A stretch of DNA of 64,000 bases, from positions 561,163-625,162 of the forward strand of contig NZ_CP006270.1 in NCBI RefSeq assembly GCF_000737575.1. The letters are read 5' to 3'. A program made the translations under genes and the position numbers. Below, piece by piece: positions 1-64,000 of the stretch; the first letter of the stretch is position 1, and each line of letters starts with the position of its first letter. This DNA is from Synechococcus sp. KORDI-49 (GTDB lineage: Bacteria; Cyanobacteriota; Cyanobacteriia; PCC-6307; Cyanobiaceae). The notes under the pieces are model-generated. The model saw nothing but the letters and a program-made list of their open reading frames with translations, ran no database searches and was not told the DNA's origin.

Positions 1-261
1 GAATCCGTTGTGGAGAACGAGATCAGCCTTGGCGAGCGCCTGTCGGTCGCTGGGCTTCAACCGATATCCATGCGGGTCGCCACCCGGCGGGATCAGACAG
101 GTGACAGCGGCCGCCGATGACGCCAGGGTGCGGGTGATGTCACAGAGCGTGCCATCCACGGCCACAACCGTGAGCTGTGCGGCCCGCGCCGGGAGACATG
201 ACGCGAAGACCGCCAGGACTCCGCCGGCAAGGACTGTTCGCGACCAGAACCGAGCAGACAA
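1..261 (-). CDS. znuA: Zn/Mn ABC transporter substrate-binding protein, N-terminal part (cut by window edge)
   Basis: Only the first 87 codons lie in the window; the gene runs off the left edge. The reading frame starts at a TTG (259-261) and gives a signal peptide (hydrophobic LAGGVLAVFA core, then an ARA-like cleavage site), followed by a typical start of a cluster-9 metal-binding protein: DGTLCDITRTLA, then GGDPHGYRLKPSD and ALAKADLVLHNGF. The His in DPHGY is the first metal ligand in this family. It is divergent from the ATPase and permease genes at 357-1824, with a Zur/Fur-like palindrome between them. The periplasmic protein would deliver Zn(II), or possibly Mn(II), to the permease. The TTG start is inferred because no ATG or GTG precedes the signal peptide in this frame. 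Confidence 0.8.
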   Translation of the reverse strand, partial: MSARFWSRTVLAGGVLAVFASCLPARAAQLTVVAVDGTLCDITRTLASSAAAVTCLIPPGGDPHGYRLKPSDRQALAKADLVLHNGF

Positions 262-278
262 ATGAAAATCACGCTGAG

Positions 279-291
279 AATGATTATCATT
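279..291. promoter_or_regulatory. Zur/Fur-type operator between znuA and znuC
   Basis: AATGATTATCATT is a perfect 6-1-6 inverted repeat and resembles the Zur/Fur consensus (TGATAATnATTATCA class). It lies 18 bp upstream of the znuA start and 65 bp upstream of the chosen znuC start, so one bound repressor could control both divergent units. The similarity to a Zur box is by eye. A Fur or Mur regulator cannot be excluded from sequence alone. Confidence 0.65.
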
Positions 292-356
292 TTGCAAGTC
301 TTCCGGATCTCTGCAACCCTTGGTTCGCCGCCTCAGCAAGTGAACCATCACCACCC

Positions 357-1058
357 GTGACACCTCACGCCTTGACCACTGACAACCGCCTCCAGGCCAG
401 CGACATCTGCTTCAGCTACGGCGGGCGTCAGGTGATCAACCATGTCGATCTGGACCTCTGCCCAGGCACACTCACGGCTCTGGTCGGGCCGAACGGGGCT
501 GGAAAGTCCACCCTGCTCCACCTGCTCCAGGGACGTCTTGTGGCCAGCGGTGGACACGTGGTCTGCGGATGCAGCGTTGCCCTGATGCCTCAGCGGGCCG
601 CGATCGACTGGACCTTCCCGATCACGGTCAGCGACATGGTGAACCTGGGTCGCAATGGAGCACGTCGTCGAACTGGCGGACCGAGCTGCCACGACCTGCT
701 CGAACGGGTCGGCATGGCAGAGATGGCGTCCCGGCGTCTGAGCCAGTTGTCCGGTGGTCAGCAGCAACGGGTGTTGCTCGCCCGGGCTCTGATGCAGAAC
801 TCGGGGGTGTTGCTGCTGGATGAGCCCTGCAGCGCCATCGATCCCCCCACCCGTGAACATCTCCTCGGCGTGATGCGTCAACAGGCCGAATCCGGTCAGA
901 CTCTGCTGGTGAGCAGCCATGACTGGGGCAGCGCTCTCGACAGTTACGACCGCGTGGTCGTGCTCGATGGATCGGTGCTCGCCAGCGGCAGCCCGGCAGA
1001 TGTGCGCGCCAAGCTCTCCGACCTGACTTGCATGATGGGAAGCCACTGCTGTGAATGA
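357..1058 (+). CDS. znuC: Zn/Mn ABC transporter ATP-binding protein
   Basis: This is a 233-residue ABC ATPase. Walker A GPNGAGKST lies near residue 46, the signature LSGGQQQR near 135, Walker B VLLLDEP near 155, and the switch His is in SSHDW. The segment DWTFPITVSDMV is typical of the Mn/Zn cluster-9 importer ATPases. The frame stays open upstream to 177, but that part overlaps znuA and its operator. GTG at 357 or TTG at 372 is the likely start, and neither has a clear Shine-Dalgarno sequence. The stop overlaps the GTG start of the permease gene by 8 bp, which indicates translational coupling. Zn is preferred over Mn because of the Zur-like operator; this is inference. Confidence 0.88.
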   Translation: MTPHALTTDNRLQASDICFSYGGRQVINHVDLDLCPGTLTALVGPNGAGKSTLLHLLQGRLVASGGHVVCGCSVALMPQRAAIDWTFPITVSDMVNLGRNGARRRTGGPSCHDLLERVGMAEMASRRLSQLSGGQQQRVLLARALMQNSGVLLLDEPCSAIDPPTREHLLGVMRQQAESGQTLLVSSHDWGSALDSYDRVVVLDGSVLASGSPADVRAKLSDLTCMMGSHCCE

Positions 1059-1824
1059 GCTCGACCTCTGGTGGCTGACGCCACTGCTGCTCGCCCTGCT
1101 GATCGGGCTGATCTGCCCGGCCACCGGATCACTGCTGATCACTCAGAGACGCATCCTGCTGGCCAATCTGATGGCCCATTCGATGCTGCCGGGGCTCGTG
1201 CTGGCCTTGGCCTTCAACCTGGATCCCACCATCGGTGGCCTGATCAGCGGTCTGATCGGAGCCTTGCTGGCCGAACGTCTCAGTCAGCGCTTCAAGGGAC
1301 GGGAGGAGGGAGCGATGAACACCGTTCTGGCGGGATTCACGGCCCTCGGCGTGCTGCTGGTGCCCCTGCTGCAGGCACGCGTCGATCTGGAAACCGTGCT
1401 GTTCGGTGATCTTCTGGCCGCAGGCAGCAACGACCTGATCCGCACCGCCATCGCCGCTCTGGCACTGCTGATGCTGCTGTTCGTCCACTACCGGGATCTT
1501 GTTTTTCTCGGGGTGGATCCCGAGGGAGCGGTCGCGGCCCGAAGGCCGGTCACTCAAATTCGTTTTCTCGCCATCGTGATCACCGCACTGGTGGTGATCA
1601 GTGCCATCACCGCCGTCGGCATCGTGCTGGTGATCGGCCTGCTCTGCGCTCCAGTGCTTGTGCATGTGGAGCGCAGCCGCAGCCTGAGCGATCTGATGCT
1701 GCGCTCCGCCGGCACCGGCCTGCTTCTCTGTGGGGGCGGAATGATGCTTGCGGTTGCTGGTGATTTACCGCCAGGCCCTCTGATCGGCGTGCTGTGCGTG
1801 ACGCTGCTGTTGATCAGGCGGTGA
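1051..1824 (+). CDS. znuB: Zn/Mn ABC transporter permease
   Basis: A 257-residue, strongly hydrophobic protein of the ABC-3 family with about eight membrane helices. It is the integral membrane partner of the preceding ATPase and of the divergent binding protein. Conserved features include an N-terminal stretch with LLITQRRILLANLMAHSMLPG, the family's ATPase-contact region, and a central ERLSQRFKGREEGAMN loop. It starts at a GTG that overlaps the ATPase stop codon. Its length is normal for ZnuB/MntB proteins. The gene ends exactly one base before a tiny minus-strand reading frame (1825-1905). Confidence 0.88.
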   Translation: MNELDLWWLTPLLLALLIGLICPATGSLLITQRRILLANLMAHSMLPGLVLALAFNLDPTIGGLISGLIGALLAERLSQRFKGREEGAMNTVLAGFTALGVLLVPLLQARVDLETVLFGDLLAAGSNDLIRTAIAALALLMLLFVHYRDLVFLGVDPEGAVAARRPVTQIRFLAIVITALVVISAITAVGIVLVIGLLCAPVLVHVERSRSLSDLMLRSAGTGLLLCGGGMMLAVAGDLPPGPLIGVLCVTLLLIRR

Positions 1825-1905
1825 TCAGGGATTCAGTCCAGGCAGGATTTTCAGAAGAACCCAGACACTGATCACGATGACCAGCAGCACATAAGCCTCT
1901 TCCAT
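1825..1905 (-). CDS. Very small single-helix membrane protein (26 aa)
   Basis: ATG at 1903-1905 opens a 26-codon frame, MEEAYVLLVIVISVWVLLKI followed by LPGLNP, made of one hydrophobic helix with an acidic N-terminus and a Lys near the C-terminus. An in-frame TTG at 1926 would extend it to 33 residues. It has the size and look of small photosystem or cytochrome b6f subunits, but I do not recognise it as PetL, PetN, PsbM, PsbX or PsaM. It ends one base from the znuB stop, in convergent orientation. No strong ribosome-binding site is seen. It may be a real small membrane protein or chance. Confidence 0.4.
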   Translation of the reverse strand: MEEAYVLLVIVISVWVLLKILPGLNP

Positions 1906-1968
1906 GGGGCATTCATCACTGATCAAGTTTCAGTTTGACGGTTTCGCTGGCAACGGAAACGATTGTCG

Positions 1969-2202
1969 TCAGCTCACCATGGCAAACCATCCACCCAGGA
2001 TCGCTGCGGCAAAACCGCAGACCAGGGCCTGCAGAACGAATTGAGATGAGTCAGGCTTTTCCCAGCGATCGATGGTTTTGCAGGCAACTTTGTAGCTTTC
2101 TCCGTTGTCCTGAAGCTTCTGGATGTAGCGCGCAATGAATTCATCTGAGAGATCGAGACGATGAAGCTTTGCCCTCAGTTGATTGACTTCGACCTGTTTC
2201 AC
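1969..2202 (-). CDS. Conserved picocyanobacterial hypothetical with C-terminal membrane helix
   Basis: 77 residues starting at a GTG. The N-terminal 55 residues are charged and probably helical (QLRAKLHRLDLSDEFIARYI, then KVACKTIDRWEKP). The C-terminus is a single hydrophobic segment, FVLQALVCGFAAAILGGWFA, so the protein is probably tail-anchored. I do not recognise a family. It is transcribed away from the family-10 glycosylhydrolase gene and lies alone between short intergenic regions. Confidence 0.65.
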   Translation of the reverse strand: MKQVEVNQLRAKLHRLDLSDEFIARYIQKLQDNGESYKVACKTIDRWEKPDSSQFVLQALVCGFAAAILGGWFAMVS

Positions 2203-2295
2203 AACACGCCTGAAAGAGTCGATTCAAAGTAGTCGGATATGACCTGAGGCTGTGGCACAGACGAGCGGATGAGCCCTGCGAAGAGCCGCAGGCTC

Positions 2296-3450
2296 TCAGT
2301 CTCCTGTGCCGAGTTTCTGAAAAGCCCTGTAGCGCTCGGTCCGGATCCGTTCCGGCACATGAACTCCCCACAATCCCTCCCAGTAGAAGAAGATCACACC
2401 AAGGCCGCGCTCACGCGACAACCGCACTTTCTGCTGCAGATCCGACATCAGCGTCGTGCGCTTTCCGAAGCCGGCGAGAATTCCGATCTGTGTGGGAATC
2501 CTCCACTCACGCGCCTTGCGCAGGGCTGGCTGATCGAGATCTCGGGCAAAACCCTTCACGGAGTACGCATAGTTCTGAACGACCAATTCATCGATCAGCT
2601 CACCCATGGCCCAGAGCTCCCAGTCCTGCAGCCAGAGGTTGTAAGCCTGGCGAAAAGGGCCTGGCGACAGGCTGATGCGTGTGGGCAGATCCGCTGCATC
2701 CAGACTGCTGCGCAGCTCCCGCAGAAGACCGGTGAGCTGATGACGACGCCAGGTCATCCAGCGACGATTGGTGTGATCCTGCGGAGGCGGAGCACCCGTG
2801 CTTTTTTCATAAAGCGCGGCTGTGTAAGCGTCGTAGCCGAATTCCACTGGCCAGGCGAAGTGATCGTCGAGCTGAAGCCCGTGCATCGGACAGCGCTTCA
2901 GGGTCTCCACCACAAGTCCGATGAAGCGGCGACGCACCTGCGGATGGGCCGGATTCAGCCAGGCCATGCGATGACTGCCGTGCATGGTCATCCAGGTCTG
3001 CCCATCAGCCCGCGCCAGCACCCACTCCGGATTCCGCCGCACCACATCGGAATCGGCCGGCTCCATCAGCCCGTACTCGAACCAGGGCATCACCTGGATC
3101 CCGTTCCTGCGCCCTTCCTCGGCGATCGTGCAGATCGGATCGAGCTCAACACCCACGGACGCCAGCGGTGGCTCCACCGGTGCGAAGTCACTGGTGTGAA
3201 ACGTGGTTCCCCGACTCCAGACGTTGGGAACCACCCGGGTGAAGCCGGCCTGCCTCAGTTCGGCGATGGCGTCGCGGATCCGCGTTTTGTCGTAGTAGAG
3301 GTCGCTGGGGCTGTTGGTCAGCCAGACCCCCATCACCGGGCGGGGCCGCAACAGTCGATCCAGGCGAGACTGGGCCCGTACCCCCGGATTCAGCGAGCAG
3401 AGAAGCGCAAGACCGAGGAGAACGACGACCGGAGGGAGTGGTCGCTTCAC
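2296..3450 (-). CDS. Secreted family-10-like glycosylhydrolase (GHL10/DUF187)
   Basis: 384 residues starting at GTG 3450, seven bases after the prs stop. The frame extends upstream into prs, but the signal peptide (MKRPLPPVVVLLGLALLCSL...RAQ) fixes this start. The mature part begins with RPVMGVWLTNSPSDLYYD and goes on as a TIM-barrel with GFTRVVPNVWSRG, MPWFEYGLM, WLNPAHPQVRRRF and LQLDDHFAWP, all typical of the GHL10 family. Members are periplasmic or outer-surface hydrolases that may act on polysaccharide or peptidoglycan; the substrate is unknown. It is co-directional with prs and may share its transcript. Confidence 0.8.
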   Translation of the reverse strand: MKRPLPPVVVLLGLALLCSLNPGVRAQSRLDRLLRPRPVMGVWLTNSPSDLYYDKTRIRDAIAELRQAGFTRVVPNVWSRGTTFHTSDFAPVEPPLASVGVELDPICTIAEEGRRNGIQVMPWFEYGLMEPADSDVVRRNPEWVLARADGQTWMTMHGSHRMAWLNPAHPQVRRRFIGLVVETLKRCPMHGLQLDDHFAWPVEFGYDAYTAALYEKSTGAPPPQDHTNRRWMTWRRHQLTGLLRELRSSLDAADLPTRISLSPGPFRQAYNLWLQDWELWAMGELIDELVVQNYAYSVKGFARDLDQPALRKAREWRIPTQIGILAGFGKRTTLMSDLQQKVRLSRERGLGVIFFYWEGLWGVHVPERIRTERYRAFQKLGTGD

Positions 3451-3457
3451 AGTCGGA

Positions 3458-4453
3458 TCAGCGGAACATGGAACTGACGGAGCTTTCTTCGTGAATCCGC
3501 CAGATCGCCTCGCCCAGCATGTTGGCAACGGACAGCACATGAAGCTGGGGGAAGGTTCGATCCGGCTCGATCGGAATGCTGTTGGTGACGACAACCTGTT
3601 CGAACAATCCCTCGGCAGACAGACGCTCGCTCGCCGGAGGAGAGAACACCGCATGGGTGGCGCAGGCGATGACCCGCTTGGCCCCCTGCTGACGCAGCAG
3701 TCGGGCGCCGGCGCAGATCGTGCCGCCGGTGTCGATCATGTCGTCGATCAGCACAGCGGTCCGTCCTGAGACGTCTCCGATCACCGTGAGGCTTTCCGCC
3801 ATGTTGTGTCCGGTGCGCCGTTTGTCGATGATCGCCAGGGGAGCATCGTTCATCTGTTTGGCGAAGGCGCGGGCCCTGGCCACGCCGCCGACGTCCGGTG
3901 AGACGACGACGATGTCGCCGAGGTTCTGGGTGGAGAGGTAATCCACCAGCACCGGGGAGCCGTAGATGTGATCGCAGGGAATGTCGAAATATCCCTGAAT
4001 CTGCGCCGAGTGAAGGTCCATCGCGAGGACCCGGTTGACACCGGATTTGACCAGCAGGTTGGCGGTGAGCTTCGCGGTGATCGACTCACGACCGGCGGTC
4101 TTGCGGTCGGCTCTGGCGTAGCCGTAGTAAGGCACAACGGCGGTGATCTGTCGGGCAGATGCCCGTCGGCAGGCATCCACCATGATCAGCAGCTCCATCA
4201 GGTGGTCGTTGACCGGAGCGCAGGTGGGCTGGATCAGAAACACATCGCAGCCACGGATCGACTCCTGGATCTGCACGTAGAGCTCACCGTCGGCGAAGCG
4301 TTTGCAGACCCTCGGGCCATCCGGCACACCCAGATAAGCCGCGATTTCCCTGGCCAGTCCAGGGTTGGAGGTACCGCTGAACAGGCGGAGACGCCGGCTC
4401 TCCTGCTGCAGTCTTTCCTGCTCGGCGCGGGCTGCTGTCAGGAAGCTTGTCAC
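3458..4453 (-). CDS. prs: Ribose-phosphate pyrophosphokinase
   Basis: The 331-residue cytoplasmic enzyme makes PRPP from ribose 5-phosphate and ATP, feeding nucleotide, His and Trp synthesis. Family signatures are present: the flexible-loop region YGYARADRK near residue 111, VVSPDVGGVARAR near 183, and the PRPP loop DDMIDTGGT at 237-245. A short N-terminal extension of about 20 residues precedes the conserved LRLFSGTSN start, as in other cyanobacteria. Its 5' end overlaps the upstream open frame of the divergent gene at 4510. The glycosylhydrolase follows after 7 bp. Confidence 0.95.
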   Translation of the reverse strand: MTSFLTAARAEQERLQQESRRLRLFSGTSNPGLAREIAAYLGVPDGPRVCKRFADGELYVQIQESIRGCDVFLIQPTCAPVNDHLMELLIMVDACRRASARQITAVVPYYGYARADRKTAGRESITAKLTANLLVKSGVNRVLAMDLHSAQIQGYFDIPCDHIYGSPVLVDYLSTQNLGDIVVVSPDVGGVARARAFAKQMNDAPLAIIDKRRTGHNMAESLTVIGDVSGRTAVLIDDMIDTGGTICAGARLLRQQGAKRVIACATHAVFSPPASERLSAEGLFEQVVVTNSIPIEPDRTFPQLHVLSVANMLGEAIWRIHEESSVSSMFR

Positions 4454-4509
4454 GGCGCCCGCGGGACTGGTTCTGTTGTAATCCGATGGTAGTGGTGAGC
4501 TGGTGCTTC

Positions 4510-5025
4510 ATGTCCACAGGTCATCCGGTACTCGTGAGTGCCGGCCCCCTGCCGGAATTGACCATGCGCGCAGCCGCCGAAGGGCTGGCCCGTGTCTGCG
4601 ACATGCCGCTGCTCTGTCATGGCATCGGTGAGCCGCCCCAGATGGTTCTCTCCAGAGCGGAAAGCAGCGCGCAGCTGATCCGCATCAGCGGCGATCCAGG
4701 GCGGCTGCATCCTGAAGGGGGCAGTTGGCTGGAAGCCCTTGCTGACTGGCATCGGCCGGTGTTGCTCCTGGTGGGGGCAGACCCGGATGGCGGTGTCCCC
4801 GGTGCAGCGGCGGCCTACACCGCACTGTGCAGGCAGCTGGGCGTCTCCCTGATCGGCCTGGTGCAGGTGCAGGGGAGCTGGAATGCCACTCAGCGGAAGC
4901 GGGACGGACTGCCCTGGGTGAGCTGGATCGCGCCGGAAGGGCGCCCGGAACGCGAGCAGGGACTCGCCCTGCTCGCGGAGCGGATCCGCCCCAGCCGTGA
5001 TCAGGAGGATGGCCAGAGCGGTTGA
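4510..5025 (+). CDS. Conserved cyanobacterial hypothetical protein
   Basis: 171 residues from ATG 4510 (MSTGHPVLVSAGPLP). An in-frame ATG at 4486 would add eight residues, and the frame is open a little further upstream into prs. The sequence alternates small hydrophobic strands and helices (VLLLVGADPDG, LCRQLGVSLIGLVQVQGSWN), suggesting a soluble alpha/beta fold. I cannot assign a family or catalytic motif. The 3' end overlaps the convergent LCP-family gene by 25 bp. Confidence 0.6.
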   Translation: MSTGHPVLVSAGPLPELTMRAAAEGLARVCDMPLLCHGIGEPPQMVLSRAESSAQLIRISGDPGRLHPEGGSWLEALADWHRPVLLLVGADPDGGVPGAAAAYTALCRQLGVSLIGLVQVQGSWNATQRKRDGLPWVSWIAPEGRPEREQGLALLAERIRPSRDQEDGQSG

Positions 5026-5960
5026 GACAGTCCTGGCTTGAGCTGACGCAGGGTCTGCTTGCCAGCACGCGTCGCCAGGGGCAGCTGAGTGATCGTCGCC
5101 GGCGAGGGACTGGCGATCAGGGCAGCCGCCAGACCGAGCATCTCCGCCTCGCTGAGGTTCGTGTCCATCTGGCCGGCGATGTCCTCGAGCAGGCCTCGGA
5201 TGATGCCGATGCCACTGGCGGACTGCACCTGGGAGATCATGGCCCGCAGCAGGATCTGCTGACGGATGCGGCGGTTGGGATGGTCCTGACTGTCCTTGCG
5301 GTAGCGCACCAGCTGCTCCGCCTGTGCTCCATTGAGGCTCTGCCGGCCCGCCTGCAGATTCACGGTGTAGCCCTGAGCCTTGTCCGTGCGTTGGTACGTC
5401 TGATTGAGGGTCACCTCCACCTCCCCGAGGGCCTCAACCACGGTGCGCAGCGCGTTTCTCGGCATCACGACGTAGCGCTGCGGCACGCCCTCAGGCAGGC
5501 CGATGATCTCCTGCAGAGCATCCACGGTGAGCGCGACGCCGCCCTGTTGCCACACACCGCCGAGAGCCATCGGCTGTTGGCTGCCGGGGAGCTGCACCGC
5601 CAGCTCAACGGGGACCTGCAGGAGCTGCAGCGGCTCAGCGGAGGAGATCCTCAGCAGAAGCAGGGCATCGGCATTGGCAGGCCCCTGCGGAGCCGCCTGG
5701 TTGCTGGCAGCGCTCAGAGTGTCCGAGTCAACGCCCACCAGCAGCACGGTGACGGGCTCAAGGGGATAAGGGGCCAGGCTGGCCGGATTGTCGACGGATG
5801 GGGGAGCCCCCCTGGCCACCCGATCCTGTTCCGGCCAGACGGTGCTCAGGGCCCAGCCGGTGGCCCCGACGCCCGCCAGGGTGACCAGGATGCGAAGGAT
5901 CGCTCGTAGCGGACGGCGGCCCAGCCAGTTCGTCGGGGTGTCCTGCGCGGACGGCTCCAT
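5001..5960 (-). CDS. LytR-CpsA-Psr (LCP) family protein
   Basis: 319 residues with one N-terminal membrane helix near 22-42 and a C-terminal extracytoplasmic LCP domain. Visible LCP features are TVLLVGVDS at the start of the domain, the DALLLLRIS strand, the [27 protein letters not shown] segment that corresponds to the YVxVxxxGFxxlVDxlGGV motif, and the Arg-rich [16 protein letters not shown] region. LCP enzymes transfer undecaprenyl-linked glycans to the cell wall, and in cyanobacteria probably to peptidoglycan or envelope polysaccharide. The canonical arginine near IPRD is degenerate here ([10 protein letters not shown]). A second LCP gene is at 36273-37181. Confidence 0.82.
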
Positions 5961-6038
5961 CTCTCGGAACTCAGCGTCGCGGATCAGTTTCGCCCAATTG
6001 TCCGATCCTTAGCGTTGTTGACCGCCCACCAGTTCGTC

Positions 6039-7067
6039 ATGTCTCTGCGCCACGACTTCCGAAACCGCCCTCCGGAGCAGGTTCGGGTGGTGGTGTTCGG
6101 AGCCACCGGATACATCGGTCGTTTCGTGGTTCGGGAGCTGGTCCGACGGGGCTATGACGTCGTGGCGTTCGCGCGCGAACGCAGCGGCATCGGAGGCCGC
6201 CAGACGCGCGATCAGGTGATCGCTGACTGTCCTGGAGCCGAAGTGCGCTTCGGCGATGTGCTCGATCCCGCCTCGCTGAAGACCCAGGCTTTTGATCAGC
6301 CCGCCGATGTGGTGGTGTCCTGCCTCGCCTCCCGCAGCGGTGGCCGCCAGGATTCCTGGGCCATCGACCATCAGGCGACCCTGAACACCTACCGGGAAGG
6401 TCGCCGCGCCGGAGTCGCTCACTACGTGCTGCTGTCGGCGATCTGCGTGCAGAAACCTCTGCTGGAGTTTCAGAAAGCGAAGCTCGCCTTCGAAGCCGTG
6501 CTCCGCGCCGACGAGGAGATGACCCATTCCATCGTGCGTCCCACCGCCTTCTTCAAGAGCCTTGGGGGGCAGGTCGAGAGCTGCCGCCGCGGCGGGCCGT
6601 ACGTGATGTTCGGCGGCGGGGAGCTGGCCAGCTGCAAGCCGATCAGCGAAGCCGACCTGGCCCGCTTCATGGCCGACTGCGTTCACGATCAGGACCGCAT
6701 CAACCAGGTGCTGCCCATCGGAGGCCCCGGACCGGCTCTCAGTGCACGGGAGCAGGGCGAGATGCTCTTCCGGGCCCTCGGCCGCACACCCCGGATGCTG
6801 TCCTTGCCGATCGCCCTGATGGACGCGCCGATCGCCGTTCTCCAGGGTCTCGCCAGGCTGGTTCCAAGCCTGCAGGACACCGCAGAATTCGGCAGGATCG
6901 GGCGCTACTACGCCAGTGAATCGATGCTCGTGTGGGACGAGGAAACCCAGCGATACGACGCGGAGGCCACTCCGTCCTACGGAGAGGACACTCTCGAGCA
7001 GTTCTTCGAGCGGGTGGTGCGCGAGGGAATGGCGGGTCAGGACCTCGGGGATGCGGCGCTGTTCTGA
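6039..7067 (+). CDS. bciA: Divinyl chlorophyllide a 8-vinyl-reductase, BciA/DVR type
   Basis: 342 residues from ATG 6039; a TTG at 6015 would add eight residues. The N-terminus is an atypical short-chain dehydrogenase Rossmann fold with GATGYIG at residues 21-27, then [24 protein letters not shown] and [12 protein letters not shown], which are hallmarks of the plant-type DVR family. The enzyme uses NADPH to reduce the 8-vinyl group of divinyl (proto)chlorophyllide, giving monovinyl chlorophyll. Its presence fits marine Synechococcus; most Prochlorococcus keep divinyl chlorophyll. It stands alone on the plus strand, followed by malQ 32 bp later. Confidence 0.92.
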
Positions 7068-7099
7068 TCAGGCCATCCTTGTGCTGTGAAGAGGCTCCG

Positions 7100-8656
7100 A
7101 TGAATCAGGCCACCCCGTCGCGGGCGCGTACCACCGGAGTGCTGCTGCATCCCACAGCCCTGCCTGGAAGTCCTGTCTGCGGAAGCTTCGGAGAGCCGTC
7201 CCGTCGCTGGGTGGGGCAGCTCGCCGACAACGGCATCGGTGTCTGGCAGATGCTGCCTCTTGCGCCTCCGGATCCGACCGGATCCCCCTACAGCTCCCCC
7301 TCCTGCTTCGCCCTCAACGCCTGGTTCCTGGATGCGGCGGATCTCTGCCGTGAGGGCTTCATCACCCAGGACGCCGAAGCGTCCCTGCCAGGCGCAGACA
7401 GTCCGTGTGACGGGGTGGGCCCACTGGATTTCCAGCTGGCGGACCGGCGCAGTGACGCCCTTGGCGACGCCCTGTTGCAGCACTGGTCGCTGCAGGACAC
7501 CGAGCGACAGCGCCAGTTCTCCGCATGGTGCGGTGACCAGAGCTGGCTCGAGGACCATGTCCTGTTCACCGTGCTCCACCAGCAGCAGCAGGGCCCCTGG
7601 TGGTCCTGGCCGGATGCGCTGGCCCGTCATGACGCGAGGGCGCTGCGCACCTGGGCGGCAGACCATGGGGATGAGCTGCTCAAGGAACGGCTGATGCAAT
7701 GGCATCTCGACCGTCAGTGGCAGGAGATCCGTGACTTGTCCAGACAGCGGGGGGTGCTGCTGTTCGGCGATATCCCCTTCTATGTCAGCTCAGACAGCGC
7801 CGATGTCTGGAGCCATCGCCCGCTCTTCACCGTGAAGGAGAACGGCGAACTGACCACCCAGAGCGGAGTGCCTCCCGACTACTTCTCGGAGACCGGCCAG
7901 CTGTGGGGATCTCCCGTGTATCGCTGGAACCGTCATCGCCTGAGCCGCTTCCGCTGGTGGCGTCGGCGCATCGCCCGCCAGCGTCAGCTCGCCGACCTGC
8001 TGCGGCTCGATCACTTCCGGGCACTGGCGGCCTACTGGGCGGTGCCGGGACAGGACACCACCGCACAGAACGGCTGCTGGCAACCGTCCCCTGGTCGGGC
8101 ACTGCTGGGACGGCTGCAGGCGGACGGCGGGGGCGCCCTGCCCCTGATCGCCGAGGATCTGGGGGTGATCACCCCGGATGTGGAGGCCCTGCGGGACGGC
8201 TTTCAGCTGCCGGGAATGAAGGTGCTGCAGTTCGCCTTCGACGGTGAAACGCACAATCCCTATCTGCCCGAAAACATCGAGGGGAACCGCTGGGTCGTGT
8301 ACACCGGAACTCACGACAACCCCACCACCCTGGGATGGTGGCAGCGGCTTGATGAGGACAGCCGCAACCGTGTGGCCCGCAGGGTGAACGGCGAGTTGCA
8401 GGCACCGGCCTGGCATCTCTTCGACATGGCCTTCTCCACCACGGCGGCTCTGGTGATGGCGCCACTTCAGGATCTGCTGCACCTGGATGACAGGGCTCGC
8501 TTCAACACTCCAGGCACCTGCGAGGGCAATTGGAGCTGGCGTCTTGCCAGCTTCGATGCCGCCCTCGACGGCGCCCTGAGGGGTTACGGCGAGCGCGGAG
8601 CTGTCTGGGGCCGCTCCCTCGCCGGCGCTTCCGGCTTGCTCGAATCCACCCGGTAG
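7100..8656 (+). CDS. malQ: 4-alpha-glucanotransferase
   Basis: 518 residues, GH77 family, cytoplasmic disproportionating enzyme acting on glycogen-derived maltodextrins. ATG 7100 is preceded by a GAAGAGG ribosome-binding site. The catalytic set is visible: the nucleophile Asp in LLRLDHFRAL, the acid/base Glu in LIAEDLG, and the transition-state Asp in THDNPTT. The N-terminus has GVLLHPTALPG and GVWQMLPLAPPDPTGSPY. The last 73 bp overlap the convergent RodZ-like gene. Confidence 0.95.
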   Translation: MNQATPSRARTTGVLLHPTALPGSPVCGSFGEPSRRWVGQLADNGIGVWQMLPLAPPDPTGSPYSSPSCFALNAWFLDAADLCREGFITQDAEASLPGADSPCDGVGPLDFQLADRRSDALGDALLQHWSLQDTERQRQFSAWCGDQSWLEDHVLFTVLHQQQQGPWWSWPDALARHDARALRTWAADHGDELLKERLMQWHLDRQWQEIRDLSRQRGVLLFGDIPFYVSSDSADVWSHRPLFTVKENGELTTQSGVPPDYFSETGQLWGSPVYRWNRHRLSRFRWWRRRIARQRQLADLLRLDHFRALAAYWAVPGQDTTAQNGCWQPSPGRALLGRLQADGGGALPLIAEDLGVITPDVEALRDGFQLPGMKVLQFAFDGETHNPYLPENIEGNRWVVYTGTHDNPTTLGWWQRLDEDSRNRVARRVNGELQAPAWHLFDMAFSTTAALVMAPLQDLLHLDDRARFNTPGTCEGNWSWRLASFDAALDGALRGYGERGAVWGRSLAGASGLLESTR

Positions 8657-9516
8657 ACCCCCTGCCTGTTCGGCACAGACAGCAAGGGCTTGCCATCCCA
8701 GAGCACACGGTCGTCATCGCTCGGAGGTGGAGTGATCACCAGCTCGAGGGGAGCCTGCAGCTGCAGGGTCATCGCTCCTGCTTTCACGTCCATCTGCAAC
8801 CGGTCCCCGCCTCCGCTGAACAGTCGCAGCCGGCGGTTTTGCTTCAGGCGCAGCTGCAGCACACCGATGCCGGAGGGGCGAAGGCCGCCGCCGGCGTTCA
8901 ACCACTCTTCGGGCCGACGCTGAGTTGCCTGCTCGAGCGGCCGCAGCGCCCGCACGACTGGATCCTTGGGGGACGACGCGGTCTCCAGGCGGTTGAGGCC
9001 ACGCAGGTCGGCCTGCACCGGTTCCAGCGTCTGACTGTTGCGCAGGGCAAGATCCTGCTGCTGTCGGTTGAGGGCCATCAGACTCAGACCGATGGCCAGG
9101 GCATAGACAACCGATCCCTGCCAGGTGGTGAGGACGTCGATCGTGCCTGGAGTGAACCGCCGCAGCCCGCGGCCGCTCGCATCCAACCGCAGGGCTGGCG
9201 CCCGTGGAGGCAGTGCTGGATCAAGGCTCCCGGTCGGCAGCTCCAGGCGCTCTTCCAGCTGCGGCAGCATCGAGGCGAGATAGGTGCGTTCCGGCAAGCG
9301 ATCCCTCCAGCCACGCTCCAGGGCCTCGATCACCGACGTGGTGATCCGGGTCTCGATCGCGAGGTCGCGCAGGCTGAGTCCGAGATCCTCACGGCGGCGA
9401 CGCACCAACGCCCCGATCTCCTGCAGGCTCTCCGGTGATCCGGTGATCGACTCTCCCTCCGCGGCGCCCGATCGCCTGGACCGACGCCACCAGGGACGGG
9501 GCAACTTCAGGCGCAT
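8584..9516 (-). CDS. RodZ-like helix-turn-helix membrane protein
   Basis: 310 residues. An N-terminal helix-turn-helix of the HTH_25 type (LVRRRREDLGLSLRDLAIET, then ALERGWRDRLPE and YLASMLPQL) spans residues 31-95. One membrane helix follows near 132-150 (GSVVYALAIGLSLMA), then a 150-residue C-terminal part with a beta-rich tail (MTLQLQAPLELVITPP). This architecture matches cytoskeletal RodZ proteins, which link MreB to the wall machinery; a transcriptional role is less likely. Its start overlaps the rluB-like stop by 10 bp and its 3' end overlaps malQ by 73 bp. Confidence 0.75.
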   Translation of the reverse strand: MRLKLPRPWWRRSRRSGAAEGESITGSPESLQEIGALVRRRREDLGLSLRDLAIETRITTSVIEALERGWRDRLPERTYLASMLPQLEERLELPTGSLDPALPPRAPALRLDASGRGLRRFTPGTIDVLTTWQGSVVYALAIGLSLMALNRQQQDLALRNSQTLEPVQADLRGLNRLETASSPKDPVVRALRPLEQATQRRPEEWLNAGGGLRPSGIGVLQLRLKQNRRLRLFSGGGDRLQMDVKAGAMTLQLQAPLELVITPPPSDDDRVLWDGKPLLSVPNRQGVYRVDSSKPEAPARERPQTAPRSP

Positions 9517-10253
9517 GGGCCGGAACGCGGGGGCGCGTCCCCGTCAAGCAACGGTGTCCATTCTCCCCTCTGAAGCAGCCGCCAGCCGCCTTCCTTCAGA
9601 TCTCCGAGAGCCAATCCGGCGATGGCAACCCGCTGCAGGTCGAGCACCGGATGGCCTAAATCGTCGGCGATCCTCCTGATCTGGCGGTTGCGGCCCTCCT
9701 GCAGTTCCACCTCCAGCAGAGCGTTGCCGGCTCGACATCGCAGCGAACGCACATGGGCGGGACGGGTGATGCGGCCATCGAGGATCAAGCCCTGCCGCCA
9801 GCGGTCAAGGGCTCCGGCATCGGGTTGCCCTTGCACCCAGACGCGATAGGTCTTGCGGTGGTCGTAACGGGGATGGGTGAGTTTCAAGGTCAGCTCTCCC
9901 TGGTCGGTCAGCAGCAGTGCCCCGCGGCTGTCGGCATCCAGGCGGCCCACGGGGTGCAGTCCACGCCGCATCCCAGGTGGCAGCAGATCAAGAACGGTGC
10001 GGCGCCCCTGGGGGTCGCGGCAGCTGCAGATCACACCGATCGGCTTGTTCAGCAGCAGCACGCGTGCCTCCTGCCTTGCGGCCAGAGGACGACCGTCGAC
10101 CCGGATCATCTGCTGAGCCGGATCCGCTTGATCGCCCAGTGCAGCCACCCGGTCATCAACGGTGACGCGTCCCTGCAGCAGCCAGTCCTCGGCCCGACGA
10201 CGGGAGCAGAGGCCGGCAGCCGCGATCAGCTTCTGCAGACGCTGCCGGGTCAC
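9507..10253 (-). CDS. 23S rRNA/rRNA pseudouridine synthase, RluB/RsuA family
   Basis: 248 residues starting at GTG 10253. An S4 RNA-binding domain occupies residues 1-60 (QRLQKLIAAAGLCSRRRAED) and is followed by the RsuA/RluB-type synthase domain. The catalytic Asp106 is in GRLDADSRG. Further motifs are LLNKPIGVICSCRDP and EGRNRQIRRIADDLGHPV. It would isomerise uridines in ribosomal RNA; RluB or RluE specificity cannot be told from sequence. The start overlaps the phoR stop (GTGA), so it is translationally coupled to the phosphate sensor operon. Confidence 0.9.
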   Translation of the reverse strand: MTRQRLQKLIAAAGLCSRRRAEDWLLQGRVTVDDRVAALGDQADPAQQMIRVDGRPLAARQEARVLLLNKPIGVICSCRDPQGRRTVLDLLPPGMRRGLHPVGRLDADSRGALLLTDQGELTLKLTHPRYDHRKTYRVWVQGQPDAGALDRWRQGLILDGRITRPAHVRSLRCRAGNALLEVELQEGRNRQIRRIADDLGHPVLDLQRVAIAGLALGDLKEGGWRLLQRGEWTPLLDGDAPPRSGPCA

Positions 10254-11392
10254 GTCAGAAAGCTTTTGGGCAGCAGCAATTCCATGCAGGTGCCGCCGTT
10301 GGGATGGTTGCGCGCCTCGACACGGCCGCCATGGTTGACGGCGATCTGCTGCACGATCGCCAGACCCAGCCCACTGCCGCTGCGGGCTGAACGAGCGCGG
10401 GAGGGATCGCCGCGGTAAAAGCGCTGGAACATGTTCCCCAGATCGGATTCGCTCAGTCCCGGTCCGTGGTCACGGATGCTGAGCAGCCACCAGCCGCCGC
10501 TGGGCATCACCGTCACCTCCACCGTGGAGCCTTCGGGGGAGTAGCGCAGGGCATTGTCCAGCAGATTGAGCACAGCCCTGTGCAGCCGCCGCTGATCGCC
10601 CATCATCGGGCCGGGTTCCGAACGATCGAGATCGAGCTGCACCTCGCGCTCCTCAGCGAGGGGGCGGATGCTGCTCCAAGCACTGTCCACCAGATCCTCG
10701 AGGCTGATCGCGGTGTAGCTGCCGCTCTCCTGCGGAAGGCTGTTCTCGAGCCTGGATAGCTCCAGCAGATCCTCCACCATCAACTGCAGGCGGCGCAGCT
10801 CCCGTTGAAGACGCTGGACCAGGACGGTGTCCTTGCCCTCCACTGCCATTTCCAGACGATCGCTCACCAGCATCAGAGCGGTCAGCGGTGTCTTCAGTTC
10901 ATGGGCCACATCGCTCACCCATCGCTCCTGCTGCTGTTGCTGCGCCTCAAGCGACTGTCGGCTCTGGATCAGCACCAGCAGCCATTCATCCGACCCCGGC
11001 AGAACGAACGCCTCGAGCGGTTCTCCCAGCTGCTCCCATTCCGAGCGCTGGGGACGCTGCTGATGACGCGTGCTGATGATCGCTTCCTCGAGTTGCGGAA
11101 TCGACAGCACCTCCTCCAGCGGCATGCCGCGCACGAGCAGGTTGCGGGAGATATGCAGCAGCCGTTCTGCGCGGGCGTTGATGTAAGCGATGGACAGATC
11201 CGGCGCCAGGATCAGCCATCCCTGGGTGGCGGCATCGATCCAAGCAAGCAGCTGGGGAGTGTTGACGGCTCCGGGAGGAAATCCCGGACAGTCTTCGTCC
11301 TTCCTCCTCCTCGACCGGGAACGGATCCGACGCTGCAGAACAAGGGTCAGTGTCGCTCCGGCGACGAACGCGAGGACGGCAGGAATCTGCAC
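10250..11392 (-). CDS. phoR: Phosphate-sensing histidine kinase, PhoR/SphS type
   Basis: 380 residues: one N-terminal membrane helix (4-19), a PAS-like region at 45-145 (LLAWIDAATQGWLIL, INARAERLLHI), and an HWE-less classical kinase core. The H-box is DVAHELKTPLT with His164, the N-box LNLLDNALRYSPEG, and the G-boxes DHGPGLSE and GSGLGLAIV. The PAS wording and the adjacent PhoB-type regulator match the cyanobacterial SphS phosphate sensor. It begins 6 bp after the regulator gene and its stop overlaps rluB. The assignment to phosphate is by family resemblance. Confidence 0.82.
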   Translation of the reverse strand: MQIPAVLAFVAGATLTLVLQRRIRSRSRRRKDEDCPGFPPGAVNTPQLLAWIDAATQGWLILAPDLSIAYINARAERLLHISRNLLVRGMPLEEVLSIPQLEEAIISTRHQQRPQRSEWEQLGEPLEAFVLPGSDEWLLVLIQSRQSLEAQQQQQERWVSDVAHELKTPLTALMLVSDRLEMAVEGKDTVLVQRLQRELRRLQLMVEDLLELSRLENSLPQESGSYTAISLEDLVDSAWSSIRPLAEEREVQLDLDRSEPGPMMGDQRRLHRAVLNLLDNALRYSPEGSTVEVTVMPSGGWWLLSIRDHGPGLSESDLGNMFQRFYRGDPSRARSARSGSGLGLAIVQQIAVNHGGRVEARNHPNGGTCMELLLPKSFLT

Positions 11393-11398
11393 GGAGTT

Positions 11399-12115
11399 TC
11401 AGCCGAAGCGGTATCCGAAACCCCGCACCGTGCGAATCAGCTGCGGGGATGAGGGTTCCTCCTCGATCTTCTCCCTCAGCCAGCGGATATGAACATCCAC
11501 CGTTTTGGTATCTCCGACGAAATCAAGTCCCCAGATCTTCTCGAGAAGCTGGTCCCTGCTCCAGACGCGCTTGGGATGCTGGATGAACAGCTCGAGAATC
11601 TTGTATTCCTTCGGGGAAAGATTCAGGTCCTGACCGTCCCGGGTGACGCGGCACTCGTTGATGTACAGCGTCAGATTCGCGTGGGTGTAGATCTCAGGCA
11701 GAAGGGTCGGCGCTTGGCGTGCCCGGCGGAGCAGGGCACGGCAGCGGGCCACCAGCTCGCGGAGGCCGAAGGGTTTCACCAGGTAGTCATCCGCCCCCAC
11801 TTCAAGACCCAGCACCCGATCGGTTTCACTGTCCCGGGCACTGATCACCAGGATCGGCGTGTTGTTGTTGAACCGGCGCAGTTCCCGGCAGAGGTCCAGT
11901 CCCCCCAGCCCCGGAAGCATCAGATCGAGCACGAGCAGATCCACATGCTGGGACGGCTCGTCGGTGAACAGGCTGAGGGCCTCCGAACCGTCGGCACAGG
12001 TGGTCACCTCATACCCCTCAGCCCGGAGAGCCTCTCCCACCGTCTCGCGAATGCTGTCGTCGTCCTCGACAACCAGCAGACGGCTGGTGGCGACTGCCGC
12101 AGGGAGGGTTGTCAC
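11399..12115 (-). CDS. phoB: OmpR-family response regulator, PhoB/SphR type
   Basis: 238 residues. The receiver has the acidic pair VVEDDD at 15-20, phosphoacceptor Asp64 in LVLDLMLPGLGG, and the conserved Lys in YLVKPFG. The C-terminal winged helix has NLSPKEYKILELF, VWSRDQLLEKIWG and TVDVHIRWLREKI. It is followed 6 bp later by its cognate kinase. In cyanobacteria this pair activates phosphate-starvation genes through PyTTAAPyPy(T/A) direct repeats; such an element is seen in this window at 37190-37219. Confidence 0.85.
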   Translation of the reverse strand: MTTLPAAVATSRLLVVEDDDSIRETVGEALRAEGYEVTTCADGSEALSLFTDEPSQHVDLLVLDLMLPGLGGLDLCRELRRFNNNTPILVISARDSETDRVLGLEVGADDYLVKPFGLRELVARCRALLRRARQAPTLLPEIYTHANLTLYINECRVTRDGQDLNLSPKEYKILELFIQHPKRVWSRDQLLEKIWGLDFVGDTKTVDVHIRWLREKIEEEPSSPQLIRTVRGFGYRFG

Positions 12116-12185
12116 ACTGGTGTGATCAAGACCACATCAGTCTGACCTCAGATCGCGGATCAGTCGACAAAACCCTTGTCCTTGA

Positions 12186-12614
12186 TCAGAAGAATTCGTC
12201 GAAGTTGTCGAAGTCCACGGCCTTGAAATTGCCTTGCTCCACCTGCTGCATCAATCGCTCCAGCTGAGCCCAGAGGGCTCCTCCGGTGAGCAGGGAGAGA
12301 ACCAGAGCCACCAGCAGAGAGGCGCCCGCCGCGAATCCGAAGATCTGAAGACAACAGCCGATGAACAGCGTGATCCCGATCACCGTGCCCGTGTAACTGA
12401 GGGTCGTCTCGACGTTGCCGAGAGGCAGCAACGGAAGACGGTCCTGCTTCCAGCGGTCAAGCTTGTTCTGGATCTGACGGCCGAAGGTGAGGCCGCAGAG
12501 GATGCCCATCGCCATTCCGACACCCGCGAGCAGATAGGGCGGCTGAGGCGGAACCGCCATCTGCAGCAGCATTTCGAACTGCTCAGCAGTCATCTCCTCA
12601 TACATCGAGGTCAT
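12186..12614 (-). CDS. Conserved cyanobacterial integral membrane protein
   Basis: 142 residues from ATG 12614; ATG 12605 is also possible, and the open frame further upstream overlaps the ABC1 kinase gene. A short cytoplasmic N-terminus rich in Glu and Met precedes a hydrophobic segment (YLLAGVGMAMGILCGLTFG), a basic loop (NKLDRWKQDRLPLLPL) and two more helices (TGTVIGITLFIGCCLQIFGFA and SLLVALVLSLLTGGALW). The acidic tail ends in FKAVDFDNFDEFF. I do not recognise the function. It lies 37 bp downstream of the kinase gene and probably shares its transcript. Confidence 0.7.
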   Translation of the reverse strand: MTSMYEEMTAEQFEMLLQMAVPPQPPYLLAGVGMAMGILCGLTFGRQIQNKLDRWKQDRLPLLPLGNVETTLSYTGTVIGITLFIGCCLQIFGFAAGASLLVALVLSLLTGGALWAQLERLMQQVEQGNFKAVDFDNFDEFF

Positions 12615-12651
12615 CGGCGGGAGCCGCGACCTTAGCGATGTCGTGGAGGGG

Positions 12652-14301
12652 TCAGGCCGCTGCCATGGGATTGAGACGCTGCAGCAGTCCGCCGGCGATA
12701 CGGGCGGGCCCGAAGGTGCGACCGAGCAGTCCGGCGAGCGCTCGCACATCCTCGGTATGAAGACGATCGTCACGGATCAGCGTGAGCAGCAAACGCCTGC
12801 GCAGATCGGCACCGTCACGGCTCAGCAGGAGCCGCAGACCCGCCCCGGCCACTGGCAGAAGCTCCCGTCCGGGGGCGGGGGCGTCCTGACCCACCACCGC
12901 CAGCAGACTCTCGAGCCGATCAAGACGCAGGCGACCGTTCTCATCAAAGATCACCTCCAGCAACTTCTCCCGCATCTCGGTGGTGTCACCCGCAAGCAGG
13001 CGGCGGGCCACGTAGGGGTAGGCCACAGCGATGATCCGGAACTGGGGATCCAGGCGCAACGCCAGGCCCTCCTGACTGACGACGGCGCGGATGATCAGGG
13101 CGAACCGGGCCGGGACCCTGAACGGGTAGTCGAACATCAGCTCCGAGAAGCGGTCTGTGATCGCCTTGAAATTGAACGACCCCACCGAATCTCCGAGACT
13201 TCCTCCCAGAACCTCCTCCAGGGCAGGAATGATCGGGGTGAGATCCGCCGTGGGGCTGAGGAAACCGAGGCTCTGGAAATCCCTGGCCAGGGATGCGAAA
13301 TCGCGGTTGATCAGGTGCACCACAGCTCCCGTGAGAGTGAGGCGGTCGGAATCGCTGATCGAATCCATCATCCCGAAGTCCACGTAACCCACATGCCCGA
13401 GATCACCGCTGCGCCCGGGCAGAGCGAAGAGGTTGCCGGGGTGTGGATCGGCATGGAAGTAACCGAACTCGAGCAGCTGCTGCAGCCCGCTGATCACGCC
13501 GGTGCGGATCAGGGCTGAAGGATCGAGTCGAAGCGCCTCGAGCTCGGCGCTGTCGCGCATCTTGGCTCCATCGATCCAGGTGGTGGTCAGCACCCGGGTG
13601 GAGCTGAGCATCCGCTCCACCTGCGGCACGTACACCGCATCGTTGTCAGCGAACAGAGCCGCGAAGCGCTCGGCGTTGGCCGCCTCCTGGGCGTAATCGA
13701 TCTCCTCGAACAGGCTGCGGCCGAACTCGTCGATGATGTCGCCGAGCCCGAAGCCGAGATTGAGGGGAAGCAGCGGTGCAGCGGTGATCCCGAGAGCACG
13801 GATGAGCACAAGATCCCGCCTCAGGATGAAGGTGAGGTTGGGGCGTTGCACCTTCACCGCCACCCAGGCCTTGCCCTGCAGCCGGGCTTTGTAGACCTGG
13901 CCCAGGCTGGCAGCGGCAACGGGGTGGTCGGGAAACTCCTCGAACAGCTCGTGAGCCGGAGCACCGAGTTCCTGCTCGATGCGCTTCAGCGCGATGGCGT
14001 GGGGAAAGGCGGGCAGGTCGTCCTGCAGGCGGGTCAGCTCCTCGAGCCAGTCCCGCCGCACCAGATCAGGGCGGGTGGACAGGGCCTGCCCCACCTTGAT
14101 GAAGCAGGGGCCGAGGCCAGTGAGCGTGTTGAGGATCCTGCGGGCCAGTCGCTGCTGAACCGCCGGATCAGAGCTGCCTCCCTGAATCAGAACCACGATC
14201 ACCAGTCCTGTGAAGGACCAGACCAGCTGCAGCAGGCGCGGGATGGCCACCCATGGCCTCAGCAGCAACCAGACCAGATCCCGTCCGGGGTCGTATCGCA
14301 T
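12652..14301 (-). CDS. ABC1/AarF/UbiB family atypical kinase
   Basis: 549 residues. Family signatures are the KxGQ motif (FIKVGQALSTRPDL), the Ala-rich loop AAASLGQVYKA that replaces the usual Gly-rich loop, VAVKVQRP, FHADPHPGNLF and YVDFGMMD. These ATP-binding proteins affect quinone and lipid metabolism; in cyanobacteria and plastids they associate with plastoquinone and tocopherol homeostasis. A hydrophobic stretch near residues 18-40 may anchor it to membranes. It is divergent from the PLP decarboxylase gene, with 49 bp between them. Confidence 0.9.
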   Translation of the reverse strand: MRYDPGRDLVWLLLRPWVAIPRLLQLVWSFTGLVIVVLIQGGSSDPAVQQRLARRILNTLTGLGPCFIKVGQALSTRPDLVRRDWLEELTRLQDDLPAFPHAIALKRIEQELGAPAHELFEEFPDHPVAAASLGQVYKARLQGKAWVAVKVQRPNLTFILRRDLVLIRALGITAAPLLPLNLGFGLGDIIDEFGRSLFEEIDYAQEAANAERFAALFADNDAVYVPQVERMLSSTRVLTTTWIDGAKMRDSAELEALRLDPSALIRTGVISGLQQLLEFGYFHADPHPGNLFALPGRSGDLGHVGYVDFGMMDSISDSDRLTLTGAVVHLINRDFASLARDFQSLGFLSPTADLTPIIPALEEVLGGSLGDSVGSFNFKAITDRFSELMFDYPFRVPARFALIIRAVVSQEGLALRLDPQFRIIAVAYPYVARRLLAGDTTEMREKLLEVIFDENGRLRLDRLESLLAVVGQDAPAPGRELLPVAGAGLRLLLSRDGADLRRRLLLTLIRDDRLHTEDVRALAGLLGRTFGPARIAGGLLQRLNPMAAA

Positions 14302-14350
14302 CGGAACCCGCCTTCACAGCATCAGACTTTAAGAAGAAAAGCCGGATTCG

Positions 14351-15778
14351 ATGACTCTGGTCTCGCTGCTGCGACGGGGACGGGGCCGCAACCTGTTCCT
14401 GCCCGCCCACGGCCGCGGAGCAGCACTTCCAGAGGCACTGCGAGAACTGCTGCGCAGCAGGGCCGGGATCTGGGATCTGCCTGAACTGCCAACGGTCGGG
14501 GGGCCGCTGGAGCCGGATGGGGCCGTCGCGGACAGTCAGGCCGACGCGGCGGCGGCCATGGGCGTGAAGCGCTGCTGGTTCGGAGTGAACGGGGCCACCG
14601 GTCTGCTGCAGGCCGCACTGCTGGCCATCGGACGCCCGGGGGAAGCGGTGCTGCTGCCGCGCAATGTCCACCGCAGCATGATCCAGGCCTGCCTGCTGGG
14701 GGATCTCACCCCCGTGCTCTACGACATCCCGTTCCACACCGACCGAGGGCAGCCGGCACCGATGGATGCCTCATGGCTGCAAAGGGTTCTGAGGGATCTG
14801 GACACCCCGGTGGCCGCCGCCGTGCTGGTGCATCCGACCTACCAGGGCTACGCAAGAGATCCGGAACCACTGATCCGGTTGCTGCAGGGCAGAGGCTGGC
14901 CGGTGCTGGTGGATGAAGCCCATGGCAGCCACTTCGCGGCGGCAGTCGATCCGCTGCTGCCCAGCTCCGCGGTGACCGCTGGAGCTGATCTGGTGGTGCA
15001 TTCCCTGCAGAAATCCGCCGCGGGTCTGGCTCAGACGGGGGTTCTCTGGCTGCAGGGGGAACGGGTTGATCCGGCTGCTCTGGAACGCAGCCTCGGCTGG
15101 TTGCAGACCAGCAGCCCCAGCGCCCTGCTGCTGGCCTCCTGCGAGACGGCACTGGCCGAATGGAGAACTCCACAGGGACGCCGACGGCTCCAGGACCGGC
15201 TGAACGAAGCCCGGGGACTGAAGCAACAGCTGTGCCGACAGGGGCTGCCGCTGCTGGACACCCAGGATCCGCTTCGGCTGGTCCTGCACAGCGGCAGCGC
15301 CGGCATCAGCGGGGTGGAAGCGGATGCCTGGCTGCTGCCCAGGGGGCTGGTGGCAGAACTGCCCGAGCCAGCCACCCTCACCTTCTGCCTTGGCCTGGCG
15401 CGGCACCGAGGCCTGGCCGCTGCCCTGCACCGCAGCTGGCGACGTCTGATTCAGGAACACCCCGGGCGCGTGCCCCAGCCTGCTTTCGAGCCGCCTCCAC
15501 TCCCCCTGGTGGCATCACCGCTGCTGCCCATCGGTCAGGCCTGGCGTGCTGCGAGCCATTGCGTCCCCCTCGCGGAGGCGGAGGGAGGCATCGCCGCGGA
15601 ACTGCTCTGCCCTTACCCACCCGGAATCCCGCTGCTGATCCCCGGAGAACGATTGGATCGCGACCGCATCCAGTGGCTGCTGCGCCAGCGCAGGCTCTGG
15701 GGCGAACAGCTGCCGGCGAGCGTGCGCATCACCGACAACAGCGGTTCAATGACGCAGACGCCCTCGTCACGAGGATGA
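14351..15778 (+). CDS. Orn/Lys/Arg decarboxylase family PLP enzyme
   Basis: 475 residues, shorter than enteric lysine decarboxylases but the usual length for the Bacillus SpeA/YaaO type. The PLP fold is evident: WFGVNGATGLLQAALLA, VLLPRNVHRSMIQACLL, the cofactor-binding Asp188 in VLVDEAHGSHF, and the Schiff-base Lys221 in VVHSLQKSAAGLAQTG. The C-terminal part (LLCPYPPGIPLLIPGE) is also typical. The substrate, arginine or lysine, is not fixed by sequence; arginine leading to agmatine and spermidine is common in cyanobacteria. The stop overlaps the RlpA start (ATGA). Confidence 0.88.
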   Translation: MTLVSLLRRGRGRNLFLPAHGRGAALPEALRELLRSRAGIWDLPELPTVGGPLEPDGAVADSQADAAAAMGVKRCWFGVNGATGLLQAALLAIGRPGEAVLLPRNVHRSMIQACLLGDLTPVLYDIPFHTDRGQPAPMDASWLQRVLRDLDTPVAAAVLVHPTYQGYARDPEPLIRLLQGRGWPVLVDEAHGSHFAAAVDPLLPSSAVTAGADLVVHSLQKSAAGLAQTGVLWLQGERVDPAALERSLGWLQTSSPSALLLASCETALAEWRTPQGRRRLQDRLNEARGLKQQLCRQGLPLLDTQDPLRLVLHSGSAGISGVEADAWLLPRGLVAELPEPATLTFCLGLARHRGLAAALHRSWRRLIQEHPGRVPQPAFEPPPLPLVASPLLPIGQAWRAASHCVPLAEAEGGIAAELLCPYPPGIPLLIPGERLDRDRIQWLLRQRRLWGEQLPASVRITDNSGSMTQTPSSRG

Positions 15779-16134
15779 TCCGCCTGCTGCTGCTGCTGCC
15801 CCTGCTGTTGACAGCCCCCGTCCTGGCGGAATCGAGACTGCTGCGCGTGGTCGATGGAGCCGCCAGCTGGTACGGCCCGGGTTTCTACGGGAGACGCACC
15901 GCCAGTGGTGAGACCTTTCGCCAGGGAACCATGACCGCGGCCCACCGGACCCTTCCGTTCGGCACGCGGGTGCGGGTGACCAATCTCACGAATGGGAAGA
16001 CCGTCGTGGTGCGCATCAACGACCGGGGGCCGCATCGGCAGCACCGTGTGATCGACCTTGCCCAGGGTGCTGCGACCGAACTGAAGATGATCTCGGACGG
16101 TGAGGTGCCGGTGCGGCTTGAGGTGCTGCCCTGA
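15775..16134 (+). CDS. rlpA: RlpA-like septal/envelope protein with double-psi beta-barrel
   Basis: 119 residues with a signal peptide (MIRLLLLLPLLLTAPVLA). The mature protein is almost only the double-psi beta-barrel: GAASWYGPGFYGRRTASGE, PFGTRVRVTNL and VVVRINDRGPH are textbook RlpA motifs. RlpA proteins cleave peptide-stripped glycan strands or bind peptidoglycan at division sites. There is no SPOR domain here and no lipobox Cys. The ATG lies inside the stop of the PLP decarboxylase gene, with CACGAGG upstream as a possible ribosome-binding site. Confidence 0.88.
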   Translation: MIRLLLLLPLLLTAPVLAESRLLRVVDGAASWYGPGFYGRRTASGETFRQGTMTAAHRTLPFGTRVRVTNLTNGKTVVVRINDRGPHRQHRVIDLAQGAATELKMISDGEVPVRLEVLP

Positions 16135-16187
16135 GGCGATTGTTACGCTGAATTTTCGGTCGCTGAACGACCTGTCGCCGGAAGTCC

Positions 16188-17090
16188 GTGATCAGCGAGG
16201 CCATCCCAGCCACGACCTCGATACAGCTGAAACGCGGTGCGCTGCGTCAACGCGTGCTGAGCGGCACCGCCGTGGGCTGTTTCGGTGCCCTGGTGGTGGT
16301 GCTGGGGGGATGGTGGTTCACCGCAGCAGTGGGCGTGATCGTGCATCTGGCGCTGCTGGAGTTCTTCCGGATGGCCCAGTTCAAGGGCATCCGTCCCGCC
16401 ACCAAGACCACGCTGGTGGCCTGCCAGCTGCTGCTGTTCAGCAGCCAGTGGGCGGTGCAGGGCGGCATGCCGGAAGCGCTGGCGGCCGCTGTGCTGCCAC
16501 TGGCGGGAGCGGCGATCTGCGGATGGCTGCTGCTTCAGCCGGTGACCGGTTCGATCGCTGACATCGCCGCTTCGATCTTCGGACTCTTCTATCTCGGCTT
16601 TCTGCCCAGCCACTGGCTGGCACTGCGCAATCTCTCCGCCCCAGGGCTGGCACCGGCCACGGCGGACCTCTGCAGCAGCGGCCTGGCGATCACCTTTTCG
16701 GCCTGCCTGATGATCGTCGGGAGCGACATCGGATCGTGGGCTTTCGGCAAGCGCTTCGGTCGACGCCCTCTGTCGCCCATCTCACCGGCCAAAACGGTGG
16801 AGGGAGCCATCGGTGGATTCGTCTGCGCCATGGTCATCGGCCTGATCTGCGCACGGGTGATGGGGTGGCCATGGCAGGGGCTGCCCGGACTGCTGTTGGG
16901 AGCCCTGGTGGCACTGATCGCCCTGGTGGGTGATCTGACCGAATCAATGATGAAGCGGGATGCCGGCCTGAAGGACTCCGGGGATGTGCTCCCGGGTCAC
17001 GGGGGCATCCTCGATCGGATCGACAGCTATCTGTTCACCCCCGCGGTGATCTACTACCTGGTGACGCTGAGCGACCAGCTGCTCACCTGA
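16188..17090 (+). CDS. cdsA: Phosphatidate cytidylyltransferase
   Basis: 300 residues from GTG 16188, with about seven membrane helices. The enzyme makes CDP-diacylglycerol for phosphatidylglycerol synthesis in the inner membrane. The family signature is complete near the C-terminus: SPAKTVEGAIGG, then LVGDLTESMMKRDAGLKDSG and HGGILDRIDSY. It lies downstream of rlpA by 53 bp and converges on the DUF2993 gene. Confidence 0.95.
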   Translation: MISEAIPATTSIQLKRGALRQRVLSGTAVGCFGALVVVLGGWWFTAAVGVIVHLALLEFFRMAQFKGIRPATKTTLVACQLLLFSSQWAVQGGMPEALAAAVLPLAGAAICGWLLLQPVTGSIADIAASIFGLFYLGFLPSHWLALRNLSAPGLAPATADLCSSGLAITFSACLMIVGSDIGSWAFGKRFGRRPLSPISPAKTVEGAIGGFVCAMVIGLICARVMGWPWQGLPGLLLGALVALIALVGDLTESMMKRDAGLKDSGDVLPGHGGILDRIDSYLFTPAVIYYLVTLSDQLLT

Positions 17091-17105
17091 GCGCACGAAA
17101 TCTCC

Positions 17106-17726
17106 TCAGGGGTTCACGCGCGCCTCGCCCTGAAGGGTGAGCTGACCACCCTGCAGGGACGCTTCCAGGATGTGGATCTCAGGGTCCATCGGCAGCAGGG
17201 TTGCACCTTGCTCTTCCGTAAGCGGCTGGATCATCACGGTGTTCTGGGCGGCCTTGAGACGGAAGCGGCGGCGTGCCGGGTCCTTCTGGGCCGCCACGGG
17301 GGACTGCAGCTCGAGCACGTCGTTGTCGATCCACAGGCCGCCCAGCGGCGTCAATCCCATCAGCTGCTCCGACAGCCAGTCTCCAAGCCAGCGCCAGGGC
17401 TCATCGAGAAGCGCGTCATTCAGGTCGCGGCCGGTGATCGTCACATCCCCCTCAAGCCTGAAGGGATGTTGCAGAGCCAGCATCCGACCAGGCTGAAGCA
17501 GCTGCAGATCCACCTGTATCGGACCGCTGCTCAGAACCGCATGCTGCAGAGGCAGGCCCTGAAAACGCACCTCCCTGGCCTCCAGCCGCGCCCCCTGCAG
17601 ATGACCTCGCAGCAACCCGAGACTGGATCCCTGCAGCGAAAGTTCAAGCGATCCGACGCTGTCGCAGCGGCTGCGGACCCAGAGCTTCAGACCGGTGGAG
17701 ATGAGACTGAGAAGCGGATCAGACAC
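17106..17726 (-). CDS. DUF2993 (LmeA-type) lipid-binding-like protein
   Basis: 206 residues. The pattern of amphipathic strands (SLELSLQGSSLGLLRGHLQG, ARLEAREVRFQGLPL, LEGDVTITGRDLNDALL) and the length match the cyanobacterial DUF2993/LmeA family, which is thought to bind membrane lipids. There is no clear signal peptide, only an amphipathic N-terminus (LLSLISTGLKLWV). The start overlaps the alpha/beta hydrolase stop by 8 bp, so it is the last gene of the clpC-gldA-hydrolase chain. Confidence 0.78.
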   Translation of the reverse strand: MSDPLLSLISTGLKLWVRSRCDSVGSLELSLQGSSLGLLRGHLQGARLEAREVRFQGLPLQHAVLSSGPIQVDLQLLQPGRMLALQHPFRLEGDVTITGRDLNDALLDEPWRWLGDWLSEQLMGLTPLGGLWIDNDVLELQSPVAAQKDPARRRFRLKAAQNTVMIQPLTEEQGATLLPMDPEIHILEASLQGGQLTLQGEARVNP

Positions 17727-18582
17727 CGGCCAGATACTCCCGGCAACGCTCGGCCACCCGTTCAGGCTGATCGAGATGGGGCAGGTGGCCGCAGAACTCG
17801 AAGGTCTCCACCGGACGCTTGAGCAGATCGAGCACCGCCTGTTTCAGACGCGGGCGAAGGATACGATCCTGCGCTCCCCAGATCACATGCAGCGGTTGAT
17901 CCGGCAGGGGTTCGCCGCAACCGGCGAACCCACCGCTGCGCGCGAAGGCCGCCAGCGCATCCGCCCAGCCCGGGACCTGCAGATGCAGTGAAGCGATCTG
18001 TTCCTCCGGTGCGCCGACCGAAGCCGCTGGATCAGCAAAGGCCTGAGAGCAGAGACCCCGGCGCACGCCGGGACGGGAGAGAAACCAGACTCCGAGCCGA
18101 TCCAGCACGGGGGGAAGCGGCATGGGCCGGCCGCTGAGACCGGCGGGAGCCAGCAGCAGCAGCTGACGGATTCGCTCCGGGTGGCGTCGGGCCAGCTCGA
18201 CGGCGACAGCTCCACCCATCGATGCTCCGATCAGCCCCACGGACGATGGCGGCAGACGTTCCAGCAGCGCATCAAGATGACGCAGCACCGGCTCCGGGCC
18301 ATAGCTGGCCCCGGAAGGCCGGGGGGAGAAACCGAAGCCGAACAGATCGGGGATGAACAGCTGAAACCGATCACTCAGCTGCGGTGCCAGGCGACGGAAT
18401 TCCAGGAAACTGCTGTCGAAACCATGCAGCAGCAGCAGGGGTGGCCCCTCTCCGAGCACCGCCACCGGGAAGGGTTGATCACTTTCGAGACCAGGCAGAA
18501 GCCACCACTGAACGGTTCCCGCCAGATCGCGTGCGCGCGGATCGAGCAGAGTCGGTCGGAGCTGGTCCAGCAGCTGGTTCAA
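17719..18582 (-). CDS. Alpha/beta hydrolase
   Basis: 287 residues from TTG 18582, which overlaps the stop of the upstream dehydrogenase gene (TTGA). The frame is open further upstream, but that part lies inside the dehydrogenase gene. Motifs are the oxyanion region LLLLHGFDSSFLEFRRL, the nucleophile elbow GASMGG with Ser, the acid region VIWGAQDRI, and the His in CGHLPHLDQPE. The substrate is unknown. Such enzymes near lipid-related genes may be esterases or lipases, but that is inference. Confidence 0.85.
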   Translation of the reverse strand: MNQLLDQLRPTLLDPRARDLAGTVQWWLLPGLESDQPFPVAVLGEGPPLLLLHGFDSSFLEFRRLAPQLSDRFQLFIPDLFGFGFSPRPSGASYGPEPVLRHLDALLERLPPSSVGLIGASMGGAVAVELARRHPERIRQLLLLAPAGLSGRPMPLPPVLDRLGVWFLSRPGVRRGLCSQAFADPAASVGAPEEQIASLHLQVPGWADALAAFARSGGFAGCGEPLPDQPLHVIWGAQDRILRPRLKQAVLDLLKRPVETFEFCGHLPHLDQPERVAERCREYLAGV

Positions 18583-19679
18583 GAGGAGAGAAGGCTGGGT
18601 TCGGCCGCACCCACCAGTGCTTCCAGCAGGGCGCCAGGGCTCACAGTGAAGGGGAGATGGTGCAGGTCTGATCCCTCGCGGCAGGCGAACTGACACACCC
18701 GCTGAAGGTCACTGAGGCTGGCACCCGCGAGTCCGAGGTCATCGAGAGTGACAGGAAGACCCAGCTCCCGCAGCAGCGGGAGCAGCTGACGGTGGGCCTG
18801 GCCAGCGAGCCGATTCCCGCCCAGCCGCTCCTCAAGACGAAGTTGAACAAGGATGCCGAAACCCACTTTCTCGCCGTGGAGCACTCCGTGGCAATCGGGC
18901 AGCAGGGTGAGGCCGTTGTGAACAGCGTGGGCGGCGACGGTCCGGCAGCGGGCACCCCCCAGTCCACCGATCACGCCGGCCGTGAGAGCACAGGCTTCTG
19001 CCGTTCTCACCCATGCTGAACCGGTCGGGTCCTGCAAGGCCTTCGCGCCATCGATCATCAGCTGATCTCTGAGCACTCTCGCCATCTGAACGGCCTGCTG
19101 CACGAGCCCGTCGCTGCTGTCACCACTGCTGACAGAGGCTTCGTACCACTTCGCCAGCGCATCGGCGATCCCGCTGGCCAGGGTGCGGGGGGGAGCCTGA
19201 CGAACCAGGTCGTGATCGAACACAAGAAGATCCGGACAGCGCTCCAGAGCCACATCGCCCTGAAAGGCACCCTCCGGTGAATAGAGGTTGGCCAGAGCGG
19301 TCCAGCCGGCACAGGTGGCAGCACTCAGAGGGACGGTGATGCAGGCAAGGCCGAGCCGGGAAGCCAGCAACTTGCCGGCATCCAGCACCTTGCCGCCTCC
19401 TGCGGCGATGACGGCATCACAACCGGCGGATTCAACCGCAAGCCGCTGCAGGTCGACTTCACAGCAATCGAAGTCCAGTTCAACGGAACGGGTCGGCAGG
19501 CCGGCAGCCTCAAGATCCCGTTCGAGACATTCTCTGAGCCGGGCTGTTGCCCCGCTGCGTCCGAGCAGCAGGGGAGCCGAGCTCAGAGCGGCTATGCGAG
19601 GCAGAGCATCCGACCAGGCACCATCCCCCCGCAGCACCGCAGCTGGGGCGATGGCGTGGGTTGAGATGGAACCGACCAT
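18579..19679 (-). CDS. Iron-containing alcohol/glycerol dehydrogenase family protein
   Basis: 366 residues, GldA-like. Visible features are the NAD-binding AVIAAGGGKVLDAGK, the metal-binding region VAAHAVHNGL with its His residues, and GVLHGEKVGFG with the third ligand. It is probably cytoplasmic and NAD-dependent, oxidising glycerol or a related polyol. The ATG overlaps the clpC stop by one base (TGATG), so translation is coupled to clpC. The substrate is not determined. Confidence 0.85.
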   Translation of the reverse strand: MVGSISTHAIAPAAVLRGDGAWSDALPRIAALSSAPLLLGRSGATARLRECLERDLEAAGLPTRSVELDFDCCEVDLQRLAVESAGCDAVIAAGGGKVLDAGKLLASRLGLACITVPLSAATCAGWTALANLYSPEGAFQGDVALERCPDLLVFDHDLVRQAPPRTLASGIADALAKWYEASVSSGDSSDGLVQQAVQMARVLRDQLMIDGAKALQDPTGSAWVRTAEACALTAGVIGGLGGARCRTVAAHAVHNGLTLLPDCHGVLHGEKVGFGILVQLRLEERLGGNRLAGQAHRQLLPLLRELGLPVTLDDLGLAGASLSDLQRVCQFACREGSDLHHLPFTVSPGALLEALVGAAEPSLLSS

Positions 19680-22210
19680 CAGACGCCGGCGCCGGCGAGC
19701 TGAGGTGTCGCTTCGGCACGTCCCATGTGACGCACCACCACCTTCTTGTTCTCATCCACATCCACCTCAGCGTGATCGCCGTCCTTGATCCGTCCGGAGA
19801 GCACCTCTTCGGCGAGGGAATCCTCGAGCAGACGCATCACAGCGCGACGCAGGGGCCGGGCGCCGTAGGCCGGGTTGTACCCCTCTTCCACAAGACGCTC
19901 CTTGAAGGCATTGGAGACGGTGAGCGTGATGCCCTTCTCGCCCATGCGACCGAACACCTCCTTGAGCATGATCTCTGCGATCTCCTTGACCTCGTCGCGG
20001 CTGAGCTGACGGAAGACGATGATCTCGTCGAGACGGTTGAGGAATTCGGGGCGGAAGTACTGCTTGAGCTCCTCGTTCACCAGGGAGCGGATCCGGGTGT
20101 ACTGAGACTCCTCGGCGCTCTCGCCGGAGAACTCGAAACCGAGGCCACCGCCACCTTTCTCAATCACCTTCGAACCGATGTTCGAGGTCATGATGATCAG
20201 CGTGTTCTTGAAATCGACGGTGCGACCTTTGGAATCGGTCAGCCTGCCATCCTCAAGCAGCTGAAGCAGCAGGTTGAACACATCCGGGTGAGCCTTCTCG
20301 ATCTCGTCAAAGAGAACGACGGTGTACGGACGGCGACGCACGGCTTCGGTGAGCTGTCCGCCCTCGTTGAATCCCACATAGCCAGGAGGGGAGCCGATCA
20401 GCTTGCTGACCGTGTGGCGCTCCATGAACTCGGACATGTCGAGGCGGATCATCGCCTCTTCGCTGCCGAAGAAATAGGTGGCCAGAGCCTTGGTCAGTTC
20501 CGTCTTTCCGACCCCGGTGGGGCCGGAGAAGATGAAGCTGGCAATCGGTCGATTGGGATTCTTAAGGCCGACGCGAGCTCTGCGGATCGCCTTGGAGACA
20601 GCCTTGACCGCTTCGTCCTGGCCGATGAGGCGCTGGTGGAGGGTCTCCTCCATGTTCAGCAGTTTCACGGACTCGCTCTCGGTGAGCTTCTGAACCGGAA
20701 CACCGGTCCAGGAAGCAACGATGTGGGCGATGTCCTCCTCATTGACCATGGGGGACGACTCGGAAGCCTCAGGAACCTGACTTTCAGAGGAGGCCTCCGG
20801 ATCAGGGCTGGCTTCGACACGGTTGTTCTGAAGCAGGGTGCGGATCTGTTCGCGCAGTTCCACTTCCTTTTCGCGCAGCTCTCCGGCCTTGGTGAAGTCC
20901 TGATCGCGAACGGCTTCCTCCTTCTGTTTCTGGACGGAACGCAGTTCCTTGTCGACTTCCTTCGCTTCAGGCGGAAGCTTCGAATTGAGCAGTCGCACCC
21001 GTGATCCAGCTTCGTCGATCAGATCGATGGCCTTGTCCGGAAGAAAACGATCGGAGATGTAGCGGTCGCCGAGTGTGGCGGCGGCGACGAGAGCGTCATC
21101 GGTGATCTTGAGGCGGTGATGCTGCTCGTAGCGCTCACGCAGCCCCCGAAGGATCTCGATCGTGTCGACGATGGAGGGCTCTCCCACCGTGACCGGCTGG
21201 AAGCGACGCTCGAGAGCTGCATCCCGTTCGATGTGCTTTCGGTACTCGTCAAGGGTGGTGGCGCCGATGCACTGGAGCTCTCCGCGGGCCAGAGCCGGCT
21301 TGAGGATGTTGGCGGCGTCGATGGCTCCCTCGGCGGCTCCAGCCCCGATCAGGGTGTGCACCTCATCGATCACCAGGATCACGTTCCCGGCGGACTTGAT
21401 CTCTTCCATGATCTTCTTGAGGCGTTCCTCGAACTCACCCCGGTACTTGGTCCCTGCCACCAGCAGGCCGATATCGAGGGTGAGAACGCGCTTGTCTTCG
21501 AGGATGTCAGGGATCTCACCCTGCTGGATCCGCTGGGCGAGCCCCTCGGCGATGGCGGTCTTGCCCACGCCGGGCTCACCGATCAACACCGGATTGTTCT
21601 TGGTGCGGCGACCGAGGATCTGAATCACACGGTCGATCTCGTTATGTCGGCCGACCACAGGATCCAGCTTGGCCTCCCCTGCGAGCTGGGTGAGATTGCT
21701 GCCGAATTCATCCAGGGTTGGCGTCTTGGTGGAACCCTTGGCGCCGCCGCCACCGCCACCGGCAGAGACCTCTGCCGTCTCACCCAGCATGCGGATGACC
21801 TGCGTGCGGACCTTGGCCAGATCGACACCGAGGTTTTCCAGCACCCGTGCAGCGACGCCCTCGCCTTCACGGATGAGTCCAAGCAGCAGATGTTCCGTGC
21901 CGATGTAGTTGTGGCCCAGCTGACGGGCCTCCTCCAGGGAGAGCTCCAGCACCCGCTTCGCACGGGGCGTGAACGGGATCTCAACGGCGACGAAGCCCGA
22001 ACCCCGTCCGATGATCTTCTCCACCTCGACGCGGGCATCCTTGAGGTTCACGCCCATCGACTTGAGAACCTTGGCTGCGACTCCGGTGCCTTCACCGATC
22101 AGTCCCAGAAGGATCTGCTCGGTTCCCACGAAGTTGTGACCCAGGCGACGGGCCTCCTCCTGGGCCAGCATGATCACCTTGATGGCCTTCTCAGTAAATC
22201 GTTCGAACAT
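19679..22210 (-). CDS. clpC: Clp protease ATP-binding subunit ClpC
   Basis: 843 residues. Two Clp_N repeats ([20 protein letters not shown], with a second copy near residue 85) are followed by AAA+ domain 1 with GEPGVGKT and the Asp-Glu of [15 protein letters not shown]-type middle coiled coil comes next ([18 protein letters not shown]), then AAA+ domain 2 with GPTGVGKT and [13 protein letters not shown]. It is the essential Hsp100 chaperone of cyanobacteria and plastids and feeds substrates to ClpP/R. It is the first gene of a four-gene coupled chain. The 194 bp upstream are more AT-rich than their surroundings and probably hold its promoter. Confidence 0.96.
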
Positions 22211-22404
22211 CGTCGAGGCCGATGCGTAAGTCTTCCCAAGCTATCAGGGTTGAGGGACCTCTGCGAGTGATTGTTTGATTCAGTGACTCACCAGTCTCTG
22301 ACTGGGCTTGTACAGCCAGAAATTAATAATGAACCCACCAAGATGTGCGGCTTTTTTGTCTTCCGAGGACGGGAAACCGAACATCATCTAGATCGGTCAG
22401 CTGG

Positions 22405-22890
22405 CTACTCCGTTGGCGTGAGCCGACACCACTGGATCAGGGCATCTCGGCCATCTCGGTAGTAGTTGGGGCGGCGACCGGCGATCTGGAATCCATGGGA
22501 GTCGTAGAGACCGACAGCGGCAGTGTTGTCAGTGGAGACCTCCAGCGTGGCGTGCCGGGCCCCTTCCATCCGTGCCCGTTGCAACAGGGCGTCCAGCAGC
22601 GAACGGCCGAGACCGCAGCGGCGTCGACCCGGATCCACCGCCACCGCTGTGATGTGCAGCTCATCGACCACCAGCCAGCCACAGGCCAGACCCAGCAGGC
22701 GCTCCCCCTCGATCAGCCCAAGACACAGCCGTTGCGGCTCCTCCAGTTCACGGCGCCACTGCTCCTCGTTCCACAGTCCCCTCAGGCAGCGTTGATCCAG
22801 GTCGAGACAGGCGGACAACCAGGAGGTGTCGAGTTCGATGACGGTGATGGCTGAACCGTTCCGGGGAGCTCTGATTCCTACATTGCCCAT
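22405..22890 (-). CDS. rimI: Ribosomal-protein-alanine N-acetyltransferase-like GNAT
   Basis: 161 residues, GNAT fold. The acetyl-CoA loop is AVAVDPGRRRCGLGRSLLDALL; DELHIT precedes it, and ATLEVSTDNTAAVGLYDSHGFQIAGRRPNYY is the characteristic RimI C-terminal pattern. The ATG at 22890 is 15 bp from the divergent lysA start. The region 22211-22404 between it and clpC has no gene. Confidence 0.85.
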   Translation of the reverse strand: MGNVGIRAPRNGSAITVIELDTSWLSACLDLDQRCLRGLWNEEQWRRELEEPQRLCLGLIEGERLLGLACGWLVVDELHITAVAVDPGRRRCGLGRSLLDALLQRARMEGARHATLEVSTDNTAAVGLYDSHGFQIAGRRPNYYRDGRDALIQWCRLTPTE

Positions 22891-22905
22891 CTACGCCGGT
22901 CCGTT

Positions 22906-24285
22906 TTGACTCAGACCATCGCCAGCACAAGGCCCTACGAAGCGGCCCGGGATCCGAGCAGCCCCAACCGCAATCTCGCGCCCCTCACCACGGAGCTGGA
23001 TGACCAGGACAGGCTTCTCGTTGGCGGCTGCCTGCTGAGCGAACTGGCGCAGCGTTACGGGACACCGCTGTATGTCCTCGATGAGGTGACCCTGCGCAGC
23101 ACCTGCCGCGCCTACCGGGACGCCCTTCAACGGCACTACCCGGGAGAGTCGCTGCCGGTCTACGCCTCCAAGGCCAACAGCTCTCTGCTGATGAGCAGCA
23201 TCGCTGCGGCCGAGGGGCTGGGACTGGACGCCGTCTCCGCCGGTGAGCTGCTCACGGCGCTCCAGGGGGGCATGCCCGGTCGGCGGATGGTGCTGCATGG
23301 CAACAACAAGAGCGATGAGGAACTGCTGCTCGCCTACGACAACGACGTGACGATCGTGGTGGACAACCAGCACGACCTCGAGCGGCTGGAGCAGCTGGTG
23401 CCAGCAGGCGGCGAACCGGCACGCCTGATGCTGCGCTTCACCCCGGGCATCGAGTGCCACACGCACGAATACATCCGCACCGGACATCTGGACAGCAAGT
23501 TCGGCTTCGATCCAGACCTGCTGGAGTCGGTGCTGAAGCAACTGGTCGGACAACCCTGGGCGCGACTGACCGGTCTGCATGCCCACATCGGATCTCAGAT
23601 CTTCGAGCTTGAGCCCCATCGCGACCTGGCCGCGGTGATGGCGGATGCCCTCGGCCTGGCCCGGCGGCTCGGCCACCCGGTGACCGATCTCAACGTGGGG
23701 GGTGGCCTTGGAATCCGCTATGTGGAAACCGATGACCCGCCGAGCATCGACCACTGGGTGAAGGTGGTGGCGGAGGGCGTTACCGCGGCATGCCGAGAAA
23801 GGGATCTGGAGCTTCCCCGTCTGATGTGCGAACCGGGGCGGTCTCTGGTCGCCACGGCAGGCATCACGCTTTACAGCGTGGGGTCTCGCAAGACGATCCC
23901 GGGAGTGCGCACCTACGTCGCCATCGACGGTGGCATGAGCGACAACCCACGGCCGATCACCTACCAGTCTCTCTACACCTGCTGCCTGGCGGACCGGCCC
24001 CTGGCGGAAGCCACTGAAACGGTGAACCTGGTGGGCAAGCACTGTGAGTCGGGCGACGTGCTGCTCAAGGACCTCAATCTGCCGACCACCAGCAGTGGCG
24101 ACATCGTCGCGGTGTTCGCCACCGGTGCCTACAACGCGTCGATGAGCTCCAACTACAACCGCATCCCCCGCCCGGCTGCGGTGGTGGTGAATGACGGAGC
24201 GGCTGAGCTGGTTCAGAAGCGCGAGCAGCCGGATGACCTGCTGCGCTACGACGTGCTGCCGGAGCGCTTCCGAGCGGTACGTTGA
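22906..24285 (+). CDS. lysA: Diaminopimelate decarboxylase
   Basis: 459 residues from TTG 22906. This is the last step of lysine synthesis, in the cytoplasm. It is a PLP alanine-racemase-fold enzyme: the Schiff-base Lys is in LPVYASKANSS, the His in GLHAHIGSQI, GGGLGIRY binds the cofactor phosphate, and the CESGDVL segment supplies the active-site Cys. EPGRSLVATAG is also typical. It leads the run lysA-cdaA-uppS-bioB, with a 13-bp gap to cdaA. Confidence 0.94.
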   Translation: MTQTIASTRPYEAARDPSSPNRNLAPLTTELDDQDRLLVGGCLLSELAQRYGTPLYVLDEVTLRSTCRAYRDALQRHYPGESLPVYASKANSSLLMSSIAAAEGLGLDAVSAGELLTALQGGMPGRRMVLHGNNKSDEELLLAYDNDVTIVVDNQHDLERLEQLVPAGGEPARLMLRFTPGIECHTHEYIRTGHLDSKFGFDPDLLESVLKQLVGQPWARLTGLHAHIGSQIFELEPHRDLAAVMADALGLARRLGHPVTDLNVGGGLGIRYVETDDPPSIDHWVKVVAEGVTAACRERDLELPRLMCEPGRSLVATAGITLYSVGSRKTIPGVRTYVAIDGGMSDNPRPITYQSLYTCCLADRPLAEATETVNLVGKHCESGDVLLKDLNLPTTSSGDIVAVFATGAYNASMSSNYNRIPRPAAVVVNDGAAELVQKREQPDDLLRYDVLPERFRAVR

Positions 24286-24298
24286 TGGCAGCAGGGAG

Positions 24299-25138
24299 AT
24301 GGGCGGGGTGAACGTGCTGGCGGTGGTGGATCCGCGCCTTGTTCTCGACGTCCTGTTTGCCTCTGCAATCGGTTTTCTGCTGTTCTCGCGGGTCAACGAG
24401 GCCAGGACCCTCTGGCTGCTGCGCGGCTATCTGTTCCTCGTGGCCACCGCCTGGTTCGTGCAGCGGTTCGCCAACCTGCCGCTCACCTCGAAGCTGGTGG
24501 ATGCCCTCGTTCTCGCCTGCTCCCTGTCACTGGCGATTCTCTGGCAGGGGGAACTGCGTCGGCTGATGGAACTTCTGGGCACCGGCCGGCTTGCTGTGCT
24601 GCTGGGCAATCCCCAGAAGGAGTTCCGTGCCACAGCCGGCACCGTGGCCCACATCACCGACGCCGCAGGAAAACTCTCCCAGCAACGCCGCGGAGCCCTG
24701 ATCGTTGTCGATCTGGGCAGCGATCTGCGTCCGGAGGATTTCCTCAATCCAGGGGTGACCATCGGAGCCCAGCTCAGCCGGGAGCTGCTGCTCAACCTGT
24801 TCGCCGCCGACACACCGCTCCATGACGGTGCCGTGCTGGTGCGAGGCAATCGCATCGAGTCGGCCGGCGTCATTCTTCCTCTGTCCCGTCACAGCGTGAG
24901 CCGCTACGGCACACGCCACCTCGCGGCGCTAGGGATCACCGAACGCTTTGACCGCTGCATCTGCATCGTCGTCTCCGAGGAGACGGGCACCCTCTCCCTT
25001 GCCAATCAGGGCCGTCTGGAACGTCCGATCACCAGCAGTCGTCTGCAGGAGCTGCTGCGCGAATTGTTCAGCACGGCGGAGGCCCTGCCACCTGCACGAC
25101 GTACGGTGGGGAGCTCCCCGTCAGAATCGCTGTCTTGA
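24299..25138 (+). CDS. cdaA: Membrane diadenylate cyclase, CdaA type
   Basis: 279 residues from ATG 24299 with a GCAGGGAG ribosome-binding site. Three N-terminal membrane helices (residues 13-85) precede the DAC domain. The DGA motif is at 176-178 (PLHDGAVLV). The second motif reads GTRHLAALG at 204-212 instead of the usual GTRHRAA, so the final Arg of RHR is replaced by Leu. The product would be c-di-AMP, which governs osmotic and potassium balance. The stop overlaps the uppS start (TTGA). Confidence 0.88.
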
Positions 25139-25917
25139 GCCGACCACCGGCTGCCAGCACCGACGCCGCTCCCCGTTCCGTCTGCCCGCCGGAGCTTGAG
25201 ATCGCTCGGCTTCCATCCCATGTGGCGGTGATCATGGACGGAAACGGCCGTTGGGCCGAGTCCCGCGGCCTGCCGCGGGTGATGGGTCACCGCGCTGGGG
25301 TGGAGGCCCTGAAATCGACGCTTCGCCTCTGCAGCGACTGGGGCATCAAGGCTCTCACCGCCTATGCCTTCTCCACGGAGAACTGGGCGAGGCCCGGCGA
25401 TGAGGTGAATTTCCTGATGACTCTGTTTGAACGCGTTCTCCAGAAGGAGCTGCGGTCGCTGGAGCAGGAACAGGTGCGCATCCGTTTCCTGGGCGATCTG
25501 GAAGGACTGCCGGAAAAACTGCAGGAGCTGATCGCCGATGCCACCGACCGGACGGCCGGCAACGATGGCATTCACTTCAACGTCTGCACCAATTACGGCG
25601 GACGACGCGAGCTGGTGCGCGCTGCCCAGAGGCTCGCCCAGCGGGCGGCAGATGGCGAGCTCGACCCCCTGCAAATCGATGAGAACAGCGTTGCGGCTGA
25701 GTTGTTCACCGCCGGCGAGCAGGATCCCGACCTGCTGATCCGCACCAGTGGTGAACACCGGATCAGCAACTTCCTGCTGTGGCAACTGGCCTACGCGGAG
25801 ATCCATGTCACCGACGTCTTCTGGCCTGATTTCGGCCCTGAAGCCCTGACCAGAGCCCTGCTGGACTATCAGAGCCGTCAACGCCGCTTCGGGGGCCTGG
25901 ATCCGATTTCGCCATGA
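25135..25917 (+). CDS. uppS: Isoprenyl transferase (undecaprenyl diphosphate synthase)
   Basis: 260 residues, cis-prenyltransferase. The catalytic Asp35 is in [42 protein letters not shown] and [22 protein letters not shown] complete the family set. It makes the lipid carrier for peptidoglycan and polysaccharides. It starts at a TTG inside the cdaA stop and ends overlapping bioB (ATGA). The N-terminal 25 residues are low-complexity and probably disordered. Confidence 0.95.
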
Positions 25918-26906
25918 CGCTGACCCTGCGCCACGACTGGACCACCGAGGAAATCCTGGCCCTCCTCCGGCAGCCCCTGATGGAGCTGCTGTGGCAGGCC
26001 CAGGCCGTGCACCGGGAAGCCAACCCCGGTTACAAGGTGCAGTTGGCCTCGCTGCTGAGCGTCAAGACCGGGGGCTGCGAAGAGGACTGCGCCTATTGCT
26101 CTCAGTCGATCCACAACAGCAGCGACGTCACAGGCTTCGATGCTCAGATGCAGGTGGAGCCCGTGCTTCAGAGGGCACGGGCCGCGAAGCAGGCCGGTGC
26201 CGACCGCTTCTGCATGGGCTGGGCCTGGCGTGAGATCCGTGACGGCACCCCCTTCGAGGCGATGCTGGAGATGGTGAGGGGCGTGCGCGAGCTCGGCCTG
26301 GAAGCCTGCGTGACCGCAGGCATGCTCACCGACCGACAGGCGGAACGGCTCGCCGATGCCGGGCTCACTGCCTACAACCACAACCTCGACACCAGCCCCG
26401 AGCATTACGACCGGATCATCTCGACCCGCACGTACCAGGAACGGCTGGAGACCCTGCAACGGGTCAGGAAAGCCGGGGTGACCCTCTGCTGTGGAGGCAT
26501 CATCGGCATGGGCGAATCGCTGAGAGACCGCGCCTCAATGCTTCAGGTGCTGGCCGGCATGGATCCCCATCCGGAGAGTGTTCCGGTGAACGGTCTGGTG
26601 GCTGTGGAAGGAACGCCCCTACAGGACCAGGCTCCGTTCGAGCCACTGGACCTGGTTCGGATGGTGGCGACAGCGCGGATCCTGATGCCCCGCGCACGCG
26701 TGAGGCTCAGCGCCGGGCGTGAATCGATGAGCCGGGAAGCCCAGATCCTCTGCCTGCAGGCCGGAGCTGATTCGATCTTCTACGGCGACACCCTCCTCAC
26801 CACCGGCAATCCGGATGTGGAGGCCGACCGGCAGCTGCTCAGGGATGCAGGGGTGCAGGCCAACTGGCAGGAGAACGCGGAATCCCCCGTCAGCTGCGCT
26901 CCTTGA
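25914..26906 (+). CDS. bioB: Biotin synthase
   Basis: 330 residues, radical SAM enzyme that inserts sulfur into dethiobiotin. The [4Fe-4S] CxxxCxxC motif is at Cys55, Cys59 and Cys62 ([13 protein letters not shown]). Downstream are [24 protein letters not shown] and RLSAGRESM, where the Arg is a ligand of the [2Fe-2S] cluster. It begins inside the uppS stop codon. Confidence 0.96.
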
Positions 26907-26973
26907 GAGGCAACGCATTCGGGAGCCTGGCTTGCGCCCTGAGCTAAGACAGAACTGCATTCACTCCCCTGTC

Positions 26974-27225
26974 ATGCGTCCGTTCCTTCTGGCATTGCTG
27001 CCGATTCTGCTGGCTCCTGCAGCAGCTCTCGCTCAGAAGGAGATTCCCAAGGCTGCCGGTCATGACCAATGCCCCATGGGCTATGTGAACACCCTCGGCA
27101 CCACGTGTGTCTCGCCCGTCTACTACGAGGTGGCTCCCACCAACGGCGAGGCATGTCTGGAGGGGTGGGTGAACATCGGCGCCGGCTACTGCAAGAAGAA
27201 GAAGGGGCCCCTCGGAATCCTCTGA
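26974..27225 (+). CDS. Small secreted cysteine-containing protein
   Basis: 83 residues: a signal peptide (MRPFLLALLPILLAPAAALA) and a mature part of about 63 residues with four cysteines (DQCPMGY, TTCVSP, EACLEG, GYCKKKK) spaced as if in two disulfides. The C-terminus is basic (KKKKGPLGIL). I do not recognise a family; the spacing suggests a small disulfide-stabilised periplasmic or exported protein. It lies 67 bp after bioB. Confidence 0.65.
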   Translation: MRPFLLALLPILLAPAAALAQKEIPKAAGHDQCPMGYVNTLGTTCVSPVYYEVAPTNGEACLEGWVNIGAGYCKKKKGPLGIL

Positions 27226-27254
27226 ATCACGCCATCCCCCCGCGGAGTTCCGCC

Positions 27255-27497
27255 ATGCCGCGAGAGATTCCAGCCCAGGAGCAGTCACGCAAATGGTTTC
27301 GCAGCCATCTGCTCGGCCGTGAGGTGGAACTGCAGGATCTCTACGAACTTCCCCAGGGGGAGCTCGATCTGCTGATGGCCGAAACCGCCGAGATTCGGTC
27401 CGACCCCGAAAACCGCGCTCGCAGCCATGGACGCTGGTGCACGGCGGGTTATGTGCTGGAGCTGGCCCGGATTATCGATACCCGACGGGACAACTGA
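27255..27497 (+). CDS. Conserved cyanobacterial small protein (80 aa)
   Basis: 80 residues, hydrophilic and mostly helical (AQEQSRKWFRSHLLGREVEL, then DLLMAETAEIRSDPENRARS and RWCTAGYVLELARIID). No membrane segment or known motif is visible. The stop overlaps the start of the PfkB gene (TGATG), so the two are coupled. Confidence 0.65.
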   Translation: MPREIPAQEQSRKWFRSHLLGREVELQDLYELPQGELDLLMAETAEIRSDPENRARSHGRWCTAGYVLELARIIDTRRDN

Positions 27498-28369
27498 TGT
27501 TGATGCAAGCCGCATCCGGCCTCCCGCCGGTGAAGCTGGCAGTGATCGGCCATCAGGAATGGGTGACTTTCCTTCAGGTCGATGCCCTGCCTCGGCCGGG
27601 ATTGATCAGCCGGGCCGCCCGCAGTCTGGAGGAACCGGCTGGAGCCGGTGCCGTTGTGGCGGTTCAGCTGGCACGGCTGACAGGAACCACGGTGCCTTTT
27701 TTCACGGCCCTCGGTCGCGATGCGATCGGACGACGGAGTGTGGAGCGATTACGGGAACTTGGAGTGGATCCTCACGTGGCCTGGCGAGATCAGCCCAGCC
27801 GCCGCGGCCTCAGCCTCGTGGACCACACCGGTGATCGGGCGATCACGGTGATCGGCGAACGACTGACGCCGACGGCAGAGGATTCCCTGCCCTGGGAGCT
27901 GCTGCAGGATTGTGATGGCGTGTTCGTCTCCGCGACGGATGCCGATGGCCTTCGCCGTGCCCGGGCTGCCAGGGTGCTGACGGCAACACCACGGCTGCGC
28001 CTGCCCGTCCTGCAGGGAGCCGCCGTCCAACTGGACGCCCTGATCGGCAGTGCCCTCGATCCGGGAGAACAGCTTCCTGAGGATGCTCTGGACCCCGCGC
28101 CAGCTCTGGTCATCGCAACGGAGGGAGCCGATGGAGGCTGGTTGCGGCCGGGTGGCCGCTATGCAGCCTCTGCACCCGATGCTCCTCTGGTGGAGTCCTA
28201 TGGGTGCGGCGACAGCTTCGCGGCCGGAGTCACGGCAGGACTCGCCGCGGGTTGGAGTGCCACGCGGGCCGTGAAGCTGGGAGCCAGCTGCGGGGCTGCG
28301 TGCGCCACACGATTCGGGCCCTACGGAACCACCAGCGTCATCAGCGCCGAAATCATCCGAAACCCATGA
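27497..28369 (+). CDS. PfkB-family carbohydrate kinase
   Basis: 290 residues. The N-terminal glycine-rich region of this family appears as EEPAGAGAVVAVQLARL, and the catalytic Asp and anion hole are in SYGCGDSFAAGVTAGLAAG near the C-terminus. It is a ribokinase-type cytoplasmic sugar or nucleoside kinase; the substrate cannot be inferred. The start overlaps the preceding 80-aa gene, and the stop overlaps trhO (ATGA). Confidence 0.88.
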   Translation: MLMQAASGLPPVKLAVIGHQEWVTFLQVDALPRPGLISRAARSLEEPAGAGAVVAVQLARLTGTTVPFFTALGRDAIGRRSVERLRELGVDPHVAWRDQPSRRGLSLVDHTGDRAITVIGERLTPTAEDSLPWELLQDCDGVFVSATDADGLRRARAARVLTATPRLRLPVLQGAAVQLDALIGSALDPGEQLPEDALDPAPALVIATEGADGGWLRPGGRYAASAPDAPLVESYGCGDSFAAGVTAGLAAGWSATRAVKLGASCGAACATRFGPYGTTSVISAEIIRNP

Positions 28370-29352
28370 ACGGAACGATTGATCATGAAGGGCCGGACTG
28401 CGGCATGAACCGGCTGATGGTGGCAGCCTTCTACGCCTTCACACCCTTGAACGACGAACGGCGTGAGGCGATTCTTGCTGAGCTGCCGCCGTTGGCGCAT
28501 CGGGGGGATGTGCTCGGCTCTGTTCTGGTTGCCGAGGAAGGGGTGAACGGCACGATCAGCGGGCCTGCGCAGGGCGTGGAAGCCTTGCTGACCCGACTGC
28601 GCGACCGACTTGCGCTGGGGGCTCAGCCGTTCGAGCGGCTCGAGGTCAAGTGCAGCTGGAGTGACAGGCCTGTGTTCCGACGGTTCAGGGCGAGACGCAA
28701 GAAGGAGATCGTGACCATGGGTGTGGCCGGAGCGGATCCACGGTCCAGCGTGGGCATCTATGTGGATCCACAGGACTGGAACGGCATGGTCGATGACCCC
28801 GACACGCTGGTGATCGACACCAGGAACAGCTATGAGACCGCGATCGGCAGCTTTGAAGGAGCCCTCGATCCAGGCACGGAAAGCTTCCGCGACTTCCCGG
28901 ACTGGGCGGAGCGGACTCTGCGCCCACTGATCGCGCAGCGACAGCCGCAGCGGATCGCCATGTTCTGCACCGGTGGCATCCGCTGCGAGAAGGCGAGCAG
29001 CTACCTGCAGCAGAGCGGCTTCGGCCCGGTGCACCATCTGCGGGGCGGCATCCTCAAGTACCTGGAACAGGTGCCGGAAGAGGACAGCCGTTGGCAGGGT
29101 GAATGCTTCGTGTTCGATCAGCGGGTGGCGCTCAACCATCAGCTGGAACCTGGAGTCCACAGCCTCTGCCACGCCTGCGGGCTGCCCCTGTCACCGGAGC
29201 AACGGGATCTGCCCAGTTATGTGAAGGGAGTGCAGTGCCTGCATTGCATCGATCGCTTCAGCGACAGCGACCGGGAACGGTTCACGATGCGCCAGAAACA
29301 GATCGATCAGCTGTCGTCCTCATCGAGGGCATCCTCCGCCTTCTGCTCGTAG
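28366..29352 (+). CDS. trhO: tRNA uridine(34) hydroxylase, rhodanese-fold
   Basis: 328 residues from ATG 28366; ATG 28405 (MNRLMVAAFY) is an alternative and fits better with the start of other family members. The enzyme, formerly called YceA, converts U34 to 5-hydroxyuridine in tRNA. Seen are VLVAEEGVNGTISGP, the KEIVTMG region, the rhodanese domain DTLVIDTRNSYE, and the active-site Cys in MFCTGGIRCEKAS. A C-terminal zinc-like part has CHACGLPL and GVQCLHC. The 3' end overlaps the minus-strand small membrane gene by 46 bp. Confidence 0.92.
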   Translation: MNGTIDHEGPDCGMNRLMVAAFYAFTPLNDERREAILAELPPLAHRGDVLGSVLVAEEGVNGTISGPAQGVEALLTRLRDRLALGAQPFERLEVKCSWSDRPVFRRFRARRKKEIVTMGVAGADPRSSVGIYVDPQDWNGMVDDPDTLVIDTRNSYETAIGSFEGALDPGTESFRDFPDWAERTLRPLIAQRQPQRIAMFCTGGIRCEKASSYLQQSGFGPVHHLRGGILKYLEQVPEEDSRWQGECFVFDQRVALNHQLEPGVHSLCHACGLPLSPEQRDLPSYVKGVQCLHCIDRFSDSDRERFTMRQKQIDQLSSSSRASSAFCS

Positions 29353-29495
29353 ATCGAGGTCCACTCCGCGTTGCTCTTGCAGTATTTGGCATGCTGCACC
29401 AGGTGGAAGGTCTGCACGGAACAGGCAAGCACCACGATCACCATCGGGATCAGCCAGACCGGATCTCGGAATGAGATGCGTTTGCGGGCCATCAC
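29307..29495 (-). CDS. Small membrane protein of a coupled pair
   Basis: 62 residues: a basic start (MMARKRISFRDP), one hydrophobic helix (VWLIPMVIVVLACSVQTFHL) and an acidic tail ending in EDALDEDDS. The start overlaps the stop of the 61-aa gene just upstream by 4 bp. The last 46 bp overlap trhO on the other strand. I do not recognise the family. Confidence 0.6.
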   Translation of the reverse strand: MMARKRISFRDPVWLIPMVIVVLACSVQTFHLVQHAKYCKSNAEWTSIYEQKAEDALDEDDS

Positions 29496-29677
29496 TCCAC
29501 CTCCAGTTCGCGGTCGTAGACCTCATCGTTCTGCGACGCCCATCGGGCTTCCGTCATGCAGCCACCGGCATGGATCGCATGATGCGCAACAAACAGCCCT
29601 GCCATCCAGGCGAGGATTCCGATCGGGACAAGCCATCGCATGGGCGTGGAGCACACTCCAGGGGCAGCATTGCGCAT
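29492..29677 (-). CDS. Small membrane protein, partner of the 62-aa gene
   Basis: 61 residues with a central hydrophobic helix (WLVPIGILAWMAGLFVAHHA) and an acidic C-terminus (DEVYDRELEVE). It overlaps the next small membrane gene by 4 bp, indicating a translationally coupled pair of single-helix proteins. It is divergent from the GST-DUF952 gene with a 21-bp gap, so the two units may share regulatory DNA. Confidence 0.6.
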   Translation of the reverse strand: MRNAAPGVCSTPMRWLVPIGILAWMAGLFVAHHAIHAGGCMTEARWASQNDEVYDRELEVE

Positions 29678-29698
29678 CTGCCCGAAAGACGCACGACC

Positions 29699-30676
29699 AT
29701 GACCGCGATCCTCTACAGCTTCCGGCGCTGCCCGTTCGCCATGCGGGCGCGCTGGGCCCTGCTGCAGGCTGGGCTTCTGGTGCGTTGGCGCGAGATCGAA
29801 CTCAAGGCCAAGCCCAGGGAAATGCTGACGGTGTCACCCAAAGGGACCGTTCCGGTACTGGTGCTCGAGGGCGGGCAGGTGATCGATGAGAGCCTGCAGG
29901 TGATGCGCTGGGCGCTTGAGCAGGCGGATCCGCGCGATCTGCTGCAGAGGGGCGAAGGCAGCGCGGATCTGATCCGTGAGAACGATGGCCCGTTCAAGCA
30001 CCACCTGGATCGTTTCAAGTACACCGACCGCTATCCAGGAGAGCGGCGCGAGCACCACCGCCATGCGGGGATCTCCATCCTGAAGCGCTGGAGTGAACGG
30101 ATTGCGGCGCGGGGCTGGCTGAGCGGACCCTGCATGGGCGTCACCGACGGCGCCCTTTGGCCCTTTGTTCGCCAATGGCGAATCGCCGATCCGAAGGACT
30201 TCGACGCGGATGCCGAGCTGGCCCCTCTGCGCATCTGGCTTCGGAGCTTTCTCGAGGATCCGATGTTCGAGCGCCTGATGCAGCGGGCTGATCCCTGGAG
30301 TCCCGGGGGGCTTCAACCGCTGTTCCCTGCCGATGCTGTGCCGGTCCCGAGAGATCAACCCCTGTTCCATCTGGCCCTCGCCGAAGACTGGCGGATGGCC
30401 AGGGCAGAGGGTTCCTACCGGATCTCCACCAGAGGCATGCGCCTTGACGAAGTGGGATTCATTCACTGCTCGTGGGAACAGCAGGTGAAGGCGACCTTTG
30501 ATCGCTTCTACGCCGATGCAGAAAACGTGCTGCTGCTGCGCATCGACCCTGCCCAGCTGACCGCCCCACTGCGGGCTGACGCGGTTCCGACCGGGGAGCT
30601 TTTCCCACACCTCTACGGAGCACTTTCCCTGGACGCTGTGATCTCAGCGGATCGCTACGACCAAGAAGCAGCATGA
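29699..30676 (+). CDS. Glutathione S-transferase fused to a DUF952 domain
   Basis: 325 residues from ATG 29699. Residues 1-80 form the thioredoxin-like GST domain (YSFRRCPFAMRARWALLQA, SPKGTVPVLVLEGG, ESLQVMRW). The all-helical C-terminal GST part follows to about 205. Residues 222-320 match DUF952: HLALAEDWRMARAEGSYRIS, EVGFIHCSWEQQV and PHLYGALSLDAV. DUF952 is usually a separate 110-residue protein of unknown function. The fusion frame is intact and reads cleanly. Confidence 0.85.
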   Translation: MTAILYSFRRCPFAMRARWALLQAGLLVRWREIELKAKPREMLTVSPKGTVPVLVLEGGQVIDESLQVMRWALEQADPRDLLQRGEGSADLIRENDGPFKHHLDRFKYTDRYPGERREHHRHAGISILKRWSERIAARGWLSGPCMGVTDGALWPFVRQWRIADPKDFDADAELAPLRIWLRSFLEDPMFERLMQRADPWSPGGLQPLFPADAVPVPRDQPLFHLALAEDWRMARAEGSYRISTRGMRLDEVGFIHCSWEQQVKATFDRFYADAENVLLLRIDPAQLTAPLRADAVPTGELFPHLYGALSLDAVISADRYDQEAA

Positions 30677-30880
30677 GACCAGCAAGTGGCACTGTGACAG
30701 TCCAGGGGTTGCACAACGGCGCAGGGGCTCTATGACGGGTTGGTCGATGGCATCTGATGCATCCCCAGACGCAGACCTCCCAGCAGACGGCGCTGCTTTG
30801 GACCGGCAGGGAACTGAAGAGACTGCTGGAGCACTGCTCCTTACGACGATGGGCGTCGACCTCGGCCCTGATGGAGGCCC

Positions 30881-31405
30881 ATGACATCCGGATGTGCCGA
30901 CGTTCCTCAACTCGCTGACCTGGAATCGGACGCCAGCGACCGAGGACTGCTGCTGCGCATCAGGCTGAATCGGCCGCTCGGGCTTTGGGCCCTGAGGCTC
31001 GTGGTGGCATCACGCCAATCGGATGGTCCGCCACGACTGCTCGGGGAACTGAAAGGCTGGGCCTACCCCGCCATCAGCGGATTGCAACTCGACACAATGC
31101 GGGTGCTGCCCTCAGCTCCGAGCGGAGTCGGAGACCTGATCTGGGCCGCAACCATGGCCTGGGCTCTGGAGAGCACCCCCTGCCGCCGGGCCAGGCTTCT
31201 GGCCATTCGTGACGACGACCGCCAGCACAGACGACTGGTGCGTTACTTCCGGCAGCGCGGTTTCACACCGGTACGGGAGGTGGCAGCAGCGCCGGTGGAT
31301 CTCCCTCTGCGTCTGGTGTGGGGCGGTGCCGGAGTTCTGATGTGTGCGGACTGCTGCTCGGTTCTGACCCTGAGCGAGCAGCGCTGGCGTCAGTCCGCCG
31401 CGTGA
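30881..31405 (+). CDS. Conserved cyanobacterial hypothetical, possibly GNAT-like
   Basis: 174 residues. The C-terminal half has [20 protein letters not shown] followed by RGFTPVREV, which resembles the last beta-strand and helix of GNAT acetyltransferases, but no clear acetyl-CoA loop is seen. The rest is unassigned. The last 16 bp overlap lipA on the other strand. The 204 bp upstream hold no gene I trust. Confidence 0.6.
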
Positions 31406-32289
31406 TAGCTGCTCCGCACCAGAGGACCGCTGCTGACCTTGTCAAACCCCAGCTCCCGGGCGACCTCCCCCAGCTCCGCGAATTCCTCGGGCGTCCAGTA
31501 GCGGGCCACTGGGATATGGGCCAAGGAGGGTCTCAGGTACTGACCCAATGTGAGGCGCTGACAGTCGACACGACGCAGATCCTGCATCGCACGGATCACC
31601 TCATCCCGGGTCTCGCCGAGTCCGAGCATCAGCCCAGACTTGCTGGGAATCCGCGGCGCAAGCGTCCTGGCCGTCTCCAACAGTCCAAGCGAACGGCGAT
31701 ACGTGGCTCCGCGCCGCACCTCACCCTGCAGACGCTCAACCGTCTCCAGATTGTGGTTGAAGCACACCGGTTCGGCGGCCAGCACCGTGGCAAGCCGCCC
31801 TCGCTGCGCCGCCAGGGCCTGCTCCTGATCCGTGACACCCCCCCAGAAATCCGGGGTGAGCACCTCAATGGCCACAAGCGGATTGCGCTGCCGGATCGCG
31901 GCCATCGTGGACGTGAACAACCCGGCGCCATGGTCGTCGAGGTCATCGCGGGCCACGGCGGTGAGCACGACGTAACGCAACCCCATCGCCTCCACGGCCT
32001 CGGCCACTCGCACGGCCTCGCCGGCATCGACCGGCATCGGCGCCTGCCCCTTCTCGACCTGACAGAAGGCACAGCTGCGGGTGCAAATCGATCCCCCCAG
32101 AAGAAAAGTGGCCGTGCCGGATGCGTAGCACTCGCCGCGGTTGGGACAGCGCCCCTCCTCGCAGATCGTGTGCAACCTGTTCTGCTTCACCAGGCCTTGA
32201 ACCCGCTCCAGGTCAGAAGCATTCCCGATCGGGCGGCGAAGCCATTCGGGAAGCCTTTCGGCAGGGGGAATGGCGCTGTACTTGCTCAT
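31390..32289 (-). CDS. lipA: Lipoyl synthase
   Basis: 299 residues from ATG 32289. A radical SAM enzyme that inserts two sulfurs into the octanoyl group of lipoyl domains. The auxiliary cluster Cys set is [12 protein letters not shown] near the N-terminus, the radical SAM motif is CTRSCAFC, and the C-terminal RSSYHA supplies the cluster serine. The frame is open further upstream, but the family's usual start fits the ATG at 32289. Confidence 0.94.
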
Positions 32290-32453
32290 GCAGTGAGCTG
32301 ACCAGCCCTGATTCTGACCGTGTCGGCAGCGGATGGTGGGAGCCGGTGGCCAGGAGGGTGAACCCACCCGGAGCGATGCCACCGGCGAGTTCAATGTCGC
32401 CCTGATTTCAGGGAAGTGTGATTTCCGCTACAAAACTCATTGCTGTTGCCGCG

Positions 32454-32657
32454 TCAGGACACCAGTCGCCGCCGGATTCCTTCCACCGCGCACGAGGTGC
32501 GGTTGCGGGTGTTCATCTTGTGGATCACGGATTGAACGTAGTCCCGGGCGGTGGTCTCAGCGATATGAAGCTCCCGCCCGATCTCTCGGTTCGAACATCC
32601 CTCGCAGAGCAGCTGGAGTACAGCGCTTTCTCGAGAGGTCAGCGTCGTCGTCGTCAC
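32454..32657 (-). CDS. Stand-alone LuxR/GerE-type DNA-binding protein
   Basis: 67 residues made up of little more than a GerE domain: LTSRESAVLQLLCEGCSNRE, then IGRELHIAETTARDYVQSVI and HKMNTRNRTSCAVEG. There is no receiver or ligand domain. Short LuxR-type proteins of this kind, such as PedR, act as redox-responsive regulators in cyanobacteria. The Cys residues in LLCEGC and TSCAV could be relevant, but this is inference. The start is ATG 32657. It faces the 381-bp gene-poor stretch that holds the RTX-like relic. Confidence 0.75.
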   Translation of the reverse strand: MTTTTLTSRESAVLQLLCEGCSNREIGRELHIAETTARDYVQSVIHKMNTRNRTSCAVEGIRRRLVS

Positions 32658-32790
32658 GGTTCAGTGGTGTGATTGGGAGGGTTCTCACCCTTGGCTCCAC
32701 TGTCCTCATGGCATTCAGCGCGGACTTGAGGGGCCGGAAAGGATTCCCTGAGAGCTCGCTGAACCAACGACCGACTGAGGCTCCACGGGA

Positions 32791-32979
32791 TCAGACCAGA
32801 GCGATCTGATCGGTTGTGATCTCACCGGCATTCTTCATGGTGCAAAGAAGGCCCCCGTCTCCAAAATCGCGCTCCACTCAATTCTCATTGAAGAACAGGC
32901 GTCCCTTCGGCTCGAAGTAGAGAAGATCGAAATTCCGCTGGACGTCATCAGCTTCACTGCTGGATGCACCCAACCACAT
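32791..32979 (-). pseudogene. Decayed RTX-like C-terminal fragment with an in-frame stop
   Basis: On the minus strand a 61-codon frame (ATG 32979 to TGA 32791) is interrupted by one TGA at 32878-32880. The first part encodes FDLLYFEPKGRLFFNEN, then the stop, then VERDFGDGGLL and EITTDQIALV. This pattern (a short strand, YF-x-GRLFF-NENG, a Gly-rich turn, a final hydrophobic strand) is like the C-terminal unit of RTX calcium-binding secreted proteins (LYFDANGxxxGF...ALLTxxxFxIV). The TGA sits where GGA (Gly) would be expected. It occupies most of the 381-bp gap 32658-33038, immediately downstream of the haloperoxidase. Assignment rests on pattern only. Confidence 0.45.
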
Positions 32980-33038
32980 CCTTCAACTGACGTGATTATT
33001 CAGACAACACGACATCCGCAGGGGGGACCAACGGCGAG

Positions 33039-34934
33039 TCAGATCAGTTGAGAGGTTTCACCGAAACCTGAAAACAAGGATTCCGTCTGACCCCAGACCG
33101 TTTCCGCCACCTGCTGACCCATGGCACGGCCTCGGAGATCGCCGTCCTGAATATGAATCCCACCGTACAGACGCGAGCGTCCAGCCTGCGCCGCCGCATC
33201 CCAGAGCGTGTTCCAGCTCAGACGAATCGTGTCTCCGTCGTACTCCTCAAAGGACAACTCATCCGTCGACCAGGCACCAATCAGATCCCGCTCTCCATCA
33301 CCATCCAGATCCTGCACCCCGCGGCTGTGTCCATCAAACAGCACATCTGAACCGGTGTAAGCCTCGAGCACCGTTGCGGCAGCGAATGAAAAGCCGGAAT
33401 GGCCCGATGTGTATTCAGGGAAGGCAGGCGTGACGAAGGTCACATCCTGATAGGGCTGCCAGTCCTGACCGAGAATGGTCTGCGATCCCTTGTTCGGTCC
33501 AGCCCAGGCGATGATCTCCTGATCTTCGAAAAGATGACGGATCGCTGTCTGAGGGCGAACATAATCGTGGGCATATTTGGCATCCCATACGGCGATACCG
33601 GTATCAAACAACGCATTGTTCAGGGCGAAGAACATTTTCACGTCATCTGCCAGGCCGTACTCCTCGCGGGCTGAAAGATCATGAGCAAATTCATTCCAGT
33701 GCCCCGGAGGTGTGGAACTGAGAGGCCCATCCGCCCAGTACTCAGCGATCGCTTTCTGCTCGGCAGTCAGCGTGGCACTGATGGCGGCGACCTCAGTGAA
33801 CTGGCGCCTGTAGGCCTCATCGTTGGTGGACGTGAAGCCTGTCGCGTCGGTGTACACCGAAAAATCACCCAGCTGAGGGGGGGCCACCGGACGGAATGCG
33901 GCACCATCGCTGATTGCAAAGGGGGTGACATCGCCCCAGTGCGGGGTCAGCGGACTCTGCAGGGTGTAGGTCGAGGGATCATCCGTGGCGATGGGAATCC
34001 CGTTCTCATCCACGGCCGTGCCGTTGGGAATTCGCAGCGGAGTCCAGCGGTTGGGATCGAACTCCCCACTTCCCTCCTGATTGATGGAGGCATAGCCCGA
34101 CGGATCGTCGTATCCGTTGCCTGCATTGGAGCCGTCTTCAGCCCTCGCTGACAGCACCGACTCGGCAACCTGGCGGCCGAAACGCGCCATCGGATGTCGA
34201 GCTGAATCGAAGCCAAGCTGCTCCAGCAGGTCATCAAATCGATCGCTGTGGTGGGGAAACACAGTCGATAGAACGGAATGCGCCGCATGACTGATCGCCC
34301 GTTCAATCGTCCGCTGAGGAGTCAGGCTGCTGCGTCGCAGATCGGTGTAGGCCCCCTTGGCGATGGGATCAAACGCCGCCCAGGTGTCGTACATCGCAGC
34401 GTGGGCCAGATGCAGGGCGCGCGTGATCACGGTTGGCACGGGCTTATCCGCCCGGATCGCCTGCAGAGCCAGCTCGTTCCATCGGGCCACCACCGTCGGC
34501 TGTGGGTCGGGGTTGAGGGCCCCGAAGTCAGCACCGTTCAGCGCAACAGCGTCCAACGCGGGAGCAGAAAGTTCAGGCCTGTCCAACGGAGGAACGTCCA
34601 AGGGAGGAACGTCCAAGGGAGGAACGTCCAAGGGAGGAACGTCCAACTGAGGGATCTCAAATGCAGGCTCTGGCAGCTCCGGAGGTACCAGGGCCTGGGC
34701 CATCTGATCCAGCTCGTCCTGCACCGCGCTCAACGGCTCGGGAATGTCGGGAACCGTGACGATTTCCAGGGCGAATGGATCGATCGGCTCAGGCAGCTCC
34801 ATCGCAACCAGAGGTGGCTGCGGCTGTGGCAACAGCTCGACAGCCCGGGCCGCCCGTTCATCGTGCCGCTCGAAGCGGATCTCCCGGGAGCTGAGGGAGC
34901 GCCGGCGGGGAAGCCAGAAGAGCGGAAACGTCAT
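33039..34934 (-). CDS. Vanadium-dependent haloperoxidase
   Basis: 631 residues. The vanadate site of the PAP2-like superfamily is present: Lys453 and Arg460 in KYAHDYVRP, SGH at 510-512, and SRLYGGIHIQDGD with Arg588 and His594. A DLDGDGERD segment at 542-550 looks like a DxDxDG calcium loop. The N-terminal 130 residues are Pro/Glu/Leu-rich linker without a clear signal peptide and contain five PPLDV-like pentapeptides. Vanadium bromoperoxidases are known in some marine Synechococcus strains and oxidise halides with H2O2. Codon and base use looks a little less GC-rich than the neighbours. It may be transferred accessory DNA. Confidence 0.88.
   Translation of the reverse strand: MTFPLFWLPRRRSLSSREIRFERHDERAARAVELLPQPQPPLVAMELPEPIDPFALEIVTVPDIPEPLSAVQDELDQMAQALVPPELPEPAFEIPQLDVPPLDVPPLDVPPLDVPPLDRPELSAPALDAVALNGADFGALNPDPQPTVVARWNELALQAIRADKPVPTVITRALHLAHAAMYDTWAAFDPIAKGAYTDLRRSSLTPQRTIERAISHAAHSVLSTVFPHHSDRFDDLLEQLGFDSARHPMARFGRQVAESVLSARAEDGSNAGNGYDDPSGYASINQEGSGEFDPNRWTPLRIPNGTAVDENGIPIATDDPSTYTLQSPLTPHWGDVTPFAISDGAAFRPVAPPQLGDFSVYTDATGFTSTNDEAYRRQFTEVAAISATLTAEQKAIAEYWADGPLSSTPPGHWNEFAHDLSAREEYGLADDVKMFFALNNALFDTGIAVWDAKYAHDYVRPQTAIRHLFEDQEIIAWAGPNKGSQTILGQDWQPYQDVTFVTPAFPEYTSGHSGFSFAAATVLEAYTGSDVLFDGHSRGVQDLDGDGERDLIGAWSTDELSFEEYDGDTIRLSWNTLWDAAAQAGRSRLYGGIHIQDGDLRGRAMGQQVAETVWGQTESLFSGFGETSQLI
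34575..34649. repeat. 15-bp tandem repeats encoding PLDVP pentapeptides
   Basis: About five tandem 15-bp units, with the + strand unit close to GGAGGAACGTCCAAG, fall inside the haloperoxidase gene. They code for QLDVP, PLDVP x3 and PLDRP (residues 96-120). The three central units are nearly identical at DNA level, and the outer ones have diverged. The repeat length keeps the frame, so copy number could vary between strains. Confidence 0.9.
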
Positions 34935-35044
34935 CGGGAAGGACCTGACCCATCAAGTCTTAAGGCAGTCCTTCAAGGTTCACACCGTCATCTGTCGTGT
35001 TTCTCAGTGGGTTCTCAGGCTCCTTTCAGATTGAGGGATTCGGT

Positions 35045-35623
35045 TCATTCGACCGGTCGACGCCCCTCCAGTGCCCGGCTCAGCGTGACTTCATCGGCGA
35101 ACTCGAGCTCGCTGCCCATCGGCAACCCGTAGGCAATCCTGCTCACCTGACAGAACGGCTTGATCAGTCGCGCCAGATAAAGACTGGTGGTGTCGCCTTC
35201 GACGCTGGGGGTCAGCGCCAGGATCACCTCGCTGACATCCTCCCTGCCGAGACGTTCCACCAGTGATGTCACCTGAAGCAGCTCAGGGCCGATCCCGTCC
35301 ATCGGCGAGATCAGGCCACCGAGAACGTGATACCTCCCACGGAATTCCCGGGTGCGCTCCATCGCCAGCAGGTCTCTGGAATCCGCCACCACACAGAGAA
35401 GACCGTTGGTCCGCTCCGGGTTGCGACAGATCTCGCACTGGGGTTCCGCCGAGAGATGAAAACAGGTCTGGCACTGGCCCACCTGAGTGCGCGCCGCCAG
35501 CAGAGCATCAGCGAATTGATGAATCTGCTCCTCCGGCTGATTGAGCAGATGCAGGGCAAGACGCTGGGCTGTGCGGGGGCCGATGCCGGGCAGCCGTTCG
35601 AACTGATCGATCAGTCGGGCCAA
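35045..35623 (-). CDS. recR: Recombination protein RecR
   Basis: 192 residues. Features are a helix-hairpin-helix start ([17 protein letters not shown]), a C4 zinc finger ([14 protein letters not shown]), and a Toprim domain ([17 protein letters not shown], then [16 protein letters not shown]). It loads RecA at gaps with RecFO. The start is a TTG at 35623; no ATG or GTG is available in frame nearby. It is divergent from the PsbP-like gene with 79 bp between them. Confidence 0.94.
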
Positions 35624-35702
35624 CGGTCGGGTGAAGCCGCTCAGGGGTCTGCCGCCGCATAATCAGACTCTAGGCAGAATGCCCCGATCCGTTCAGGCCA
35701 CG

Positions 35703-36257
35703 ATGCAGCTGTTCCGATCCCTCACCCGACTGCTGGCCTGTGCAGCCCTGGCGTTCACCCTGGGAGCCTGCGCAGCCGGTCCAACCGCCGGACTGCAGTC
35801 GTACCAGAGCCCCGACGGACGCTTCGCCTTCCTCTACCCAACAGGTTGGACCCAGGTGCAGGTGAGCAACGGCCCCAGGGTTGTGTTTCACGACCTCATC
35901 CACAGCGACGAGACCGTGAGCCTGATGGTGAACAAAGTGGACGAAAGCAACGACCTCAGCGAGCTGGGCAGCGCGGTGGCGGTGGGAGAGAGGCTGCGCC
36001 GTGAGGTGATCGCCACCGCAGGCAGCGGCCGCACAGCCGAGCTGATCGAAGCCGGGGAGCGTGAAACCAACGGGCACACGTTTTATGACCTGGAGTACGC
36101 CGTGCACCTGGAGGATCGTGACCGCCACGAGCTGGCAACGGTGGTGGTGGACCGCGGGCGTCTCTACACCCTGGCCACCAGCACCAACGAAGAGCGCTGG
36201 CCGAAAGTCAGCGATCTCTGCGGACGGGTGGTGCGCTCCCTGAATCTGCTGGTGTAA
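35703..36257 (+). CDS. PsbP-family lipoprotein (CyanoP-like)
   Basis: 184 residues from ATG 35703. A lipoprotein signal peptide has the lipobox LGAC with Cys23. The mature domain matches PsbP: SYQSPDGRFAFLYPTGWTQV, VVFHDLIHSDETVSLMV, and the C-terminal RGRLYTLATSTNEERW. CyanoP binds the lumenal side of photosystem II and helps its assembly. The frame is open upstream, but the signal peptide fixes the start. It converges on the second LCP gene with 15 bp between them, which include a short CCCG-TTGG-CGGG hairpin. Confidence 0.85.
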   Translation: MQLFRSLTRLLACAALAFTLGACAAGPTAGLQSYQSPDGRFAFLYPTGWTQVQVSNGPRVVFHDLIHSDETVSLMVNKVDESNDLSELGSAVAVGERLRREVIATAGSGRTAELIEAGERETNGHTFYDLEYAVHLEDRDRHELATVVVDRGRLYTLATSTNEERWPKVSDLCGRVVRSLNLLV

Positions 36258-36272
36258 GCCCGTTGGCGGGAT

Positions 36273-37181
36273 TCAGAACAGAAATCGAAAGCGGCGGCTG
36301 CTCGCCTCGCTGGCCTCGGCACCGCTGGGGTCCCGCGCAGGCCATTCCGTGTCCAGATAGCTGATGCCCCCGCGATAGAACGGCTTGGCCCGCAATCGCT
36401 TGGTCTCCAGATCGGTGGTCCCCATCGCGGCGATCAGACCGCCCATCTGCAACGGACCGAGGTCAGTCTGGAGCTGACCGCCCGCGGCGGCGATCAAGGC
36501 CGGAAGGCGAATCAGATTCTGAGGTTGCCGCATCCGCTCGAACAGTCCCTTCAACGCGAGTTGCTGGCGCTCAAGCCTGCCGACATCCCCACGCCCATCC
36601 TGACGCCAGCGCAGGAACCCCTCCAGATCCCCGCCTCTGAGAATCTGTCGACCCGGCTGGAGATCGATCACCAGACCCTGGCTGCGGTCGACGTAGTAGA
36701 GACGCTTCGGCACGTCGACCTCGATGCCGCCGACCATGTCGGAAAGCGTCTCGATCGCATCCAACCGGACCACGATGTGATGACGTATCGGACGGTTCAT
36801 CAATCGCGTGAGCTCTCGCTCCACCGCCTCCGCACCTCCTCTCGCCAGCAGACCGTTGATCTTCATGGCTCCGAAGCCATCGCTGTCGATGTAGCTGTCA
36901 CGGGGAATCTGAGTGATCGTCGTGCGACCTCCCTGGACCCTGACGGTGAAGATCACATCGGTGTTGCTGCCGCTCGCATCCCGGCCCAGCACGACAACCT
37001 CCTTCGGCCCAAAACCAGCCCAGCTGCCGAAGGGATTTCCCAGCGGCAAAGGCATCGACTCGACGGACTGATCCCCGCTCAAGCGGCTGAGCGGCACCGA
37101 GAGCAACAACCCTCCAGACAGGCCGATGAAAGCCGCAACCCAGAGGGGTCGACGCGGCTTCGGCGAGGACTGGATCACCAT
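36273..37181 (-). CDS. LytR-CpsA-Psr (LCP) family protein, second copy
   Basis: 302 residues. The N-terminal membrane helix is near 13-32. The LCP domain has VVVLGRDASGSNTDVIFTVR, the ITQIPRDSYID motif, KINGLLARGG, a VRLDAIETLSDMVGGIEVDVP segment, and an Arg-rich RWRQDGRGDVGRLERQQ region. Unlike the copy at 5001, its IPRD motif is intact, so it is the better candidate for an active glycan transferase. The start lies 9 bp from a Pho-box-like repeat array, suggesting control by the phosphate regulator. Confidence 0.86.
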   Translation of the reverse strand: MVIQSSPKPRRPLWVAAFIGLSGGLLLSVPLSRLSGDQSVESMPLPLGNPFGSWAGFGPKEVVVLGRDASGSNTDVIFTVRVQGGRTTITQIPRDSYIDSDGFGAMKINGLLARGGAEAVERELTRLMNRPIRHHIVVRLDAIETLSDMVGGIEVDVPKRLYYVDRSQGLVIDLQPGRQILRGGDLEGFLRWRQDGRGDVGRLERQQLALKGLFERMRQPQNLIRLPALIAAAGGQLQTDLGPLQMGGLIAAMGTTDLETKRLRAKPFYRGGISYLDTEWPARDPSGAEASEASSRRFRFLF

Positions 37182-37189
37182 CTCTTTAC

Positions 37190-37219
37190 CATAACCAGAG
37201 CTTGACCTTGCCTTAACCT
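37190..37219 (-). promoter_or_regulatory. Pho-box-like triple direct repeat
   Basis: On the + strand the 8-mers CATAACCA, CTTGACCT and CTTAACCT follow one another with 3-bp spacers (an 11-bp period) at 37190, 37201 and 37212. The cyanobacterial SphR/PhoB consensus is PyTTAAPyPy(T/A), usually in two or three such repeats. The third copy matches fully and the other two have one mismatch each. The array lies in the 52-bp gap between the antiporter stop and the start of the LCP gene. Confidence 0.55.
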
Positions 37220-37233
37220 TTTGTTCTGGATGG

Positions 37234-39333
37234 TCAGACCAGCGGATCGCTGATCACCATCGCCGCGCAGGGGAGCTGACTGATCAACTTGCTCGTGCGG
37301 TCGCTGCCGGGGATCGGCAAGCCGGCCACCCGTCTGCGCTGTGTGCGAAGGATCACGAGGTCATGCTCACGGCTGAGGCGATGGATCGCCACATCGATGC
37401 CTGGCCCACGCACGATCACGATGTGAAAGCGCTCTGCCGGGATCCCCTGAGGCCTCCAGCGGATCAGCTGCTCCTCCATCCAGCGCCGGTCCTGCCCACT
37501 GAAGCGGGGATCATGCACATGCAGCAACGTGATGCGGGTGCGCTCCTCCAGCGCCGCTGTGTTGATCACCCTCAGGGCCAGCTCAAACTGCTCGCGTGCG
37601 CTGGCGGAGAGATCCTTGATGGGTACCAGGATGCGGCTGAGGGCGGTGACGCGCTGACGCCCGAGGTTCACCACCACGACGGGGCAATGGGCGGTGCGGC
37701 AGACCCCATCGACGATGTCTCCGAGGAACCAGGCCCGCAGCTGGTCCGCCCGTCCGGCTCCGATCAGCAGCAGGTCCGCCGACTGTTCGAGGGCGGTGCG
37801 GCTCATGCCCCCGGCGATGTCCTCGTCGAGTCGCAGCAGGGTTCGGGTTGGCACCTGCAGGGAACTGCCGATCGCCGCTGCGGCAGCCAGTCGACCACGG
37901 GCCGCGACGACAGCGCGGTTGAGGCCGCCGCGCACCTCCTCGAGACTGGGATTGACCATGGCGAGAGGCAGCAGTAATCCCTCCCCACCAGCTGATCCAC
38001 GCAGCAGCCGCGACGCGATGTTGAGCAGTCCCCCTTCATTGCCGGGGTTCGCGATGGGCACCACGATCCGCAACGGTCGCTGCACGACCTCACTGACTCC
38101 GTCAGCGGTGGCAGCCTCCTCCCCGAAGCTGGTCGGCACCATGCCTTGCCGATCCTCCGTCAAGCGCGTCACCGACCGCTCCGTGAGGATCGGGCCGAGG
38201 GTGGCGGTCACCACCATCACGGCGAGGACGGCATTGAGCACCATCTGATTCAGCAATCCCGCCTGAAAACCGATGAATGCGGTGGCGAGGGTGGCGGCCA
38301 CCTTGGGCATGGTGAGCGACCACATCATCAGGATCTGCGACCGGCGATAACCGAACAGAGCCCCGCTGATCCAGGAGGCCAGTCCCTTGCCGCCAATCGC
38401 TCCCACCAGCATCAGGCCCGTGAACTGATAGTTGGACAGGCTCTCCCCAAGGCTTCCCACATCCAGCAGCAGGCCGAGGTCGATGAAAAAGATCGGGATG
38501 AACAGAACACTCCCGATGAAGATCACCTGCTCCTTGACCCGCCCCTCCGGGAGAACAGAATTCACCGCCAGTCCAGCAAGGAAGGCGCCGACGATCTTCT
38601 CCACCCCCGCCAGCTCCGCCCCAAGGGACGCCAGGAACAGGGCGACCAGCACGGCCAGAACCATCCTGTTTTCATCGTTGATCCCGCGGATCACCAGACG
38701 TTGTCCCAGCCAGCGGATCCCCAGCACCACCATCAGGGCAAACAAGCCGATCTTCACCAGCAACCAGGTGAGGCCGGCCCCACTGAGATCCCCCTTGCCC
38801 AGACCAAGGCCAACCGCCAGTAACAGCAGCGCGACGATGTCGGTGAAGATCGTGCTCCCGACACTCACCACCACCGCCTCATCCTTTTGAGCTCCGTAGC
38901 TGCGGACGATCGGATAGCCCAGCGGCGTGTGCGTGGCCATCAACGCCCCGAGCAAGAGGCAGGACACCCCCGCGAAGCCCGCCATCCATCCGATGGAAAC
39001 CCCAGTGGCCACCCCGATCAGAAGGATCAGCAAGCCGTAGATGAAGGAGCGGCGCTTGACCCGGTTGAACTCCTCCAGGTCGATCTCCAGCCCCATCGTG
39101 AACAGCAGATAGACAGCTCCCAGATCAGAGAGCAGCCGCACCGTCTCGCTGTCGGTGTCCACCCACTGCAGAGCATGGGGGCCGATCAGCACGCCCGCCA
39201 GCAGCAGACCGACCAGATCAGGCAAGCCGAGGCGTCGGATCAGGGGCGGCACGGCCGCACTGATCGCCACCAACAGAGCGAACACCCCAAGGGGGTGGTG
39301 CATTACGTGGCTGACCGAGGCCTCCATCGCCAT
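37234..39333 (-). CDS. CPA2-type Na+/H+ (K+/H+) antiporter with USP-like domains
   Basis: 699 residues. Residues 1-390 hold about 12 membrane helices of the KefB/NapA type (LPDLVGLLLAGVLIGP, STIFTDIVALLLLAVG, EKIVGAFLAGLAVN). Residues 410-699 hold two universal-stress-like domains (ILVPIKDLSASAREQFELAL, DVAIHRLSREHDLVIL). Such proteins exchange Na+ or K+ for H+ in the cytoplasmic or thylakoid membrane. The tail probably regulates activity. The gene follows the ABC exporter gene on the same strand after 70 bp. Confidence 0.88.
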   Translation of the reverse strand: MAMEASVSHVMHHPLGVFALLVAISAAVPPLIRRLGLPDLVGLLLAGVLIGPHALQWVDTDSETVRLLSDLGAVYLLFTMGLEIDLEEFNRVKRRSFIYGLLILLIGVATGVSIGWMAGFAGVSCLLLGALMATHTPLGYPIVRSYGAQKDEAVVVSVGSTIFTDIVALLLLAVGLGLGKGDLSGAGLTWLLVKIGLFALMVVLGIRWLGQRLVIRGINDENRMVLAVLVALFLASLGAELAGVEKIVGAFLAGLAVNSVLPEGRVKEQVIFIGSVLFIPIFFIDLGLLLDVGSLGESLSNYQFTGLMLVGAIGGKGLASWISGALFGYRRSQILMMWSLTMPKVAATLATAFIGFQAGLLNQMVLNAVLAVMVVTATLGPILTERSVTRLTEDRQGMVPTSFGEEAATADGVSEVVQRPLRIVVPIANPGNEGGLLNIASRLLRGSAGGEGLLLPLAMVNPSLEEVRGGLNRAVVAARGRLAAAAAIGSSLQVPTRTLLRLDEDIAGGMSRTALEQSADLLLIGAGRADQLRAWFLGDIVDGVCRTAHCPVVVVNLGRQRVTALSRILVPIKDLSASAREQFELALRVINTAALEERTRITLLHVHDPRFSGQDRRWMEEQLIRWRPQGIPAERFHIVIVRGPGIDVAIHRLSREHDLVILRTQRRRVAGLPIPGSDRTSKLISQLPCAAMVISDPLV

Positions 39334-39403
39334 GGACTGATGGCAGAGCCAGGTAAGTCACGCTCAAGCATGGTCACCGGTCCGACCGCAGGCAACGGGT
39401 TCT

Positions 39404-41206
39404 TCAGGAAGCGCAAGCCCGTTCCCCGGCCTGCACCTGCCACAAGTTCGTGTAAACGCCGCCGAGGGCGAGCAGATCATCGTGGAGGCCCTGCTCGACG
39501 ATGCGTCCCCGCTCCATCACCACGATGCGATCGGCATGCCGGATCGTGCTCAGGCGATGGGCGATCACAAGGGTCGTGCGATCACGGGTGATCCGTTCCA
39601 GAGAACGCTGGATCGCTGCCTCGGTGTCGTTGTCCACCGCTGCTGTGGCTTCATCGAGCACCAGAATCGGAGCATCCTTGAGAATCGCCCTGGCCAGCGC
39701 GATGCGTTGACGCTGGCCACCGGACAGACGTTGCCCCCGCTCACCCACCAGGGTCTCGTAGCGATGGGGCAACTCCTCGATGAAGCTCGCCGCCTCGGCC
39801 AGTCGGGCCGCACGTTCGATCGCAGCAGGATCGGCCGCATCGCTGCCGTAAGCGATGTTTTCCGCCACCGTTCCATGGAAGAGATAGACGTCCTGGCTGA
39901 CCAGGGCGATCGCCCGGCGAAGATCCTCGAGACGCAGTGTCTCGATCGGGCGGCTGTCCAGAAGAATGCGACCGCCGGAATGGTCGTAGAGGCGCAGCAG
40001 CAGCTTGACCAGCGTGCTCTTACCGGAGCCGGTGGAACCGACGATGCCGATCGTGCTGCCTGCGGGCAGCACCAGATTGAAGTCCTGCAGGAGCGGAGGT
40101 CGCTCGTCATAGGCGAAGTCCACCGCCTCGAAACGCAGCTCCCCTCGCACCAGCCGCCGGTCCAGAACCATCGGACCGCTCCGGATGCCGATCGGGGTGT
40201 CGATCAGGTCCAGCACCCGACGGGTGGAGGCCATGGAACGTTGGTAGTCGTCCAACGTGCGGCCCAGGGTGGTGAGCGGCCAAAGCAGTCGCTGGGTGAT
40301 GAAAACCAGCACGCTGTAGGTGCCGACCTCCAACTCGCCGGCGACCGCCTTGAAGCCCCCGACCAGCAGGATCGCCAGAAAAGCGAACAGAATCGCGAAA
40401 CGAATCAGCGGAATGAAGGCGGCTGAAAGACGGATCGCTCTGGCATTGCTCTGTCGGTAGGCCTCACTTTCTCCGCGCAGCCGTTCCAGCTCAAGCGCCT
40501 CGGCAGTGAAGCTCTTGATCGTGAGCATGCCGCCGATGTTGTTGGACAGCCGCGCCGCCAGATCACCAGCGCGGGCCCGCACGTCCCGGTAACGGGGCTG
40601 CAGGCGCTTCTGAAAGCGCAGCGACCCGACAAGGATCACAGGAATCGGCAGATAGGCGAACACCGCCACACCCGGTGCGATCACCGCCATGCCGATCCCA
40701 ACCACCAGAACCGTGGTGAGAAGCTGCAGGATCTCGTTGGCACCACGGTCAAGGAACCGCTCCAGCTGGTTGATGTCGTCATTGAGCACCGACAGCAGCC
40801 GTCCGCTGCTGTCCTGCTCAAAGAAGGACAATTCCAACCTCTGGAGATGGGCGTAGGCCTCGAGCCGCAGGCTGTGCTGCGTGGTCTGAGCCAGGTTGCG
40901 CCAGAGGATTCCGTACAGGTATTCGAACAGCGATTCGGCACTCCAGATCACCATCGTGAGCAGAGCCAGCACGCCGAGTTGGTTCGTAGCGCCGCTGATG
41001 CCGAAGCCGGCCAGCAATGACTGCTGGCCCCGCACGACCACATCAACCGCCAGACCGATCAGTGCTGGAGGCGCCAGGTCGAACAGTTTGTTCAGAAGGG
41101 AACAACTGACGGCCGTGATCACCAGCCGTCTCTGGGGCGCCAGATGACCAAGCAAGCGCCTCAAAGGGGGCATGTCTGCAATCGTCCTGAGGGTTGGATC
41201 CGTCAC
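39404..41206 (-). CDS. ABC exporter, fused permease and ATPase
   Basis: 600 residues: a six-helix type I exporter domain (residues 1-330) and an ATPase domain with Walker A GSTGSGKST, signature LSGGQRQR, Walker B ILVLDEATAAVD and the H-loop VIAHRLST. It works as a dimer and resembles lipid or multidrug exporters (MsbA/MdlB-like). The substrate is unknown. It is separated from the RRM gene by about 90 bp. Confidence 0.9.
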   Translation of the reverse strand: MTDPTLRTIADMPPLRRLLGHLAPQRRLVITAVSCSLLNKLFDLAPPALIGLAVDVVVRGQQSLLAGFGISGATNQLGVLALLTMVIWSAESLFEYLYGILWRNLAQTTQHSLRLEAYAHLQRLELSFFEQDSSGRLLSVLNDDINQLERFLDRGANEILQLLTTVLVVGIGMAVIAPGVAVFAYLPIPVILVGSLRFQKRLQPRYRDVRARAGDLAARLSNNIGGMLTIKSFTAEALELERLRGESEAYRQSNARAIRLSAAFIPLIRFAILFAFLAILLVGGFKAVAGELEVGTYSVLVFITQRLLWPLTTLGRTLDDYQRSMASTRRVLDLIDTPIGIRSGPMVLDRRLVRGELRFEAVDFAYDERPPLLQDFNLVLPAGSTIGIVGSTGSGKSTLVKLLLRLYDHSGGRILLDSRPIETLRLEDLRRAIALVSQDVYLFHGTVAENIAYGSDAADPAAIERAARLAEAASFIEELPHRYETLVGERGQRLSGGQRQRIALARAILKDAPILVLDEATAAVDNDTEAAIQRSLERITRDRTTLVIAHRLSTIRHADRIVVMERGRIVEQGLHDDLLALGGVYTNLWQVQAGERACAS

Positions 41207-41298
41207 TGTTTCAACATCGTCAGCAGCGGGCCTCTCCTGGATCCAGACCCAGGAGATCGCGCTGGAACTTCAGGACGGTGCCGCCTGGGGCCTCCAGG

Positions 41299-41589
41299 TC
41301 AGTTGCGATAACCGCCGCCGCCGCCACCGCGGGGGCCACCTGAGCGCTCGCGTGGAGTGGCTTTGCTCACGCGGATCATCCGACCCATCCACTCGACGTC
41401 CTGGAGGTCGTCGATCGCTTTCTGCTCGTCTTCGTCATTCACCATCTCAACGAAGGCGAAACCGCGCTTGCGCCCGGTCTCACGGTCGAGAGGGAGGCTG
41501 CAGTTCTTGACCTCGCCGTACTCGCTGAACAGGTCAAACAGGTGCTCCTGTTCGGCCTGGAACGAGAGATTGCCGATGTAGATGGTCAT
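41299..41589 (-). CDS. RNA-binding protein with one RRM domain and Gly-rich tail
   Basis: 96 residues from ATG 41589; an upstream ATG at 41616 would add nine. One RRM: RNP2 IYIGNL at 3-8 and RNP1 KRGFAFVEM at 41-49. The tail is Arg/Gly-rich (GGPRGGGGGGYRN). These Rbp proteins accumulate at low temperature in cyanobacteria and help mRNA localisation or stability. The upstream region has two inverted repeats with the same GTCAG/CTGAC core (41661-41676 and 41758-41775). The DEAD-box helicase gene lies nearby. Confidence 0.93.
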   Translation of the reverse strand: MTIYIGNLSFQAEQEHLFDLFSEYGEVKNCSLPLDRETGRKRGFAFVEMVNDEDEQKAIDDLQDVEWMGRMIRVSKATPRERSGGPRGGGGGGYRN

Positions 41590-41660
41590 GAACGTGGAAC
41601 CTTTGGATGTGCTCAACCGCGCGAGCCGGCTCCGAAGAGGTCGGAGTTCCGATGCTCAGG

Positions 41661-41676
41661 CGTCAGCACTCTGACG
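41661..41676. promoter_or_regulatory. Inverted repeat CGTCAG-N4-CTGACG upstream of the RRM gene
   Basis: A perfect 6-bp stem with a 4-nt spacer, 72 bp upstream of the RRM start. As RNA it would form a small hairpin in a leader; as DNA it could be an operator. A second inverted repeat with the same GTCAG core lies at 41758-41775. No function is known. Confidence 0.4.
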
Positions 41677-41757
41677 TTACAGGGCCCTCGCACGATTCAA
41701 CACGAAAAAGAGAAGCAAATCGAAAGACCATGACATGGGAGCGATGTTTGCCCCCAT

Positions 41758-41775
41758 TGTCAGAAGACCCTGACA
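41758..41775. promoter_or_regulatory. Inverted repeat TGTCAG-N6-CTGACA
   Basis: A perfect 6-bp inverted repeat with a 6-bp spacer, 13 bp upstream of the start of the 61-aa plus-strand gene at 41788 and at the far end of the divergent region from the RRM gene. It shares the GTCAG/CTGAC core with the repeat at 41661-41676. Confidence 0.4.
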
Positions 41776-41787
41776 GTGGATCAGCGT

Positions 41788-41973
41788 ATGTCGTCGTTTT
41801 CACTTCAAGCCCTGCACTGGACGACTGACGGAGAGTTGATCCCGTGCGATCGACTGGTGCTTCTGAACACCCTGATCAGAGAGAGCCTTCCGGACGTGCA
41901 GCTGGAGCTGATCCGTGTGGTGGAGGAACTTGCTCTGGCGGAACGACGCGTGACCCCCCAGGTCAACTCTTGA
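41788..41973 (+). CDS. Small conserved hypothetical (61 aa)
   Basis: 61 residues from ATG 41788; a GTG at 41776 adds four. The sequence is hydrophilic and helical: FSLQALHWTTDGELIPCDRL followed by VLLNTLIRESLPDVQLELIR and VVEELALAERRV. No known domain is visible. It is divergent from the RRM gene and its last 11 bp overlap the convergent secreted Cys-protein gene. Confidence 0.55.
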   Translation: MSSFSLQALHWTTDGELIPCDRLVLLNTLIRESLPDVQLELIRVVEELALAERRVTPQVNS

Positions 41974-42223
41974 ACGCCTTGATGGCCTCAGCCGTGCAGG
42001 TCTGCTTGGCGGCATCGAGTCCTGCCCCCTGATTCACCTGCTGGATGAAGCAATCGCAGGTGGATCCCCCCATACCGTCAGGAGGGGTTTTGCCTGCTTG
42101 CTTCATGGCCGCGTCGAATGCTGCAAGACAGAAACGTTTGATCATCGTTTCGTCCTCCTGAGCGGAAGCTGGCAGGGCCACGAGCAGAAGGCCCAGAACA
42201 GCTGCTGTCAGCAACGTTGTCAT
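41963..42223 (-). CDS. Small secreted protein with four cysteines, coupled to deaD
   Basis: 86 residues: a signal peptide (MTTLLTAAVLGLLLVALPASA) and a mature helical part with Cys in KRFCLAAF, STCDCFIQQV and KQTCTAEA. Four cysteines suggest two disulfides or metal binding. The start overlaps the deaD stop by 4 bp. The function is unknown, and it is odd for an exported protein to be coupled to an RNA helicase. Confidence 0.65.
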   Translation of the reverse strand: MTTLLTAAVLGLLLVALPASAQEDETMIKRFCLAAFDAAMKQAGKTPPDGMGGSTCDCFIQQVNQGAGLDAAKQTCTAEAIKAFKS

Positions 42224-44004
42224 TTGGCCTGAGTGATCTGCAGCTGCTTGTTCATCACTTTCAACCTTTGCAGATTGCTGAAGATATCTTCTGGCATCCC
42301 CTTCGGAAGATCGACGAAACTGTGATCTTCAAAGATCTGAATGCGACCGATCATGCGGCCCTGAAGTCCTGTCTCACCGGCGATGGCGCCCACAAGATTG
42401 CCCGGTTTGACCCGGTCCCGGTGGCCAACTTCAACCCGGTAACGCTGCATCGACTCCTCCGCAGGCCGGCTCGACCGCTCTCCGCGACGATCACCGTTCT
42501 TGCGGTCACGATCACGATCACGCTCGCGACGGCTGTTGTTCTGAATCCACTCGTCATCCCCCTGCTGGCGCAGCAGCGGTTCCGGACCGATCGCCAGATT
42601 GAGGGCCGCGTAGGCCAGCTGCTCAGGGGTGATGTCGCGCTCGGTTCCGATGCGCTGGATCAGCTCCTTGAGCAGAGCGGATTCCTCTTCTGAGGGTCGT
42701 TCCCTCTGCACGGCATCACTGAGGCGTTGGTGAAGCCGATCCAGACGCCCCTGATTGATCGCCGCATTCCCCGGCACCTCCATGGGCTCGATCGGCTGGC
42801 CCGTGGCGCGCTCGAGATTGCTGATGAATCGACGCTCGCGGGGGGTCACGAAAAGCACCGCCTCTCCGGACCGGCCGGCGCGACCAGTTCGGCCGATCCG
42901 GTGCACGTAAGCCTCGCTGTCGAAGGGCATGTCGTAGTTGATCACCAGCCCGATGCGATCCACATCCAGGCCGCGGGCCGCCACATCGGTGGCGACCAGG
43001 ATGTCGATGGATCCACTGCGCAGGCGTTCCACCGTTCGCTCACGCTGGTTCTGAGGTACATCGCCATTGAGCACGGCCACCTGATGTCCGCTGCCGTCAA
43101 GGGTCTCGGCGACGGTGAGCGTGATCGCCTTGGTCCTGGCGAAGATGATGACTCCCTGCCCACCCCAGGCATCGAGAACCCGCTGCAGGGCCTCCAGCTT
43201 GTGGCTCATCGGCACCGTGATCGAGTGTTGGCGGATCCGACGCCCCTCCTGATCCTTTGTCCGGATCGTCACCTCGGCAGGATCCTTCAGATAACGCTTT
43301 GAAAGCCTTCGGATCTCGGGCGGCATCGTGGCCGAGAAGAGCACCACCTGCCGCTGCTCAGGCAACTGCTCGAGAATCCACTCGACATCGTCGATGAAGC
43401 CCATGCGCAGCATTTCATCGGCCTCATCCAGCACCAGGCTGCGCAGGCCACTGGTGTCCAGGGTTCCCTGGCGCATGTGGTCCATCACCCGTCCAGGGGT
43501 CCCCACCACCACATCAACCCCGCGGCGCAGGGTCTGGATCTGGGAGCGGAAATCCGAGCCGCCGTAAACCGCCAGCACCTTCAGATGGGGATGACCGGCG
43601 GCGTAGGCCTTGAACGAGTCGGCCACCTGCATGGCCAGCTCACGGGTCGGAGCCAGCACAAGCGCCTGGGGTCTGGAGCTGCCGGACTCCAGACGCTCCA
43701 GCAGAGGCAGTGCGAAGGCAGCGGTCTTGCCGGTGCCGGTCTGAGCCTGACCCACCAGATCGCGGCCGAGCATCAGTTCAGGGAAGGCCGCCCGCTGAAT
43801 CGGAGAGGGTTCGCTGTAGCCCTTGTCAGTCAGCGTGCGGAGCAGCGCTTCACTGAACCCGAACCCCGCAAATCCGGAAGGATCCTCAGCTGAGGCATCG
43901 ATTGTGGTGGTGAAAACGTCGTCCGGGCTCTTCGCCGGAAGTTCGGATGCGGAAAGATCCACGGCGCACAGGGTCTCCCCGTGCTGCTGCTGCTGTTCTG
44001 TCAT
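42220..44004 (-). CDS. deaD: DEAD-box RNA helicase, DeaD/CsdA type
   Basis: 594 residues. The N-terminal 45 residues are unstructured. The helicase core has the Q-motif (FSEALLRTLTDKGYSEPSPIQ), AQTGTGKT at 87-94, PTRELA, VLDEADEM, SAT and HRIGRTGR. The C-terminus has an Arg/Asp-rich patch (RRERDRDRDRKNGDRRGERS) and a DbpA/CsdA RNA-binding domain (YRVEVGHRDRVKPGNLVGAI). It is a cold-shock ribosome-assembly and mRNA-decay helicase. A 9-bp stem hairpin lies 13 bp upstream of its start. Confidence 0.95.
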   Translation of the reverse strand: MTEQQQQHGETLCAVDLSASELPAKSPDDVFTTTIDASAEDPSGFAGFGFSEALLRTLTDKGYSEPSPIQRAAFPELMLGRDLVGQAQTGTGKTAAFALPLLERLESGSSRPQALVLAPTRELAMQVADSFKAYAAGHPHLKVLAVYGGSDFRSQIQTLRRGVDVVVGTPGRVMDHMRQGTLDTSGLRSLVLDEADEMLRMGFIDDVEWILEQLPEQRQVVLFSATMPPEIRRLSKRYLKDPAEVTIRTKDQEGRRIRQHSITVPMSHKLEALQRVLDAWGGQGVIIFARTKAITLTVAETLDGSGHQVAVLNGDVPQNQRERTVERLRSGSIDILVATDVAARGLDVDRIGLVINYDMPFDSEAYVHRIGRTGRAGRSGEAVLFVTPRERRFISNLERATGQPIEPMEVPGNAAINQGRLDRLHQRLSDAVQRERPSEEESALLKELIQRIGTERDITPEQLAYAALNLAIGPEPLLRQQGDDEWIQNNSRRERDRDRDRKNGDRRGERSSRPAEESMQRYRVEVGHRDRVKPGNLVGAIAGETGLQGRMIGRIQIFEDHSFVDLPKGMPEDIFSNLQRLKVMNKQLQITQAK

Positions 44005-44017
44005 GAAAAGTGGCCCT

Positions 44018-44044
44018 AGCCTGATTGATCTCTGAAATCAGGCT
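44018..44044 (-). promoter_or_regulatory. Leader hairpin upstream of deaD
   Basis: AGCCTGATT and AATCAGGCT form a perfect 9-bp stem with a 9-nt loop. On the minus strand it ends 13 bp before the deaD ATG, near the ribosome-binding region. It could control translation, for example with temperature, or end transcription early; no U-run follows. Function is inferred. Confidence 0.5.
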
Positions 44045-44056
44045 CACAACCTCCCG

Positions 44057-44071
44057 GTGATCAACGATCAC
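44057..44071. promoter_or_regulatory. Inverted repeat GTGATC-N3-GATCAC in the deaD promoter region
   Basis: A perfect 6-3-6 inverted repeat 53 bp upstream of deaD and 38 bp downstream of the cupin gene. It may be an operator, or chance in a short gap. Confidence 0.3.
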
Positions 44072-44108
44072 ACTCCGGTTGTGTTGCCCACGCTTCAAAG
44101 GTTCGTTC

Positions 44109-44450
44109 TTAACTTATCACCCTGCCGTAATCATCCTGAAGCCGCTCGATGTCGTCCTCACGCAAAACGGCCCCGTGCTGCACTTCAAGAATGATCAGAT
44201 CACTCTGTCCGCCCCGCGCGCGATGCACCGTGCCGCATGGGATGGTGAGCATCACACCGATGCTTGCGTCCTGCCACGTCTCACCGCAGAGAAGAGCGCC
44301 ATCCCCGGCCACCACGGTCCAGCTTTCGCTGCGATGGTGATGACGTTGCAGTGAGAGCTGCCGACCGCTGCGGACCAGCAGACGCTTCACCTTGTACCCG
44401 TCTCCGGAGAGGAGGTCTTCGTACCAGCCCCAGGGGCGTTGGACCCGCAT
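44109..44450 (-). CDS. Cupin-domain mannose-6-phosphate isomerase-like protein
   Basis: 113 residues of the small type II ManC/ManA C-terminal cupin: RPWGWYEDLLSGDGYKVKRL, QLSLQRHHHRSESWTVVAGD with the metal-binding His residues and Glu, IPCGTVHRARG, and LIILEVQHGAVLREDDIERL, then QDDYGR. In GDP-mannose synthesis this domain is often fused to a guanylyltransferase; here it is free-standing. Metal-dependent isomerase activity is likely but not certain. It follows recD directly on the same strand. Confidence 0.87.
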   Translation of the reverse strand: MRVQRPWGWYEDLLSGDGYKVKRLLVRSGRQLSLQRHHHRSESWTVVAGDGALLCGETWQDASIGVMLTIPCGTVHRARGGQSDLIILEVQHGAVLREDDIERLQDDYGRVIS

Positions 44451-46013
44451 TCAGTCCGGAGTGATCAACTCAAGGGTGTCACGCGCACGCGTGATGGCCG
44501 TGTAAAGCAGCCGGCTGGCGTGACGGTCCAGGGGATCGGACTGCAGCGAATGCGGCCAAAGCACCGTGACGCCATCCGCCTCACTGCCCTGTGCTCGGTG
44601 GATGGTGAGCGCCACCGCCGGCTCCACTCGCTGCAGCCGGGCCGGATGCAGCCGCCTCACCACGACGCTGCCGTCTGCGCCCAGCACACGGAACAGCAGA
44701 CAGGAGCCCTCTCCAAGCCCGAGCTTGACGCCGAGATCGCCGTTGGCGAGCCCAAGTTCCGGCTGATTGCTGCCGCAGATCACCGGTAGACCGACCGGCC
44801 AACTCCAGGGGTCCTGGACGCCGGCCGCTCCCAGCAGGGTGCGATGAACATCCTCAAGGCTCCAGCGCCCCTGGCGTCTGGGACAGAGCACCAGATCGTG
44901 CTCGAGCTCCCTGAGCAATGGCTGGGACGCCTCCTCCAGATCGGCCTCCTGCATCATCTCGAGGCCTGATGCCAGCTGAGCCAGACGCTCCAAACGCGAG
45001 GGCCAGCTCTTCCGCAGCGCCAACGGCAGTCGCTGCAGAGGTTCCCGTCGATGCAGCACGTTCGCTGCCGGCGGCAATCCATCCAGTTCCTGCGCGAATC
45101 CCTCCAGACCGTCCTCGCGAAGCCTGCTGGCCAGCTGAGCAAGGGCGCCGCGATTGCGGTAGACGTGCATTAGTTGCACCGCAGCAGGCCCGAAGCGGTC
45201 CCGCACGTCAGGGTCCTGAAGCCGATGCCAGACCGCACCGCTGCCCACCGGCGGCAGTTGTGCCGGATCTCCCACCAGGATCAGGCGGCAGCCGGAGGGA
45301 AGAGCCTCCAACAGAGCCTGCATCAACGCCAGATCCAGCATCGACATCTCGTCGATCACGAGGAGATCGAGCTCCAGAGGCCGGCTCCGGTTGCGGCGGA
45401 ACCCAGCACTGGAAGCCTCGAGCCAACGATGAAGCGTGCTGCATGGGAGATCAGGACATCGGGGGCGAACGGCATCCGCCAGACGGCGCGATGCCTTTCC
45501 GGTGGGCGCGGCCAGGCCGATGCGCAGATCCGGATGGCGGGCCCTCGCCCGTTGCAGCATCTCCACCACGGTGCTGGTCTTGCCGGTGCCGGGTCCACCA
45601 CTGAGCAGCACCACAGACAGGTGATCCGGTGCCAGCACCGCCTGGCGCTGCTCATGATTCAGGCCCCGCGGCAGATCCGGAAGCGCACCGGAGCGGGAGA
45701 CAGGCACAGGCCTGGAAGCCCGCTCCAACAGCTGATCCACCACCGCCTGCATCGCTGTGAGCCAGCGGCGCCAGCCGATCCGCTCCCCCTCCACCATCAG
45801 CGGCGCCGCCTCGCCAGTCAGCCAGCCGCTGGATCGCGCCACTGCCCGGCGCTCCGCCGTCAGCGGCAGTGAAAGCTCGCCTTGCTCAAGAGCCGCCACG
45901 AGATCGGTACTGAGCTGTTCGAGAGCGGCATCCGTCTCGGACGGCGGTCGATGCCGCACCAGCACCGCATGCACTGCTGCGGCGAAACCGGCGGGCCAGT
46001 TGCTTCCGGTCAC
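44451..46013 (-). CDS. recD: RecBCD exonuclease V alpha subunit, 5'-3' helicase
   Basis: 520 residues. Walker A GGPGTGKTSTVV, LAAPTGKASRRLA, VIDEMSMLDLALM, LVGDPAQLPPVG and the C-terminal ALTIHRAQGSEADGV plus LLYTAITRAR show the SF1B helicase RecD. It is adjacent to recB on the minus strand with an ATGA-type overlap at 46010-46013. The cupin gene follows with no gap. Confidence 0.94.
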   Translation of the reverse strand: MTGSNWPAGFAAAVHAVLVRHRPPSETDAALEQLSTDLVAALEQGELSLPLTAERRAVARSSGWLTGEAAPLMVEGERIGWRRWLTAMQAVVDQLLERASRPVPVSRSGALPDLPRGLNHEQRQAVLAPDHLSVVLLSGGPGTGKTSTVVEMLQRARARHPDLRIGLAAPTGKASRRLADAVRPRCPDLPCSTLHRWLEASSAGFRRNRSRPLELDLLVIDEMSMLDLALMQALLEALPSGCRLILVGDPAQLPPVGSGAVWHRLQDPDVRDRFGPAAVQLMHVYRNRGALAQLASRLREDGLEGFAQELDGLPPAANVLHRREPLQRLPLALRKSWPSRLERLAQLASGLEMMQEADLEEASQPLLRELEHDLVLCPRRQGRWSLEDVHRTLLGAAGVQDPWSWPVGLPVICGSNQPELGLANGDLGVKLGLGEGSCLLFRVLGADGSVVVRRLHPARLQRVEPAVALTIHRAQGSEADGVTVLWPHSLQSDPLDRHASRLLYTAITRARDTLELITPD

Positions 46014-49000
46014 CGTCCCCCCTCCTGCAGCAACCGGTCGAGAGCCAGCACCCGCCTCAGTGGAGCCGGCTCGACGATCCGCCCCGGAGCGGCACGCGAG
46101 CCGGGCTGACGGGAACCGGGCATCCCGCGCAGGAAGGCGTAGACGTAACCACCCAGATGACGTTCAGGCAAATAGCCGGGGAGGCGCCAGCGCAGATGGC
46201 GATGCAGAGCCACCAGATACAGATGAGCCTGCAGCGGGTAGTGGTGATGGATCATCTGCAGGCCCATGGCCGCATCGGTGTAATGACGCGGACCGCAGCG
46301 GTCGTCTGAGCCATCACCGGAGCGTTCGCCGATCCAGTTGCTTTTCCAGTCCAAGACCCACCAGCGCAGGTTGGGATCCACAAACACCAAATCGATCGAT
46401 CCGGTCAGAAACCCGCGGCTGTTCACCGAGAGGCTCGCCAGCCGTTCGAGATAGTCCTCCCCGAAACGGGCCTCAGGCTCGGCCTGAAAGGCCTTGACCA
46501 GATCAGCCGTGCGCACCTGCTCAACCGGCAGGTCGAATCCGAGTTCGGGGTGTCGCTGCTCCGGGGCGAGCTGATCGAGGCTCAGATCGCCGAGGGGACC
46601 ACCGAGCGGGGTCTCGACCACCAGGCGGAGACCCTGCTGCACCGCCGGGACCCAGCTGATGTCGAGCCCCGCGCGGCGGAGCTCCGCCTCGACCAGCTCC
46701 GGATCCGGTGTGGAGGGCTGATACGACACCTGCTCAAGAATGCGATGCAGGCAGTCCCCGGCAGAGGCACCCCGCGGGAAATCACGGAGCGGGCCATCCT
46801 CCGGCCAGTGGTCGTCGACCTCATCAAGGATCTCCTCACCCTCAGGATCGGCATCGCGACCCTGCTCATGACGGGCCGGATCCTCCGACGTGGCCGTCCA
46901 GGCGGAGTAGCTGGAGCGGCCCCAGCGGCGGTCGATTCGCTGCGGAACCGCACCGATGCAGAGACGGTCAGTTGGCGCAGGGCTGCGCCAGCGACGGGGT
47001 GCCGGATCCGGCGGTTCCAGGCTGGTCAGCTCGATCGCCAGAGCTCGCTCAGCCAGTTCCGCACTGAGGCGCTCATCCGTCAACTGATCGATCGGCTGAC
47101 CCACGGCATCCGCACCGAACAGCCAGCTCACGAGCGGAGAGCCCTCCTGACGCGTGACCCTGGCCCAGACGAGCACCAACTGGGAGCGTGCACGGGTGAG
47201 CGCCACATAGGCCAGGCGTTCCGCCTCAGCCATCGCCGCCGTCTCCTCCTGCTGCGCCAGGTCCAGCCCCCGTCCCCAGCGGGAATCGAGCAGCAACCGC
47301 CAGGAACCCTCCCCGCCGTCCCGCCAGAGCGGACCACCCCCGACCCGGGGGCCTTCCCAGAGCGTCGGGCAGATCACCACCGGATATTCCAGCCCCTTGC
47401 TGCGGTGCACGGTCACCACGGCGATCGCACTTTCAACGAGATCGCTATGGGGCTGACGCGGTTCAGGAACGGGATCAGCAGGGTGCAGACGCTCACGCCT
47501 CAGCCAGGTCGCGGCACTGGCGATGTCGAGTCCCTGACGGTGCATCACCTCCTGCACCAGCCGGGCCGCCTGCTGCAGATCACCGAGCATCCGGCCGCGA
47601 TCGGAAAGCTCCGCCATCCGCTCTCCATCCAGAAGGTCCGAAAGGCATCCCAGAAGACCGATCGTCGGCATCTGGACCGCCCATGCACGCAGCCGCAGGG
47701 CGAGCTGGTCCAGGCGACCGTCGATGCTCAGATCATCAGGCGGCCATCCCATCAGGGGCGAGCAGGCCAGCAACCGCAGACGCCGCTCATCCCCGGGTTG
47801 GGCGAGAGCATCGAGCAGGCGCTGAAGCACCACGGCCGCTTCCGTCTCGAACACATCCCCCTGGCTCACGAGACGGGTCGGCAGGCCTCGGCTCGACAGA
47901 GCCCGACGCAACTCCGTGGCCTGACGGTGGGTGCTGACCAGCAGGCAGAGCTGCGCAGGCGTCAGGTCGTCCCGTTCCTGCAGGAGCCGCAGCACGGCAT
48001 CCGCCAGACGCAGTGGCAGCTCCTCGACCAGTGCCGTCTTGGTGAGCGGAGTCTCTCCGCACCAATGAAGCAGCTGCAGCGGGCAACCCCGCGGAGGAGC
48101 CTGCGCACTGCCGCGGGGCTCCACCGCAGGCACCGGCAGTTCGGAACGCACCAGTCCAGGGCGCATCAGATCATTCAGGGCACGCATCAGAGTCGGTGTG
48201 GTGCGGAAGTTCTCCTGAAGGGCGTCAATCCGGTCCGCCTGACGGCGTGCCTGGAGATAGGTGTCCAGGTCGCCGCCTCGGAATCGGTAGATGGCCTGCT
48301 TGGGATCACCGACCAGCAACAGCAGATGATTCCCCCGCTCCGCAAAGGTCCGGCGCAGCAAGCGCCACTGCAAGGGATCGGTGTCCTGGAATTCGTCCAC
48401 CATCACGGCCCGGTAACGACACCGCAACGGCTCCAGCCATGGAGCGTCCTCCTCTCCCGGATCCAGGGCCGCCAGCAGCCCGGGGAACGAGATCACACCG
48501 CGGCGCGTCCGCCTCGCGGCAAGCTCCCGGAGCGCGCGGTTCAGAACAAAGCGCCAGACCCGCTCAGGTGGTCCGTCCCAGAGGGCGGCCATCACCTGCT
48601 GCAGCTCCGCTGCCGCCAGCGAGGGATCGCTCTCGCCGCAGCGTCTGGCGGTACTGCACCAGCATCCGGGGTGGAAGTAGTCGCGCAGAAGTCCCTTCTG
48701 CGCGCGAATCGCGGTCAGCGACGGAATGCCGTTCTGATCGGCAATCCACCGATCCAGCAATGCGCAACGATCCGTGCGGGGCTTGCCGCTGTAGGGCTTT
48801 GTGTCCCTGCAGCCCTGGGCCTTCCACTGAGCGGCACTGCTGCGGAAGCGTGTTTCGAGCGATTCGCCATCCCGCTTCCAGAGAATGAGAAAACGCTCCC
48901 AGCAGCGCCCCATCCAGAGCTGCAGCTGAGCGGCAAGGGGTTCGTCGGGGTCGAAGTCATCCCGTTCTGCGAGAACGCAGGGATGTGGCTCGCCGTCCAG

Positions 49001-49609
49001 AACCCGCAGGGCCTGCACCATCGCCTCCGGAGACAGCCCGCTTTGGCGCAGACCAATGAGCTGATCCGCAGGCAACGTCAGCAGCTGGTCACGCCAGATG
49101 TCCTGCACCACCTGCTGCAGCAGGTCGGTGGAGTCGGTCTCCAGCTCAGGATCCATGGCAGCCCCGCTGCTGAGGGCCATCCGCCGCAGCGTGCGGCGGC
49201 AGAAGCCATGAATCGTGGTGATATCGGCCCGATCGAGCTGTTCCAGCGCAAGAAGCAGGCAGCTGATCCACTGCCTGCGAAGCGTGGTGTCTGCCGCATG
49301 CTCCAACCAGTTCTCAAGAACCGGGTCGGCAGCTGGAGGAGCAGCCTCAGTCTCGAGCGCTTCCAGGCCTTCGAGGGCAGCCTGGAAGCGCTGGCCGATG
49401 CGTGAACGCAGCTCGTCCGCCGCAGCTTCGGTGTAGGTGACCACCAGCAGCTGCTCCAGCGGATGCTGCGCTTCGGTGATCAGCCGCAGGCAGAGATGGG
49501 CGAGCGCAAAGGTCTTGCCGGTTCCGGCGCTGGCCTCGAGCAGGCGCAGCCCTGGGACCAGGGGATAGCTGTTGGCCTCAAACCGCTGAACCATGCCGGG
49601 AAGCGACAT
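46010..49609 (-). CDS. recB: RecBCD exonuclease V beta subunit, 3'-5' helicase and nuclease
   Basis: 1199 residues. The N-terminal UvrD-like helicase has Walker A ASAGTGKTFALAHL, VDEFQDTDPLQW, GDPKQAIYRFRGGDL and VHRSKGLEYPVVI. The C-terminal nuclease domain has the acidic/Lys motif VFVDPNLRWWVLDWKSN. The complex processes double-strand breaks and feeds RecA. The recC gene lies at 51565-54807, separated from recB by the linker and phosphatase genes, an unusual split. A tiny plus-strand reading frame starts 92 bp upstream. Confidence 0.95.
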   Translation of the reverse strand: MSLPGMVQRFEANSYPLVPGLRLLEASAGTGKTFALAHLCLRLITEAQHPLEQLLVVTYTEAAADELRSRIGQRFQAALEGLEALETEAAPPAADPVLENWLEHAADTTLRRQWISCLLLALEQLDRADITTIHGFCRRTLRRMALSSGAAMDPELETDSTDLLQQVVQDIWRDQLLTLPADQLIGLRQSGLSPEAMVQALRVLDGEPHPCVLAERDDFDPDEPLAAQLQLWMGRCWERFLILWKRDGESLETRFRSSAAQWKAQGCRDTKPYSGKPRTDRCALLDRWIADQNGIPSLTAIRAQKGLLRDYFHPGCWCSTARRCGESDPSLAAAELQQVMAALWDGPPERVWRFVLNRALRELAARRTRRGVISFPGLLAALDPGEEDAPWLEPLRCRYRAVMVDEFQDTDPLQWRLLRRTFAERGNHLLLLVGDPKQAIYRFRGGDLDTYLQARRQADRIDALQENFRTTPTLMRALNDLMRPGLVRSELPVPAVEPRGSAQAPPRGCPLQLLHWCGETPLTKTALVEELPLRLADAVLRLLQERDDLTPAQLCLLVSTHRQATELRRALSSRGLPTRLVSQGDVFETEAAVVLQRLLDALAQPGDERRLRLLACSPLMGWPPDDLSIDGRLDQLALRLRAWAVQMPTIGLLGCLSDLLDGERMAELSDRGRMLGDLQQAARLVQEVMHRQGLDIASAATWLRRERLHPADPVPEPRQPHSDLVESAIAVVTVHRSKGLEYPVVICPTLWEGPRVGGGPLWRDGGEGSWRLLLDSRWGRGLDLAQQEETAAMAEAERLAYVALTRARSQLVLVWARVTRQEGSPLVSWLFGADAVGQPIDQLTDERLSAELAERALAIELTSLEPPDPAPRRWRSPAPTDRLCIGAVPQRIDRRWGRSSYSAWTATSEDPARHEQGRDADPEGEEILDEVDDHWPEDGPLRDFPRGASAGDCLHRILEQVSYQPSTPDPELVEAELRRAGLDISWVPAVQQGLRLVVETPLGGPLGDLSLDQLAPEQRHPELGFDLPVEQVRTADLVKAFQAEPEARFGEDYLERLASLSVNSRGFLTGSIDLVFVDPNLRWWVLDWKSNWIGERSGDGSDDRCGPRHYTDAAMGLQMIHHHYPLQAHLYLVALHRHLRWRLPGYLPERHLGGYVYAFLRGMPGSRQPGSRAAPGRIVEPAPLRRVLALDRLLQEGGR

Positions 49610-49700
49610 CAGAAGTCTGATGGCGTTCCCTCACCATTGCTCCTTGCTGATTGACACGATTTGGGTGCTGAGCCACAACAGACGTGCCGATCTTTTTGCC

Positions 49701-49790
49701 ATGGCACGCCAATTAACATCAATCGGGCTGCTCGGAGTGGCCATCGTCGGGCTTTACATCTTCGCCCTCGTCAACAGTTTTGGTTTCTGA
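49701..49790 (+). CDS. Very small hydrophobic membrane protein (29 aa)
   Basis: ATG 49701 opens MARQLTSIGLLGVAIVGLYI followed by FALVNSFGF, a single membrane helix with a Lys-free basic N-terminus. It resembles the tiny subunits of photosynthetic complexes in size, but I do not recognise a family and see no strong ribosome-binding site. It is divergent from recB and converges on the linker gene, ending 10 bp from it. Confidence 0.45.
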   Translation: MARQLTSIGLLGVAIVGLYIFALVNSFGF

Positions 49791-49800
49791 CTCTCAGCGA

Positions 49801-50733
49801 TCAGAGCCCGAGGAACATTGCAGGAATCCGATCGAGCCCGTTGTAACCGAACATCTGGGCCATCACATTCACCAGCATTCCCGCCAGGTGAGCGCCTCCG
49901 ACGATAGCGAGACCACGCCACAGCTTTTCATAGGTCGCCGGAGGCTTGCCGCCGGACCAGGACATTGAAGTTTTCATGTACAGAGGAGCCTCCGGGACGT
50001 TGATTTCAAGAACCGAACCTGATGCCAGATTGTTCTGAAGAATACTGTCAGAGCCTCTGGAACGATCACTGCTTGCAAAGCTTTGTTCCATCGCCGCGAT
50101 CCTGACAAAGTTCATCATCGACATGCCACCGGCTGATGTGAAGGCACGCACATAGGGAACAGTGTCGGCTCCGAAGACTTCGGTGTACTCAGGGGAATCC
50201 ACAAGACTGTCGATCACGGCTTCAAATCCCTCACTGGCCTGCTGCTCAATGCAGCCGGAGACTTCGCTCTGACTGAGCGGCGGACGACCGAGGACATGCT
50301 TGAACGCGAGCTCGACCCCACGAGTCGGGGGAACCGCTGCATAAAAACGAGCGCGGTAGAACTCACTCTTGGCCAGACCACGCACGAAGTCACGGACGCA
50401 GAGACGACCATCCTTCAGCTGTGCCTCCAGAGTGGAAGATCGCTCCTGTTCCATCACATGGCAGTTACCGAAGACCTGGCGGTAAGCAGCCTCAATCACC
50501 GGATCCAGACTGTCTGAATCCGTGCCTGCCAACACCCTTGAGGTGACACGGTGGGGGCACTCATTGTGATCGCGAGGGCCGAAGGGAAGTGACATCCCAC
50601 TGCAGGCACGACGACGGAACTCGGCATTTGTCAATGCCGAGTCAATACTTTTTGTCTGTGATGCTGCAAAGCTGACCGGTCCATTCTTGGACTCAGCACC
50701 GAAGCGGAACTTTGGAGACGAGGAAGTGTTCAT
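49801..50733 (-). CDS. Phycobilisome linker with C-terminal membrane helix
   Basis: 310 residues from ATG 50733; the frame stays open further upstream to 50862 without a conserved pattern. Residues about 75-225 form a phycobilisome linker domain closest to the ApcE repeats: VIEAAYRQVFGNCHVMEQER, GRLCVRDFVRGLAKSEFYRA, ELAFKHVLGRPP, EYTEVFGADTVPYVRAF. Near the C-terminus (about 273-293) lies a hydrophobic helix, GLAIVGGAHLAGMLVNVMAQ. This arrangement is like CpcL, the linker that attaches phycocyanin rods to photosystem I, but with an ApcE-like repeat. It is monocistronic. Function is inferred. Confidence 0.8.
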   Translation of the reverse strand: MNTSSSPKFRFGAESKNGPVSFAASQTKSIDSALTNAEFRRRACSGMSLPFGPRDHNECPHRVTSRVLAGTDSDSLDPVIEAAYRQVFGNCHVMEQERSSTLEAQLKDGRLCVRDFVRGLAKSEFYRARFYAAVPPTRGVELAFKHVLGRPPLSQSEVSGCIEQQASEGFEAVIDSLVDSPEYTEVFGADTVPYVRAFTSAGGMSMMNFVRIAAMEQSFASSDRSRGSDSILQNNLASGSVLEINVPEAPLYMKTSMSWSGGKPPATYEKLWRGLAIVGGAHLAGMLVNVMAQMFGYNGLDRIPAMFLGL

Positions 50734-50975
50734 CGGAGCAGGAGTCCAGATCTTTGAATACCAAGCCAAAGAGATGGCGCTCAAAGAACACTCGAGCAGC
50801 CGCGATGGTATTGGCGCTGGCATGAAAGTAGTCGCAGATGAACTGGCATTCCCTTTGGTCAAACAAAATTCACATCCGCGGTGATTGCTGATGTTTTATT
50901 TCCTTAAATTCAGGTTCATGACCCACAACACCCTGGTAGCTCGGTGTTGAACAGCACTGTCCGGCAGCACCTGTC

Positions 50976-51446
50976 TTGCCAGAACAAGACGACAGGTTCT
51001 CCACCGTGGCCGTGACCGACGTTCTGTTCCTCTGCACCGGCAATTACTTCCGCAGTCGCTTCTCCGAAGCCCTGCTGCGCCATCTCTGCCGGGGCAACCC
51101 TGAGCTGACGGTGCGCTCCGCCGGTTTGCAGGTGGATCCCGCCAGCGGGAATGTCGGTCCGATGGCGAAGGAAGCTCTGGAGGCGCTGCGGGAACGGGGG
51201 ATCGAGCTTGATCCAGGCATTCAGCCGATGCCTCGCCAGGTGGAGGAAAGGGATCTGGAGCAGGCAGATCTGATCATCGCGGTGGATGCCGCTGCTCATC
51301 GGCCGATGGTGCGTTCAGGCTTTCCGGCCTGGGAGAACAGGATCCGCTTCTGGGGCGTGAAGGATCTCGGTGAGGAGGCTGCTGGCGACCCGATCGTTCA
51401 GCTGGAGCAGCAGGTGAAACAGCTGCACGATGAGCTCTCTCGGTGA
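50976..51446 (+). CDS. Low-molecular-weight protein-tyrosine phosphatase-like protein
   Basis: 156 residues from ATG 50976; GTG at 51006 or 51012 is also possible. The active-site loop CTGNYFRS fits C-x5-R-S with an unusual Tyr-Phe. DP in GDPIVQ is where the general-acid Asp is found, and LIIAVDAAAH matches the family's middle strand. It could act on tyrosine phosphates, for example in exopolysaccharide control. It lies between the linker gene and recC. Confidence 0.78.
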   Translation: MPEQDDRFSTVAVTDVLFLCTGNYFRSRFSEALLRHLCRGNPELTVRSAGLQVDPASGNVGPMAKEALEALRERGIELDPGIQPMPRQVEERDLEQADLIIAVDAAAHRPMVRSGFPAWENRIRFWGVKDLGEEAAGDPIVQLEQQVKQLHDELSR

Positions 51447-51564
51447 CCATCCGCTGACTGGGTGTCGAAAGCGGGTCGGAACCGCAGCACGACCAGGAGG
51501 TTCTGAATAGGTTTCGTCGGCAGGGCAGACCACTGGCTCGTGAAGCAGTGGATCTGCCTCATGT

Positions 51565-54500
51565 TCAAGTCCTGCGGGCGCGGAGAATCGGCTCGTAGAG
51601 CTGGCGGGATGCGTTCTCAAATCCGGGAGCCTGCAGCAGCAGAGCCGGGTCCGACTCAACACCGAAGCAGAGTTGCATCGCCGGTGAATCCCGTTCGTCC
51701 AGCCAGGTCTGACGGAATGCCTGTTCACCACTGCCGCACCTCCGCTGCTCCTGCCAGACCATCTGCCAACCGCTTTTCGGCGGCACGGGCCAGCATTGCG
51801 ACAAGCCATCCTGCGCCAGACGCTGCAGGTCGCTGAGGATCGTCAGAGCCTCCTCCACCGACAGAGGATCCCAGAGCAGCAGCAATTCCGCACCTGCCTT
51901 CGTGCTGCTTCGACCCACCACTCCAGTGCCCATCGGAGGGTCATCGGCAGCACACAGCAGCAGATGCTGAAGCCATGCCCGCATCACCCCGCGGGCGCCG
52001 GGCCGTCCCACCTGCACCACGAACTGGGTGTCCCCCGCGTACAGAAGCGGGACAGCAGCACCGGCGAGCTGCCGCTGTTCACGACGGCATGGGCCGAAGG
52101 GTTCAATCTGAGCAGCCAGTGCTGCCCAGCGATCCAGGAGCTCCTGCTGCTCCAGCGCGGCTCCTGCCGCCGCCGGAAGGACGCCGCGGCCCTCCAGATC
52201 GCGACACCAATCGGGACGGTCCCTGCCGAGAAGATGCAGATCCAGGGATTCTTCCAGCAGGCCATGACGCTGCAGGGCGTCCAGCTCCAGATCATCCAGA
52301 TCACGCACCGGCTCGACCCCCTCTCCTGGATGAAGCCGGCGGTGCCGCAACCAGGCCGCCTGCGGCTGAATCATCCAGCGCAGCAGCTCCTCCACCGGCA
52401 ACGCAGTCGGCTCGGGCGGATCGGGGGGCTCGGGGGGATCCCAGACCAGAGGCAAGGCCAGTCCCTCCGGAGCGGGAGGGCGTGGCTGATCCAGGCAGAG
52501 GCGTGCCGCGAGCTGACGGCGATCACAGCTGAGTGGCGCCTTGATCTGAAAATTGGCGCGATCAAGGGGACTGGGAGGCGGCGTCAGCAGCAGTCCTTCC
52601 GCCTGCTCCGGGGAGAGCTGGCTCCTCAGCGATCGCAACCACTGGTCAACGGGTGCCGCCGGTGGCAGCTCCTCACCCGTGCGCTCGCTGCGTCCGCACC
52701 AGCTGATCAGGAGATGCTGTCGGGCCGACATCAGAGCCTCAAGCAGCACGTAGCGATCCTGATCTCCTCCGCGGGGATCGCCGAGCTGGCGCTGCTGTTC
52801 CAGCAGATGAAAGCCCGGTCGGTTGCTCTGACGCGGGAAATCCCGCCCATCCAGACCCATCAGCACGATCACCTTGTGGGGAATGGCCCGCATCGGCTCC
52901 AGGGCACTGACCGTGAGGGCGCCGCTGCGATGACCGAAGCGACCGCTGTCGACCGAGAGAGCCTCAGACAACACTTCAAACACCACCGATGCCTCCAGGT
53001 CGAGCTCGCAGGTCTCGGCACGTCGGCGCCACTCCTCCAGAGCCGCCAACCAGCTCTGTCCTTCCCGCTCCCAGGCGCCACCGTTCCCGAAGAGGTCCTT
53101 GAGCAGACGTTGCAGCTGCTCCACCCACCCCGCACAGGGCTGCGGACGGCGCAACTGAGCGATCCACCCCGCCAGCCGATCCAGCAGGGACCACCAGCGT
53201 GCCAGCTGATCCGGATCCAGATCCTGATGAAACGGTGCAACACCTCCGGGCGCCAGACCTCTCTGATCGGGAAGCACCAGACCGAGCAGCCAGCGATCCA
53301 GACACCAGCGAAGGCTGTGGGTTGGATCGCCTCCCCGCTCATCGGCATCGAGGCCCCAACGGAATCCACTGCGCTGCAAGGTGGCTGTGAGCAGAGCGCT
53401 CTCCTCAGCCGACAGCCCCTGCTGCCGCTGGACCGCCGGGTTGGCCAGGAGCCGCTCGAGGCCGCTGGCCGTCAGACGTCCGCCGGCCAGCTGCAGCAGA
53501 TCCAGCATGGCCATCGACAGGCCCGGACTGCTTTGCTGACTGCGATCAGTGAGGCGCCAGGGGAGGTCCACTCCCGTCGCGCCGCGGTCATTGAACACGG
53601 ATGCCAGCAGCGGTGCGGCCCGGTCGATCTGGGGGGTCATCACCAGCACATCCCTGGGCTCGAGTTCCGGATCCGATGCCAGCCATTGCAGGATGCGATC
53701 ACGGACGAGCTGCACTTCCCGCCAGGGGCCGGGGGCTGACTGAAACAGCAGCGACTGATCGTTCGGGCTGAGGGTCAGCGTGGTCGCCTGACTCTCGGCA
53801 TCCGTCGTTTCGGCCTCCGCAAGCTGGGTCTGCAGCTGCTCGAGAAGTGTCGGCGGCCGGTTGCAAGCAGCGGCGATGCTGACGCCATCGGCGAACAGAT
53901 CCCCCGTGCGCACCTCCCCGAGCTGGGTCTCTCCGGATCCCTCCAGCAACTGCTGAAACTCCGCCCCCATACGGCCCAGGGTGGCCTCCATCCGGGGAGC
54001 CTTCTCAAGCCAAGTTCCGTCCGGGGGCTCCAACCAGTCCGCACCCAGCTCGAGACGCCTGCTGCCGCAGCGTTGCCAGAGATCGCGACAGGGGGTGAGC
54101 AGGTAGATCTCCACATCCACCCAGCCCGACAGTGCCTGGATCAGCTCCACCTGCACAGGGGCCAGAGCGCTGATGCCGAAAAGGCGGAGACGGCGGGGCA
54201 GATCCTCCCGGCGCACCGTTCCCTCCCGCAAGCGCTGCACCGCCTCACGCACCTGCAGACCGAAGGGCTCCCGGGGGAGCACCTCAGCCAAGCGGCGCCA
54301 GAGGAGCGGTTGCCAGTCCGCCTGCGCCCTGAGATCCCCGTGGCGCCAGGCCGTGAGGGTGTCCGGTCGATAGAGGGCATAGTCATCGAGGGCATCGGCG
54401 ATCGAGCGGGCCAGCTGCCAGCGGTCGCGGCTCAGGGTTTCAACGGAGGCTTCCCGTCTCTCCAGCCAGCGCTGCAGAGGAGCCGCCTGAGGCTCCCGGA

Positions 54501-54807
54501 GCAGTGCCGGCAACTGATCCAAGACGACCCAGACGAGTCGTCCGGCCCGCCAGGGGTCGTCTTCCTCCGCAGGCAGCTGCAGCACCAGACGCACCAGCTG
54601 GCGCAACCGGCTGCCCGGGAAGGGGAAACGCACCAGTGAGCTGATGCCGTTGGCGGCAGCGAGCTGTTCCCCCAGCCAGCGGCTGGTGGGCCAGGTGTTG
54701 ACCATCACCTCGACCGTTTCCATCGGCCCGGGACACTCCTCCTTGAGCTGACGGGCCAGAAGCGCAGCGAGAAACTCCGCGCGGTTGCTGCGATAGAGCG
54801 TCAGCAA
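51565..54807 (-). CDS. recC: RecBCD exonuclease V gamma subunit
   Basis: 1080 residues of the RecC family: LTLYRSNRAEFLAALLARQL, VMVNTWPTSRWLGEQLA, LRLFGISALAPVQVELIQAL, VLVMTPQIDRAAPLLASVF and VIVLMGLDGRDFPRQ. RecC recognises Chi and splits the DNA strands. It starts at a TTG and overlaps the stop of the upstream phosphatase gene by 7 bp. It is far from recB-recD but on the same strand. Confidence 0.93.
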   Translation of the reverse strand: MLTLYRSNRAEFLAALLARQLKEECPGPMETVEVMVNTWPTSRWLGEQLAAANGISSLVRFPFPGSRLRQLVRLVLQLPAEEDDPWRAGRLVWVVLDQLPALLREPQAAPLQRWLERREASVETLSRDRWQLARSIADALDDYALYRPDTLTAWRHGDLRAQADWQPLLWRRLAEVLPREPFGLQVREAVQRLREGTVRREDLPRRLRLFGISALAPVQVELIQALSGWVDVEIYLLTPCRDLWQRCGSRRLELGADWLEPPDGTWLEKAPRMEATLGRMGAEFQQLLEGSGETQLGEVRTGDLFADGVSIAAACNRPPTLLEQLQTQLAEAETTDAESQATTLTLSPNDQSLLFQSAPGPWREVQLVRDRILQWLASDPELEPRDVLVMTPQIDRAAPLLASVFNDRGATGVDLPWRLTDRSQQSSPGLSMAMLDLLQLAGGRLTASGLERLLANPAVQRQQGLSAEESALLTATLQRSGFRWGLDADERGGDPTHSLRWCLDRWLLGLVLPDQRGLAPGGVAPFHQDLDPDQLARWWSLLDRLAGWIAQLRRPQPCAGWVEQLQRLLKDLFGNGGAWEREGQSWLAALEEWRRRAETCELDLEASVVFEVLSEALSVDSGRFGHRSGALTVSALEPMRAIPHKVIVLMGLDGRDFPRQSNRPGFHLLEQQRQLGDPRGGDQDRYVLLEALMSARQHLLISWCGRSERTGEELPPAAPVDQWLRSLRSQLSPEQAEGLLLTPPPSPLDRANFQIKAPLSCDRRQLAARLCLDQPRPPAPEGLALPLVWDPPEPPDPPEPTALPVEELLRWMIQPQAAWLRHRRLHPGEGVEPVRDLDDLELDALQRHGLLEESLDLHLLGRDRPDWCRDLEGRGVLPAAAGAALEQQELLDRWAALAAQIEPFGPCRREQRQLAGAAVPLLYAGDTQFVVQVGRPGARGVMRAWLQHLLLCAADDPPMGTGVVGRSSTKAGAELLLLWDPLSVEEALTILSDLQRLAQDGLSQCWPVPPKSGWQMVWQEQRRCGSGEQAFRQTWLDERDSPAMQLCFGVESDPALLLQAPGFENASRQLYEPILRARRT

Positions 54808-55478
54808 CTGGTGGCATCCCCGGCCAGAACGTCCGGAACGCGATGCGGATCATCAGGCCGTGGCAAGAGGCATCCGTCTCCGGATCCCTGCACCTGCACC
54901 ACGGCATCGGTCTCCGGGCAATAAGCCGAGAGGAGGCCTCCGTAGACCGCACCGGTGTCGACGAGGACGATGCTCGGATGGCGCTCCACCGTTGGCCGTG
55001 GAGTGTGGCCGATCACCACCCGCCCGTGGCGGCCGTCATAGGACTCCCAGAAGGGCTCCCGGATCGACAGATCGGGCTGCCCGTCGCTGTTGAAACCGGC
55101 ATGCGTGGCACTCCAGCCTTCAGCGCTGTATTTCAACGGCAACTGTTGAAGGCGATCGAGCCAGGAGCGGGTGCGTCGCTCCCCGAGCTGGCGGACGGTG
55201 TCCTGGCTGAACAGGGCTTCAGCGGAGCCGTCGCCGCTCGACTCCAGCGCATCGATCAGGTCCTGTTCATGATTGCCGCGCAGCCAGGTGGCACGCCCCA
55301 GCCTCACCAGGGTCCACACCAGATCCATCGCGGCTTCGATCCCCCCACCTCGATTGATCACATCCCCGCAGAAGACCAGATGATCGTCAGAGGGCAACAC
55401 CGCCAGCAAGGACACCAGGGATCGATCGCAGCCGTGAACATCACCGATGACCCAGTGGTGCTGACGCGGGGCTGGCAA
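54801..55478 (-). CDS. PPP-family metallophosphoesterase
   Basis: 225 residues starting at a TTG. The phosphoesterase motifs are GDVHG (12-16), GDVINRG (38-44) and RGNHE (66-70), with His in VIGHTPRP and SATHAGF downstream. It resembles serine/threonine or diadenosine tetraphosphate phosphatases (ApaH/PrpA-like). The substrate is not known. It is coupled to recC. Confidence 0.86.
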   Translation of the reverse strand: MPAPRQHHWVIGDVHGCDRSLVSLLAVLPSDDHLVFCGDVINRGGGIEAAMDLVWTLVRLGRATWLRGNHEQDLIDALESSGDGSAEALFSQDTVRQLGERRTRSWLDRLQQLPLKYSAEGWSATHAGFNSDGQPDLSIREPFWESYDGRHGRVVIGHTPRPTVERHPSIVLVDTGAVYGGLLSAYCPETDAVVQVQGSGDGCLLPRPDDPHRVPDVLAGDATSC

Positions 55479-55532
55479 AGGATCGACCGGGCAGAGTATT
55501 GATTCTGATCAGCAACCGCACACCTGTCAGGC

Positions 55533-55856
55533 TCAGAAGAGCCCGAGGAAGCGACGGCGGGGAGCATCAGGCTCCGGCTTCGTGGGCTGCTCCCGGCGAT
55601 ACCGCGGTTTGGCATCCCCCACGGTGATCAGGGGATCGTTGTTCTTGAACCAGATCCAGTCGCGGATCGGTGGAGTTTCGGTGAGATCACGACGGGTCAG
55701 CCCGAGACCGAGCTTGGCTGAAGCCCCGAGCAGGATCTCCACCATGGCGTCGGCGTCAGCGCAGGTGGCGAGAGCACGGTTGGTCTTCTCCGCACCGTCG
55801 AGAGCCTTCACCAGCAGGGCGATCCGTTGCGGAACGGGTAAGGAACTGAGATTCAT
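55533..55856 (-). CDS. Small cyanobacterial protein, possibly Nif11-like N-terminus
   Basis: 107 residues. The N-terminal half (RIALLVKALDGAEKTNRALA, TCADADAMVEILLGASAKLG) has the helix-loop-helix feel of Nif11 leader-like domains, but the match is weak. The C-terminal half has PPIRDWIWFKNNDPLITVGD and a basic tail (RRRFLGLF). No catalytic motif. The start overlaps the ycf54 stop by 1 bp. Confidence 0.6.
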   Translation of the reverse strand: MNLSSLPVPQRIALLVKALDGAEKTNRALATCADADAMVEILLGASAKLGLGLTRRDLTETPPIRDWIWFKNNDPLITVGDAKPRYRREQPTKPEPDAPRRRFLGLF

Positions 55857-56176
55857 CAGGCGTTGCTGGCCAGAGCGTCAGGGATCTCGGTGGAGGGGGC
55901 CTCGAAGCTGCCCACCAGCACGTACTCCAGACGCAGCTTCAGAAATGTGATGAAAGTCGAATCCGTTGAGACCACCGCCGCAGAAGGCTGTGGCAGCTGC
56001 GCAGTGAGCGAGGCGAACTCGGGTGCCGCCAGGAAAGCGGGTTGGCGCACGAGCCAGAAATCGACGGATTTATCGGTCTCGGCGTAATTGCGGCGCCGTT
56101 CCCTGAGCACCTCCTCAAGGGGCTCCTCCTCGGTGAGGAACCGTTCACTGGCAGCGACGAAGTGGTATTTGCTCAT
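55856..56176 (-). CDS. ycf54: Ycf54, subunit of the Mg-protoporphyrin IX monomethyl ester cyclase
   Basis: 106 residues, diagnostic Ycf54 sequence: [70 protein letters not shown]. Ycf54 is required with AcsF/CycI for formation of the chlorophyll isocyclic ring. Its start overlaps the pdxJ stop by 4 bp, so it is coupled to vitamin B6 synthesis in this genome. Confidence 0.95.
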
Positions 56177-56922
56177 CCGGGAGCTTGTCCGAACAGGGGA
56201 TCGTGTCGCGGATTCTGAATCAGAGCTTTCATCTCGCGCACCGCCTGTTGCAGTCCGACGGCTACGGAACGGGCCACGATCGTATGGCCGATGTTGAGCT
56301 CCTCCATGCCGGCGATCGAAGCAACAGGCTCAACGTTCTGATAGGTGAGGCCGTGACCGGCATTCACCCGCAGCCCGAGCTGACGGGCGATGGTGCAGCC
56401 CTCCTGGATGCGGGCCAGCTCGATGGGCTGGCGATTCCAGTCCGCCTCGGCATAGGCCCCGGTGTGCAGTTCCACCCATCGGGCTCCGCAGGTCCGGCAG
56501 GCCTCCAGCTGCTCCGCATCAGGATCAACGAACAGGCTCACGGGGATGCCCTCGTCCTGAAGCCGCTCCACCAGCCTCTTCAGATCGGGGGTCTGTCCGA
56601 CGATGTTCAGCCCCCCTTCCGTGGTCACCTCCTCACGCCGTTCCGGAACGAGCGTGACCATGTCCGGCCGGATGCGCAGGGCGATCGTCTGCATCTCAGC
56701 AGTGGCCGCCATCTCGAGATTCAGCCGGCTGCGCACCGTGTGACGCAGCAACTCCACATCCCTGTCCTGAATGTGCCGACGGTCCTCCCTCAGATGCACG
56801 GTGATGCCATCGGCGCCACCCAGTTCCGCGAGCAGAGCCATGGGAACGGGATCCGGCTCCACCGTGCGCCGAGCCTGGCGGATGTTGGCGATGTGATCAA
56901 TATTGACCCCGAGGCTGGCCAT
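56173..56922 (-). CDS. pdxJ: Pyridoxine 5'-phosphate synthase
   Basis: 249 residues, TIM barrel. [56 protein letters not shown] and [12 protein letters not shown] are the family signatures. It condenses DXP and aminoacetone phosphate to PNP. It is the first of the chain pdxJ-ycf54-55533 and is divergent from the acyltransferase gene. Confidence 0.96.
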
Positions 56923-56985
56923 CCGAGCAACACATTGAGGCTGGATCCTATGCAGAGCGGAGGGTCCGATTAAGTTCGCTGACCG

Positions 56986-57705
56986 TTGCGCTCCGCCAGC
57001 CCGTTGCCCGCGGCCTCAGCTCTTCGCGAATCCGTCCTGAAGGTGGGGATCGATCCGTTCTGGGCCCCGCTGGCGATGCTTGTCACGCAGGATCTCGCCC
57101 TGCCGCTGCAGTTCCGGGAACGCATCGTGCTCAACCCGGAGCATCTGCCGATGTCAGGCCCGGTGCTGCTGGCGCCGACACACCGCGCCCGCTGGGATGC
57201 CCTGATGCTGCCGATGGCCGCTGGACGAAGGGTCACCGGACGGGATTGCCGCTTCATGGTCACGACAACTGAGATGAAGGGGGTGCAGGGCTGGTTCCTC
57301 CAGCGACTGGGCTGTTTTCCGGTGGATCAGGGTCGTCCGTCGATGACGACGTTGCGCTTCGCCATCGACCTGCTGGCAGCCGGTCAGCAGCTGGTGGTGT
57401 TTCCGGAAGGCCAGATCAAGCGCCAGGATCAACCCATCAAGCTTCACCAGGGTCTGGTGAGGCTCGCCCAGCTGGCCCAGCGCCGCGGCGTAACGGTCCC
57501 GGTCATTCCAATCGGACTCGGATACAGCCAGGCGCCACCTCGTCCACTCAGCCGGGCCGCTCTGTGCTTCGGCGCACCCCTGAGCGTGCCCGACACCACC
57601 GACCGCGGTGCAAGCCGCCACTTCAACGAACAGCTGGCCGAGCGGATGCATGCGGCTGAACAAGCGGCCCGTGCAGCAGTGGGTCGGCCCTTGCAATCCT
57701 TTTAA
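56986..57705 (+). CDS. 1-acyl-sn-glycerol-3-phosphate acyltransferase-like protein
   Basis: 239 residues from a TTG. The acyltransferase motif Hx4D is in [12 protein letters not shown], followed by [14 protein letters not shown] and [12 protein letters not shown], the latter resembling the EGTRS motif. It would add a second fatty acid in phospholipid synthesis, at the membrane. Gln replaces the Thr of EGTR. Confidence 0.85.
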
Positions 57706-57733
57706 AGTCCGCCAACTCCGCTTCGCCGCCCCG

Positions 57734-58267
57734 ATGGGTTGTCGTGCACTTTTGACGGCCACCGCCCTGCTGGCAAGCCTTGGGCTGACCGTATCTCCGG
57801 TTCTTGCCCAGTCACCTGAGGCCAGCTCCCGCGTTCTGGCGCAGAGTGAAAGCGGCTTCAATCCGAATGCTGTGCGGGCCATGATCGCCCGCGGCGACGC
57901 CGCAGCATCACGGGGTGATCTCGCCACTGCCAGGAGCGAATACGACAACGCCCGCAAGGCCTCCAAGCAGCTTCTGGGCTTCTACCGCGACCTCAGCGGT
58001 GCGTTCCGCGGCCTTGATGCCCGCATTCCTCGTGAAATGGACAGCAAGGGCCGTGAAGCTCTCGGACTGCTGGCCGAATCCAACCTGCGCCTGGCGGCCC
58101 TGTTCCGGCGTCAGAACCAACCCGAGGTGGCGGTTCCTGTTCTGGTGGAAGTCGTCAAGCTGATGACCCCCTCCCAAAGCCAGGGGCAGAAGGCCTACCA
58201 GAGTCTGGTCGAACTTGGATTCGCCACCACGGAGTTCAAGGGAGCCTCCCCCGCAGGCGCCAACTGA
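57734..58267 (+). CDS. Secreted helical protein, TPR-like
   Basis: 177 residues with a signal peptide ([20 protein letters not shown]...VLAQ). The mature part is helical, with repeats such as [40 protein letters not shown] and [20 protein letters not shown], that suggest a TPR-like bundle. No known name. It follows the acyltransferase gene after 28 bp and precedes bolA by 34 bp. Confidence 0.7.
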
Positions 58268-58301
58268 TCTGTCAGCATCGTCTTCAGGTCTTTCTCCCCC
58301 C

Positions 58302-58550
58302 ATGGTTCAGCCGGCCGCCGTCGAAGCAGCCATTCAGCGGGCCATCCCCGATGCTGTGGTGACCGTGGAGGACCTCACTGGGGGTGGTGATCACCTTCAG
58401 GTGAGTGTGACCTCATCGGCTTTCTCAGGCCTGTCCAGAATTCGTCAGCACCAGATGGTGTATGCCGCTCTGCAGCAGGAGCTGGCCAGCGAGGCGATTC
58501 ATGCCCTGGCACTGAACACCACAGTGCCCGCAGACCAACCCACCGACTGA
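58302..58550 (+). CDS. BolA-family protein
   Basis: 82 residues: [40 protein letters not shown], and [13 protein letters not shown] are the BolA class-II KH-like pattern with the conserved His and His-Gln-x-V-Y. BolA binds [2Fe-2S] with monothiol glutaredoxins. The grx gene follows after 12 bp, the usual partner. Confidence 0.92.
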
Positions 58551-58562
58551 CACGCTCTCTCC

Positions 58563-58886
58563 ATGGACGACTCCACCCGCTCCCGCATCGAAACACTGAT
58601 TGCATCAAGCCCGGTCTTCGTGTTCATGAAGGGCTCAAAACTGATGCCCCAGTGCGGCTTCTCCAACAATGTCGTTCAGATCCTCCACTCCCTCGGGGTG
58701 AGTTTCGAGACCTTCGACGTTCTCTCTGATATGGAGATCCGTCAGGGAATCAAAGAATTCTCCAGCTGGCCGACGATTCCTCAGGTGTACGTGAAGGGTG
58801 AATTCATGGGTGGTTCGGACATCCTGATCGAGATGTACAACGCCGGTGAGCTGAAGGAAAAACTCGAGGTGGCGCTTGCCAGCTGA
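58563..58886 (+). CDS. grxD: Monothiol glutaredoxin, Grx4/GrxD type
   Basis: 107 residues with the CGFS active site (MPQCGFSNNVVQIL), VFVFMKGSKLMPQCG, FSSWPTIPQVYVKGEFMGGSD and ILIEMYNAGELKEKL. It is an iron-sulfur carrier that forms complexes with BolA. It is cotranscribed with bolA. Confidence 0.95.
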   Translation: MDDSTRSRIETLIASSPVFVFMKGSKLMPQCGFSNNVVQILHSLGVSFETFDVLSDMEIRQGIKEFSSWPTIPQVYVKGEFMGGSDILIEMYNAGELKEKLEVALAS

Positions 58887-59159
58887 TCAGTAGCCCTGGG
58901 GATGCCGCATGTACAGCGTGCTCACATCCCCGTCGGGTCCGATGAAACTTGAGGGATCCATGATCCAGCGCTCGATCAGCTGCTCCAGACGGTGTTGCTG
59001 ACGCGAATCCAATGCACCGGTGCGACGCAGGGCATGGAGGTAGCCATCGGCATAGAGACGCAGCTCGGAAGGCCCGTGATAACGGTGTGTCAGCTCCTGG
59101 CAGGCATCGCACAGGGACTGGAAATGCCGGATGGAATCGGGATCCTCAAGTGCCGTCAT
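58887..59159 (-). CDS. Conserved cyanobacterial hypothetical (DUF6761-like)
   Basis: 90 residues: FQSLCDACQELTHRYHGPSE, LRLYADGYLHALRRTGALDS and QQHRLEQLIERWIMDPSSFI. The family is widespread in cyanobacteria; no function is known. It ends one base from grxD and is divergent from the response regulator, with 74 bp between them. Confidence 0.75.
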   Translation of the reverse strand: MTALEDPDSIRHFQSLCDACQELTHRYHGPSELRLYADGYLHALRRTGALDSRQQHRLEQLIERWIMDPSSFIGPDGDVSTLYMRHPQGY

Positions 59160-59209
59160 CAGAAGAGACCGCTGCCTCTGTTACCAGCGTGCCAGGAATT
59201 TCGGCTTAG

Positions 59210-59225
59210 CGTAAGCGCGCTTACG
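59210..59225. promoter_or_regulatory. Perfect 16-bp palindrome before the atypical response regulator
   Basis: CGTAAGCGCGCTTACG is a perfect palindrome and ends 8 bp before the GTG start of the response regulator gene, inside the intergenic space shared with the divergent 90-aa gene. It is a likely operator site, possibly for the regulator itself, or a hairpin that covers the ribosome-binding site. Function is unknown. Confidence 0.5.
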
Positions 59226-59233
59226 TCAGACCC

Positions 59234-60001
59234 GTGACTTCAACACCCCGCGACATCACGGCTGACGCCAGCGATGCCTCTCTGGCATCCATGGCGATGC
59301 AGACCTCAGGGACCGGCCAGGAGCCATCCCGAGTCCTCGTGGTGGAGCCGCACCCGACTTTGCGCACCGTGCTAGTGCAGCGCCTGCGCCAGGACGGTCA
59401 CCTGACAGCAGCGGTCGGCAAGGCGGCCGAGGCTCTCGAGGTCTGCCAGGACCAGTCGCCTGATCTGCTGGTGAGCGCGGAACTGCTGGAGCAGAGCTCA
59501 GCGCTGCGGCTCTCAGAACAGCTGCGCTGCCCGGTGATCGTGCTGACGGCCCGCAGTGGGGCTGAACCTGTGGTGGGCCTGCTGGACGACGGAGCCGACG
59601 ACGTGCTGCGCAAGCCCTTCGGCCTGGAGGAACTCGCCGCTCGTTGCCGCACCCTGTTGAAGCGTGGCCACAGCGGCCTGCAGGAACGCGTCACTGTCGG
59701 CCCACTCGAGGTGCACCTGCTGCTGCGTCAGGTGACCCTGCGGGACCAGCCCGTGGAGCTGAGCCCCCGGGAATTCGCCCTGCTCTGCGCTCTTCTGATG
59801 CCCCCCGGGCTTGTCCGCAGCCGCCAGGAACTGCTGCGCATGGCCTGGCCTCCCTTCAGTGGAGGTCCTCGATCGGTGGACACCCAGGTTCTGACCCTGC
59901 GCCGCAAGCTTGAGCAGGCTGGGCTTGGCGAAGGCGGCGGCATCACCACCGTTCGTCAACGCGGATACCGTTTCAGCCTGGATAGCCTTCCGGGAGGCTG
60001 A
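59234..60001 (+). CDS. OmpR-family response regulator without phosphoacceptor Asp
   Basis: 255 residues from GTG 59234. The receiver spans residues 33-150 (VLVVEPHPTLRTVLVQRLRQ). The phosphoacceptor position reads PDLLVSAELL where PDLVVLDxMLP is normal, so Asp is replaced by Ala; the acidic pair is reduced to EP. The Thr in VIVLTARSG and Lys in LRKPFG are kept. The winged-helix domain is complete (PVELSPREFALLCALL, SRQELLRMAW, SVDTQVLTLRRKLEQAG). It probably works without phosphorylation. No kinase gene is beside it. The 3' end overlaps a membrane protein gene. Confidence 0.85.
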   Translation: MTSTPRDITADASDASLASMAMQTSGTGQEPSRVLVVEPHPTLRTVLVQRLRQDGHLTAAVGKAAEALEVCQDQSPDLLVSAELLEQSSALRLSEQLRCPVIVLTARSGAEPVVGLLDDGADDVLRKPFGLEELAARCRTLLKRGHSGLQERVTVGPLEVHLLLRQVTLRDQPVELSPREFALLCALLMPPGLVRSRQELLRMAWPPFSGGPRSVDTQVLTLRRKLEQAGLGEGGGITTVRQRGYRFSLDSLPGG

Positions 60002-60527
60002 TCCAGCCGCTGCTGATGGCGAAAGCAGCCGTTGCCTCCATCAGCACCATCCCTGCCGAGATCACAGCGAGAACCTGATAGGTCCAGGGAGGGGTCAACC
60101 GGCCGATGCCAGCCGTCTTCACGGTCGTTCGTTCGCTCAGCAGCTGCAGAAACCGATCGAAACGGTCGATGCGCTGCGGCAGTAACTGATGGCGTAGGTC
60201 CGCCGCCTTGAGGTAGTACACCGTTCCCCCCTGACTGGTTCCCACCGGAACCAGATCCCGGATGTCCTGCCAGCGCATCACCCAACCCCGACGCAACAGC
60301 CAGCGGATCCAGGCCGGATAACGAACCCGGATGCCGTCGTCATCGGTTTCCACCTGCTCACTGAGCAACCCGAGCACCAGCACCAGTCCCACCAGCAGCC
60401 CCACCACCATCCACAAGCGCAGCTCGGCTGGAGCCAGCAGCGGCAGAGGCAGCACCAGGGCCGCATACAGGCTGAGCAGCGTGAATCGGATCAGTGGAGA
60501 GAGTCGGAAGCGTTCCATGGGGCTCAA
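59973..60527 (-). CDS. Membrane protein with PH-like cytoplasmic domain
   Basis: 184 residues: two N-terminal membrane helices (LIRFTLLSLYAALVLPLPLL, LWMVVGLLVGLVLVLGLL), a soluble part (QVETDDDGIRVRYPAWIRWL, VMRWQDIRDLVPVGTSQGGT), and a C-terminal helix (YQVLAVISAGMVLMEATAAF). The pattern is like bacterial PH-domain membrane proteins. The function is unknown. The start overlaps the next gene's stop by 4 bp, and the 3' end overlaps the response regulator by 29 bp. Confidence 0.7.
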   Translation of the reverse strand: MSPMERFRLSPLIRFTLLSLYAALVLPLPLLAPAELRLWMVVGLLVGLVLVLGLLSEQVETDDDGIRVRYPAWIRWLLRRGWVMRWQDIRDLVPVGTSQGGTVYYLKAADLRHQLLPQRIDRFDRFLQLLSERTTVKTAGIGRLTPPWTYQVLAVISAGMVLMEATAAFAISSGWISLPEGYPG

Positions 60528-60811
60528 CGATCGTCGGGTGAGCCTGGGAGCGGTTCGTTCCCGCCGGTGGGTGAATCGGTCCCCTCGAACAACTCCGCTT
60601 CACGGCCCTTCCAGACCTGACCCAGTCGCATCAGATCACCATGGGCCTCCTGAATCCGCTCGATGTAGTCCTGAGGATCCATCTCCCCCTTGGTCTCTTT
60701 GAGCTTCTGCAGCCGCAGCATCTGCAGATACCAGGGCTTGCTGAGATCACCCCGCTGCTCGAGATAACGGGCGAGATCGGCAGCGGAGGGCGAGGAGTCG
60801 AACGGCATCAC
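60524..60811 (-). CDS. Conserved cyanobacterial hypothetical (95 aa)
   Basis: 95 residues, hydrophilic: DLARYLEQRGDLSKPWYLQM, RLQKLKETKGEMDPQDYIER, IQEAHGDLMRLGQVWKGREA, then a low-complexity tail (TGGNEPLPGSPDD). The family is found in cyanobacteria; no function. It is coupled to the membrane protein gene by a 4-bp overlap. Confidence 0.72.
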   Translation of the reverse strand: MMPFDSSPSAADLARYLEQRGDLSKPWYLQMLRLQKLKETKGEMDPQDYIERIQEAHGDLMRLGQVWKGREAELFEGTDSPTGGNEPLPGSPDDR

Positions 60812-60867
60812 AGGAGCCCGATGCAGGCCAAGCTAGGCAGCTGGGCGGCTTCGCAGGCCCTGTTCCT

Positions 60868-62424
60868 TCAAGCCGGCAGCGCCCAGGGGTTCAGTCCCAG
60901 ATCGGCGCCGACACGATGGGCGCAGGCGAAGCCACTGAATGCCACGGCGTTCAGCCCCTGGCCTGGGAAACAGGAATCTCCCACGCAATAGAGGTTCTTC
61001 ACTCCGGTGCGGTTGAACGGCATCGGCAGCAGACCAGGCAGCTGCATCGCCGGAATCGGGCCGTAACTGCCCTGGAACCGGCCGAGGAACCGACGATGGC
61101 TGCGGGGGGTACCGATCTCCTGATGGGTGATGGCACCGGCCAGTCCTGGAAGGATCGCCTCCAACCGCTGGATCAGCCGCGCTGCATCCGCTTGCTTTTT
61201 CTGGCGGTACTCGGATGGCGACAACCCTTTCCAGGCCTCCATCGACGAGGGGGTGAACGTGTGCACGATGTGGTGCCCCTGCGGGGCGAGGTCAGGATCC
61301 AGCAGCGAGGGCATCGACACGAAGATCACTCCCTGCTCCTCCTCCATCCGTTCCCAGTCCTCCAGCAGCAGGTGATGGCAATGGCTGCCCGCCGGGATCA
61401 GATCAGCCCGAACCCCGAGATGCAGGGACAGGAAGGAGGGGGAGGGCACATAACGCCGACGCCAGACCTGTTCCTTCCGGGGGGTGTGGTGCTCGTCCAC
61501 CAGAGCCTGACCGGCCCGGGCGGAGCTGTCGGCCGATCCTGAGAAGGTGTCCCAGCGGGTGGCGTTGGAGATCACCCGCTTCGCACGGATGATCTCGCCA
61601 TTGGCGAGCTTCACACCCACAGCGTCGCCGTTCTCGAGCAGCACCTCGCTCACGCGAGCTTTGTAGCGGATGGCCCCGCCATGGCGCTCCAGACCCTTCA
61701 CCAGCTTCTCGGCGATCACGCCGACGCCGCCCTTGGGATAGTTGATTCCACCCGCATGGCGATCGGAGAACACCATGCCGGCATTGATCATCGGGGTGCG
61801 ATCCGCTGGCATCACCGACCAGCAGAAGCATTCGATGTCGATGAACTTCAGCAGCTGTTCGTCCTTGATGTGCTGGCGTGCCACCGCCCCGACGTTGAAG
61901 GGCAGCCAGCGGGCCAGGCCGAGACAGGCCAGCGGAGCCTTGAAGAAGACCTTGGTGAGATAAGCCGGGTCCTCCAGCGACAGCAGCGGCATCGCATCGA
62001 GGCAGTTGAACACCTGCCAGCAGGCGTCATAGAACTTGCGGATGCCCTCCGCTTCATGCGGAAAACGGCTGGAGAGATCGGCGATGAACTGCTCGTAATC
62101 GCGATCCACGGCGATCTGCAGCCCACCGGGCATGTGGTACTCCAGCTGGGCTGGATCCGGGATGGTGTCGCAACGCTCCCCCACATCCGCCAGAGCCCTG
62201 GTGAGCAGGTTGGTGTAACCCTTCTCACCGAAGCCGAAGATCATCGAAGCCCCCACATCAAAGGTGTAACCCTTGCGTCGGAAGGCACCACCACTGCCAC
62301 CGGGGATCAGGTAGCGCTCCAGCACAAGCACCTTCGCCCCCTTGGCCGCCAATTGACTGGCGGTCACCAGACCACCGATGCCGGCGCCGATCACCACGGC
62401 ATCCCAGTGCTGCTGCTCGCTCAT
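60868..62424 (-). CDS. crtH: Carotenoid isomerase (prolycopene isomerase) CrtH
   Basis: 518 residues. The FAD-binding fold starts at VVIGAGIGGLVTASQLAAKG, with DVGASMIFGFGEKGYTNLLT, HMPGGLQIAVD, GYINYPKGG-like GGINYPKGGVGVIAEKLV, and the C-terminal VGDSCFPGQGLNAVAFSGF. It converts poly-cis lycopene to all-trans lycopene before cyclisation. Alone on the minus strand, it precedes the 95-aa gene by 56 bp. Confidence 0.94.
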   Translation of the reverse strand: MSEQQHWDAVVIGAGIGGLVTASQLAAKGAKVLVLERYLIPGGSGGAFRRKGYTFDVGASMIFGFGEKGYTNLLTRALADVGERCDTIPDPAQLEYHMPGGLQIAVDRDYEQFIADLSSRFPHEAEGIRKFYDACWQVFNCLDAMPLLSLEDPAYLTKVFFKAPLACLGLARWLPFNVGAVARQHIKDEQLLKFIDIECFCWSVMPADRTPMINAGMVFSDRHAGGINYPKGGVGVIAEKLVKGLERHGGAIRYKARVSEVLLENGDAVGVKLANGEIIRAKRVISNATRWDTFSGSADSSARAGQALVDEHHTPRKEQVWRRRYVPSPSFLSLHLGVRADLIPAGSHCHHLLLEDWERMEEEQGVIFVSMPSLLDPDLAPQGHHIVHTFTPSSMEAWKGLSPSEYRQKKQADAARLIQRLEAILPGLAGAITHQEIGTPRSHRRFLGRFQGSYGPIPAMQLPGLLPMPFNRTGVKNLYCVGDSCFPGQGLNAVAFSGFACAHRVGADLGLNPWALPA

Positions 62425-62447
62425 GACACCGCTTCGACCGCCTGACG

Positions 62448-63413
62448 CTAGGGGGCGGGCTGCTGCTCAGGGTCGCTCCGGTGGATCGGAGGCATCACCG
62501 TGAGAATCACCTCAGCGCGCACCGGCCGTCCCAGTTCGTTGCTGCAGCGCGCATCGATGTGATGGCGGAGCCCGTCCACCGTGGCACTGTCCAGTGGCTC
62601 CAGGGGGTTGATGTACACCACCACGAAGGCGGTGCGGCCCAGCTGCTGCACGGTGAAATCCATCATCTGCAGCGAAAGCCCGGAGAGTTCCTGCATCAGC
62701 ACCTGTCGGGTGCGCTGCAGCACCCCAGGATCGGCCGCCTTACCGGCAGCCTGGCTCAGAGCATCCCGCAGCGCCTGCAGCGGCTCCCTCAGCAGCACCC
62801 CACTCACCGCCAGCACCAGCAGCGCATCGGTGATCGGAGCCAGCGGAGCCAGAAGCGTGGTCTGAAGCAACGGCGTCGCCAGCAGTGCCAGACCTGTGGA
62901 AGCTGTGATCAGCGCATCGATGCGGGCATTGCGCGCTTCCGTGAGAAGCAGCAGCGAGATGCGACCGGTGCGCCGCCAGTCACGGAAATGCCGCCAGGAC
63001 AGCAGCCAGCAGAGGCCCGTCACCGCGACGGTGTAAGCGGCCACCGGCTCGAGGGTGAGTGGAGGAATCTCTGCACCCCGCCACCAGTCGATAAGGGTGC
63101 CGCAGGAGCTGCTGAGCCCGAAGCCGATCACTCCCAGCAACACCAGGGAGCGGAACAGCACATACAGAGCTTCCTGACCTTCATAGCCATAGGGCCAGGC
63201 GCGATCCGGCGGCCGCACCACGTTGCGGCTGATGCGGCTGGCGATCAGCGAGGAGCCCACCAACACCGCCGAATAGAGGCCATCCAGCAGCAGGGCTGAG
63301 GATCCGGTGAGCACGTGAGCCACAAAACCGGCCAGGGTCATCACCGCGTTGGCGCCGATGCCGAAGCGCAGGGAGCGCTGTTCGATGCGGCGGGCCAGCG
63401 CGTCGTCGCTCAT
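62448..63413 (-). CDS. CDF-like cation efflux membrane protein
   Basis: 321 residues from ATG 63413. Six predicted helices ([59 protein letters not shown]) and a cytoplasmic C-terminal domain. [10 protein letters not shown] corresponds to the HxxxD/LxDxxHxxxD region, and [12 protein letters not shown] to the second metal site. Histidine ligands at these sites are not obvious. The metal is unknown. The start overlaps the trmFO stop (ATGA). Confidence 0.78.
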
Positions 63414-64000
63414 GCCAGGAGGGGATGCAGCAACTGGGACTGAACCCGTTCCAGATCCGCGAGAGCCCGATCCCGGTACGCGCCGTAACGGGCCCGCTTG
63501 TCGCGGATCCGTTCCGGCAGATCCGGCAGCAAACCGAAATTGGGGGGCATCGGCTGAAACTTCGCCGTCGGCGCTTCGCTCACGAAGTGGGTGAGTGCAC
63601 CGCTCATGGTGGTGGGCGGCAGATCGATCGTCTCCAGACCGCGGGCCAGACGGGCGGCATTGGTGCCCGCCAGCCAACCGCCGGCAACGGCGGCGGCATA
63701 GCCCTCTGTGCCGGTGATCTGGCCTGCCGCGAGCAACGATGGCCTGCTGCGGAACTGCAGGGTGGGCGTCAGCAGCTGCGGAGATTCCAGAAAGGTGTTG
63801 CGGTGCATCACCCCGAAGCGAACGAATTCGGCCTGTTCAAGTCCAGGGATCATCTGCAACACCCGCTTCTGTTCCCCCCACTTGAGGTTGGTCTGGAACC
63901 CCACCAGATTCCACAGGCGTCCGTCCTTGTCCTCCTGACGCAGCTGAACCACGCCGTAGGCCCGCTTGGCTCGCCGCACATCCCGATCGTTCACATCGCC
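63410..64000 (-). CDS. trmFO: TrmFO tRNA (uracil-54-C5) methyltransferase, C-terminal part (cut by window edge)
   Basis: 196 codons of the C-terminal part are in the window; the gene continues past the right edge. [77 protein letters not shown] and [15 protein letters not shown] are diagnostic of the folate- and FAD-dependent TrmFO. It methylates U54 in tRNA. Translationally coupled to the CDF-like gene. Confidence 0.94.

Follow-up and report, generated by a model that had tools for sequence, protein, structure and literature searches.

The minus strand of the Synechococcus sp. KORDI-49 genome encodes, at positions 49801-50733 of the window, a phycoerythrin-II (PEII) rod linker whose C-terminal tail is homologous to the tail of CpcGII, the CpcL-like linker. 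The window is the whole 64,000-nucleotide stretch analysed (positions 561163-625162 of the 2,585,813-base genome). The gene appears to be the mpeG of Six et al. 2007 (PMC2246261). We consider it probable, at roughly 0.6, that this PEII rod linker carries a membrane-docking module at its C-terminus, which would hold a PEII disc on a thylakoid complex, perhaps photosystem I (PSI). Insertion into the membrane, the partner complex and energy transfer are the parts of this reading that we infer. Judged from the sequences compared, discs of phycoerythrin, a blue/green-light antenna, may attach straight to the photosynthetic membrane.

The open reading frame, 310 amino acids plus a stop codon, was identified from the ORF list, its Pfam domain and its orthologues, and its start methionine is conserved in all nine rows of the orthologue alignment. 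Among the 98 genomes searched, KORDI-49 included, 97 others were covered and nine of them match residues 1-310 or 2-310 with 57-63% identity; the copy in G014 contains an internal TAG. After these come the N-terminal halves of MpeD, at up to 52%. A full-length relative in Synechococcus RCC307 (CT978603.1:1241193-1242122, loci L138/L025) is 57% identical over residues 1-310. In that strain an unlinked PEII linker related to the N-terminus of MpeD was named MpeG (Six et al. 2007, PMC2246261). The RCC307 relative is taken as mpeG because its position is unlinked to the rod region, and the window gene would then not be new, MpeG having been in print since 2007 (PMC2246261). The text of the same paper calls the RS9916 product both MpeG and mpeF. 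Among the matches listed, MpeG is present in ten genomes (that of KORDI-49 and the copy with the TAG included), MpeF in four, and both together in none.

A link to type IV chromatic acclimation was considered, but in counts over 19 near-complete genomes of the genus MpeG or MpeF showed no clean association with a second lyase copy. With a query lyase that we take to be MpeY-like, a second copy, read as mpeZ, was found in 10 of the 19; MpeG or MpeF is present in 8, together with this second copy in 6. KORDI-49 itself has MpeG and lacks a second MpeY-like lyase copy.

The class of the linker domain is clear from both profile and tree analyses. A Pfam search returned a single PBS_linker_poly domain (PF00427) at residues 72-196 (50146-50520, minus strand), scoring 157.3 bits against a cut-off of 28.7; the whole genome has 11 PF00427 matches. 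The first-pass annotation had read this domain as an ApcE-like repeat. PF00427 is indeed found in both proteins, but ApcE has repeats whereas MpeG, with 310 amino acids, has one domain, lacks a phycobiliprotein domain and lies outside the ApcE repeat groups. In phmmer comparisons with solved structures, a CpcC-type rod linker gave a single-domain score of 136 bits and the repeats of CpcN gave 116-138 bits; scores were lower, 87-97 bits, for the repeats of the two ApcE chains listed, and reached 92 bits for CpcG and 88 bits for CpcL. A tree was built from 100 linker domains, chosen from about 500 in the fetched loci and labelled by similarity and position. It places the window domain inside the PEII clade (support 99/92, starred), which also holds the MpeD N-half, MpeC/MpeE-type linkers and MpeF. 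The ApcE repeats are located elsewhere and the MpeG domain groups with none of them, so the ApcE label is rejected; an ApcE origin of the domain is ruled out by the scores and the tree placement together. The same early reading's idea of an attachment that does without a CpcG-type domain fits the tree. CpcG and CpcL form a clade of their own (100/99), apart from the MpeG domain, which rules out an origin from either.

The MpeG linker domain is thus of the type seen in PEII rod linkers such as MpeD and MpeE, and MpeG is 52-54% identical to the MpeD of the same genome. One long-branched MpeC/E-type row from KORDI-49 fell within the MpeG group of the 100-row tree; in a tree with more columns (30 PEII rows), MpeG forms one clade (95/94) and this row lies outside it. 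A separate observation from the 100-row tree concerns Leptolyngbya sp. PCC 7375, which has a 1022-amino-acid open frame with four PF00427-type domains (L188:5689-8754). One of these domains groups with marine 304-amino-acid PE linkers, and the protein is possibly a chain linker like CpcN.

The N-terminal region (residues 34-71; 50521-50634, minus strand) carries C44 and C59 in the pattern CxxM....GPRxHxxCP. Their spacing of 15 is that found in the N-half of the KORDI-49 MpeD, and MpeC and MpeE, like the N-half of MpeD, have in common with MpeG both the linker clade and the cysteine pair. Both cysteines are kept in eight of nine MpeG rows, the ninth (G024) having lost both, and in 12 of the 13 rows of MpeG and MpeF combined. 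In WH8102, two cysteines within residues 43-59 of MpeD bind PUB (Six et al. 2007, PMC2246261). It seems likely that C44 and C59 of MpeG bind PUB in the same way. The KORDI-49 genome encodes further alpha and beta subunits, read by eye as a second phycoerythrin, and PEII is therefore probably present in this strain.

The C-terminal module (residues 258-310; 49804-49962, minus strand) comprises W259, P264-P265, the motif EKLWRGLA, a helix and the ending LDRIPAMFLGL. Over nine rows, the tail (residues 258-309) has a mean pairwise identity of 0.82, against 0.67 for the linker domain and 0.43 for the variable spacer (residues 231-257; 49963-50043, minus strand). None of the other regions compared is so well conserved, and 32 of the 52 tail columns are invariant. 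Selection acts on the protein sequence of the tail, since its fourfold sites have diverged (mean 0.58 over 28 pairs of eight genes) while amino-acid identity stays at 0.83. A profile of 16 CpcGII tails, from which MpeG was left out, was searched against the whole KORDI-49 genome; it found CpcGII at 1.7e-27 and mpeG at 2.5e-7, with a third match at E 0.97. The reverse profile, of eight MpeG tails, found MpeG at 3.4e-37, CpcGII at 2.5e-8 and the next match at 0.093. Profile-profile comparison gave 97.6% for CpcGII and MpeG, 98.0% for CpcGII and MpeF, and 93.5% for MpeG and MpeF. Similarity of the marine tails to CpcL tails of other cyanobacterial families is weak (54 and 56% in the same type of comparison), and the Synechocystis CpcL tail begins W-x-W-Q...P, a start of the same kind. 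Among solved structures, the tails of CpcGII, MpeG and the free proteins described below have no credible relative; a distant CpcL tail (L104) finds only Synechocystis CpcL, at E 0.8.

According to profile searches and hydropathy, the tail is absent from the MpeD, MpeC/E-type, CpeC/E-type, CpcGI and ApcE linkers of KORDI-49. It is likewise absent from all 13 fetched single PE linkers presumed to be Prochlorococcus-like, in which the best tail-profile E-value is 0.18; this set leaves out G048 and G059, each also with one match. A different kind of tail was observed in the CpcGIII-type linkers (L091-L098, L108-L112), the third CpcG copy of several strains. Their C-terminal helix is much more hydrophobic (19-residue peaks 2.1-3.1) and the motif preceding it differs (IYxxPxG); they are a possible second CpcL type in marine strains.

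The hydrophobic C-terminal helix proposed from the first inspection of the sequence is present, with properties that are marginal for a membrane helix. The Kyte-Doolittle 19-residue profile peaks at 1.64 over residues 274-292. AlphaFold2 predicts a helix at residues 267-295 (49849-49935, minus strand) with low confidence, the 10-residue mean pLDDT being 38-48 in the tail part. Since a peak of 1.64 is reached somewhere in 378 of 2000 shuffles of the MpeG protein, hydropathy alone is weak evidence. The best peaks of the KORDI-49 MpeD (1.16) and MpeC/E-type linker (0.72) are lower and neither is C-terminal. On an approximate insertion scale the energies are about +3.9 kcal/mol for MpeG, +3.7 for CpcGII and +3.0 to +3.1 for MpeF, against -2.5 to +0.1 kcal/mol for three CpcL-like proteins of other families. 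A helix of this kind may depend on a partner protein within the membrane, a requirement that would agree with docking on a complex.

The marginal hydrophobicity also suits an alternative, unlikely but worth weighing, in which the helix is a protein-protein module and not membrane-spanning. It would pack on the CpcGII tail, on the free small protein, which KORDI-49 lacks, or on another partner, and would place PEII in ordinary phycobilisomes. Conserved polar residues within the helix (His282, Asn289 and Gln293) and the conservation of the last ten residues of MpeG are consistent with such a role. However, the hydrophobic moment of residues 274-292 is low (0.14, with a mean hydrophobicity of 0.65), unlike that of a surface amphipathic helix, and MpeG was not found in the RCC307 phycobilisomes described by Six et al. 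2007 (PMC2246261).

As far as the text of Six et al. 2007 (PMC2246261) reports, the products of mpeF and mpeG were not found in isolated phycobilisomes, and RCC307 MpeG and CpcGII were not found in the phycobilisomes of the strains analysed, as expected for membrane-retained linkers. CpcGII was seen once, in WH8102 phycobilisomes, and the same text gives lack of expression or failure of detection on the gel as other reasons for such absences. CpcL, the known counterpart, is a linker that ends in a helix and supplies energy to PSI (PMC10322944, PMC12461855, PMC11165356). Its PF00427 domain lies in the membrane-proximal hexamer, its transmembrane region is unresolved in the structure, and the coreless phycobilisome passes energy to PSI (PMC10322944). 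Like CpcL (CpcG2 of Synechocystis, CpcG3 of Anabaena), MpeG combines a single PF00427 domain with a hydrophobic helix at the C-terminus, and the KORDI-49 CpcGII, a member of the CpcG/CpcL clade, has its tail module in common with MpeG. Unlike CpcL, MpeG has a PEII-type linker domain and a less hydrophobic helix, extended by the conserved LDRIPAMFLGL end; the direct similarity of distant CpcL tails to that of MpeG is weak. A membrane-retained PEII disc or short rod is the best supported reading because of the CpcL-like order of parts and the absence from phycobilisomes.

In the arrangement proposed, the linker domain of MpeG would lie within the PEII hexamer cavity, with C44 and C59 carrying the PUB chromophore as in MpeD. 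Whereas MpeD goes on into a PEI linker domain, MpeG instead continues into a short spacer and the conserved helix, a tail that the KORDI-49 MpeD and MpeC/E-type linker lack. This helix would hold a PEII disc or short PEII rod on a thylakoid complex without an allophycocyanin core, and by analogy with CpcL the partner complex could be PSI. The idea of a second membrane-attached antenna mode, put forward in the first-pass annotation, survives in part. Its ApcE basis was mistaken, the protein being a PEII linker, but the non-CpcG linker domain and a tail module common to CpcGII and a free protein speak for it.

Chlorophyll absorbs poorly near 565 nm. Because PEII emission, near 565 nm (Six et al. 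2007, PMC2246261), meets this poor absorption, direct transfer from PEII to PSI may be inefficient. The poor overlap to be expected between PEII emission and chlorophyll, the patchy distribution (nine of 97 other genomes) and the unlinked position of the gene could point instead to a membrane-bound assembly or storage factor for PEII assembly, repair or degradation, which would not be an energy-transferring antenna linker. This seems rather improbable, as the linker domain is complete and the PUB-binding cysteines are present in eight of nine rows, like those of structural PEII linkers. That MpeG is an ordinary soluble rod linker, an alternative to MpeE or MpeD with a tail of no special role, would agree with the suggestion that MpeF or MpeG could replace another PEII linker under some conditions (Six et al. 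2007, PMC2246261), but is very improbable for a protein whose tail is more conserved than any other region compared and is homologous to the CpcGII and free-protein modules.

The tail also exists as a small protein of its own. A combined tail profile run over 400 genomes of the family gave a match in 186 at E up to 0.001, and picked up short open frames as well, roughly 60 to 116 codons long. The 20 short-frame places that were read (L267-L286) encode proteins of about 58 amino acids which, like MpeG, end in LDx[I/L]PAxFLGL. Eleven of these proteins aligned with 27 invariant columns, and Pfam and NCBIfam searches with three of the proteins gave no match. Among the matches listed, 15 of the 19 near-complete genomes of the window genus have a free copy, 13 of these copies being read as sequence and two (G028 and G031) taken from the listing alone. 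KORDI-49 carries the tail only on MpeG besides CpcGII, and the free protein is absent; G006 and G015 carry it only on MpeF besides CpcGII, again among the matches listed. Viral contigs gave no relative of MpeG or of the small protein, and phage records gave no match to the small protein. Two further genomes deserve mention. For G008 (2.0 Mb, 98% complete) the matches listed include no tail at E up to 0.001, whether on CpcGII, MpeG, MpeF or a free protein, and just one match of CpcG type was obtained at E up to 1e-30. G016 has two free copies with the LDRIPAMFLGL ending of MpeG.

The relationships among these tails suggest a history of fusion. With a profile of the free proteins, MpeG tails score 98-115 bits, CpcGII tails 16-41 and MpeF tails 9-11; with the CpcGII profile, MpeF (32-46 bits), MpeG (29-41) and the free proteins (19-44) score much alike. 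In a tail tree of only about 58 columns, MpeG and the free proteins form a clade (100/100) apart from CpcGII and MpeF, and the position of MpeF beside CpcGII is weak (31/27). MpeG is nested in the free proteins (99/89), and the free copies of G165 and G186 lie inside MpeG. The MpeF of Six et al. 2007 thus has a different tail from MpeG, outside the clade of MpeG and the free proteins. The simplest reading of these sequences is that the MpeG tail derives from a free protein, MpeF having acquired a different tail related to CpcGII. The difference in kind between the tails favours two fusions, within the limits of the short tail alignment and of the similar CpcGII-profile scores; the linker tree is compatible with a common origin of MpeF and MpeG (p-AU 0.209). 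In both G021 and G024, less than 1 kb separates the free gene from cpcGII, and neighbouring genes resemble cpcT and unk5 by eye. It may tentatively be proposed that the free protein, with its single helix, is an unrecognised subunit for docking phycobilisomes to the membrane in marine Synechococcus; MpeG would be its fusion to a PEII linker, and MpeF a parallel fusion whose tail is nearer CpcGII. These proteins and CpcGII would then make up a route, independent of the core, that fixes PEII or PC discs to a thylakoid complex such as PSI.

A structure paper of 2023 counts five linker types described earlier, among them the rod-membrane linker (LRM), which it equates with CpcL (PMC10696076). If the preferred reading is true, MpeG would add a second rod-membrane linker, of the PEII type and with a membrane module, in one of the ocean's most abundant phototrophs. 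It would bear on the balance of excitation between photosystems in phycoerythrin-rich cells and would explain the absence of MpeF and MpeG from isolated phycobilisomes. The free small protein is a concrete new gene to test. The literature searched, most subscription papers and all preprints being outside its scope, gave no account of a membrane-type tail on MpeG or MpeF, of the homology between this tail and CpcGII, or of the small protein in its free form. In the main text of Six et al. 2007 (PMC2246261), as far as it was covered, the word "hydrophobic" does not occur and "transmembrane" occurs once, for unk3.

The genomic setting of mpeG varies, and the neighbourhoods compared have no neighbour common to all orthologues. 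In KORDI-49 it is flanked by genes that by eye resemble recD/recB and recC (window 44451-54807), and relatives of the same recB-like and recC-like genes also flank mpeG in G024. The gene may have been acquired by movement into this recB/recC-like locus, since its GC content (0.561) is below that of the window (0.641). A scan of positions 49600-51100 found one promoter-like site (shuffles 0.5, sd 0.7) and four terminator-like sites (shuffles 1.4, sd 1.1); no terminator-like site directly follows the mpeG stop codon. A 29-codon open frame (MARQLTSIGLLGVAIVGLYIFALVNSFGF; 49701-49787, plus strand) lies tail to tail with mpeG, 10 bases separating the stop codons. Similar sequence occurs in four of 33 other genomes of the genus (G024, G007, G017 and G032), of which the last three have no full-length mpeG among the matches listed; in G024 the relative lies about 300 bases upstream of mpeG. 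This recurrence in other genomes of the genus suggests that the frame may encode a small membrane protein.
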